From an uncultured Eubacteriales bacterium (GTDB lineage Bacteria; Bacillota; Clostridia; Peptostreptococcales; Anaerovoracaceae), in NCBI GenBank assembly GCA_900315485.1, contig OMZI01000026.1, positions 1 to 37,589 of the forward strand: DNA of 37,589 bases, in the 5' to 3' direction. The position numbers were made by a program, and so were the translations under genes. The first letter of the stretch is position 1. Every line of letters begins with the position of its first letter. A model generated the notes under the pieces. The model saw nothing but the letters and a program-made list of their open reading frames with translations. It was not told the DNA's origin and made no database searches. Positions 1-37,589 of this stretch are shown one piece after another.

Positions 1-50
1 AGCAGACTGCTGATGACTGAGAGCTTGCTCTCTGTCTGAGGCTGTCTGCT
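1..50. repeat. Long imperfect inverted repeat at the window edge
   Basis: Outer arms AGCAGAC (1-7) and GTCTGCT (44-50) enclose inner arms GACTGAGAGC (15-24) and GCTCTCTGTC (27-36), which pair with one T-T mismatch around a 2-base loop. No good T tract follows on either side, so a simple terminator is not obvious. It lies downstream of the metalloregulator gene on the minus strand and could be part of a structured RNA or repeat that continues off the left edge. Confidence 0.4.
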
Positions 51-117
51 GTTTACGTTAAGAGGCTGCCACATTTTATCTAAATGCGACAGCCCTATTA
101 ATTTTGCCTGTATTCAG

Positions 118-516
118 TTATTCTTCTTCGAAGTTCTCGATCCTGATATCCGAGTTCGCGTTGACATATTTGCATATAGCAACGTAGGTGTCGTGAGAGA
201 TGACGTGCTCTATCTTGCAGGCATCCTCTTCCGAGGTCTCGGAATCAACACCAAGTATCTCAAGGAAAGCCGTGAGGGCTTTGTGTCTCTCGTAGATCCT
301 GGTAGCGATCTTGCGTCCCGGAGGGGCAAGTGTGATAGGACCGTTCGACTCCATATTGATGTAACCGCTCTCTTTGAGTCTCTTGACTGCATATGAGACA
401 CTCGGCTTGGTGACGCCGAGATGCTTCGCGATGTCTATGGAGCGGATATAACCGTACTTCTCCTCAAGGATTAGCATGGTTTCGAGATAATCTTCTGCTG
501 ACTGTTGTATCTTCAT
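118..516 (-). CDS. DtxR/MntR-family metal-dependent transcriptional regulator
   Basis: A 132-residue protein with the compact two-domain layout of the MntR branch: an N-terminal winged helix (about 1-70) and a metal-binding/dimerisation domain (about 71-132). The opening QQSAEDYLETMLIL and the recognition-helix region LGVTKPSVSYAVKRLKESG are typical of the family. The later segment with EDACKIEHVISHDT carries the Glu/His ligands expected for Mn or Fe. No SH3-like C-terminal domain is present, unlike full-length DtxR/IdeR. The start has an AGGAG site just upstream. It is divergent from rubrerythrin, so it may control itself and/or the rubrerythrin-arginase pair. Whether the metal is Mn or Fe cannot be told from sequence. 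Confidence 0.9.
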   Translation of the reverse strand: MKIQQSAEDYLETMLILEEKYGYIRSIDIAKHLGVTKPSVSYAVKRLKESGYINMESNGPITLAPPGRKIATRIYERHKALTAFLEILGVDSETSEEDACKIEHVISHDTYVAICKYVNANSDIRIENFEEE

Positions 517-547
517 AGCTATCTCCTTTTATTTACCCATTAACCTT

Positions 548-581
548 ATCATACGAAAATTGTTTTAGCAAGGAAACAATT
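548..581 (-). promoter_or_regulatory. Probable regulator promoter with inverted-repeat operator
   Basis: A perfect inverted repeat, AATTGTTT (558-565) and AAACAATT (574-581) separated by 8 bases, sits 42 bases upstream of the DtxR-family start. On the minus strand it lies directly upstream of a -10-like TATGAT (548-553), so it would cover the -35 region. The size and position fit an autoregulatory operator. The sequence is not a recognisable DtxR or MntR consensus, so the assignment is inferred from position. Confidence 0.4.
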
Positions 582-690
582 GGTCGATGGAGCCCATATG
601 CTATAAATGTTAACGATTGTTAGCCGTGAAATCAGTGAACAATGTTTTAATGCGCCTGAGTACATTCATGTATTAAACTGTCGCGTGCGC

Positions 691-720
691 TTGCAAGTCC
701 GAGAATGGCTGTGCTAAACT
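691..720 (+). promoter_or_regulatory. Candidate rubrerythrin promoter
   Basis: TTGCAA (691-696) and TAAACT (715-720) are separated by 18 bases and lie about 75 bases before the rubrerythrin start. The leader that follows has a small inverted repeat, GTGCG (738-742) and CGCAC (757-761), then a strong ribosome site (GAGAGGAG). This is only a moderate match to the sigma-A consensus. Confidence 0.35.
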
Positions 721-793
721 TCATATGTATATGTTGTGTGCGTTCGTATTGCTGAGCGCACATATATTGTAAATAAGAGAGGAGAATAAAGTT

Positions 794-1342
794 ATGGCAA
801 AATGGGTTTGCAGCGTATGCGGATACGTACATGAAGGCGATACACCACCGGAAAGATGTCCACAGTGCAAAGTTCCTGCAGAGAAATTCGTTAAGCAGGA
901 TGAAGATGCTGAGATGACATGGGCTTCCGAGCACGTAGTAGGCGTTGCTCAGGGCGTTGATCCTGAGATCTTCGAGTTCCTGAAGGCTGAGTTCATGGGC
1001 GAGTGCTCCGAGGTTGGTATGTATCTTGCTATGAGCAGAGTTGCTTTCAGAGAAGGATATCCTGAGATCGGCGAGTACTGGAGAAGAGCAGCTTTCGAAG
1101 AGGCTGATCATGCTTCCAGATATGCCGAGATGGTAGGCGAAGTCGTCAGTGACAGCACCAAGAAGAACCTCGAGATGAGAGTTGCTGCTGAGAACGGCGC
1201 TTGCAAGAATAAGACAGCTATGGCCAAGAAGGCTAAGGAGCTCGGACTCGATGCTATCCACGACAGCGTTCACGAGATGGCAAGAGACGAGGCAAGACAC
1301 GGTAAGGCATTTGCTGGCCTCCTTAAGAGATACTTCGGCTAA
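794..1342 (+). CDS. Reverse-type rubrerythrin (NADH peroxidase component)
   Basis: A 182-residue protein with an N-terminal rubredoxin domain (Cys6, Cys9, Cys22, Cys25: CSVCGY and CPQC) followed by a diiron ferritin-like four-helix domain. Iron-ligand motifs are visible as GECSEVGMY, FEEADHA and DEARHG. Classical rubrerythrin has the opposite domain order, so this is the reverse-rubrerythrin type known from Clostridium, which reduces hydrogen peroxide and contributes to oxygen tolerance in the cytoplasm with electrons from NADH via a partner flavoprotein. It has a strong GAGAGGAG ribosome site and is 12 bases upstream of the arginase gene, so the two are probably cotranscribed. The divergent metalloregulator may control it. 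No residue looks lost. Confidence 0.93.
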   Translation: MAKWVCSVCGYVHEGDTPPERCPQCKVPAEKFVKQDEDAEMTWASEHVVGVAQGVDPEIFEFLKAEFMGECSEVGMYLAMSRVAFREGYPEIGEYWRRAAFEEADHASRYAEMVGEVVSDSTKKNLEMRVAAENGACKNKTAMAKKAKELGLDAIHDSVHEMARDEARHGKAFAGLLKRYFG

Positions 1343-1354
1343 TCCAGGGAGAAC

Positions 1355-2269
1355 ATGGACAGACTGAATGACAACAGGAACATCGATATCATAGGCGTTC
1401 AGATCGACTTCGGTGCATCCGAGAAGGGCGTTGCCATGGGTCCGCTGGCCATAAGGTATGCGGGCATCAAGCCGAGACTCAGGGCCATGGGCTACAGCAT
1501 CCATGACAAGGGCGACATCATTCCTCCTGAGGACGGGATGAGTCTCCGCAACATGATCAGGTTCGAGCAGGTCAATGCCACCAATAAGCAGCTGTATGAT
1601 GAGGTCACAGAAACACTTGAGAACGGACGTATCCCGCTCGTGCTCGGCGGTGACCACAGCGTCGCTGCAGGCAGCGTATCAGCAGTTGCGAGACACTATG
1701 CGGATCAGGGCGAGATCGGTATCATATGGATCGATGCCCACGGTGACTGGAACAGCGACAAGTCGACTATAAGCGGCAATATGCACGGGATGCCTTACTC
1801 CGCTGTATGCGGATGGGGACCTGACAGCATGATCGATTTCGGACAGGAGCCGCACTTCGTGCCTACAGCTCACTGCGTTCAGGTCGCCGGCCATGACTTC
1901 GACAGGGCGGAAGCAGACCGCATGAAGGAAGCCGGCATGAATGTCTTCCCGATGCACGAGATAGACAAGCGCGGGATGAACGAGGTCATGAAGGACGCTA
2001 TACGGATAGCAGGAGAGGGAACGGTAGGCATACATCTCAGCTTTGATGTTGATGCCATCACTCCTGAGTATGCTCCGGGAACAGGGACTCCGGTCCCGTT
2101 CGGCATAACGGCAAGAGAAGCATTCCTTGCTGTAGAGATGATAGCCGCATCCGGCAAGCTGATCAGCATGGATCTTGTCGAGGTCAACCCTATACTTGAC
2201 GAGAGAAACAAGACGGGCATCCTGGCATCCGAACTCATCCAGCTGGCATTCGGAAAACAGAATTACTGA
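1355..2269 (+). CDS. rocF: Arginase-family ureohydrolase, probably arginase
   Basis: A 304-residue protein of the Mn-dependent arginase/agmatinase fold, which splits arginine into ornithine and urea. The metal-site motifs are in order: GGDHS, DAHGDWN and SFDVDAITP. The substrate loop SGNMHGMP and the segment APGTGTPVPFG resemble arginases more than agmatinases or formimidoylglutamases, and MDLVEVNP carries the late conserved Glu. The usual DP after the second Asp motif is TP here, a mild departure. It starts 12 bases after rubrerythrin with GGGAG close to the ATG. No other arginine-catabolic gene is in the window. Agmatinase remains possible. Confidence 0.82.
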   Translation: MDRLNDNRNIDIIGVQIDFGASEKGVAMGPLAIRYAGIKPRLRAMGYSIHDKGDIIPPEDGMSLRNMIRFEQVNATNKQLYDEVTETLENGRIPLVLGGDHSVAAGSVSAVARHYADQGEIGIIWIDAHGDWNSDKSTISGNMHGMPYSAVCGWGPDSMIDFGQEPHFVPTAHCVQVAGHDFDRAEADRMKEAGMNVFPMHEIDKRGMNEVMKDAIRIAGEGTVGIHLSFDVDAITPEYAPGTGTPVPFGITAREAFLAVEMIAASGKLISMDLVEVNPILDERNKTGILASELIQLAFGKQNY

Positions 2270-2361
2270 TAATTTTCTGTCACATTCAAAAAAGAACAAG
2301 CAAGTGCAATCGCTCATGCAGATCACTCAGGTGAGCTGTGGTGACGATAATAATGCAGATG

Positions 2362-2405
2362 ACAACGGTTACTGCCGTAATAAGGCGGCGGTACCGTTGT
2401 TTTTC
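2362..2405 (+). terminator. Rho-independent terminator after arginase
   Basis: ACAACGGT (from 2362) pairs with ACCGTTGT (ending 2400), and the inner CTGCCG pairs with CGGCGG, giving a stem of about 15 pairs with one bulge and a short loop. A run of T (2400-2404) follows directly. It separates the rubrerythrin-arginase unit from nrdD. Confidence 0.85.
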
Positions 2406-2536
2406 TGTGAGGTTCAGGGATAAAGGGCAGGGACCCTTCAGGCAAAAATACAATAACAGAATTATCGTATTTTTGAAATGGTGAAGTTTTCACCCTTATA
2501 AACGCTGTGTTCAAAAATGAATACTTCAAAAAAGCG

Positions 2537-2584
2537 CTACAACATATTGACACATTTTAGGACCGCGACTACAATATGTAGTGT
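2537..2584 (+). promoter_or_regulatory. nrdD promoter overlaid by two NrdR boxes
   Basis: TTGACA (2547-2552), a 17-base spacer and TACAAT (2570-2575) form a near-consensus sigma-A promoter. Two 16-base sites resembling the NrdR consensus (core CAATATATTG) overlap it. Box 1 at 2537-2552 has core CAACATATTG (9 of 10) and covers the -35. Box 2 at 2569-2584 has core CAATATGTAG (8 of 10) with the TGT flank and covers the -10. Their starts are 32 bases apart, about three helical turns, as is usual for tandem NrdR boxes. NrdR is the ATP/dATP-sensing repressor of ribonucleotide reductase genes. The nrdR gene is not in the window. Confidence 0.8.
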
Positions 2585-2716
2585 TCGGAGCGGAATGCAG
2601 ACGCTTGATGTACGTCTTTTGTGACTCCGGACAAAAGAACCAGACTAAAATACAACGTTTCGTATAGAAAGAAACAAAGAACAAAAAAGAACGAAGAAGA
2701 GAAGGAAGAACAGATT

Positions 2717-4993
2717 ATGAACACTATCATCAAACGTGACGGGAAAGAAGTAAAATTCGACGAGTCCAAGATCTTTAACGCTATATATGCTGCCAACAAG
2801 GCGGTAGACGGCGAGAAGATGACTAGCATCGATTTTACCTATCTGACCAAGAAAGTTGTTGAGCAGCTGGAAGGAGAGACCTGCACAGTAGAGCAGGTAC
2901 AGGATATCGTAGAGCAGATGCTCATAAAGTATGACTATGAGAAGACCGCAAAGGCTTACATTCTCTACCGTGCTGAGCATGCCAAGATCAGAGAGGCTGA
3001 GTCCGATCTGATGAACATCTATAACGAGCTCACATATTCATATTCGAAAGACGCAGACATCAAGAGAGAGAATGCCAACATCGACGGCGATACTTCGATG
3101 GGAACCATGCTCAAGTACGGTTCCGAGGGCGCTAAATATTTCGTAGATAATTATGTTCTTCCTAAAGATATAGCCAAAGCACACATCAACGGTGACATCC
3201 ACATCCACGACAAGGATTTCTACATGCTCACCGAGACATGCTGCCAGATCGACCTGATCAAGCTGTTCAAGGACGGCTTCTGCACAGGTCACGGATATCT
3301 GAGAGAGCCTCAGTCGATCATGAGCTACGCTTCACTCGCATGCATCGCTATTCAGGCTAACCAGAACGAGATGCACGGCGGACAGTCAGTTCCTAATTTC
3401 GACTATTCCATGGCTCCGGGCGTTGCAAGAACATACATCAAGGAGTACTTCTCCGCACTGACTGAGATCATCGCTGCAAAGCTCGACGTTCCTTATGCAA
3501 GCGCAAAGGGCATCTGCGAGAAGATCAGGGCAGAGGCACCGGCTCCGACTATCAGCAACACAAGGACATACGGAGACAAGCTCGGAAAGTGGTATGACCA
3601 GGCTGACAACAAGTTCGGCATCGACAAGGATGTCCTGATCCACTGCAACGAGCAGGCAGGCGAGGCTGCATGGGCAAGAACCGACAAGATGACCTACCAG
3701 GCAATGGAGGCTCTTATCCACAACCTCAATACAATGAATTCAAGAGCAGGAGCTCAGGTTCCGTTCAGTTCAGTCAACTTCGGAACAGATACATCCCCTG
3801 AGGGACGTATGGTCATCAAGAACTTCCTGCTTGCAACCGAGGCCGGCCTCGGAAACGGCGAGACACCTATCTTCCCTGTATCGATCTTCAAGGTCAAGGA
3901 AGGCATCAACTTCAACGAGGGAGATCCTAACTATGATCTCTTCAAGCTGGCAATAAGATGCAGTGCCAAAAGGCTGTTCCCTAACTTCAGCTTCCTTGAT
4001 GCACCGTTCAACAAGAAGTTCTACAGAGAAGGCGACTACAATACAGAAGTTGCTTACATGGGATGCCGTACAAGAGTTATGGCTAACAGCCATGATCCAA
4101 GCAAGGCTGTAGTATGCGGAAGAGGAAACCTCTCGTTCACATCGATCAACCTGCCTAGACTCGGAATCGAATCGAACAGAGACTTTGATGTTTTCTACAA
4201 GAAGCTCGACAACATGCTTGATCTGGTATCGAGACAGCTCCTGCACAGATTCAGGATCCAGTGCAGCAAGAAGGGCCGCAACTATCCGTTCCTGATGGGA
4301 CAGGGCATCTGGATCGATTCAGACAACCTCGGACCTGATGACAGCGTAGAGGAGGTCCTCAAGCACGGAACACTTTCGATCGGATTCATCGGACTCGCTG
4401 AGACAATGAAGGCTCTTACCGGCAAGCATCACGGCGAGAGTGAGGAATCAAGAAAGAAAGCTTTCGAGATCATCAAGCACATGAGAGAGTTCTGCGATAA
4501 GAAGAGCGTTGAGACAGGCCTCAACTTCACACTCCTGGCTACACCGGCTGAGGGACTGTCGGGAAGATTCGTCAAGATCGACAGAGAGAAGTACGGCAAG
4601 ATCGAGGGCGTTACAGACAGAGCTTACTACACTAACTCATTCCATGTTCCTGTATACTATCCGATCGGTGCGTTTGAGAAGCTCGATATCGAGGCTCCTT
4701 ACCACGAGCTGACCAATGCAGGCCACATCAGCTACGTAGAGCTCGACGGCGATACAGCCAAGAACCCTGAAGCTTTCGAGGCTGTTATCAGACACATGCA
4801 GAAGGTCGGCATCGGATACGGCTCAGTCAACCACCCTGTTGACAGAGACCCTGTATGCGGATACACAGGCGTTATCGATGATGTATGCCCGAGATGCGGC
4901 AGAAGAGAAGGCGAGCCTGTAACCATCGAGAGACTCAATGAGCTCAGGATGAAATTCCCTAGCGTTCCTGTACCTTGCGACTGCATCCACTAG
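2717..4993 (+). CDS. nrdD: Class III (anaerobic) ribonucleotide reductase, catalytic chain lacking its glycyl-radical domain
   Basis: A 758-residue enzyme that reduces ribonucleoside triphosphates to deoxy forms without oxygen. Residues about 1-95 are an ATP-cone allosteric domain (IIKRDGKEVKFDESKI), followed by the ten-stranded glycyl-radical barrel. Cys175/176 (ETCCQID) and Cys450 (YMGCRT, the likely thiyl-radical cysteine) are in place. Near the end, DPVCGYTG and CPRCGRR (Cys714, 724, 727) are the zinc-site cysteines, perhaps completed by Cys754 or Cys756. The chain then stops at CDCIH. The canonical C-terminal RxTGYL radical loop is absent; it is encoded separately at 5116-5277. The start was chosen at the ATG with GGAAG upstream, where homology begins. 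An in-frame extension back to 2621 is leader. Confidence 0.93.
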   Translation: MNTIIKRDGKEVKFDESKIFNAIYAANKAVDGEKMTSIDFTYLTKKVVEQLEGETCTVEQVQDIVEQMLIKYDYEKTAKAYILYRAEHAKIREAESDLMNIYNELTYSYSKDADIKRENANIDGDTSMGTMLKYGSEGAKYFVDNYVLPKDIAKAHINGDIHIHDKDFYMLTETCCQIDLIKLFKDGFCTGHGYLREPQSIMSYASLACIAIQANQNEMHGGQSVPNFDYSMAPGVARTYIKEYFSALTEIIAAKLDVPYASAKGICEKIRAEAPAPTISNTRTYGDKLGKWYDQADNKFGIDKDVLIHCNEQAGEAAWARTDKMTYQAMEALIHNLNTMNSRAGAQVPFSSVNFGTDTSPEGRMVIKNFLLATEAGLGNGETPIFPVSIFKVKEGINFNEGDPNYDLFKLAIRCSAKRLFPNFSFLDAPFNKKFYREGDYNTEVAYMGCRTRVMANSHDPSKAVVCGRGNLSFTSINLPRLGIESNRDFDVFYKKLDNMLDLVSRQLLHRFRIQCSKKGRNYPFLMGQGIWIDSDNLGPDDSVEEVLKHGTLSIGFIGLAETMKALTGKHHGESEESRKKAFEIIKHMREFCDKKSVETGLNFTLLATPAEGLSGRFVKIDREKYGKIEGVTDRAYYTNSFHVPVYYPIGAFEKLDIEAPYHELTNAGHISYVELDGDTAKNPEAFEAVIRHMQKVGIGYGSVNHPVDRDPVCGYTGVIDDVCPRCGRREGEPVTIERLNELRMKFPSVPVPCDCIH

Positions 4994-5000
4994 GATGCAG
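4981..5000 (+). other. Perfect hairpin centred on the nrdD stop codon
   Basis: CTGCATCC (4981-4988) and GGATGCAG (4993-5000) pair perfectly around the loop ACTA. The TAG stop (4991-4993) therefore spans the loop and the first base of the right arm. No T tract follows, so it is not an intrinsic terminator. It could be an RNA-stability or processing element separating nrdD from the small downstream gene. Confidence 0.55.
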
Positions 5001-5080
5001 CCGGCACAAGATACAGTACCGCTCAGCAAAAAATACAACAACATACACAGAATTGACTTCATATACTATCGGCAAAGGTT

Positions 5081-5086
5081 TATAAT
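5081..5086 (+). promoter_or_regulatory. Possible -10 element ahead of the glycyl-radical ORF
   Basis: A perfect TATAAT lies 30 bases before the small ORF. The nearest good -35 (TTGACT, 5053-5058) is 22 bases away, too far for a standard promoter, and the correctly spaced hexamer TTCATA (5058-5063) is poor. A separate promoter for the small gene is possible but weakly supported. Confidence 0.25.
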
Positions 5087-5115
5087 GGAGAGGTGGAATT
5101 AACGGAGGTAGAGAG

Positions 5116-5277
5116 ATGAACAATAAGGTCGTTAAGAACGTAAACGGACAGGTTGGCGAAGGCGTAGGATTCGAGAGAATCAGAAGAATCACAGGATATC
5201 TCGTAGGAACACTCGACAGATTCAACAACGGCAAGAGAGCTGAAGTAGAAGACAGAGTTAAGCACGGCCTGAGATAA
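5116..5277 (+). CDS. Stand-alone glycyl-radical domain of class III ribonucleotide reductase
   Basis: A 53-residue ORF whose residues about 12-50 are the C-terminal glycyl-radical domain of NrdD. RRITGYLVGTLDRFNNGK carries the radical glycine (Gly27), and the conserved tail RAEVEDRVKH follows. It has a strong GGAGG site 7 bases before the ATG. It lies 122 bases after the nrdD stop and in a different frame, so neither readthrough nor a single-base error would rejoin the two. The upstream NrdD ends without this motif, and the activase gene nrdG is next, so it almost certainly supplies the radical in trans to the barrel. Stand-alone glycyl-radical domains are known for pyruvate formate-lyase (GrcA/YfiD), but the motif here is of NrdD type. 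A terminator follows the stop by 21 bases. Confidence 0.9.
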   Translation: MNNKVVKNVNGQVGEGVGFERIRRITGYLVGTLDRFNNGKRAEVEDRVKHGLR

Positions 5278-5298
5278 TAGACCGAAGAATGTTGACCG

Positions 5299-5333
5299 GT
5301 GTGGGCAGGGCAGTTCCTGCCCGCACTTTTTTT
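5299..5333 (+). terminator. Rho-independent terminator between the glycyl-radical ORF and nrdG
   Basis: GTGTGGGCAGG (5299-5309) pairs with CCTGCCCGCAC (5316-5326) through 11 pairs including one G-T. The loop is 6 bases and seven T follow. It ends the nrdD transcript before nrdG, so nrdG must rely on partial readthrough or its own promoter. Confidence 0.92.
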
Positions 5334-5402
5334 AGAAGCAGATGCCGTGGCGGTCATTTTCCGGACCGGGAAACGCGGGATCAGCAGGAGCACTTAACAG
5401 AG

Positions 5403-5990
5403 ATGGAAGATAACAGCAGACCTGAAGAAAATGAAAAAAAGAAAGACGGGATGACCCTGAGAGTATGCGGTATAGAGCCTGAGTCCATAGTAGACGGCCC
5501 GGGCTTCAGATATGTACTGTTCGTACAGGGGTGCCCGCATCACTGCCATGGCTGCCACAATCCTGAGTCATGGGATCCTAAAGCGGGATTTGACATGACG
5601 ACAGGAGAGGTATTTGCCGAGATCATGGAGAATCCTTACCTGAGAGGCGTGACATTCTCGGGAGGAGAACCATTTGAGCAGGTGCCTGCTTTGCTCGAGC
5701 TGGCTAAAATGTGCAGAGAGGCAGGGCTGTCTCTTATGAGCTACAGCGGATACACGCTGGATGAGCTGGAGGCAAGACATGATCCGGATACCGACGAGCT
5801 GCTCGGCATGCTGGATGTGCTTGTTGACGGCAGATATGATGAAAAACTGCGCAATCTGACGCTTATATACTGCGGATCAGAGAACCAGCGTGTAATAGAC
5901 ATGAGAAAGACCCGCAAGGCAAGGACTGAAGGCGACCACGGTATAGTCATTCCGTATAAGTCATCGTTTGATGTTGATATAGAGATATGA
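5403..5990 (+). CDS. nrdG: Anaerobic ribonucleotide reductase activating protein (radical SAM)
   Basis: A 195-residue radical-SAM activase that uses a 4Fe-4S cluster and S-adenosylmethionine to form the glycyl radical. The cluster motif CxxxCxxC is GCPHHCHGC (Cys44, Cys48, Cys51), preceded by ESIVDGPGFRYVLFVQ, which is typical of NrdG. TFSGGEPFEQ is the SAM-binding GGE motif. The start is uncertain. ATG 5403 has GGAG 12 bases upstream; ATG 5451 (MTLRVCG) is where homology begins. The frame continues back to 5289, but that part overlaps the terminator and is unlikely to be translated. Its substrate here should be Gly27 of the separate 53-residue protein. The stop overlaps the next start by ATGA. 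Confidence 0.92.
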   Translation: MEDNSRPEENEKKKDGMTLRVCGIEPESIVDGPGFRYVLFVQGCPHHCHGCHNPESWDPKAGFDMTTGEVFAEIMENPYLRGVTFSGGEPFEQVPALLELAKMCREAGLSLMSYSGYTLDELEARHDPDTDELLGMLDVLVDGRYDEKLRNLTLIYCGSENQRVIDMRKTRKARTEGDHGIVIPYKSSFDVDIEI

Positions 5991-7174
5991 AACTTGAACT
6001 CGTCGCGACTGCGACTTTCGGCCTTGAGGCGGTTGTGCGCCGCGAGATAGAGGCCCTCGGTTACAAGATAATAAAGACAGAGGACGGCCGCGTAACATAC
6101 CTTGGCGACGAGAGAGCGATAGCCAGGTCCAATCTGTGGCTGAGATCAGCTGACAGGGTGTATGTCCGCATGGGTGAATTCAGAGCGGAGACCTTTGAAG
6201 AGCTGTTCCAGCAGACCAGAGCTCTTCCGTGGGAGGATATCATTCCTGCTGACGGAAGATTTCCTGTGGTCGGCACGAGTGTAAAGTCTGCTTTACATAG
6301 TGTGCCTGCATGCCAGAGCATAGTCAACAAGGCTGTAGCTGAAAGGTTGGGCGAATTCTACTGCATGGAAAGGCTGCCTGAGACCGGGGCGATGTACAGG
6401 ATCAGGTTCGCAGCAAACAAGGACAGATTCCTGCTGCTGATGGATACGAGCGGTGACGGTCTTCACAAGAGAGGATACAGGGTGCAGGATGTAGCGGCCC
6501 CGATGAAGGAAACCCTCGCAGCAGCACTGGTGCAGCTCAGTTTCTACAACAAGGACAGGATCCTCGTCGACACATGCTGTGGATCGGGAACAATACTTCT
6601 CGAGGCTGCGATGATAGCACGCAATATAGCACCCGGCCTCAGCCGGAATTTTGCCTCTGAGGAATGGGATATAGTGCCGAAGGATATCTGGAAGGACGAG
6701 AAGAAAAAGGCGTATGAGGCGGCGGATTTTGACTCTGAACTCAGCATCACCGGCATGGATATAGACAGACGCGCAGTTAAAGCGGCTAAGGAGAATGCGG
6801 AAGAGGCAGGCCTTGCGGACGACATGGATATTGTCTGCATGGACATGACAAAATGGGAACCCGGCGCAGGGATACCGAAGGGCGCCTCGGCTGATGATCA
6901 CGGAGTCGTGATCTCGAATCTCCCGTATGGAGTGAGGATCGGAGACAGCAAGGCCAATCAGAAGATCTATGAACATTTTGGCAGACTTATGAAGGATTAT
7001 CCGAACTGGTCGTTTTTCCTGATAACTTCTGACAAGGCTCTCGAGAAGGAGATAGAGAAAATCACCGGAAGGAAGGCTGACAGGAGGCGCAAGCTGTACA
7101 ACGGCATGATAGAGACGCAATTCTATCAGTATCACGGTGCGAGACCTGCGAAGAAGGACGGCGGGGCCGTGTGA
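5987..7174 (+). CDS. THUMP-domain rRNA guanine-N2 methyltransferase, RlmL-like
   Basis: A 395-residue class I SAM-dependent methyltransferase resembling the N-terminal half of E. coli RlmL and its stand-alone Bacillota relatives. An N-terminal ferredoxin-like/THUMP region (about 1-155) opens with LVATATFGLEAVVRREIEALG. DTCCGSGTILLEAAMIA is the SAM-binding motif I, GMDIDRRAVKAAKENA is motif II, and NLPYGVRIGD is the NPPY-type catalytic motif in the NLPYG form used by guanine-N2 enzymes. The likely role is methylation of a 23S rRNA guanine. It overlaps nrdG by four bases (ATGA), so the two are translationally coupled although unrelated in function. Confidence 0.88.
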   Translation: MKLELVATATFGLEAVVRREIEALGYKIIKTEDGRVTYLGDERAIARSNLWLRSADRVYVRMGEFRAETFEELFQQTRALPWEDIIPADGRFPVVGTSVKSALHSVPACQSIVNKAVAERLGEFYCMERLPETGAMYRIRFAANKDRFLLLMDTSGDGLHKRGYRVQDVAAPMKETLAAALVQLSFYNKDRILVDTCCGSGTILLEAAMIARNIAPGLSRNFASEEWDIVPKDIWKDEKKKAYEAADFDSELSITGMDIDRRAVKAAKENAEEAGLADDMDIVCMDMTKWEPGAGIPKGASADDHGVVISNLPYGVRIGDSKANQKIYEHFGRLMKDYPNWSFFLITSDKALEKEIEKITGRKADRRRKLYNGMIETQFYQYHGARPAKKDGGAV

Positions 7175-7194
7175 AGCCTTTCGATGAAGGAAAG

Positions 7195-8337
7195 CTAGGA
7201 TGTCAGAAGACCTGCTGCGATCAGCATCGGCACGAGGAAGAGGAGGTTTATGAGAGTAAATCCCAGGATGTATCTGAGGGGACTTGAATTCTTCACCTCA
7301 GTGTACTTCTTGAACGAGATGAGGTTGGCCATTGAGGCGATGAGAGTTCCGAGGCCGCCGAGATCGGTGCCCAGCGCAAGCAGGAAGTATTCATCCGTGA
7401 AACCGGACAGAAGTATCGATGCCGGAGCATTGCTTATTATCTGACTTGCAGCGACGGATACCATCAATTCATTCCCGGAAACGATCGATGTCAGGGCATC
7501 ATCGAGCGCCTGTATGCGTCCGAGATTTCCGACGAGAATAAACAGAAACATGAACGTAAAGAGCAGGCTGTAATCAGTCTGCTTTACTGTTTTGCGGTCA
7601 AAAACCAGGATGGCTGCCAGAACGGAGGCGAGGGCATAGTAATATCTGAAAAAGCCGAATACCGGAAGAAGACTGACTACGAAAAGCGCTGCATACATCA
7701 TGATAAGCGAAGTGTCTTTTCCGCTGAACTTTATTTCTTTGCTGTAAGGTCTCTGGATAATAGATTCGTTCTCAATGGTGAACAGGAAGGTGAAAATCAC
7801 CAGAAGTATGCCTGCCAGCACAAAATACGGCAGCATCATGAAAATAAACTCCACGGCCCCTGTACCGCTGTGCTCATTCATGAGGCCGAAGAGATAGATG
7901 TTGTGAGGGTTGCCCACAGGTGATATCATGCTGCCCATGTGGGCGGCGATCGTCTGAAGGGAAAGGACCGGTATCATGTACTTGCGCAGCCCTGCATATT
8001 CAAGCACGAATATGGTGAACGGAACGAATGTTATCAGTGCTACGTCATTTGTGATGAAAGGCGAAAAAAGAAAGCACAGGCTGACAAGCACGAGCACGAC
8101 ACTTCTGGCGTGACTGCGTTTCTTCAGAAGCTGCCTGCCGAAATATCTGAATATGCCAAGCTCCCTGAGCCCTGTCATGACCAGCATGAGACACATAAGA
8201 GTACTCAGGGTAGACCAGTGTATGTAACCTGCATAATGACGGTCCGGCGGCACGGCAGCCATGGAGACGGCTGCGAGCAGTGCAGATATGACGAGGACGA
8301 TCTCGTTTTTTACAAATGATTTGATGCGTTTCTGCAT
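7195..8337 (-). CDS. Ion-transporter-superfamily permease (SLC13/ArsB-NhaD type)
   Basis: A 380-residue polytopic membrane protein with about 10-11 hydrophobic segments. Motifs of the superfamily with two inverted halves are visible. FSPFITNDVALITFVPF and MISPVGNPHNIYLFG are in the first half; SQIISNAPASILLSG and TDLGGLGTLIASMANLISF are in the second. The paired SPVGNP and SNAPA loops are the re-entrant ion-binding loops. The substrate (dicarboxylate/citrate, arsenite or Na+/H+ exchange) cannot be told, and no ars partner is nearby. It is alone on the minus strand between plus-strand units, with a GAGAGGG site before its ATG. Confidence 0.82.
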   Translation of the reverse strand: MQKRIKSFVKNEIVLVISALLAAVSMAAVPPDRHYAGYIHWSTLSTLMCLMLVMTGLRELGIFRYFGRQLLKKRSHARSVVLVLVSLCFLFSPFITNDVALITFVPFTIFVLEYAGLRKYMIPVLSLQTIAAHMGSMISPVGNPHNIYLFGLMNEHSGTGAVEFIFMMLPYFVLAGILLVIFTFLFTIENESIIQRPYSKEIKFSGKDTSLIMMYAALFVVSLLPVFGFFRYYYALASVLAAILVFDRKTVKQTDYSLLFTFMFLFILVGNLGRIQALDDALTSIVSGNELMVSVAASQIISNAPASILLSGFTDEYFLLALGTDLGGLGTLIASMANLISFKKYTEVKNSSPLRYILGFTLINLLFLVPMLIAAGLLTS

Positions 8338-8483
8338 GAAAATTTTACCCTCTCTCTTTTACCACGCAGTTGCCAATTCTATCACGGAAAAAGCGGAAAT
8401 GCCACCATGAGAAGGGCGGAAATGCAGTCATTTTCGCTGAGGACTGCGGCAGCCCTTTTGTATGTGATTATGGATATCGTATG

Positions 8484-8492
8484 TGCTATAAT
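8484..8492 (+). promoter_or_regulatory. Extended -10 promoter for the hydrolase gene
   Basis: TG-C-TATAAT is a perfect extended -10 element with no strong -35. The predicted start of transcription, near 8499, leaves a leader of about 47 bases to the ATG at 8546. It also makes an in-frame upstream ATG at 8504 an unlikely start. Confidence 0.6.
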
Positions 8493-8545
8493 AAATTCCG
8501 AAAATGATAACAGTGACAGCAGCGCAATATGCCGAGGTGGTTCAC

Positions 8546-9532
8546 ATGACTAAGAAAGATTTCTATTATCCTTCTGCTGACGGAAGGACTAAGATACATG
8601 CGATCAGATGGGAGCCGGAAGGGGCACCTGTCGCAATCGTCCAGATCATCCACGGGATGATAGAATTCATCGACAGATACGATGAATTTGCCACATATCT
8701 TGCAGAGCACGGATTTCTTGTAACGGGCGAGGACCATCTCGGACACGGAGAGTCCGTCATATCCGACAAGTACCACGGATACTTCGGAGAGAAGGGCAAT
8801 GAGTGGGTCATCGCAGACATCCACCACCTCAGGCAGATGATGCAGGAGGAATTCCCTGACAAGAAATATCTGATGCTCGGCCACAGCATGGGATCGTTCC
8901 TCGTCCGCCAGTACATAACTGAGCAGGATGCGGAATATGCAAAAGGTCTCAGCGGCGTGGTCATAATGGGAACAGGCTGGACACCTAACGCAGTATCCGG
9001 AATAGCCAAGACTCTGGCTAAGCTGCTTGGTACTGACAAGGTGGGAAAGACTGCCGAGACGATAGACAAGATGGCATTCGGTGCTTATCTCAAGAAGATA
9101 GACAATCCGAGGACAGTGTCAGACTGGCTCACCAAGGATACTGAGATAGTAGACCAGTACAGGGCCAATCCGTGGAACACTTTCCACTTCACACCTAATG
9201 CGTACTACCATATGTTCGCAGGCATGCAGAAGGCGCATGACATAAACCGCATGAAGAAGCTGCCTGCAGGACTCCCGCTTCTGTTCACATCGGGTGCTGA
9301 AGACCCGGTCGGAAACTGGGGTGAGGGCGTAAGAAAAGCGTTCATGGTATATACCGAGAATACCGAATGCAAGGTGGATATAAGACTGTACGATAATGAC
9401 AGGCATGAGATCCTGAACGAGACGGACAGAGCCAACGTTTTCGCCGACCTGCTTGCTTTCTTCGAGCACTGCCTCGGAGATTATCAGGAGACCTTCGGAG
9501 TCGTACCTATGGATTCCGCATACGAGTCATAA
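8546..9532 (+). CDS. Alpha/beta hydrolase, lysophospholipase/monoacylglycerol lipase-like
   Basis: A 328-residue serine hydrolase of the Hydrolase_4 type. The oxyanion-hole segment is VQIIHGMIEFIDRYDEFA, EDHLGHGES follows, and the nucleophile elbow is LGHSMGSF (Ser114). The acid is probably the Asp in SGAEDPVGNW and the base the His in YDNDRHEILNE. Such proteins usually act on monoacylglycerols or lysophospholipids in the cytoplasm; the real substrate is unknown. The start is placed at the ATG with GAGGTGG just upstream, 42 bases inside the longest frame. It is the first gene of a plus-strand run continuing with a prepilin peptidase. Confidence 0.85.
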   Translation: MTKKDFYYPSADGRTKIHAIRWEPEGAPVAIVQIIHGMIEFIDRYDEFATYLAEHGFLVTGEDHLGHGESVISDKYHGYFGEKGNEWVIADIHHLRQMMQEEFPDKKYLMLGHSMGSFLVRQYITEQDAEYAKGLSGVVIMGTGWTPNAVSGIAKTLAKLLGTDKVGKTAETIDKMAFGAYLKKIDNPRTVSDWLTKDTEIVDQYRANPWNTFHFTPNAYYHMFAGMQKAHDINRMKKLPAGLPLLFTSGAEDPVGNWGEGVRKAFMVYTENTECKVDIRLYDNDRHEILNETDRANVFADLLAFFEHCLGDYQETFGVVPMDSAYES

Positions 9533-9576
9533 TAAGCTGCTTCAATTATTTCACCATGCCGGGAGGCACTGAAGAC

Positions 9577-10341
9577 ATGACATATTCAGTTAATATCGCA
9601 ATCAGAATAGTGACAGCCATAATACTTGCCGTTTTCTTCGGAAGCGGCAGTGTTGTGGCTTTCAATAATATAAGGGCAAAATGGTTCGAGGACTATGATG
9701 AGAACGATCCTGCGAAGGAGATAACAGGCACACCGAGAAGGATCCTGCCGCCAAAGCTCGTTGAAGCGGACAATGCCGGAAGGCAGAGGCTTCCGAGTAC
9801 ACCGTGGAAGTACGCGTTTACGGGATATTTCGGCATATGCGGGATATATCTTGCCGTAAGGGGAGGAGGCATAGCATTTGAGATAGCTGTCCTCTGTGTC
9901 CTGTTTGTGGTCCTTGAGATGGCCATATCCGATCAGCTGTACAGCGTGGTGCCTGACCAGTTCAGCATCGCTCTTGCCGTGACCTCGATCGCATTCATCA
10001 CATACCATGAAGAATGGTGGGAGCCGCTGGCCGGAGCCGGACTCGGACTTGCGATTTCTCTGGCTATACTCGGTATAGGGATGCTGCTGTTCAGGTCAGG
10101 CTCAATAGGAGGCGCTGATATCAAATTCTTTACCTGCTTCGGCCTTATAGCGGGAAGGCAGGGAATAGTGATAATATACATACTGACGACCCTTCTGTTT
10201 GCCGTGCAGTCCGCCATAAGGATCGCGACAGGCAGAGGAACAATTAAGGACAGGGCACCGATGATGCCTGCTGCATGCGCGGCAGTGACGGTGTATTTCA
10301 TGTTCCTGTGGAACACAGGAGATCTTATATTTCATCTGTAG
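9577..10341 (+). CDS. A24-family prepilin peptidase (type IV leader peptidase)
   Basis: A 254-residue membrane aspartyl protease that removes the short basic leader of type IV pilin-like proteins. The two catalytic Asp motifs are visible: SDQLYSVVPDQFS and GGADIKFF. About seven hydrophobic segments are present. The N-terminal cytoplasmic loop lacks the paired Cys motifs and methylase domain of PilD-type enzymes, so this is a cleavage-only type. The start is set at ATG 9577, which has GGGAGG 10 bases upstream, rather than 9556. No pilin or secretion ATPase is in the window, so its substrates lie elsewhere. It ends 5 bases before truA. Confidence 0.85.
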   Translation: MTYSVNIAIRIVTAIILAVFFGSGSVVAFNNIRAKWFEDYDENDPAKEITGTPRRILPPKLVEADNAGRQRLPSTPWKYAFTGYFGICGIYLAVRGGGIAFEIAVLCVLFVVLEMAISDQLYSVVPDQFSIALAVTSIAFITYHEEWWEPLAGAGLGLAISLAILGIGMLLFRSGSIGGADIKFFTCFGLIAGRQGIVIIYILTTLLFAVQSAIRIATGRGTIKDRAPMMPAACAAVTVYFMFLWNTGDLIFHL

Positions 10342-10346
10342 ACAAA

Positions 10347-11123
10347 ATGGGCAAGAATGTACTGATCAGAATAGAATACGACGGGACGAACTTCTCCGGC
10401 TGGCAGAAGCAGCCTAAGGCGAGGACTGTGCAGGGTGAGATAGAGCACGTCCTTAAGTACATCGCAATGGAAGACGTCAACATACACGGCACGAGCCGCA
10501 CGGACGCGGGAGTGCACGCTCTCGGGCAGTGCGCGAGCTTTGACTGGAACTGCAACATGCCTGTAGAGAAGCTGTCTGAGGTAATGAACAGAAGGTTCGG
10601 AGCAGGAGGGACCGGAAGGTCGGGAGCTCCGGGGGATATACGTATCCTGTCTGCAGAGGTGATGGATGATGATTTCCATGCAAGGTATTCATGCAGAGGA
10701 AAGACGTACAGATACCTCATAGATAAGACAGGTGACATATTCAGGCGGAACTTAGCTTTCCAGTATCCTGATGCGGACAGACTTGATATAGATGAGATGA
10801 GAAAGGCTGCTGCACACATAGTAGGAACGCACGATTTCAAGTGCTTTGAGACATCCGGCGGGACACCGAGAGAAACAACAGTGAGAACTGTTTCTTCACT
10901 GGAGATATCCGAAGACAGCGAGACCATCACCATAGAGATAACAGGAGACGGGTTCCTGTACAACATGGTCAGGATCATCGTCGGGACGCTCGTGGAAGTC
11001 GGCATCGGGAAGAAGGCCGCAGATGACCTGCCTGCGATCATAGAGAGCCGCAGCAGAGGCAATGCAGGATTCACCGCACCGCCGCAGGGATTGTATCTTA
11101 AGGAGATATATTTCCTTGGATAA
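10347..11123 (+). CDS. truA: tRNA pseudouridine(38-40) synthase
   Basis: A 258-residue TruA that isomerises uridines 38-40 of the tRNA anticodon arm. The opening NVLIRIEYDGTNFSGWQ and SRTDAGVHALGQ, with catalytic Asp53, are diagnostic. HDFKCFETSGG and FLYNMVRIIVGTLVEVG in the C-terminal half match the family. Its length is normal, with a Gly-rich loop insert (RRFGAGGTGRSGAPG) at about residues 83-97. No clear ribosome site precedes ATG 10347, and the previous stop is 5 bases away, so translation is probably coupled to the prepilin peptidase. Confidence 0.95.
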   Translation: MGKNVLIRIEYDGTNFSGWQKQPKARTVQGEIEHVLKYIAMEDVNIHGTSRTDAGVHALGQCASFDWNCNMPVEKLSEVMNRRFGAGGTGRSGAPGDIRILSAEVMDDDFHARYSCRGKTYRYLIDKTGDIFRRNLAFQYPDADRLDIDEMRKAAAHIVGTHDFKCFETSGGTPRETTVRTVSSLEISEDSETITIEITGDGFLYNMVRIIVGTLVEVGIGKKAADDLPAIIESRSRGNAGFTAPPQGLYLKEIYFLG

Positions 11124-11140
11124 ATAATAAGGAGAGAGAT

Positions 11141-11914
11141 TTGTACAAGGTAAGTATCGACAAATTTGAGGGACCTTTTGACCTGCTCGTATACCTCCTG
11201 GAGAATGCCAAGATGGACATATATGACATCAAGGTCTCGGAAATAACAGAGCAGTACATCAGCTATCTCAAGGAGATGGAGGATCTTAATATTGAGGTGG
11301 ACACTGAGTTCATCGTCCTTGCCGCCGTGCTCATCAGGCTGAAGTCGCACATGCTGCTGCCGAGAGTCACAGAGACTGGCGAGATAATGATCGAGGAAGA
11401 TCCGAGAGAAGAGCTGAAGGGCAGACTTCTTGAATACGTGCGGACGAAAAAGCTCGCGGAAATGCTTGCTGAGCGTGAAGAGTACTTCATGGCCGTTCAC
11501 GAGAAGCCTGCAGAGGACATGTCTGAGTACACCGAGAATCCTGATGAGATACTTTCAGTATCTGATGAGCAGATGGTGAATGCATTCATAATGTTCCTGA
11601 CGCGCAAGAAGAAGGTAGAGGAGGTTTCCGAAAGGTATCAGAGAGTAAGACGCCGCAAGGAGACCATCGAAGCCAGGATAGAATACATGACCGACAGGCT
11701 TGAGCGTAAGTTCAGGGAAGGCAAAGGAAGGGTATCATTTACCGAGCTTCTGCCTGAGAAAGCCGACAGGTTCGATATAACTCTCTCATTCATGTCGCTC
11801 CTCTCAATGATCAGGAATCAGGGATATGATGCCGAGCAGAAGGAGAATTTCGGAGAGATAACCGTTAAGAGAAAGATAGATGCTGTGACCGGAAAGGAGC
11901 AGATGGATGTATAG
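11141..11914 (+). CDS. scpA: Segregation and condensation protein A (kleisin), TTG start
   Basis: A 257-residue kleisin of the SMC-ScpAB condensin, which compacts and segregates the chromosome. The N-terminal helical domain starts FEGPFDLLVYLLENAKMDIYDI, the SMC-neck-binding signature. The middle is charged and ScpB-binding, and the C-terminal winged helix ends FGEITVKRK. The start codon is TTG (11141) with a good AAGGAG 6-8 bases upstream; no ATG occurs before the conserved opening, so the rare start is well supported. It overlaps scpB by 8 bases. smc is not in the window. Confidence 0.94.
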   Translation: MYKVSIDKFEGPFDLLVYLLENAKMDIYDIKVSEITEQYISYLKEMEDLNIEVDTEFIVLAAVLIRLKSHMLLPRVTETGEIMIEEDPREELKGRLLEYVRTKKLAEMLAEREEYFMAVHEKPAEDMSEYTENPDEILSVSDEQMVNAFIMFLTRKKKVEEVSERYQRVRRRKETIEARIEYMTDRLERKFREGKGRVSFTELLPEKADRFDITLSFMSLLSMIRNQGYDAEQKENFGEITVKRKIDAVTGKEQMDV

Positions 11915-12509
11915 CAGAAAGACAATGAAATCGGCGCTCGAAACAATGATGTTCATGTGGGGAGAACCGCTTGAAGTAAAGGATGCTGCGGCTGTGCTCG
12001 ATGAGGAGAAGAGCGTGGTAAGAGAGCTTTTCAGGGAACTTCAGACAGAATACGAGCAGGAAGGACGCGGCATCAGGATACGCGAGGCTGACGATGCGTT
12101 CGGATATGTAACACACATAGAGAACGATATCTTTGTCAGAAAGCTGTGCACGCCGGTCAGAGTAAAGAGACTGTCGCAGGCAGCGCTTGAAGTTCTGGCC
12201 ATCATAGCATACAGGCAGCCTGTTACCCGTTCTGAGATAGATTCGATCAGAGGCATCAAGAGCGAAAGGGTCATAGACGGACTCATCGACAAGGGGCTCG
12301 TTGAAATAAGCGGCAGATCAGAAGGCATCGGCAGACCGCTCATATATGTTACGACGCGGGAGTTCCTCAAGAAGTTCGGCTTTGCCTCACTCAAAGACCT
12401 GCCGGAGGTACCTGAATATGAAGAACTGAGAAGGACACCTGAGGAAGAGGCCGGATACGGGCAGATGATGATCGATTTTGAAGGACAGGAAGAAAGCAAT
12501 GAGAATTAA
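11907..12509 (+). CDS. scpB: Segregation and condensation protein B
   Basis: A 200-residue partner of ScpA with two tandem winged-helix domains. SALETMMFMWGEPLEVKDA starts the first. SQAALEVLAIIAYRQPVTRSEIDSIRG is the highly conserved second-domain segment, and GRPLIYVTTREFLKKFG closes it. The acidic tail (about 170-200) is typical. It overlaps scpA by 8 bases and the next gene by 11, so all three are translationally coupled. Confidence 0.95.
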   Translation: MYSRKTMKSALETMMFMWGEPLEVKDAAAVLDEEKSVVRELFRELQTEYEQEGRGIRIREADDAFGYVTHIENDIFVRKLCTPVRVKRLSQAALEVLAIIAYRQPVTRSEIDSIRGIKSERVIDGLIDKGLVEISGRSEGIGRPLIYVTTREFLKKFGFASLKDLPEVPEYEELRRTPEEEAGYGQMMIDFEGQEESNEN

Positions 12510-13200
12510 TCAGTATATAGCATCGGCCGGCATCACAAGCAGGCGCAAGGCCGATGAGATGATAGAAGAAGGCAGAGTCAGGATCAACGGCGCGGTGCTC
12601 CTCAACCCGGGATACCACGTGCAGGACGGCGATGTGGTCGAGGTGGACGGAGCCAGGATACAGCCTGAGCAGAAGAAGGTCTACTATCTTCTGAACAAGC
12701 CTGCGGGATATGTGACATCGACAGCTGACAAGGAGGGCCGCCCGGTCGTAACAGATCTGGTGCCTGACAGCGTCAGGGTATTCCCTGTAGGCCGCCTGGA
12801 CTACAACACAACAGGACTCCTCATCCTTACCAATGACGGGGACCTGTCCAACAAGCTGATGCATCCTTCGCACGGCTTTGACAAGAAGTACCTCGTCAGA
12901 GCCAACGGTATCGTGACGCTCGCAGAGGCAAAACGCCTTGAAGAGGGCGTGGATATCGGAGGATTCGTGACATCGCCTGCGGAGGTCCATCTCATAAAGC
13001 ATGACCGCAATTCCACGATCGCTGAGATCACTATCCACGAGGGGAAGAACCGTCAGGTCCGCCGCATGTTCAAGGCGGTAGGGCATCCGGTGCTTGAGCT
13101 GAGCAGGATAGGTCTCGGAAATCTCACTATAGGCAAGCTTGCACAGGGACAGTGCCGCAAGCTGAGCCCTGCGGAAGTGGAATACCTCAAGAGAGTATAG
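12499..13200 (+). CDS. RsuA/RluB-family rRNA pseudouridine synthase
   Basis: A 233-residue pseudouridine synthase with an N-terminal S4 RNA-binding domain (MRINQYIASAGITSRRKADE, 1-60) and a catalytic domain containing VGRLDYNTTGLLIL (catalytic Asp101). KNRQVRRMF is the characteristic C-terminal motif. In the scpA-scpB-rlu arrangement common in Bacillota this gene is usually RluB, which modifies 23S rRNA; RsuA or RluF specificity cannot be excluded. ATG 12499 with AGGAAG upstream was chosen; an in-frame TTG at 12478 is a less likely start. Confidence 0.92.
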   Translation: MRINQYIASAGITSRRKADEMIEEGRVRINGAVLLNPGYHVQDGDVVEVDGARIQPEQKKVYYLLNKPAGYVTSTADKEGRPVVTDLVPDSVRVFPVGRLDYNTTGLLILTNDGDLSNKLMHPSHGFDKKYLVRANGIVTLAEAKRLEEGVDIGGFVTSPAEVHLIKHDRNSTIAEITIHEGKNRQVRRMFKAVGHPVLELSRIGLGNLTIGKLAQGQCRKLSPAEVEYLKRV

Positions 13201-13230
13201 AGAATCAACAGTAACAACGGAGAGCGTGCA

Positions 13231-14523
13231 ATGGGACTCAGTCTTGTCGAAGGAAGACTTTCAGACAGATACAATCATTTTGCAGAATATGAATTCGAAT
13301 CCTGTCAGGCCACGGATACGAGGCTGATGGGCGTTGTTGCCATGAAGATAACCTGGCGCGGCAGGGACAAGGCCCGCGCAAGATATTTTCAGGTCATCCA
13401 TCTTGATTACTCGGAGTACGGCATTGACGAGTACCTCGAGTTTGAATGCATCCCGGGAACGGATACATACAAGGACAACAAGGAGGACATGAATTACTAC
13501 TGGCAGCACTTCACGGGAGTGATGGGCGGCAAGGTCGTCAGCATTCCTGCGGAGACCATGATGAAGCTCATAGAGATGGCGCTGCCGCTTGCCTCCGAGG
13601 GGATCGACCGCGAATATGACGATGACGAAAACCGGGAGTTCAGGGCATATGCCGTCATGAGGCTCGGGCTCATGAAGAAAGAGCTCGAGAGGCACGGATA
13701 CAGCGCTGAAGGCTGCGGTCCCGAGGCTGCCATGAGAGCTGTCACGCCGCAGAAGCTGGCTACATGTGAGACGATCAATTACTTCATCATGAGGCTTGTA
13801 GACAGAGACTTCGATGCGGCGGCCATGCTGTCATATATCGACCGCAGCGAACTCGAGAATAGCGAACTTGCGGAAGCGGGGATACAGACTCTTGTCAGGA
13901 GCAGGATAAAGAAGAGCGACCAGGAGAAGGACGTGCCTTCGGACGGGAAGTCTTTCCCTTACAGGTGCAGGATCACCACTCTCGGAAGAGACGGATACTA
14001 CCACGCTACATTCGTGATATATCTGAGCGGTGACTACAGGTCGAAGGACCCGTTCGTCACTCAGCTGGACATAGGCTCGGTGGTCAGACTGTCCGAGTAT
14101 GAATCAGCGATCCAGGTGGCCAGGAGAGAGTACATCACGGTGTTTGAATGCCCGGACAACATCCTCAACGGATTCGACGGCAGGAACATCGCACCGCTTA
14201 TCTCGGCGGACCAGTCGATAGTTCCCAACGGGTGGCTGTACACCATCTACAACAAGGACAACTCGCATGTCAACAAGAGCGACTACAGACTCGGCGATGA
14301 TGTGTACGGATATGCACTTCTCTCCATAGGAGGGGAGTTCGTGCTGATGAGCAATGAGATGACAAGGATAAGCATGCTGGACAATGCCACAGCGATGTCA
14401 TTGTATGCTCCGTACCTGAAGCTGAGCGGCAGGTTCATGATCGAAACACCGATTTTCCACACGCTCTGCCACACGCATGGGGCATACTTTGCAGACCTCA
14501 TCGAGCAGAATCCGGAGAGCTGA
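13231..14523 (+). CDS. Uncharacterised 430-residue soluble protein
   Basis: I do not recognise a family. The protein has no signal peptide, membrane segment or obvious catalytic motif. It is acidic and looks globular, with a helical middle (about 130-215, rich in Glu, Arg, Leu) between two beta-rich, aromatic parts. Notable segments are HFTGVMGGKVVSIPAETMMKLI (shown from about 89, with a Gly-Gly turn), YHATFVIYLSGDYRSK, and near the end FHTLCHTHGAYF, whose two His and one Cys could bind metal. A GGAG site lies 8 bases before the ATG. It follows the pseudouridine synthase by 30 bases and is probably the last gene of the truA-scpAB unit. Composition matches its neighbours, so recent transfer is not indicated. 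Confidence 0.8.
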   Translation: MGLSLVEGRLSDRYNHFAEYEFESCQATDTRLMGVVAMKITWRGRDKARARYFQVIHLDYSEYGIDEYLEFECIPGTDTYKDNKEDMNYYWQHFTGVMGGKVVSIPAETMMKLIEMALPLASEGIDREYDDDENREFRAYAVMRLGLMKKELERHGYSAEGCGPEAAMRAVTPQKLATCETINYFIMRLVDRDFDAAAMLSYIDRSELENSELAEAGIQTLVRSRIKKSDQEKDVPSDGKSFPYRCRITTLGRDGYYHATFVIYLSGDYRSKDPFVTQLDIGSVVRLSEYESAIQVARREYITVFECPDNILNGFDGRNIAPLISADQSIVPNGWLYTIYNKDNSHVNKSDYRLGDDVYGYALLSIGGEFVLMSNEMTRISMLDNATAMSLYAPYLKLSGRFMIETPIFHTLCHTHGAYFADLIEQNPES

Positions 14524-14675
14524 TGCTTTTGTAAGATCGTTCAAGAAATGACATACTGATATATACAAAAAACAAGATACTTAACATAAAAAAATTATCA
14601 GGAAGGTTTTGTTCGTTTTTTGAGGAAGATTTTTCAACACGACTCAAAGTGCTGAAAAACGCCTATGTGCAGAGT

Positions 14676-14733
14676 TTTTCCACATGGTTTGTAAAAATCG
14701 TATACATTTTTATCCACTTATCCATGTGGAAAA
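14676..14733. repeat. 12-bp inverted repeat formed by DnaA-box-like sites
   Basis: TTTTCCACATGG (14676-14687) is the exact reverse complement of CCATGTGGAAAA (14722-14733). Each arm contains a one-mismatch DnaA box, so two boxes face each other, with two further boxes at and next to the right arm. Confidence 0.6.
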
Positions 14734-14746
14734 CTTCAGGCTCTGA

Positions 14747-14766
14747 AACGTTGAAATTTCAACGTT
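14747..14766. repeat. Perfect 20-bp palindrome
   Basis: AACGTTGAAA is followed at once by its reverse complement TTTCAACGTT, with no spacer, and a further GTTGAAACG follows. It looks like a protein-binding site rather than an RNA hairpin, since there is no loop. It lies between the paired DnaA-box-like sites and the perfect box. Confidence 0.6.
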
Positions 14767-14899
14767 GAAACGATTTTAATCCATATGTCAACAGGATTTA
14801 TCCACAATTTTTGATCAGCTGAAAAGACGGATTTTGTTCGATTTTGTGAAACGCTTTTAAAAATCCGTGAAACACGCAGAAAGAAGGCCTTTTGAGACA

Positions 14900-16123
14900 A
14901 TGAGCAGAATATACAGAACAGATCAGTACGCCGTTACATGTGTAACAAAAGTAAGCGAAGTACAAGAAAAGAACGGACTGGACATCATTTCCTGTGAGGA
15001 TTCAGTCTTCTATCCGGAAGGCGGAGGACAGCCGAGCGACACCGGAACAGTGTCCCTTGGAGACAGACTGTTTGAAGTCACATCAGCTCATGACAAGAGC
15101 CTCGAAGGACCTGTGTGGCACTATACGGATGCACCGGCAGGAACCTTCCATGAAGGCGATGAAGTGACTCTGACTATAGACTGGGATGCCAGATTCATCA
15201 ACATGCAGAGACATCTCGGCGAGCATATGCTCAGCGGAGCATTCCACAATCTCTTCGGCGGAGTGAACAAGGGATTCCATATGGGCGAGGACTATATCAC
15301 CATCGATATAGATCTTGACGGCAGGATGCTTACGGAAGAGGAACTTGACCTTGCACAGAATATGGTAAACAGCGCTGTGTGGGCTGATCTTCCGGTAACG
15401 GTGACATGGTTCGATGATTATGAGTCATCGCTGGCACTTCCTGTAAGAAAGCAGGTGCCGCATGACGGCAGGGTCTCCGTTGTCACAGTAGGTGACATTG
15501 AAGATCCGTTCGACTGCATCGCATGCTGCGGTACACATCCTTCTTCCACGGGACAGGTGGGACTGGTGTCACTGTATAAATGTGAGCCGAACAAGGGCAT
15601 GAACAGGGTGTTCTTCGACTGCGGAAAGAAAGCCCTGGATAAGCTAACCGGGGATCATGCCATTCTCACAGGTGTTTCAAAGAGATACTCATGCAGCCCT
15701 GATGATCTTCCGTCAAGACTCGACAGCGAGGCGGAAAGCATAAGCGCTCTCAAGGGAAGAGTGGCGTCTTTCGCATCCTATGTATCCGAAAAGGAGAAAG
15801 AGGATATCCTGAGCCGGATACAGGCTGAAGGATGCAGGGCATACACTTATTCGACCCGCCTTCTCACAGCGGACGAGCTTCTCAAGCTCGGATTTGCGGT
15901 AATAAAGGAAGCTGACGGGATCCTGCTCATACTCATGCAGCCTGAAGCAAAGACCTGCCTGCTGCTTTCATCCGGAGATGTGAAATGCGGACAGTTTGTA
16001 AAGGAAAATGCCAGAACGTTCAACGGACGCGGGGGCGGAAGAGACGACAATGCGCGTGCACTCTTCACTGACGTAAAGGACATGAAGGCCTTTGCCACAG
16101 CGGCGTCTGAAGTGGTAAAATAG
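14900..16123 (+). CDS. Alanyl-tRNA editing protein (AlaX, long form with DHHA1-like C-terminus)
   Basis: A 407-residue protein homologous to the editing half of alanyl-tRNA synthetase. It hydrolyses Ser-tRNA(Ala) or Gly-tRNA(Ala) in trans. SVFYPEGGGQPSDTG is the conserved N-terminal motif. The zinc/editing site is His105-x3-His109 (HLGEH) plus Cys209-x3-His213 (CCGTH). The C-terminal GRGGGRDDNARALF is a DHHA1-like motif, giving the long AlaX form. The start is set at ATG 14900 (MSRIYRTDQY) with GAAGG upstream; an in-frame GTG at 14867 would add 11 residues with no homology and extend into the AT-rich region. Confidence 0.9.
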   Translation: MSRIYRTDQYAVTCVTKVSEVQEKNGLDIISCEDSVFYPEGGGQPSDTGTVSLGDRLFEVTSAHDKSLEGPVWHYTDAPAGTFHEGDEVTLTIDWDARFINMQRHLGEHMLSGAFHNLFGGVNKGFHMGEDYITIDIDLDGRMLTEEELDLAQNMVNSAVWADLPVTVTWFDDYESSLALPVRKQVPHDGRVSVVTVGDIEDPFDCIACCGTHPSSTGQVGLVSLYKCEPNKGMNRVFFDCGKKALDKLTGDHAILTGVSKRYSCSPDDLPSRLDSEAESISALKGRVASFASYVSEKEKEDILSRIQAEGCRAYTYSTRLLTADELLKLGFAVIKEADGILLILMQPEAKTCLLLSSGDVKCGQFVKENARTFNGRGGGRDDNARALFTDVKDMKAFATAASEVVK

Positions 16124-16135
16124 CATCAGAAAAAG

Positions 16136-16162
16136 GCAGTGCAGAGCTGAATAGCGCACTGC
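16136..16162 (+). other. Small hairpin in the leader of the cytidylate-kinase-like gene
   Basis: GCAGTGC (16136-16142) pairs with GCACTGC (16156-16162) around a 13-base loop. No T tract follows and the GGGAGGAG ribosome site begins a few bases later. It could modulate translation of the next gene or cap the upstream message. Confidence 0.35.
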
Positions 16163-16179
16163 AGCGGGAGGAGATAAAA

Positions 16180-16839
16180 ATGCTGGACCATAAGGTTATC
16201 ATAACTATAGACAGAGAATTCGGAAGCGGCGGACACGAGGTAGGAAGAAGACTTGCAGAAAGACTCGGAGTTCCTTTCTATGATGATGAGATCATAACAA
16301 GAGCTGCTGTGAATACCGGATATCATGAGGAATACATCAAGGCCAATGACGAGAAGGCGCCTGACTACACGGTATCCTCGCTTTTCACTGGCATCGATAC
16401 ATTCCAGCCTTCACCATTCTCCAGGATCCAGGAGGAGGAATTCAGGATCATCAGAGAGATCGCTCAGGAAGGCAGCTGCGTTATCGTGGGAAGAGCTGCT
16501 GACTATATCCTCAGCGACGAGGAGCATGTGAGCATTTTCATCTTTGCACCTATCGAGGAGAGAGTGAAGAGAAATCTCGAAGTTGCCAAGACAAGATTCC
16601 CTGACGAGAATGCAGATGCATACGCAATGGAGAAGAAGGTCAAGCAGATAGACAAGCAGCGCCGCAGATACTACGAGTTCTACACTGACAACAAGTGGGG
16701 CGGCAGAGATGTCTATGATCTTCTGATCAACACGAGCCGTGCAGGCGTCGAGGGTGCAGTCGACATTATCGAAGCATATATAAAGGGAGGCAAGGGCAAG
16801 GATCTGCTTTCGGATGTTCCTTTCCTGCCTGAAAAATAA
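16180..16839 (+). CDS. Cytidylate-kinase-like family protein
   Basis: A 219-residue P-loop nucleoside-kinase-fold protein of the Cytidylate_kin_2 type common in Clostridia. The start VIITIDREFGSGGHEVGRRLAE contains the variant P-loop (REFGSGGHEVG) with no usual GKS/T lysine, which is characteristic of this family and distinct from true Cmk. GSCVIVGRAADYIL and KQIDKQRRRYYEFYTDNKWG are further family motifs. It is presumed cytosolic. Its physiological substrate is not established, so it should not be called Cmk without testing. It has a strong GGGAGGAG ribosome site. Confidence 0.82.
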   Translation: MLDHKVIITIDREFGSGGHEVGRRLAERLGVPFYDDEIITRAAVNTGYHEEYIKANDEKAPDYTVSSLFTGIDTFQPSPFSRIQEEEFRIIREIAQEGSCVIVGRAADYILSDEEHVSIFIFAPIEERVKRNLEVAKTRFPDENADAYAMEKKVKQIDKQRRRYYEFYTDNKWGGRDVYDLLINTSRAGVEGAVDIIEAYIKGGKGKDLLSDVPFLPEK

Positions 16840-16888
16840 TCAGACAGGCCAGGGTGTGTAAGTGAACGGGTTTTCTCCCATAATTCGA

Positions 16889-16916
16889 TTGACATCAGCT
16901 AAAGTCTGACTATAAT
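16889..16916 (+). promoter_or_regulatory. metK promoter
   Basis: TTGACA (16889-16894), a 16-base spacer and TATAAT (16911-16916) match the sigma-A consensus perfectly at both hexamers. Transcription should begin near 16923, a few bases before the riboswitch P1 helix. Confidence 0.88.
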
Positions 16917-16924
16917 AAATAACA

Positions 16925-17034
16925 GCCTTATTAAGAGCGAGGGAGGGAATGGGCCCTGTGATCTCGCGGCAACCTCACCCGGGGGTGAAGGTGCCAATTC
17001 CCACGGGGAGCAGCCATTCCCCGGCAGATGAGGT
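16925..17034 (+). ncRNA. SAM-I (S-box) riboswitch upstream of metK
   Basis: The conserved SAM-I landmarks are present in order. P1 5' strand CCTTA (16926-16930) is followed by AAGAGCGAGGGAGGGAATGG, CCCTGTGAT, then CGGCAACC, GGTGCCAATTCC, a GGGGAGCAGCCATTCCCC-type P4 region, GGCAGATGAG and the P1 3' strand TGAGG (17029-17033). It binds S-adenosylmethionine and, with the terminator that follows, shuts off metK when SAM is plentiful. Confidence 0.95.
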
Positions 17035-17040
17035 CTGTGT

Positions 17041-17071
17041 ATCTCTCTGCGTGCGGCAGAGGGATTTTTTT
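17041..17071 (+). terminator. Riboswitch-controlled terminator
   Basis: ATCTCTCTGC (17041-17050) pairs with GCAGAGGGAT (17056-17065), with one G-T pair and a 5-base loop, followed by a run of seven T. It directly follows the SAM-I aptamer and precedes the metK start by 27 bases, so it is the expression platform. Confidence 0.9.
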
Positions 17072-17097
17072 ATGGCTGAGAACAGGGGATCATATAA

Positions 17098-18294
17098 ATG
17101 AGAAGATTATTTACATCAGAATCAGTAACAGAAGGACATCCGGATAAGGTGTGCGATCAGGTATCCGATGCGGTGCTTGACGCCATTCTGGCGCAGGACC
17201 CTAAGGCACACGTTGCCTGCGAGTGCGCTACCAAGACCGGCTTCCTGATGATATTCGGAGAAGCCTCCGGAAACTTTGACGTTGACTATGAGTCTATCGC
17301 AAGAAAGACTATCTGCGAGATAGGCTATGACTCAGACGACGTATGTTTTGACGGAAACACCTGTGACATCATCGTTCATATGGAAGAGCAGTCCGCAGAC
17401 ATCGCAATGGGAGTCAATGAGTCCTATGAGAGCAAGGAAGGCAGCCAGAAGGGCGAGGATGCTCTTATCGGAGCAGGAGACCAGGGCATGATGTTCGGTT
17501 ATGCCTGCACAGAGACGAAGGAGCTCATGCCTATGTCGGCACAGCTTGCCCACAGCATTGCCAAGAAGCTCGCTGCAGTCAGAAAGGACGGCACTCTGCC
17601 ATACCTCGGACCTGACGGAAAGACACAGGTCACAGTCGAGTATGATGACGGTGAGATCGTAAGAATCGACACAGTAGTAGTTTCCACACAGCACAGTGCT
17701 GACGTCAGCCTCGAGCAGGTAAGAGAGGACATGATGAAGTATGTCATCAGACCTGTTATTCCTGAAGACCTCCTGGACGGAGAGACCAAGTTCTACGTCA
17801 ACCCTACAGGCAGATTCGTCATTGGCGGACCTATGGGAGACTCCGGACTTACCGGAAGAAAGATCATAGTTGACACATACGGCGGACACTCATCACACGG
17901 CGGCGGCGCTTTCTCGGGCAAGGACCCTACGAAGGTAGACAGGTCAGCTGCCTACATGGCACGCTACATCGCAAAGAACATTGTTGCAGCCGGTATCGCT
18001 GACGTATGCGAGATCCAGCTTGCCTATGCTATCGGCGTTGCAGAGCCTGTATCAGTAAGCGTTGATACATTCGGAACAAGCCTCTTCAGCGACGAGAAGA
18101 TCGCAGTGCTTATCCGCGAGTACTTCGACATGAGACCTGCTGCTATCATCAGAAAGCTTGAACTTGACAGGCCTCAGTACAGACATCTTGCGGCATACGG
18201 CCACATGGGCAGAACCGATCTCGACGTCAAGTGGGAGAAGACAGACATGGCTGACGTTCTCAAGAGAGCCATCAGCGGAGCAAGCGACAAGTAA
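17098..18294 (+). CDS. metK: S-adenosylmethionine synthetase
   Basis: A 398-residue enzyme making SAM from methionine and ATP. Family motifs are [17 protein letters not shown] (about 6-22), the signature [30 protein letters not shown], and the Gly-rich [16 protein letters not shown] near the active site. Length and motifs are normal. It is expressed from its own promoter through the SAM-I riboswitch and is followed by a large hairpin, so it is probably transcribed alone. Confidence 0.97.
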
Positions 18295-18338
18295 GGTTTC
18301 CTTCGGATCATACGGCGTTGCCGTATGGACGGAAACCT
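18294..18338 (+). terminator. Hairpin after metK, probable terminator
   Basis: AGGTTTCC (18294-18301) pairs with GGAAACCT (18331-18338), and the inner CATACGGC (18309-18316) pairs with GCCGTATG (18320-18327) around GTT. The T tract is poor (TTCTAATT), so termination may be incomplete and dut may receive readthrough. Confidence 0.6.
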
Positions 18339-18340
18339 TC

Positions 18341-18367
18341 TAATTCGCTCCACAAGGTCGCGAATTA
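18341..18367. repeat. Inverted repeat upstream of dut
   Basis: TAATTCGC (18341-18348) and GCGAATTA (18360-18367) are exact reverse complements with an 11-base spacer, starting two bases after the metK hairpin and ending 16 bases before the dut ATG. It may be an operator or a second RNA hairpin close to the dut ribosome site (GGG, about 18374-18376). Confidence 0.5.
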
Positions 18368-18383
18368 AAACAGGGTAATAAGA

Positions 18384-18902
18384 ATGTCACACTTTGAGAA
18401 AGTATCATATGAACAGTGGAAGAAGGACTGCGGCATCAAGGGGCTCCCGGACAGGGAACTCAGGGAATGGTATGATGCGATAAAGCTGCCAAAACAGGCA
18501 ACGGCATCATCTGCCGGCTGCGACTTCTTCATGCCGTTCAATCTGAATTTTGAGCCGGGCTCGAGATTCAGGATCGCTACGGGTATCCGCTGGGTCACAG
18601 ACAGAGACGGTGCGGACAGGGGCAAAGTGCTTATGATAGTCCCGAGGAGCGGTCTGGGGTTTAAATATGGCATCAGGCTTACCAATACTGTAGGTATAAT
18701 CGATGCTGACTACTGCGACTCTGACAATGAGGGCCACATAATAATCAGCATGGATAACCCGTCAGAACAGACAGTACCGCTGCCTGAGGGCAAAGCGTTC
18801 GCTCAGGGCATTGTCGTCACCTATGACATTCCGGAGGGTGCTGAGTCTGGTGAGGCAAGGTCGGGCGGTTTTGGCAGTACGGACCGCAGTACCGGGAAAT
18901 AA
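18384..18902 (+). CDS. dut: dUTP diphosphatase-like protein
   Basis: A 172-residue trimeric-type dUTPase that would hydrolyse dUTP to dUMP, keeping uracil out of DNA and supplying dTMP synthesis. The five motifs can be followed: SAGCDFFMP (motif 1), PRSGLGFKYGIRLTNTVG (motif 2), IIDADYCDSDNEG (motif 3, with the catalytic Asp), GKAFAQGIVV (motif 4) and RSGGFGSTDR (motif 5). It is longer than the usual 145-155 residues because of an N-terminal extension of about 40. The related dCTP deaminase is less likely given motif 5. Its stop is followed at once by the next ATG. Confidence 0.85.
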   Translation: MSHFEKVSYEQWKKDCGIKGLPDRELREWYDAIKLPKQATASSAGCDFFMPFNLNFEPGSRFRIATGIRWVTDRDGADRGKVLMIVPRSGLGFKYGIRLTNTVGIIDADYCDSDNEGHIIISMDNPSEQTVPLPEGKAFAQGIVVTYDIPEGAESGEARSGGFGSTDRSTGK

Positions 18903-20213
18903 ATGAGCAGACATAACAGCAGGAACATAATTGAATATGCAGACGCAGTCATCGTGGGAGCAGGCGCTTCCGGACTTGCTGCGGCAATAGAACTCAGGAT
19001 GAATGATCCTTCGCTGAGCGTAGTGATCATTGAAAAGAATGATGTGCCTGCACGCAAGATAAGAGCTACCGGAAACGGCCGCTGCAACATCACCAACCGC
19101 GATGCAGAGGGCTATACGGAGATAATGAAGTTCTTCACCTCTATCGGGCTCGTCACAAGGACTTATGATAACGGACTGGTATATCCTTATTCAGAGTCGG
19201 CTGCTGATGCAGCTGAGCTTCTCATAAGCCGTGCGGAAGAACTCGGGGTAAGGATCATAACAGATGCAGAGGTCACTTCGGCATGTGCCGCAGGAGACTC
19301 CCGTTTTGCGACTTCCTTTGAACTGAAGACAGCGGACGGAAGAGGATCCCGCACCATCACATCGGAATATCTCATCCTGGCATGCGGCGGCAAGGCAGGC
19401 CCTATGTTCGGCACGACAGGGGACGGCTACGGCATCGCAAGGAGTTTTGGTCACAGCATCGTGACTCCTGTACCGGTCCTGACACCTGTGGAATGCAGGG
19501 AGTGGGGCAGCAGGGATGAGAATGACGCCGTGTGTCTGGCAGGGACAAGGACAAGAGGAACTGTCGCTCTCATTAAGAATACGGATGATGCTGGGTGTTC
19601 AGTTGACGGCGCGGAGCTGTTCATGGAAACAGGTGAGATACAGTTCACTAAATACGGCCTGTCCGGTATATGCATCTTCAATATGACCAGGCATATGAGA
19701 TATGACAGGTCGAAGGGCGAGAGCCTGGAAGACTTTGCTGTAAGGACAGATCTTTTCCCTGACGGAGATATAACGGAGTTTCTGAGAGACAGACAAAAGC
19801 ATGCCTTTTCCGGAGAGAAGACTGCTGATGTTCTCAGGACAGTCCTCAAGGCAAACATAGCCGGATATGTACTTAAAAAGGCGTGCGGAGAAGCATGCGA
19901 TGAGAATCTTGCTGAGAAGGAAGTCGGGGATCTCACAGATGCTGACATACTCGCGATATCCCATCAGGTACACGGGCTCACGTTCCATCCTGAGAGACTT
20001 AAGGGCTGGAAGGAAGCGCAGGCGACATCAGGCGGAGTCAGTCTTGATGAGCTTGACCCGGTCACAGGCGGCTCGCTTATAACCCCGGGCCTGTTCATAA
20101 CAGGAGAGCTTGCGGACAGAGACTATATGTGCGGAGGATATAACCTCAGCAATGCATGGCTGACAGGGATCGGGGCGGCACATGCTATCCTGACGTCTGA
20201 CAGTCATAAGTGA
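18903..20213 (+). CDS. HI0933/YhiN-family FAD flavoprotein
   Basis: A 436-residue NAD(P)/FAD-dependent oxidoreductase-like protein. The dinucleotide-binding motif is VIVGAGASGLAAAIEL (about 16-31). The family signature RKIRATGNGRCNITN follows at about 50-65, and TGELADRDYMCGGYNL near the C-terminus is also characteristic. This is the BaiN-like/HI0933 family, whose cellular role is mostly unknown. It directly abuts dut, implying cotranscription. A terminator lies downstream. Confidence 0.9.
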   Translation: MSRHNSRNIIEYADAVIVGAGASGLAAAIELRMNDPSLSVVIIEKNDVPARKIRATGNGRCNITNRDAEGYTEIMKFFTSIGLVTRTYDNGLVYPYSESAADAAELLISRAEELGVRIITDAEVTSACAAGDSRFATSFELKTADGRGSRTITSEYLILACGGKAGPMFGTTGDGYGIARSFGHSIVTPVPVLTPVECREWGSRDENDAVCLAGTRTRGTVALIKNTDDAGCSVDGAELFMETGEIQFTKYGLSGICIFNMTRHMRYDRSKGESLEDFAVRTDLFPDGDITEFLRDRQKHAFSGEKTADVLRTVLKANIAGYVLKKACGEACDENLAEKEVGDLTDADILAISHQVHGLTFHPERLKGWKEAQATSGGVSLDELDPVTGGSLITPGLFITGELADRDYMCGGYNLSNAWLTGIGAAHAILTSDSHK

Positions 20214-20238
20214 ATATATTAATCGGTGAAAACCGCTG

Positions 20239-20263
20239 CAGCCCGCTTCAAGCGGGCTGTTTT
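20239..20263 (+). terminator. Rho-independent terminator after the HI0933-family gene
   Basis: CAGCCCGC (20239-20246) pairs perfectly with GCGGGCTG (20252-20259) around TTCAA and is followed by TTTT. It ends five bases before the -10 element of the next gene, so terminator and promoter nearly overlap. Confidence 0.85.
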
Positions 20264-20267
20264 CGTG

Positions 20268-20273
20268 TATAAT
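20268..20273 (+). promoter_or_regulatory. -10 element giving a possibly leaderless transcript
   Basis: TATAAT lies six bases upstream of the ATG at 20280, so transcription would be expected to start at or beside the A of the start codon. No ribosome site is visible before that ATG. The matching -35 region falls in the terminator stem and is poor. Confidence 0.5.
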
Positions 20274-20279
20274 GTACCC

Positions 20280-21905
20280 ATGAAATACAGGATCAATGAG
20301 ATAAAAACAGATATAGACGTCCCTGTGAGCGATCTGCCGGGACTGATCGCGCACAGGACAGGACTCAGACGGGACGACATCTCCAGGTGGGAGATAAGAC
20401 GCAAGTCGATCGATTCAAGAAAGAAGCCGCATATACAGTTTGTATATACGGTCGATTTTACGTCGGACAGGAAGATAAAACGCAAAGTAAACGGTCTCTC
20501 TCAGGTGGATGAAGCCGCAGAGAGAGTAGTTCCGCCGGAGCAGGGCTCTGCGAAAATGAAAGGGAGGCCGGTCATCGCCGGAGCAGGTCCGTGTGGTCTG
20601 TTTGCAGGACTTGAGCTTGCAAAGCTTGGCTACAGACCGGTCATCATTGAAAGAGGACCTTCAATGGATGACAGGGCTGAGGCGGTAGAACGGTTCAGAC
20701 GCGAAGGGGTGCTTGACCCGGATGCCAACATGCTGTTCGGCGAAGGCGGCGCAGGAACGTTCTCTGACGGTAAGATAGGCACCGGTATCAAAGACAGCCT
20801 TATAAGACAGGTGCTCGCTGAATTCCGTGATGCAGGCGCAGGTGATGAGATAATGTATCTCGCCAAGCCTCACATAGGCACGGATTTGCTGAGAACTGTG
20901 ATTGTCAATATACGCAGAAAGATCGAAAGCCTCGGCGGCGAAGTCAGGTTCAATACAAGACTCGATTCACTGCTTACTGAGAACGGACATCTCAAAGGGA
21001 TCACAGTGACTCATGTCAAAGGGGAGAGCGTGAATAACAGCCGCGCTGATGCGTCTGAAACAATAGAGACAGACACTCTCATCCTGGCTGTCGGACACAG
21101 CGCAAGGGATACTTTTGCCATGATAAACGATGCCGGGATAGGGATGCAGCAGAAGCCGTTCTCCATAGGCGTAAGGATGGAGCATCCGCAGACAGTCATA
21201 GATGCCGCCCAGTACGGACCGGAGAACTGCGGCAGGGTAACAGATGCCCTGAGTGCTGAGAAGGAGCCGGGAAGGCTTCCTCCGGCTGACTATAAGATAA
21301 ACTACCGTGCATCGAACGGGCGCGGCGTGTATTCCTTCTGCATGTGCCCGGGCGGTGAAGTTGTCGTGTGCACTACGGCGGAAGGAGAGCTGTGTGTCAA
21401 CGGCATGAGCAGACGGAGAAGAGACAGCGGAACAGCAAACAGCGGGATCCTCTGCGATGTAAAGACGGAGGATTTCGGTTCTGATGATGTTCTTGCAGGT
21501 GTAAGGTTCCAGGAGAAGTACGAGAGACTGGCATTCCTGAACGGAGGCAGTGACTTTACTCCGCCGCGCTGCAGCATGAAGGACTTCCTGGAAGGAGAAT
21601 CCGGCCCGGCCTGCAGCGTGATCGACTCTCTCCCGGGATTTGCGTCGGAAGCACTGCGCGAAGCCGTACCGCATTTTGCCCGCAGAATACACGGATATGA
21701 TGATCCGGACGGTGTCGTCACAGCAGTTGAGACCCGGAGCTCTTCCCCTGTAAGGATAGTGAGAGGAGAAACGGGCGAGAGCAGCATAGGCGGGATATAT
21801 CCTGCCGGTGAGGGCGCCGGGTATGCAGGCGGGATCACTTCGGCAGCGTGCGACGGTATAAGGGCTGCATGGCATATCGTTGAGAAATATGCCTGCCCGG
21901 AGTAG
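20280..21905 (+). CDS. FAD-dependent dehydrogenase of the COG2509 type
   Basis: A 541-residue flavoprotein. The N-terminal 90 residues form a small alpha/beta domain (MKYRINEIKTDIDVP, then RRKSIDSRKKPHIQFVYTVDF from about 41) characteristic of this uncharacterised family. The FAD-binding motif VIAGAGPCGLFAGLELAKLG is at about 98-117, followed by NMLFGEGGAGTFSDGKIGTG. YPAGEGAGYAGGITSAACDG near the end is the second FAD-contact motif. The start is ATG 20280, where homology begins; an upstream in-frame ATG at 20226 lies before the terminator and is not credible. The reaction is unknown. Confidence 0.9.
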   Translation: MKYRINEIKTDIDVPVSDLPGLIAHRTGLRRDDISRWEIRRKSIDSRKKPHIQFVYTVDFTSDRKIKRKVNGLSQVDEAAERVVPPEQGSAKMKGRPVIAGAGPCGLFAGLELAKLGYRPVIIERGPSMDDRAEAVERFRREGVLDPDANMLFGEGGAGTFSDGKIGTGIKDSLIRQVLAEFRDAGAGDEIMYLAKPHIGTDLLRTVIVNIRRKIESLGGEVRFNTRLDSLLTENGHLKGITVTHVKGESVNNSRADASETIETDTLILAVGHSARDTFAMINDAGIGMQQKPFSIGVRMEHPQTVIDAAQYGPENCGRVTDALSAEKEPGRLPPADYKINYRASNGRGVYSFCMCPGGEVVVCTTAEGELCVNGMSRRRRDSGTANSGILCDVKTEDFGSDDVLAGVRFQEKYERLAFLNGGSDFTPPRCSMKDFLEGESGPACSVIDSLPGFASEALREAVPHFARRIHGYDDPDGVVTAVETRSSSPVRIVRGETGESSIGGIYPAGEGAGYAGGITSAACDGIRAAWHIVEKYACPE

Positions 21906-21982
21906 AATTTACATAAGAAGGCTGCTGAGAGGCAGCATAACAGCAACAGCAGGCAGCACCGGAGAACAGGAAAGGAAAGAAC

Positions 21983-22180
21983 ATGGCAACAGTAGAAGAG
22001 CTGGTAAAGCAGTATGACACAGACCCTGAACTCAGGAAGGAAGTGGATGGCATCCTCGCTGACGGCAAGATCACTATGAAGGAATTCCTGACGTTCGCAA
22101 GCGACCATGATGTCGACGTTTCACTCAAGGACATGCCGAAGATCATAGCTGAGGCGAAGAAACTGGGACTTATAAAGTAA
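21983..22180 (+). CDS. Small acidic protein, Nif11-like pattern
   Basis: A 65-residue soluble protein with a good GGAAAGGAAAG ribosome site. The arrangement TDPELRKEVD, then EFLTFASDHDVDVSLKDM, resembles the Nif11 domain pattern (helix, DPEL, hydrophobic helix, Ala-x-x-x-Gly-like turn, D-V-S). The match is by eye only and there is no Gly-Gly leader cleavage site or nearby peptide-modifying enzyme. It may simply be a conserved small protein of Clostridia. Three hairpins follow its stop codon. Confidence 0.65.
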   Translation: MATVEELVKQYDTDPELRKEVDGILADGKITMKEFLTFASDHDVDVSLKDMPKIIAEAKKLGLIK

Positions 22181-22249
22181 CGGCAGCAATCCAACTGCCG
22201 GGCATCCTGCAGCCACAGGTTGCGGGATGATTTCGGGACATTTTGTCCC
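22181..22249 (+). other. Three consecutive hairpins after the small acidic protein
   Basis: CGGCAG (22181-22186) pairs with CTGCCG (22195-22200). CATCCTGCAGCC (22203-22214) pairs with GGTTGCGGGATG (22218-22229), with G-T pairs. GGGACA (22235-22240) pairs with TGTCCC (22244-22249). None has a proper T tract, so this may be a structured 3' end or a leader for the next gene. Confidence 0.45.
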
Positions 22250-22340
22250 ATATCTCTGACAGCACATGATACCTTCAGATTGCAGTGGTATTATAGTGCT
22301 GTTTTTCTGATGGAACCATTTCTTCAGAAATAAAAAATGT

Positions 22341-23150
22341 ATGAAAACGGGGGGACCGGAGTTGAAGGAAAAAATAACATATGCGGTATACAGGATCATC
22401 CGGTTCTTCATATGGCTTTTCTATCCTGAGATAAAGTCAGAGGGGACCGGGAACCTTCCTGATGAGGCTGTCATCGCTGTCGGCAACCATGCCAAGATGA
22501 ACGGACCGATATCCTGCGAGCTGTATTTTCCGCGTGAACACAGCACCTGGACGGCGGGGCAGATGATGAAGCTCAGAGAAGTGCCTGATTACGCATACAC
22601 GGACTTCTGGGGGGAGAAGCCTGCATATATCAAATGGGCATTCAGAATACTGTCGTATATAATTGCGCCGCTTGCTGTATGCATATTCAACAATGCAAAA
22701 TGCATTGGCGTTTATCATGACACAAGACTTCTCTCAACATTCAGAGATACCGTAAGAAAGCTTGAAGAGGGGACGGATATCGTCATCTTCCCTGAACACA
22801 ATGTCCCGTACAACAATCTTGTGTGGGAGTTTCAGGACAGGTTCGTCGATGTGGCGAAGATGTATTACCGCAGGACAGGCAGGGAAGTGTGCTTTGTCCC
22901 GATGTATACGGCACCGAGGCTCAGGAAGCTGTATTTCGGAAAGCCTGTAAGATATGATCACAGCGCGCCGGCAGAACAGGAAAGAAAGCGCATAGCCAAG
23001 GCTATGATGGACGGCATAACAGAGATCGCAAGGAGCCTTCCGGAACATACGGTGGTCCCGTATCCTAACATGCCGTCAGGACAGTATCCGACAAACAGGG
23101 AGTATAAGGAGAATGAGCAGGTTCGGTTCGAACAGCTTCAGTATGAATAG
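22341..23150 (+). CDS. PlsC-like acyltransferase with altered HX4D motif
   Basis: A 269-residue protein related to 1-acyl-glycerol-3-phosphate acyltransferases. Motif I is VGNHAKMNG: His50 is present, but the Asp five residues on, which activates it, is Gly55. Motif II is visible as GVYHDTR and motif III as IFPEHN (Glu152). One or two membrane-associated segments lie at about 12-28 and 100-118. The departure in motif I suggests a divergent subfamily or altered chemistry. The true start may be TTG 22362, which has a GGGGGG site, since ATG 22341 has none. It overlaps the next gene, a PAP2-type phosphatase, so both probably act on phospholipids. Confidence 0.72.
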   Translation: MKTGGPELKEKITYAVYRIIRFFIWLFYPEIKSEGTGNLPDEAVIAVGNHAKMNGPISCELYFPREHSTWTAGQMMKLREVPDYAYTDFWGEKPAYIKWAFRILSYIIAPLAVCIFNNAKCIGVYHDTRLLSTFRDTVRKLEEGTDIVIFPEHNVPYNNLVWEFQDRFVDVAKMYYRRTGREVCFVPMYTAPRLRKLYFGKPVRYDHSAPAEQERKRIAKAMMDGITEIARSLPEHTVVPYPNMPSGQYPTNREYKENEQVRFEQLQYE

Positions 23151-23877
23151 GAGAAGGTTCAGAGAACCTGAGGTGGACTACAGGGAGTTCAGACTGTCAC
23201 GTCTGAACGAGCCCCGTTTTTCGCATATCAAACTCCTCGGCGGATGGGTGGTCTATCTGTCGCTCTATTTCATTACCGAGAATCTGATCCCTTACAGCAG
23301 CTGCCATGTGATACACTGCGCGCTTGACGACATGATACCTTTCAATGAATGGTTTCTTATTTTCTATTGCTTCTGGTTTGTGCTGCTGATACTTTCACTT
23401 CTGTACTTTTTCCTGTATGATATAGACAGCTTTAAAAAGCTGCAGATATTCATAATGATCACACAGGCAGTCGCTATGACTGCGTACATACTGTACCCGA
23501 GCATACAGACAGGAAGACCCGAAGTGATGCCGCGGGACAACTTTCTGTGTGACCTGGCGGCATTCATATATGCATTCGATACACCGACCGGCGTATGCCC
23601 GTCGCTGCACGTTGCCTACTCAATGGGAATTGCATCAGTCTGGTGCAAAAAGAAGGACGCATCTGCTGTATGGAAGGTGTTCGTCGTGATATCTGTGATA
23701 CTGATATCGATATCTGTCGCTTTCGTAAAGCAGCATTCGGTGATCGATATAGCAGCTGCGATTCCGGTTGGAATACTGGCTGAATATCTGATATACGGAA
23801 GAGGGGCTGCCGTAAGGAGGAGGCTCTTCAGGAGAAAGATAAGACATTTTGCCCTGCATATGCAGGCCCTGAGATAG
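23113..23877 (+). CDS. PAP2-superfamily membrane phosphatase
   Basis: A 254-residue membrane protein with six hydrophobic segments. CPSLHVAYS and VKQHSVIDI are the second and third phosphatase motifs, with the catalytic His residues and an Asp partner. The first motif is weak, as in the inositol-phosphorylceramide-synthase-like branch. It probably removes phosphate from phosphatidate or a similar lipid on the outer face of the membrane. It overlaps the acyltransferase by 38 bases and precedes the AI-2E-type transporter by 8 bases. Start 23113 uses GGGAG 10 bases upstream. Confidence 0.82.
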   Translation: MSRFGSNSFSMNRRRFREPEVDYREFRLSRLNEPRFSHIKLLGGWVVYLSLYFITENLIPYSSCHVIHCALDDMIPFNEWFLIFYCFWFVLLILSLLYFFLYDIDSFKKLQIFIMITQAVAMTAYILYPSIQTGRPEVMPRDNFLCDLAAFIYAFDTPTGVCPSLHVAYSMGIASVWCKKKDASAVWKVFVVISVILISISVAFVKQHSVIDIAAAIPVGILAEYLIYGRGAAVRRRLFRRKIRHFALHMQALR

Positions 23878-23885
23878 AGGTTCCG

Positions 23886-25019
23886 ATGAAGGATAAACTA
23901 AGACAGAAAAAATGGTATCCATATGCGGTCGCTGCATGTATTGCAGTGGCCTTTTACGTTATTCTTACCCACCTCGGATCAATTACATCCGGACTTCTGA
24001 CATTTATCGGATACTTCGATACGGTGATCCTGGGATGCGTCATAGCATATATCATGAATCCTCTTGCAATGCTGTTCGAAAGGACTGTCTTTGCAAAGGT
24101 AGGACAGGGCAAGCTGAAGTGGTCCCTGTCCATCGGATCGGCAGTCATACTTCTGATTCTCATGCTCGGATTCCTGCTCAGGACGCTTATTCCTCAGCTG
24201 ATGGACTCTCTCATTATGCTGGTCAGCAATATGGATGTCTATCTCGCGTCGCTCCATGACCTGATCGATAAATGGGGGCTGTCCGAAGTACTGAGGTCGG
24301 ATAAGCTGTTTGACTCATCAGAGGATGTAGTAAGAAGGGTTCAGGCATATTTCAGTCAGAACGCCGAAACATTAATGGATGCATCGGCTGCCGCAGGCAG
24401 GAGCCTGGTAAAATGGGTCATTGCGTTCGTTCTTTCAGTCTATCTGCTGTCTGCCAAGACCGGCATCAAGAACGGATTCAAGCATCTTCTCAGTACTCTG
24501 ATGCCTGAGAAGAGATTCAACAGCTTTGTGAGCTTCATAAGCCGCTGTGACAGGATCCTTGTCAGCTATATAGTATCCAGCCTCATTGATGCGATAATCA
24601 TCGGGATCATCAATCTCATATTCATGAGCATAATGGGAATGGAATATGCCGGCCTCATATCAGTAGTCGTGGCAGTGACCAATCTGGTGCCGACCTTCGG
24701 ACCGATTGTCGGCGGAGCAGTGGGAGGTCTGATACTTCTCCTCGTCAAGCCGCTTCATGCCATTATATTCATCATATTCACGTTCATACTTCAGTTTATC
24801 GACCCGTATTTTATCAAACCGAGACTGTTCGGCAATACGCTCGGTGTTTCGGGCCTGCTGATCGTTATATCAGTCCTGGTATGCGGAAGGATGTTCGGAG
24901 TTGCCGGTATCCTTATTTCGATCCCGCTGGCGGCTATCCTCAGCTTTGTCTACAAAGAAGCCCTTCTTCCTGCTCTGGAAAGAAGGGCAGCCAGAAGAAA
25001 GGCTGAAGCGGTACAGTAG
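23886..25019 (+). CDS. AI-2E-family (UPF0118/TqsA-like) transporter
   Basis: A 377-residue membrane protein with about seven to eight transmembrane segments and a long soluble stretch (about 95-160) between the third and fourth, as in this family. DPYFIKPRLFGNTLGVSGL and NLVPTFGPIVGGAVGGLI are diagnostic. Members have been linked to autoinducer-2 export and to Na+/H+ or Li+ exchange, so the substrate is open. It has GAGG five bases before the ATG. Its stop is 25 bases from the TetR regulator, which may control it. Confidence 0.88.
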   Translation: MKDKLRQKKWYPYAVAACIAVAFYVILTHLGSITSGLLTFIGYFDTVILGCVIAYIMNPLAMLFERTVFAKVGQGKLKWSLSIGSAVILLILMLGFLLRTLIPQLMDSLIMLVSNMDVYLASLHDLIDKWGLSEVLRSDKLFDSSEDVVRRVQAYFSQNAETLMDASAAAGRSLVKWVIAFVLSVYLLSAKTGIKNGFKHLLSTLMPEKRFNSFVSFISRCDRILVSYIVSSLIDAIIIGIINLIFMSIMGMEYAGLISVVVAVTNLVPTFGPIVGGAVGGLILLLVKPLHAIIFIIFTFILQFIDPYFIKPRLFGNTLGVSGLLIVISVLVCGRMFGVAGILISIPLAAILSFVYKEALLPALERRAARRKAEAVQ

Positions 25020-25044
25020 TTCCGTATGCTGCGGAGGTATTCAC

Positions 25045-25578
25045 ATGTATCATGTTAAAAATGACAAGAGGTGCATCAGATCAGCTGAATCTATTATGAA
25101 GGCGCTTGAGAAGCTGATGGCTAAGAAATCATTCATGGATATCACCGTAACGGATATCCAGAAGACAGCCGGCATAGGAAGATCAACGTTTTACAGACTC
25201 TTTGATACCATAGATGATGTCGTGACATACATGGTGGACAGGGAATTTGAGGAGATCGTGCGCGGATTCAGCATGATGAGCATAAGGGAATTCACCATAG
25301 ACTGTCTTAGCGGTGTGATTGAGCGTGGTGACATTCTGATAGGCATCCTCTCTTCAGGAAGATCCGAACTTGTCACCAGGTCTCTCAGGGAGAACCTTCA
25401 CAGAGCTGCTGAAGAAGCGGGAGAGGCTGATGAAACCGGTCTCCAGTACAGATTCGCGATTTTTGCGAGTGCCTGCATATCTGTTATCAGAGTGTGGGAT
25501 GAGAATGGAAGAAAAGAGAGCATAGAAGAGCTCGCTGACTACATGCAGAAATATCTGGATTTCAGCAGGCTCACATAA
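25045..25578 (+). CDS. TetR/AcrR-family transcriptional regulator
   Basis: A 177-residue regulator. The N-terminal helix-turn-helix is VTDIQKTAGIGRSTFYRLF, followed by a ligand-binding helical domain with little family similarity. The start is the ATG with GGAGG eight bases upstream; the open frame back to 24901 lies inside the transporter gene and is not coding. It is the last gene of the acyltransferase-PAP2-transporter run and may respond to a lipid or ion signal, which is inference from position. Confidence 0.88.
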   Translation: MYHVKNDKRCIRSAESIMKALEKLMAKKSFMDITVTDIQKTAGIGRSTFYRLFDTIDDVVTYMVDREFEEIVRGFSMMSIREFTIDCLSGVIERGDILIGILSSGRSELVTRSLRENLHRAAEEAGEADETGLQYRFAIFASACISVIRVWDENGRKESIEELADYMQKYLDFSRLT

Positions 25579-25610
25579 ATAGCGGAGGTATCTTCATTAT
25601 TACGTTATAA

Positions 25611-25653
25611 AAAAGGACTATGCATATCCGTTGTGGATATGCATAGTCCTTTT
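25611..25653. terminator. Bidirectional terminator between convergent genes
   Basis: A perfect 19-bp stem (AAAAGGACTATGCATATCC at 25611-25629 and its exact complement at 25635-25653) has a 5-base loop and ends in A and T runs suited to both directions. It serves the plus-strand TetR gene and the minus-strand membrane-protein gene. Confidence 0.93.
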
Positions 25654-25673
25654 GGATTGTATCAAGGTTGTCC

Positions 25674-26504
25674 TTAAGCCTCGGCTCTTGCCATTGCTTC
25701 TTCGAAGTCCTTTGTTCCTCTGAATACTTCGTTGGAATATGGATTCTTGCCCATTGCGATGGAGCGCTTGATGATTACTGCGATGCAGATAACGTTAGCT
25801 GCGATCGCTGCCATAGCGACAACGCCCTGTGCTCTCGGATCAGCGTGGATGCCCATTGAAGAGATGATCTCTCCAGCCTGAGCTGTTTTGCCTGCGCCTG
25901 CATTGTAGAGATCGATTGCCTTAGCATAGAGATCCATTGTTGTTACGCCGTTTTCCGTAGCACCGCCGTATACTGAAGGCAGAGCTGCGGCAAATCTGCT
26001 GCTGAGCTGGAATGCAGGAACGACCTGCGCCCACATGCACCAGATTGCGAGGGTGTTGGCTCTGTTCTGAATCCAGCCGCCCTTGTTCCAGAGTGCGTTG
26101 GCGAATGTCGGTGCCAGCAGAAGTGCTACGCCGCAGTACCATGTATGTGTCGGCAGGTTGACGTATGTGTACTCGAAGTTCCAGATGTCATATGCAACGA
26201 TGAACCATGGCCGCCATTTGAACCACGCTTTCTTGCCGAGGCCCCACTTGTACTTGATCATCATGAAACCTACGCAGCCGATGTCAGCAGCATAGAGCTT
26301 GAAGTAATGGAACCATCCGTCCATGAATGCTACTGTAGGGTTTTCTTTTCCTCCGAACATACCCATATGCGCGAGGATGAAGTAGAGTGTCAGAATAGCC
26401 GGGATGATAACGAAAATGATCATTCCGCCGGTCTTGGTTCTTCTTCCGAGTTCGTTCATGACGATCAGTCCGACGAAGACCAGTACCCAGCCAATGATCT
26501 GCAT
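25674..26504 (-). CDS. DUF5692-like membrane protein
   Basis: A 276-residue protein with about seven to eight hydrophobic segments, beginning MQIIGWVLVFVGLIVMNELGRRTKTGG. It is rich in Trp and Tyr (KWGLGKKAWFKWRPWF, YDIWNFEYTYVNLP). It resembles the uncharacterised DUF5692 family by memory of the NELxRR opening; I cannot confirm this. The C-terminal tail (about 255-276) is charged and cytoplasmic. No ribosome site is seen before the ATG, and no in-frame alternative start exists after the upstream stop. It lies downstream of dapB on the same strand but is separated by 178 bases with two hairpins. Confidence 0.7.
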   Translation of the reverse strand: MQIIGWVLVFVGLIVMNELGRRTKTGGMIIFVIIPAILTLYFILAHMGMFGGKENPTVAFMDGWFHYFKLYAADIGCVGFMMIKYKWGLGKKAWFKWRPWFIVAYDIWNFEYTYVNLPTHTWYCGVALLLAPTFANALWNKGGWIQNRANTLAIWCMWAQVVPAFQLSSRFAAALPSVYGGATENGVTTMDLYAKAIDLYNAGAGKTAQAGEIISSMGIHADPRAQGVVAMAAIAANVICIAVIIKRSIAMGKNPYSNEVFRGTKDFEEAMARAEA

Positions 26505-26682
26505 AACAGCATGTTCACTGGGTTAGTCAACGGCAATCTGATATTTTCATAACAAATAAGAAAAGTCCTGCAAATATTGTCAGAAGGGCAGGACAGCAGG
26601 AGGGTTACAGCCAAATCAAAAGCGGTCCGGCTGCAGCGCGTACCGCTCAGGTTCATTTTTTATTCAATTACCGGAAATCATA
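26505..26682 (-). other. Hairpin-containing gap between dapB-like gene and membrane protein
   Basis: Read on the minus strand, an AGCGGT/ACCGCT stem is followed by TTTTGATTT (near 26655-26620), a plausible terminator for the dapB-like gene. Further on, a GTCCTGC/GCAGGAC stem is followed by TTTTCTT (near 26600-26558), a second terminator or attenuator. A TTGACT hexamer lies just before the membrane-protein start. The two genes are thus probably separate or attenuated units. Confidence 0.5.
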
Positions 26683-27483
26683 TCAGAGACCCATAGACTC
26701 TCTTATGCCATACAGGCCTACAGGCTGCGATGCCATCCATCTGCACGCATTGACTGCTCCCTTGGCACAGCCTTTCCAGTTGAGGCAGTGGTGGGTTATC
26801 TCGAGCCTTTCACCTTCGCCGAAGAAGAATACAGTGTGGCTGGAAGGGGTGTCTCCGCCGCGGATAGCGTGGAATGTGACTTTGCCTTCTTCTCTCGGAT
26901 GTCTGCCCTGAGGACGTCCGTAAACAGCATCGCTGACGAGATCCTTTCCGACAGCTTCGCCCATGCTTTCGATGAGCTCTCTTGCTGTACCGCTCGGAGC
27001 ATCAAGCTTCTTGTTGTCGTGCATGTCGACGATCTCGATGTCAGTCTCATCATACAGCTCCTGAGCTGCTTCCATGAGGAGCTTTCTCATGACATTGACC
27101 ATTCTGTCTGTGTTTGCAGCAATCATAATAGGGATCTCAGCTGCAGCCGCTTCCAGACGGGCTCTCTGCTCTGCGCTGAAACCGGTGGTGCCGACTACGA
27201 GCGCTTTCTTATGTCTGATACAGGCATCCAGAACTTCCATTCCGAGTTCAACAGTAGAGAAGTCGCATACTACATCAGCCTGATCGATGACTGACTCGAT
27301 GTCGTCAACTACAGGTGCACCTACCTGTGAGCCTGTCATTGCGACTTCGCCGATATCCTTGCCGATATAGTCTCTGCCGGCAGGACCTATACCTGCAACT
27401 ATCTCAACATCGTCTCTCTTAGCTGCATCAGCTACGATAAGGCTTGCCATTTTGCCCCTAGGGGCTGTGATTATAAGTTTCAT
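26683..27483 (-). CDS. dapB: Divergent dihydrodipicolinate reductase (DapB-like)
   Basis: A 266-residue protein of the DapB family, which reduces hydroxy-tetrahydrodipicolinate in lysine and diaminopimelate synthesis. VVGTTGFS, KLDAPSGTA and GEGERLEITHHCLN are clear family motifs, and the catalytic-site His155 and Lys159 (MHDNKK) are kept. Unusual are the nucleotide-binding loop (TAPRGKMA in place of GAxGRMG), the segment AANTDRMVNVM in place of the usual ANFSxGVNVM, and DMHDNK in place of EAHHRHK. It may be a true but divergent DapB, or a paralogue with another substrate. It follows dCMP deaminase by 21 bases, not other lysine genes. Confidence 0.75.
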   Translation of the reverse strand: MKLIITAPRGKMASLIVADAAKRDDVEIVAGIGPAGRDYIGKDIGEVAMTGSQVGAPVVDDIESVIDQADVVCDFSTVELGMEVLDACIRHKKALVVGTTGFSAEQRARLEAAAAEIPIMIAANTDRMVNVMRKLLMEAAQELYDETDIEIVDMHDNKKLDAPSGTARELIESMGEAVGKDLVSDAVYGRPQGRHPREEGKVTFHAIRGGDTPSSHTVFFFGEGERLEITHHCLNWKGCAKGAVNACRWMASQPVGLYGIRESMGL

Positions 27484-27504
27484 CTTCTGGTTGCTCCTTC
27501 CGTT

Positions 27505-27993
27505 CTATACGTGGTCCACATTGAAATCGAGCACGATCTCTTCGATAGCCGGTTCAAATCTTCTGAGCTTAACACCGGCTGCCTGCAGCATCATCTTGGA
27601 TGCCTTGGTAGCAGGGGTGTCTGCGTACTTGTCAGAAAGATATACGACTTCGCTGACTCCGGCCTGGATTATGGCCTTGGCGCACTCATTGCAAGGGAAG
27701 AGGGCGACGTACAGTCTTGAACCTCTGAGCGACTTGCCTGATGCGTTGAGTATCGCATTCAGCTCGGCATGTACTACAAACGGATACTTGGTGATCTCGC
27801 CTTCACGGTCCCACGGGAACTCGTCATCAGAGCAGCCCTGAGGGAATCCGTTGTAACCGGTTGTAAGTATCACGTTACTGGCATCTACGATGCATGCGCC
27901 GACCTGGGTGTTGGGATCCTTGCTTCTTCTTGCTGCCAGAAGGGCTACTCCCATGAAGTATTCGTCCCACGAAATATAGTCTTGTCGTTTCAT
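27505..27993 (-). CDS. dCMP deaminase family protein
   Basis: A 162-residue zinc-dependent deaminase converting dCMP to dUMP, a precursor of dTMP. The zinc site is His75-Ala-Glu77 (HAELNA) and PCNEC (Cys101, Cys104). SKDPNTQVGACIV and GYNGFPQGCSDDEFPW are typical of the ComEB/dCMP deaminase group. Start 27993 (MKRQDYISWDEYFMG) is where family similarity begins; a longer frame from 28035 is less likely. It is probably cotranscribed with the dapB-like gene. It belongs with dut and the reductase in deoxynucleotide supply although it is far from them here. Confidence 0.9.
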   Translation of the reverse strand: MKRQDYISWDEYFMGVALLAARRSKDPNTQVGACIVDASNVILTTGYNGFPQGCSDDEFPWDREGEITKYPFVVHAELNAILNASGKSLRGSRLYVALFPCNECAKAIIQAGVSEVVYLSDKYADTPATKASKMMLQAAGVKLRRFEPAIEEIVLDFNVDHV

Positions 27994-28115
27994 CCCGGTA
28001 TACCATTCTTTCTTAATATAAAGCAGTGTGTCCACTGCGATTGTACAACTCTTCGGGCGATCGTTGCAAGCCTTGCGAAAGGCGGCTTGCGCAGGCGCCG
28101 GATTCCTTGAATTTC

Positions 28116-28144
28116 TTGTATTTCACGCGATATTGATGTATAAT
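28116..28144 (+). promoter_or_regulatory. Promoter for the DUF2207 gene
   Basis: TTGTAT (28116-28121), a 17-base spacer and TATAAT (28139-28144) make a good sigma-A promoter in the gap between divergent genes. A hairpin (GCAAGCC at 28066-28072 with GGCTTGC at 28084-28090) lies upstream, and a wide ACCGGG/CCCGGT pair lies in the leader. Confidence 0.65.
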
Positions 28145-28219
28145 TCATTGTCTATGGCTTAATTGAGAACCGGGCACATCATGCAATATGAAATCAACGG
28201 TACCCGGTGAAGAAAGAAA

Positions 28220-30118
28220 ATGAGAAACAACACTTGCTTATATACGGAAAAAAAGTCAAATACGGTAAGACATGCATGCAGCATGCTGGCAGCACTCATC
28301 ATGGCGATGGTCATGATGATATCCATGACAGCAGCTGTTTTTGCTGATGCAGAAGGATCGGATAACAACCTGCACCAGAGTCAGGGCCTGGAAGGCGGCG
28401 CCTACGAGGTCACCCGTCTGGAAATGAAGGCATCAGTGGGAAAGGATCATTCCTATGATGTAACTGAAGAGATCACTGTCAATATCCCGCAGACCCTTCA
28501 CCAGATCGAGTTCGCCATCCCGAGCGGATCATTCAGGATGAGAGGCCTTACAGTCGACGGAACTGCATTTGCTTCAAACATTGCATCATCAGGGAGTTCA
28601 GTAAAAATCGTGGACCAGCAGGCTCTGACTACCGGGATCCATACATATACGATCAGGTACAAGATCCTTGAGTTCGCTGACAGAAACACTGCGAAAGACA
28701 TATTCTACTTCAATGTGCTTCTGCCTGAGTGGAAACAGCCTATCGGCGAGATGCATGCACAGATCACCTTCCCTGATGATTTCCCGGTAGACGATATCCA
28801 GCATTATGCCGGCCAGTTCGGAGCGGAGGATACGGAGAACCGTCTTACATACAAGACAGAAAAATCATCAGGGAGCTTCAGTGTATCAGGCAAAAGGATC
28901 CCTGAGAACTACGGACTTTCACTCAGGGCGGACCTGCCTGACGGCTACTGGGAGGGTGCCCTTGACGGAGTCTGGGCGATCTTTGCCATGATACTCGTTA
29001 TGGGAGCGTGTGTTCTGGTGATGCTGGTCCTGTGGCTCATAGGCGGCAGGGATCCGAGAATAAAGAGAAAACCTCAGACACGTCCTATAGAAGGCGTTTC
29101 CCCGGTGGAACTCGGTTACGTATTCAATAACAGTTTTGACGGGAGAGACCTCGTCAGAATGATCATATATTTTGCTATAAAGGGCTATCTCAAGATCAGC
29201 GAGTATGAGCCGAAGAGGTACAGGCTGATCAGAAAGAATGACCCTGACGGTGAAGAGAAGCTTCTCAGAAATGCTTACGGGATACTCTTTGAGGATGTAT
29301 ATAAGGGAAGAGCTCTGGAAATGGATGATCTCGGGGAGAGGCTGTACAGGATCGAGAACGCTATAAGAGACGATATAGCAGCCGGATTCTCAAGCAAGGA
29401 CACTCAGGCTTACACACCGCTCTCAAGGGCGTTCAGGGCTGTATGCATAATTCTTACGGGAGTGTCAGCTGCAATTGCCAACGGACTCAAGTACAGCTAC
29501 CAGTATGTGGACGTGAATTATGTCGAGTCGGCTTTCATAGGTGCTGCAATAATGGCCATGACGGCGCTTCTGTGCATCGCCGTGGACCGGAGAGATTCTT
29601 CATCAGGAGAGACCGGACGCACCATGGAAATCATCACCGGATCGATACTCGCAGGCATGATCATATACTTTGCGGTCAGCATCATCGGTTCAACAGGACA
29701 TATCCTGGCAGGTATCATAGTTGCCGCGCTGTGTGCAGCGGAAGTATTCCTCGCTGTCATCATGAGGGCGAGAGGCAAGGGCAATTCTGTTCTCATGATG
29801 AAGCTGAGACAGCTCAGGAGATTCATAGCACACCCTACACCAAAGGAGCTGCTGGAGAACTATCTCGCGGATACCGGCTACTACTACGACATGCTTATTT
29901 ATGCTCTTACATTCGGATCAGAGGAATCATGGGCAATATCATTCCTCACTCTGGATGTGCCGGAGCCTGAATGGTATTCGGATGATATAGAAGGACACGC
30001 CTTCTCCAACCTGAGAGAAACGCCTACCACGGTAGATTACGCAAGAGACATAAGATCCTTCGTAAGAACGGTCGAGGGCGCTTATGACGAGATGCTGAGA
30101 AGGATGCACAGAAGATAG
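28220..30118 (+). CDS. DUF2207-domain membrane protein
   Basis: A 632-residue surface-anchored protein. An N-terminal signal segment (about 18-42, ending AVFADA) is followed by an extracellular DUF2207-type beta domain (about 55-245: DHSYDVTEEITVNIPQ, then FDIFYFNVLLPEW-like). A transmembrane helix lies at about 250-275, then a cytoplasmic part with PVELGYVFNNSFDGRDLV, and two to four more helices at about 400-510. This layout matches the YciQ-like family of unknown function. The ribosome site is weak. It precedes typA by 52 bases. Confidence 0.85.
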   Translation: MRNNTCLYTEKKSNTVRHACSMLAALIMAMVMMISMTAAVFADAEGSDNNLHQSQGLEGGAYEVTRLEMKASVGKDHSYDVTEEITVNIPQTLHQIEFAIPSGSFRMRGLTVDGTAFASNIASSGSSVKIVDQQALTTGIHTYTIRYKILEFADRNTAKDIFYFNVLLPEWKQPIGEMHAQITFPDDFPVDDIQHYAGQFGAEDTENRLTYKTEKSSGSFSVSGKRIPENYGLSLRADLPDGYWEGALDGVWAIFAMILVMGACVLVMLVLWLIGGRDPRIKRKPQTRPIEGVSPVELGYVFNNSFDGRDLVRMIIYFAIKGYLKISEYEPKRYRLIRKNDPDGEEKLLRNAYGILFEDVYKGRALEMDDLGERLYRIENAIRDDIAAGFSSKDTQAYTPLSRAFRAVCIILTGVSAAIANGLKYSYQYVDVNYVESAFIGAAIMAMTALLCIAVDRRDSSSGETGRTMEIITGSILAGMIIYFAVSIIGSTGHILAGIIVAALCAAEVFLAVIMRARGKGNSVLMMKLRQLRRFIAHPTPKELLENYLADTGYYYDMLIYALTFGSEESWAISFLTLDVPEPEWYSDDIEGHAFSNLRETPTTVDYARDIRSFVRTVEGAYDEMLRRMHRR

Positions 30119-30170
30119 TGCATAGATAATTATTGGGATCAGAAATAATAACAGGAAAGACAGGAACAGA

Positions 30171-32054
30171 ATGGCAGACAATCAGAAGATAATCAACATA
30201 GCAGTTATTGCACACGTAGACGCAGGCAAATCCACTCTCGTGGATGCTCTGCTGGCACAGTCGCATGTATTCCGCGACAACGAGCAGGTAGTCGACTGCG
30301 TCATGGATTCTGACGCGATCGAAAGGGAGAGAGGCATCACGATCTACTCCAAGAACTGCTCGATAATGTACAAGGACTACAAGATCAACATCGTGGATAC
30401 TCCGGGACACGCCGACTTCAGCTCGGAAGTAGAGCGTATCATGAAGACTGTGGATACCGTTATCCTGCTTGTTGACTCCAGTGAAGGACCTATGCCGCAG
30501 ACGAGATTCGTGCTGAACAAGTCGCTGCAGCAGGGCATCAATCCTATTCTGTTCATCAACAAGATAGACAAGAAAGATGCAAGGATCGATGAAGTAGTCG
30601 ATGAGACTTATGAGCTCTTCATGGACCTTGAAGCCAATGATGACCAGCTCGATTTCCCGATCCTGTACGGCATAGCCCGTCAGGGAATCGCTGTCAATGA
30701 TCCTTCAGAGGTGGAGGGCATTACCATCGGTGACGGACAGACCAAGATCAAGAAATCGCCTAAGGGATACGGAGGACTCAATATCGAGCCGCTTCTGGAG
30801 TGCATCGTGAACCACTGCGATCCGTATCCTGCAAGGGACGAAGAGCCGCTGCAGATGCAGGTTTCAACTCTTGCATATGATGACTATATCGGCAGACTCG
30901 GTATCGGAAGGATAACAAGAGGTACCATTAAGGAAGCCCAGATGGTCGCTGTTACCAAGGAAGACGGCAGCGTCAGCAGAAACAAGATCAATCAGGTATT
31001 CGTTTATAAGGGGCTCAGCAGAGTGCCTGTAAGCGAGGCAAGAAGCGGAGACATCGTAGTTGTATCCGGCATATCGGACATCTCCATCGGAGAGACTATC
31101 TGCGATCCTGACAATCCGGAATCACTCGGAACCATCCACATCGAGGAGCCGACACTTTCCATGAACTTCATGGTAAACTCCTCGCCTTTTGCCGGTAAAT
31201 CCGGAAAATATGTGACTTCAAGACACATCAAGGAAAGGCTGGAGAAGGAGCTCGAGGTCAACGTAGGACTTCTCGTGGAACCTACAGATACAACGGATTC
31301 CTTCAAGGTATCCGGAAGAGGCGAGCTGCACCTGTCCATCCTTATCGAGAACATGAGAAGAGAGGGCTATGAGCTGGCAGTATCCAAGCCGGAAGTAGTC
31401 GTCAAGAGAGGCGAGAACGGCGAGAAGCTGGAGCCTGTTGAAGAGGTAGTCGTAAGCGTTCCTGATGAGTACACAGGACCGGTCATCTCCAAGCTCAACC
31501 TGAGAAAGGGCCTGATGAAGCAGATGTATTCAGAAGGCAACGGATATTCAAGGATAATCTATACAGCTCCTACAAGAGGACTGATGGGATACAGGACAGA
31601 GTTCATCAATGATACTCATGGTGAAGGAACCATGGTAAGAAGATTCGAGGGATTCGAGCCTTGGAAGGGCGACATTCCTGACAGGATCAACGGTGTGGCT
31701 GTAGCTCAGGAAGAGGGACACTGCACTGCATACGCCATCTTCACCATCCAGGAGAGAGTCCAGATGTTCGTCAAGCCGCAGGATCATGTCTATGAAGGAC
31801 AGATCGTGGGAATGAACGCAAGATCAGACGACATGGTAGTAAATCCTTGCAGAGCCAAGAAGGCCACAAACATGAGAGCTGCCGGAAGTGATGATACCAT
31901 CAAGCTGACACCGCCGAGAGTTTTCTCCCTTGAGGAGGCGCTGGAGTTCATAGCAGACGATGAGCTTGTCGAGGTAACACCGGACGACATCAGACTGCGC
32001 AAGAAGCTGCTTACAGAGCTTGAAAGACGTAAGTACAACAACAGAAACAGATAA
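30171..32054 (+). CDS. typA: Ribosome-associated GTPase TypA/BipA
   Basis: A 627-residue translational GTPase of the EF-G family that aids 50S assembly under stress. The GTP-binding motifs are AHVDAGKST (14-22), ERERGITI (switch I), DTPGHADF and NKIDK. The C-terminal domain has the TypA signature PTRGLMGYRTEF and NMRAAGSDD. It is slightly longer than usual (about 605-615) because of an insert of roughly 18 residues in the G domain near NDPSEVEGITIGDG. AGGAA lies upstream of the ATG. It is followed at 28 bases by pyruvate carboxylase. Confidence 0.97.
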   Translation: MADNQKIINIAVIAHVDAGKSTLVDALLAQSHVFRDNEQVVDCVMDSDAIERERGITIYSKNCSIMYKDYKINIVDTPGHADFSSEVERIMKTVDTVILLVDSSEGPMPQTRFVLNKSLQQGINPILFINKIDKKDARIDEVVDETYELFMDLEANDDQLDFPILYGIARQGIAVNDPSEVEGITIGDGQTKIKKSPKGYGGLNIEPLLECIVNHCDPYPARDEEPLQMQVSTLAYDDYIGRLGIGRITRGTIKEAQMVAVTKEDGSVSRNKINQVFVYKGLSRVPVSEARSGDIVVVSGISDISIGETICDPDNPESLGTIHIEEPTLSMNFMVNSSPFAGKSGKYVTSRHIKERLEKELEVNVGLLVEPTDTTDSFKVSGRGELHLSILIENMRREGYELAVSKPEVVVKRGENGEKLEPVEEVVVSVPDEYTGPVISKLNLRKGLMKQMYSEGNGYSRIIYTAPTRGLMGYRTEFINDTHGEGTMVRRFEGFEPWKGDIPDRINGVAVAQEEGHCTAYAIFTIQERVQMFVKPQDHVYEGQIVGMNARSDDMVVNPCRAKKATNMRAAGSDDTIKLTPPRVFSLEEALEFIADDELVEVTPDDIRLRKKLLTELERRKYNNRNR

Positions 32055-32082
32055 ATCATTACCGTAAACAACGGAGGGGTAT

Positions 32083-35000
32083 ATGCCGGAGATCAGAAAA
32101 TTCAGAAAAGTGCTCATCGCCAACCGTGGTGAGATCGCGATAAGAGTAATACGTGCGTGCAGAGAGCTGGGGATCAGGACCGTAGCCATCTATTCGGCTG
32201 AGGACAAGAACTCCCTGTTCCGCACCAAGGCTCACGAGTCATACGAGATAGGCAAGGGCAAGAGCCCTATCGATGCATATCTTGATATCGATGAGATAAT
32301 CCGCATGGCGAAGACAAAGGGCTGCGATGCGATACATCCGGGTTACGGATTCCTGTCTGAGAATGCCGATTTTGCAGAGGCATGCGAAGAAGCAGGGATC
32401 GCATTCATAGGACCTACTCACGAGATGATGAACCGCCTCGGTGATAAGATCCAGTCCAAAATGGTCGCTGACGAAGTCGGTGTTCCGTGCATCCCGGGTG
32501 TTGAGGCTGCCATCAGCAATGACGATGATGCGATCAAGTTCGCGAATGCGGCAGGTTACCCTATAATGCTCAAGGCGGCTGCAGGCGGCGGCGGAAGAGG
32601 AATGAGGATCGTCCGTAAGGAAGAGGACCTCCTGCCTCAGTTCCACAGCGCACAGAACGAGGCTGTCAAGGCATTCGGAAACGGGGATATATTTATCGAG
32701 AAATACATCGAGGAGCCAAAGCACATCGAGGTGCAGGTCCTCGGAGACAAGTACGGCAATGTTGTACATCTCTATGAGAGAGACTGCTCCGTACAGAGAA
32801 GACACCAGAAGGTAGTTGAGTTCACACCGGCTCTGTGCATCACTGATGAGCAGAGACAGGCGATCTGTGAGGATGCTCTCAAGATCGCACGCGCTGTTAA
32901 CTACAGAAGTGCGGGTACTGTTGAGTTCCTCGTGGACAGGGAAGGAAACCACTACTTTATCGAAATGAATACAAGGATCCAGGTCGAGCATACGGTCAGT
33001 GAACTGATCACAGGCATCGATCTTGTTCAGGCGATGATCCTGGTAGCTGAGGGCTACAGACTTGACTCGGAAGAGATCAATATCAAGAGCCAGGACGACA
33101 TCCAGGTTCGCGGATACGCGATCCAGTGCCGTGTAACGACCGAGGACCCTACCAATAATTTTGCACCTGATACCGGAACGATCACAGAGTACCGCTCTGC
33201 TTCAGGAAACGGCATCAGGCTCGACGGCGGAAACGGTTTTACCGGATCTGTCATCACACCGTATTACGACTCGCTGCTCGTTAAGATCTGCTCGCATGAC
33301 AGGACTTTCAACGGCGCATGCAGCAAGGCGGTAAGAGCTCTCAAGGAGATGAAGGTCACAGGCGTAAAGACCAACATCGGATTCCTTCTGAACCTTCTGA
33401 ACCACCCGACTTTCCGCAAAGGAGAGTGCAATACCGGATTCATTGCCAACAATCCTGAGCTTCTCAACATCCGCTCCGTTGCGGACAAGGAGGCACAGGT
33501 GCTCGACTTCCTCGGCGACATGGTCGTCAACGGCCGTAAGGACAAGGCCGGTACATTCAACATCCCTGTTGTTCCTGAGGTCAGGAGAACAGAGATCGTC
33601 GGACTCAGAGGAACCAAGCAGTTATTCGAGGAAAAGGGCGCAAAGGGAGTATCCGACTGGGTACTCGATCAGAAGAAGGTGCTCATTACAGATACATCGC
33701 TGAGAGACGCTCAGCAGTCGCTGATAGCAACAAGAGTAAGGACAAGGGACATGGAGAGGATAGCACCTGCCATGGCTCTGTACGGCAAGGACCTGTTCTC
33801 ATATGAGATGTGGGGCGGCGCTACATTCGACGTTGCGATGAGATTCCTCGGCGAGGATCCGTGGGAGAGACTGGAGACTCTGAGAGGCGAGATCCCTAAC
33901 GTTCTCTTCCAGATGCTCATAAGAGGCGCCAACGCGGTAGGGTACAAGAACTACCCGGACAACACGATCAGGAAGTTCGTTCAGGAAGCAAAGAAGGCGG
34001 GCATCGATGTGTTCCGTATTTTCGACTCTCTGAACTGGGTACGCGGCATTGAGGTCGCACTTGACGAGGTACTGAACGTCGGAGGTATAGCAGAGCCTGC
34101 GATGTGCTACACAGGCGATATCCTCGACGAGAGCCGTGACAAGTATACTCTTGACTACTACGTGAAGATGGCCAAGAATCTTGAAAAGCAGGGCGCTCAT
34201 ATCATCGGCATCAAGGACATGTCCGGACTTCTCAAGCCGGTGGCTGCATTCAGACTGATCAAGGCTCTCAAGAACGAAGTTGCAGTGCCTATCCACCTGC
34301 ATACTCACGATACATCCGGCAACGGAGTTGCTACCCTGATGCTCGCAGCTGAGGCAGGCGTAGACATCGTGGATGCTGCATTCAACAGCATGTCCGGTCT
34401 GACATCACAGCCGGCTCTCAATTCTTTCGTCGCTGCTCTTGAGAACAGTGAGAGAGACACTAAGATGGATACCAGGGGCCTGCAGAGGATCTCCGACTAC
34501 TGGAGTGACGTAAGACCTGTCTACGGAGACTTTGAGTCAGACCTCAAGGCTACGACCGCTGAGATCTACAGACTCGAGATCCCTGGCGGACAGTATTCCA
34601 ACCTCAAGCCTCAGGTCGAGAGCTTTGGCATCGGATACAAGTTTGACGAGGTCAAGGACATGTATGTCAAGGTCAATAAGATGCTCGGCGACATCATCAA
34701 GGTAACACCGTCATCCAAAATGGTAGGAGACCTTGCGATATTCATGGTACAGAACGACCTGACACCGGAGAACATCGTTGAGAAGGGTGCTGATTTTGAC
34801 TTCCCTGACAGCGTTGTCACATACTTCGAGGGCATGATGGGACAGCCTGAGTTCGGATTCCCTGAGGACCTGCAGAAAGTAGTACTCAAAGACAGAAAGC
34901 CTATAACCGTAAGACCGGGAGAACTGCTGCCGCCTGACGACTTTGATGAGTTCAGACGCCATCTCACGGAAGACCTCGATCTTGAGGGAACGGATCAGGA

Positions 35001-35538
35001 GCTCGTTTCGTACTCCATGTACAGCAAAGTCTTCGATGACTATATCAAGAAGCTCCGTGAAGTCGGAAACTTCCGCAACATGGGAAGTGATGTGTTCTTC
35101 CACGGTATAGCGCTTGGACAGACTGTCGAGGTCGAGCTCAAGCCGGGCAAGATCATGGTCATCACACTTGAAGATATAGGCGATACAGACGAGGCTGGTA
35201 ACCGTGACCTCACATTCACCGTCGACGGTTACAGAAGAGTCGTCAGCATCAAGGATAAGCAGGCTCTGACCAAGTCGGTAGCAGGATCACAGATCCAGTT
35301 CGCTAATCAGGATGACGAGAAGGAGATCGGAGCCAACATTCCGGGAACCATCATCAAGGTGCTCGTATCCGAGGGCGATGAGGTCAAACAGGGTCAGCCG
35401 ATCGCGATCATCGAAGCCATGAAGATGGAGACCAATGTCATCTCGACAGGCGACGGCGTGATCGCCAAGATATATGTCAAGGAAGCGGAAAGCGTCAAGT
35501 CAGGACAGCTTATCGCACGCCTGGAAGATATACAGTAA
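32083..35538 (+). CDS. pyc: Pyruvate carboxylase
   Basis: A 1151-residue biotin enzyme making oxaloacetate from pyruvate and bicarbonate, an anaplerotic step. The biotin carboxylase domain (about 1-460) has AAAGGGGRGMRIV and FIEMNTRIQVEHTVSE. The carboxyltransferase domain (about 530-810) starts ITDTSLRDAQQSLIATR and has the metal-site motif HLHTHDTSGNG. The C-terminal biotinyl domain carries IEAMKMET with biotinylated Lys1114. It is a full-length single-chain alpha4-type enzyme, with GGAGGGG before the ATG. Confidence 0.98.
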   Translation: MPEIRKFRKVLIANRGEIAIRVIRACRELGIRTVAIYSAEDKNSLFRTKAHESYEIGKGKSPIDAYLDIDEIIRMAKTKGCDAIHPGYGFLSENADFAEACEEAGIAFIGPTHEMMNRLGDKIQSKMVADEVGVPCIPGVEAAISNDDDAIKFANAAGYPIMLKAAAGGGGRGMRIVRKEEDLLPQFHSAQNEAVKAFGNGDIFIEKYIEEPKHIEVQVLGDKYGNVVHLYERDCSVQRRHQKVVEFTPALCITDEQRQAICEDALKIARAVNYRSAGTVEFLVDREGNHYFIEMNTRIQVEHTVSELITGIDLVQAMILVAEGYRLDSEEINIKSQDDIQVRGYAIQCRVTTEDPTNNFAPDTGTITEYRSASGNGIRLDGGNGFTGSVITPYYDSLLVKICSHDRTFNGACSKAVRALKEMKVTGVKTNIGFLLNLLNHPTFRKGECNTGFIANNPELLNIRSVADKEAQVLDFLGDMVVNGRKDKAGTFNIPVVPEVRRTEIVGLRGTKQLFEEKGAKGVSDWVLDQKKVLITDTSLRDAQQSLIATRVRTRDMERIAPAMALYGKDLFSYEMWGGATFDVAMRFLGEDPWERLETLRGEIPNVLFQMLIRGANAVGYKNYPDNTIRKFVQEAKKAGIDVFRIFDSLNWVRGIEVALDEVLNVGGIAEPAMCYTGDILDESRDKYTLDYYVKMAKNLEKQGAHIIGIKDMSGLLKPVAAFRLIKALKNEVAVPIHLHTHDTSGNGVATLMLAAEAGVDIVDAAFNSMSGLTSQPALNSFVAALENSERDTKMDTRGLQRISDYWSDVRPVYGDFESDLKATTAEIYRLEIPGGQYSNLKPQVESFGIGYKFDEVKDMYVKVNKMLGDIIKVTPSSKMVGDLAIFMVQNDLTPENIVEKGADFDFPDSVVTYFEGMMGQPEFGFPEDLQKVVLKDRKPITVRPGELLPPDDFDEFRRHLTEDLDLEGTDQELVSYSMYSKVFDDYIKKLREVGNFRNMGSDVFFHGIALGQTVEVELKPGKIMVITLEDIGDTDEAGNRDLTFTVDGYRRVVSIKDKQALTKSVAGSQIQFANQDDEKEIGANIPGTIIKVLVSEGDEVKQGQPIAIIEAMKMETNVISTGDGVIAKIYVKEAESVKSGQLIARLEDIQ

Positions 35539-35659
35539 AAACGTGCAGAACTGCTTTGCATAATGTATAATTGATAGGACCGTGTGGTCTTATGAATAAA
35601 AAACACAAATTAATCCCCTAATCAAAATAAAGGTGTAAGCCGAAAGGAGTATTTATCTC
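35539..35659 (+). promoter_or_regulatory. pyc-buk gap with probable buk promoter
   Basis: A TATAAT at 35566-35571 gives a candidate -10 with a weak -35, about 90 bases before butyrate kinase. A small GGACC/GGTCT-like hairpin follows. The AAAGGAG ribosome site is about nine bases before ATG 35660. No T-tract terminator for pyc is visible. Confidence 0.4.
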
Positions 35660-36730
35660 ATGAAGAAGATTCTTGTTATCAACCCTGGCGCTACTTCAAC
35701 CAAGATCTGCGTATTTGAAGATGAGAATGAGGTGATGCGTGTAGGCATCGACCATGATGCTGCTGAGATCGCTAAGTATCCTCATGTTGTAGATCAGGCT
35801 CCGTTCAGAAAGGAAGCCATCCTGAAGACTATCGAGGAGAAGGGTTACAAGCTGACTGACTTTGATGCTATCTGCGGAAGAGGCGGACTGTTCAAGCACA
35901 TCCCGTCCGGTACATACAAGGTAAATGACGCTGTTATCCGCGATATCAAGAATCCACCTTACGGTGAGCACGCTGCTAACCTCGGAGCATATATCTCCAA
36001 GGAACTCGCTGATTCCGTAGGCATCCCTTCATTCTTCGTAGACCCTGTCTGCGTGGACGAGATGGAGCCGCTTGCAAGATATTCAGGACTCGGCCTTGAA
36101 GGATTCGAGAGACAGTCGTTCTTCCATCCTCTCAACCATAAGTCGGTAGCCCGCAAGGCTGCAAAGCAGCTCGGCAAGGCATATGAGGAACTCAACCTTG
36201 TCATCTGCCATCTCGGCGGCGGCGTATCTGTAGCTGCTCACAAGAAGGGCAAAGTCGTTGACGTAAACAACGTCAAGGACGACGGTGCGATGGGTATGGA
36301 CAGAGGCGGAGCTCTTCCTGCAAATGCACTTGTAAACCTCTGCTTCAAGGAAGGCATGACCAAGGCTGATGTCAAGAGGATCATCGGACAGGAAGCCGGA
36401 ATCTACTCATATACAGGAACAAAGGACTTCAGAGTAGTTGAGAATGCTGCATTTGATGACGGCGATGAGAAGATGCTGATGGCATTCAAGGCTATCGCAT
36501 ATCAGCTGGCTAAGGATATCGGAGCTATGTCCGCAGTTCTCAGATATGATGTCGACGCTATCATCTTTACCGGCGGAATGGCATACTCTGAGAGATTCTG
36601 CGAGGAGATCAGCTCATATGTAAGCAAGATCGCACCTATCATGAGATTCCCGGGGGAAGAGGAGATGAAGGCTCTTGCAGAAGGAGCTCTCAAGGCTCTC
36701 GAGACAGGACACTGGGAAATCTACGAGTAA
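35660..36730 (+). CDS. buk: Butyrate kinase
   Basis: A 356-residue acetate/butyrate kinase-family enzyme that converts butyryl phosphate and ADP to butyrate and ATP, the last energy-yielding step of one butyrate route. ILVINPGATSTKICVFEDE is the N-terminal phosphate-binding motif; HLGGGVSVAAHKKGKVVDV and IIFTGGMAYSERF are further family motifs. Buk rather than AckA is indicated by length and by CGRGGLFKHIPSGTY. The usual partner ptb (phosphotransbutyrylase) is not adjacent; it is not within the window upstream and a group II intron follows. Confidence 0.95.
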   Translation: MKKILVINPGATSTKICVFEDENEVMRVGIDHDAAEIAKYPHVVDQAPFRKEAILKTIEEKGYKLTDFDAICGRGGLFKHIPSGTYKVNDAVIRDIKNPPYGEHAANLGAYISKELADSVGIPSFFVDPVCVDEMEPLARYSGLGLEGFERQSFFHPLNHKSVARKAAKQLGKAYEELNLVICHLGGGVSVAAHKKGKVVDVNNVKDDGAMGMDRGGALPANALVNLCFKEGMTKADVKRIIGQEAGIYSYTGTKDFRVVENAAFDDGDEKMLMAFKAIAYQLAKDIGAMSAVLRYDVDAIIFTGGMAYSERFCEEISSYVSKIAPIMRFPGEEEMKALAEGALKALETGHWEIYE

Positions 36731-36760
36731 CTGGCAGAATTAATACAGATCGCAGAAGAC

Positions 36761-36787
36761 AGCGGGCAATATCGGCCCGCTGTTTTT
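36761..36787 (+). terminator. Rho-independent terminator after buk
   Basis: AGCGGGC (36761-36767) pairs with GCCCGCT (36775-36781) around a 7-base loop, then GTTTTT. The group II intron begins only a few bases beyond the T tract. Confidence 0.9.
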
Positions 36788-36790
36788 GAA

Positions 36791-37589
36791 GTATGACGGG
36801 CATGCCGTCAATCTGTGGTGAAAGTCCACAAGGGGCGTAGCCAACGACGAACCCCATAGCGACTCCCAAGGTTCAAATCGCGAGGTTTGGGCGAGAAGAA
36901 GGGATAGCGAAATCGTAGCCTGACGAACAGGAACCTAATACCGAGGCGCATACGGCGGATAAGCGGGCTTGAAGTCGCGAAGTCCAAAAGTTGGTCGTAA
37001 CCCGTATGTGTAAATTAGGCAGGTAGACGAGGAAAGATTGACGACTTATCCCGTGAGGTCTCACGGACGGAGAAATCCGGAGAAATCCGCAGTAACAACG
37101 AACCGTGAGAAGTCAGCAGAGGTCATAGTAGTGATGAAACTCTTGTAATGGGAGCGGAGCGAAGGACCGAACAACCTAATAGCCAAATGGAACTCTCAAG
37201 GCAAGTATCTGTATCCGACGAGGACTGAAGCAGCGAAGACGTAACGGAGCGAACAGTCCACAGGAGGTAGGATAAAGGATGCGAGAGCGAAGGAAAGAAA
37301 GGAGGCAATCTATGTCGCAACTCTTGGAGGAGATACTCGCAAGGGAAAACATGATGCGAGCGTACAAGCGGGTAGTCGCGAATAAAGGCGCGAGCGGAGT
37401 GGATGGGATAACGACCGAGGAGGTCAGGGAATATCTCATCGAACATTGGGAGGAGATCCGCGAACAGATCCGAAACCGCAAGTACAAACCCCAGCCGGTG
37501 CGCAGGGTAGAGATACCCAAGCCAAACGGCGGAGTGCGTAACCTCGGAATACCGAGTGTGGTGGATAGAATCATTGAGCAGGCGATAGC
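36791..37589 (+). mobile_element. Group II intron, 5' part (truncated by window edge)
   Basis: The non-coding lead (36791-37311) has the appearance of group II domains I-III. It starts GTATG followed by a hairpin GACGG-GCATG-CCGTC, then GGTGAAAGTCC and GGGCGTAGCCAACGACGAACCCC, which are typical of domain I. It is followed by an intron-encoded protein in the same orientation. Placement directly after a transcription terminator is the hallmark of bacterial class C introns. The 5' boundary at 36791 is inferred from the GTATG. Domains V-VI and the 3' end lie outside the window. Confidence 0.88.
37312..37589 (+). CDS. ltrA: Group II intron-encoded reverse transcriptase/maturase, N-terminal fragment
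   Basis: The first 92 codons of an intron-encoded protein; the frame is open at the right edge. ENMMRAYKRVVANKGASGVDG opens the reverse-transcriptase domain (RT-0/RT-1), and VRRVEIPKPNGGVRNLGIPSVVDRIIEQAI is the RT-2 region (residues about 62-91). The YADD catalytic box and maturase X domain are beyond the window. The ATG has AAAGGAGG upstream. It splices and mobilises the intron. Confidence 0.93.
   Translation, partial: MSQLLEEILARENMMRAYKRVVANKGASGVDGITTEEVREYLIEHWEEIREQIRNRKYKPQPVRRVEIPKPNGGVRNLGIPSVVDRIIEQAI

Follow-up and report, generated by a model that had tools for sequence, protein, structure and literature searches.

A class III ribonucleotide reductase in two pieces, with a presumed glycyl-radical subunit of 53 residues

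The anaerobic ribonucleotide reductase (RNR) of an uncultured Eubacteriales bacterium is very probably an obligate two-piece class III enzyme, in which a small protein serves as a separate radical-arm subunit that would be kept as a replaceable stock. The large chain, NrdD, has retained the ATP cone, the barrel, the finger-loop cysteine and the zinc region and has lost its own radical glycine.

Parts of the locus

By the window we mean the whole stretch of DNA that was analysed, 37,589 nucleotides in length. The relevant features are the following:

2717..4993, + strand: nrdD barrel gene, encoding the 758-aa catalytic chain of the class III RNR, which has no glycyl-radical loop
2723..2983, + strand: ATP cone, residues 3-89 of NrdD (PF03477, E 1.8e-19)
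4064..4066, + strand: codon of the finger-loop Cys450 (MGCRTRV), the expected thiyl-radical cysteine
4856..4897, + strand: zinc-knuckle region with Cys714, Cys724 and Cys727; putative zinc role, after the excerpted description of P. copri NrdD (PMC11226230)
4907..4990, + strand: C-terminal tail, residues 731-758, occupying the place of the relatives' radical loop
5058..5086, + strand: sigma-70-like promoter TTCATA-17-TATAAT, 5' of the small ORF (sequence motif)
5104..5108, + strand: Shine-Dalgarno GGAGG of the small ORF (sequence)
5116..5277, + strand: stand-alone NrdD glycyl-radical protein, 53 aa (NRDD 533-562; alignment of 36; pN/pS 0.069)
5194..5196, + strand: codon of the presumed radical glycine, Gly27, which lines up with the radical-glycine motif in fused NrdD
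5289..5990, + strand: nrdG-like activase gene, the next gene after the small ORF (TIGR02491, 148.8 bits, above its cut-off)
5298..5327, + strand: terminator-like hairpin and T run, 3' of the small ORF (2 overlapping sites; shuffles 0.6 +/- 0.8)

The preliminary description had placed the 758-residue NrdD and the small ORF, with its own GGAGG, correctly, and the sequence bears out the gap of 122 nt and the different frames of the two ORFs. It had also claimed that NrdD lacks an RxTGYL motif, which the small ORF encodes instead. In agreement with this, a profile search matched the barrel ORF to positions 1-531 of the 562 of Pfam NRDD and the 53-aa protein to positions 533-562 (E 2.8e-8). The small protein gave no match to Pfam Gly_radical at E up to 0.1. 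The ATP cone, Cys450 and Gly27 stand as first described, but the zinc region holds three cysteines and not four. This three-Cys pattern is shared by 14 of 32 Gly-bearing relatives, and the other 18 have an extra cysteine before the first one. Cys450 is invariant in 29 split barrels and also in 42 chains which include fused phage homologues.

The locus has an ATP cone, which is a feature of most class III NrdD proteins, and, as a class III NrdD should, a 10-stranded barrel with the finger-loop cysteine and a cognate NrdG, but no radical glycine on the C-terminal loop of the catalytic chain. NrdD ends with the zinc region followed by a motif-less tail of 28 residues, which looks like a decayed remnant of the radical loop. 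The AF2 model of the barrel is of moderate confidence (pLDDT 73.5) and its fold matches P. copri NrdD. Since the start of the nrdG ORF overlaps the hairpin, the true start may lie further in, for example at the ATG at 5403 or 5451. Upstream of nrdD (794-1342) lies a putative rubrerythrin-like ORF, judged by its motifs, which would fit oxygen stress.

Distribution, conservation and expression signals

The records closest to the window are MAGs that come from ruminants and horses and are labelled Mogibacterium sp., uncultured Clostridiales or Candidatus Crickella, and the genus was sampled with 47 genomes of Mogibacterium-like/'Crickella' MAGs. In 41 genomes a barrel end without the glycine was assembled, and every one of these has the small ORF. 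Two genomes carry a Gly-bearing NrdD of another type (ARRTCGYIG, SRITGYY) and no small ORF, and four, with a completeness of 59-86%, have neither barrel end nor small ORF. One barrel fragment (G012) contains in-frame stops. As a separate observation, a second, Gly-bearing NrdD type with a C-terminal extension that is thioredoxin-like by eye is encoded in L242 (G051:C9), and a similar one in G031.

Beyond the genus, we took from a named genome collection the best 80 of 269 barrels by similarity to a split barrel, a sample that leans to split forms. Seventy-eight of them are 3'-complete. The glycine is absent in all 78, and no RxTGYL-like motif occurs in their last 80 residues, which speaks against a radical glycine elsewhere on the long chain. 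The small ORF lies beside the barrel in 77 of these 78, and in the remaining one, from Marasmitruncus massiliensis, it is 35 kb away. In the 77 pairs the distance from barrel stop to small-ORF start has a median of 89 nt (range -44 to 227), and an nrdG-like motif follows downstream in 68. Some of these pairs come from records that carry strain names of Coprococcus catus, Intestinimonas butyriciproducens, Anaerostipes and Lachnoclostridium. An error of MAG assembly is ruled out by these strain-named records and by the recurrence of the arrangement in 77 records besides the window. In other classes of the phylum (family f120), Gly-less barrels occur with a longer free copy in at least 10 genomes, one of which (G844) has a Gly-bearing NrdD in addition. 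The arrangement had been suspected to be more widespread, and it is, both within the genus and outside it.

In one genome assembled as a single contig of 2.07 Mb (G897), the barrel and the small gene are 429 kb apart. A search of this contig gave neither a further NrdD match nor one to a class I/II RNR, so the radical glycine has to be supplied in trans there. The original proposal of a radical glycine acting in trans is strongly supported by such unlinked pairs, by the obligate co-occurrence and by strong purifying selection. The latter is indicated by the pN/pS of the 38-codon core of the small ORF, 0.069, compared with 0.096 for the barrel as a control (35 genus sequences each); saturation affects many of the synonymous comparisons behind these values (118 and 190 of 595 pairs).

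We also looked at the gap between the two genes. A sigma-70-like promoter matching at least 9 of 12 positions is present in 29 of 33 genus loci and in 29 of the 30 with a gap over 40 nt, whereas random sequences of the same make-up gave a promoter-like site in 8.1 of 30 cases on average, with a maximum of 14. Three of the 33 loci have a gap of 18-21 nt, too short for an own promoter, and one longer gap is without a site. In L156 and L167 the promoter-like sites are about 100 nt from the start. The own promoter-like sequence, together with the terminator-like hairpin after the small ORF of the window, predicts that a separate stock of the small protein is likely.

The pair could also have arisen by plain gene fission, with the small protein as a permanent stoichiometric subunit that is made with the barrel and has no role in exchange or repair. 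We regard this as a real possibility, if a somewhat improbable one. It fits the adjoining genes and the downstream nrdG-like motif in most of the 77 pairs, as well as the fact that, of the 41 genus genomes having any, 26 carry just one copy, but it is at odds with the own promoter-like site in most genus loci and with the unlinked pairs in several genomes. The free copies that adjoin an intact NrdD and the barrel-less extra copies on conjugative elements and phages, both described below, argue against it as well.

Free copies of the radical arm and other reductases

Two to five copies of the small ORF were found in 15 of the 47 genus genomes. All 25 loci with extra copies were inspected, and 19 of them, including two that supplied the marker proteins, lie within one conserved conjugative-element block with VirD4, VirB4, DUF5688 and two unnamed proteins. 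To regard these copies as prophage-borne was wrong for most of them, as Pfam gives VirD4, VirB4 and relaxase. The six copies outside the block are in C42 of the window genome, G037, G046, G005, G013 and G017:C83, and the one in G046 is located just upstream of the barrel. Around the extra small ORF, which is identical in the two, contigs G000:C42 and G037:C8 (L226/L411), which belong to two species, share 11,032 bp at 100% identity, reflecting either a recent transfer or a shared contamination. Near this second small ORF of the window genome there is also a 907-aa ORF with Cas12a/Cpf1 domains, cut by the end of the stretch (L226 16278-19001).

Viral contigs contain 284 stretches that encode a relative. 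The best 80 of them by similarity to the stand-alone query, a choice that leans to split forms, comprise 78 stand-alone and 2 fused loci. A barrel is nearby in 5 of these 80 loci, and none is seen in 61 of the 66 loci of at least 10 kb. All five viral loci tested contain phage genes (terminase, portal, DNA polymerase, integrase or neck protein). When the scan was done with fused NrdD and sorted by a pattern script, the best 80 of 127 included 44 fused chains, 16 split chains with a small ORF, 8 without glycine (among which some have a different radical motif) and 12 undecided by the script. A plasmid search returned 28 records, and of the two looked at, that of Subdoligranulum variabile has a 54-aa stand-alone frame and the other is fused. 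A search of a phage collection returned 15 records. For the mobile small copies, no dedicated NCBIfam model scored above its cut-off, and Pfam and PHROGs give only full-length NrdD families.

Two phage cases were observed on the side. Eggerthella phage EL753P1 (OP172808.1, L243 6964-7172) encodes a 953-aa Gly-less nrdD followed by a small radical ORF, the motif halves of which are in two frames in that record. The split pairs on viral contigs L359 and L361 have an unusual small-ORF motif, HIARITGYLARxDRFN.

It can be argued that the mobile copies have no role in dNTP supply and that they compete with the host enzyme or control it, for instance as a switch or decoy. Most phage loci are without a barrel or NrdG, and the N-termini are varied and include an extra domain of about 50 residues. 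However, the radical motif and the tail of the phage and element copies are conserved in the alignment as in the host copies, and some phages encode both pieces themselves, a barrel without the glycine and a small ORF, like the 16 mentioned above. We therefore consider a switch or decoy unlikely. The presence on phages and conjugative elements suggests that the tiny tip protein is a replaceable part.

The domain of about 50 residues is found at the N-terminus of the long free form, with a predicted beta-alpha-beta-beta order (L076, L095, L113 and L120; host copies, e.g. L374-L378), and has no match of its own in Pfam or PHROG. The AF2 model of the long free form has a pLDDT of 65.1, under 50 in the radical part, and gave no PDB match at E <= 0.001.

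Five genomes encode an intact NrdD and, 11-41 nt downstream, a free copy of 94-112 aa; in further genomes with an intact NrdD, the free copy is located elsewhere. An intact NrdD with a longer free copy is apparently a spare-part stage. Gly-less barrels that coexist with a free copy have arms ending in GFERVKRITGYPVGGMESLQ, FERIHRITE, GFERIERILP or EEEHFERIPRL, and the chain with FERIHRITE terminates at the glycine position. Judged by their sequences, these endings represent stages of decay of the main-chain arm. In a FastTree analysis of 91 rows, phage rows included, we counted 9 split/fused changes, with splitS as one clade (support 90), and a quick IQ-TREE run of 69 rows gave at least 5 changes, with splitS in 2 (1 forced). 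This means that the main-chain glycine was lost more than once. The likely route would lead from an intact NrdD to an intact NrdD with a free spare copy and then to the decay of the main-chain arm.

We find it very improbable that another RNR does the work and that the split enzyme is inactive or can be spared. Outside the genus, 30 genomes with a Gly-less barrel were examined; a class I/II match is present in 11, so that the split pair there may not be essential, and three further ones have a second NrdD, but no other RNR was found in 16. Within the genus, 2 of 47 genomes have a class I/II match; at a completeness of at least 90%, such a match was found in 1 of 18 and in none of the other 17. 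An intact second nrdD had been considered for the window genome, in which no second NrdD barrel was found at a completeness of 85.6%. The low pN/pS of both the small ORF and the barrel also speaks against a dispensable enzyme. Rejoining of the small ORF to the barrel into one chain, by readthrough, frameshift or splicing, is close to refuted, since the two ORFs lie close together and share a frame at some loci (25 of 77) but the relative frames of 25/30/22 follow no frameshift or readthrough rule, 75 of 77 small ORFs have their own start and a Shine-Dalgarno-like site (which was used in choosing the start), and separations reach 35 kb and 429 kb.

Proposed mechanism and relation to known systems

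In the two-piece enzyme that we propose, Gly27 would receive its glycyl radical from NrdG, and this activation of the small protein by NrdG is suggested by the gene order. The loop of the small protein would enter the barrel and lie beside Cys450, like the C-terminal loop of one-chain enzymes. A small protein cut by oxygen at the glycine would be swapped for a fresh 53-residue copy, and the 758-residue enzyme would not have to be rebuilt. Such exchange after oxygen damage is plausible, and it fits the separate promoter-like sequence, the presence of more than one copy in a genome and the carriage of copies by mobile elements. In the excerpted reports, the radical domain of dATP-bound P. copri NrdD is disordered (PMC11226230), whereas in the S. 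thermophilus class III RNR its position is unchanged, so the ease with which the arm leaves the barrel differs between enzymes.

With the class III NrdD/NrdG systems of T4, P. copri, S. thermophilus and T. maritima the locus has in common the ATP cone, the barrel, the finger-loop cysteine, the zinc region and the NrdG-like neighbour. It differs in that the radical glycine is on a separate 53-aa protein, whereas the class III literature, in the parts consulted, places it on the catalytic chain. A catalytic RNR subunit split over two genes is known from NrdJa/NrdJb of Pseudomonas aeruginosa, which resembles the window pair in this respect, but NrdJ is a class II, B12-dependent enzyme without a glycyl radical.

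The excerpts of PMC8683613 describe GrcA/YfiD and T4 Y06I, spare-part proteins of pyruvate formate-lyase (PFL), which are likewise small free proteins that duplicate the radical arm of a large enzyme, and also phage-borne. According to these excerpts, PFL is the sole enzyme for which a stand-alone radical protein is known, YfiD and Y06I alone were validated, and spare parts for other glycyl-radical enzymes are a speculation. Here, the small protein is homologous to NrdD (Pfam NRDD) and not to the PFL Gly_radical family, and the partner barrel is permanently without glycine, in the window and in 78 relatives. By analogy, the small protein of the window would work like a GrcA-type arm that was made obligate, although it fails two defining GrcA features. 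The long free copies beside an intact NrdD are closer to GrcA, as the partner enzyme has its own glycine there. Another phage ORF with a glycyl-radical domain is T4 vs.6, for which a role in nucleotide metabolism is suggested in the excerpted text of PMC1524935. In contrast to the small protein of the window, vs.6 matches the PFL-type Gly_radical family. We presume that vs.6 and Y06I are the same gene. A description of a two-piece NrdD was not found in the portions of open-licence literature searched.

Many anaerobes break the rule that the radical glycine resides on the catalytic chain, and often no further RNR was found in them. An annotation that scores the long chain alone would miss that it is unable to work alone. 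The question whether non-PFL spare-part proteins exist, which is asked in the excerpts of PMC8683613, becomes testable with natural pairs and without an engineered truncation, and the genomes with an intact NrdD and a free copy serve it equally. The copies that phages and conjugative elements carry are candidates for auxiliary genes of DNA synthesis. It is close to an even call, falling slightly on the doubtful side, whether the radical arm is an exchangeable mobile module. In that case many gut anaerobes would hold unlit barrels, the chromosome, conjugative elements and phages would each supply the arm, and an incoming element would relight dNTP synthesis after oxygen.
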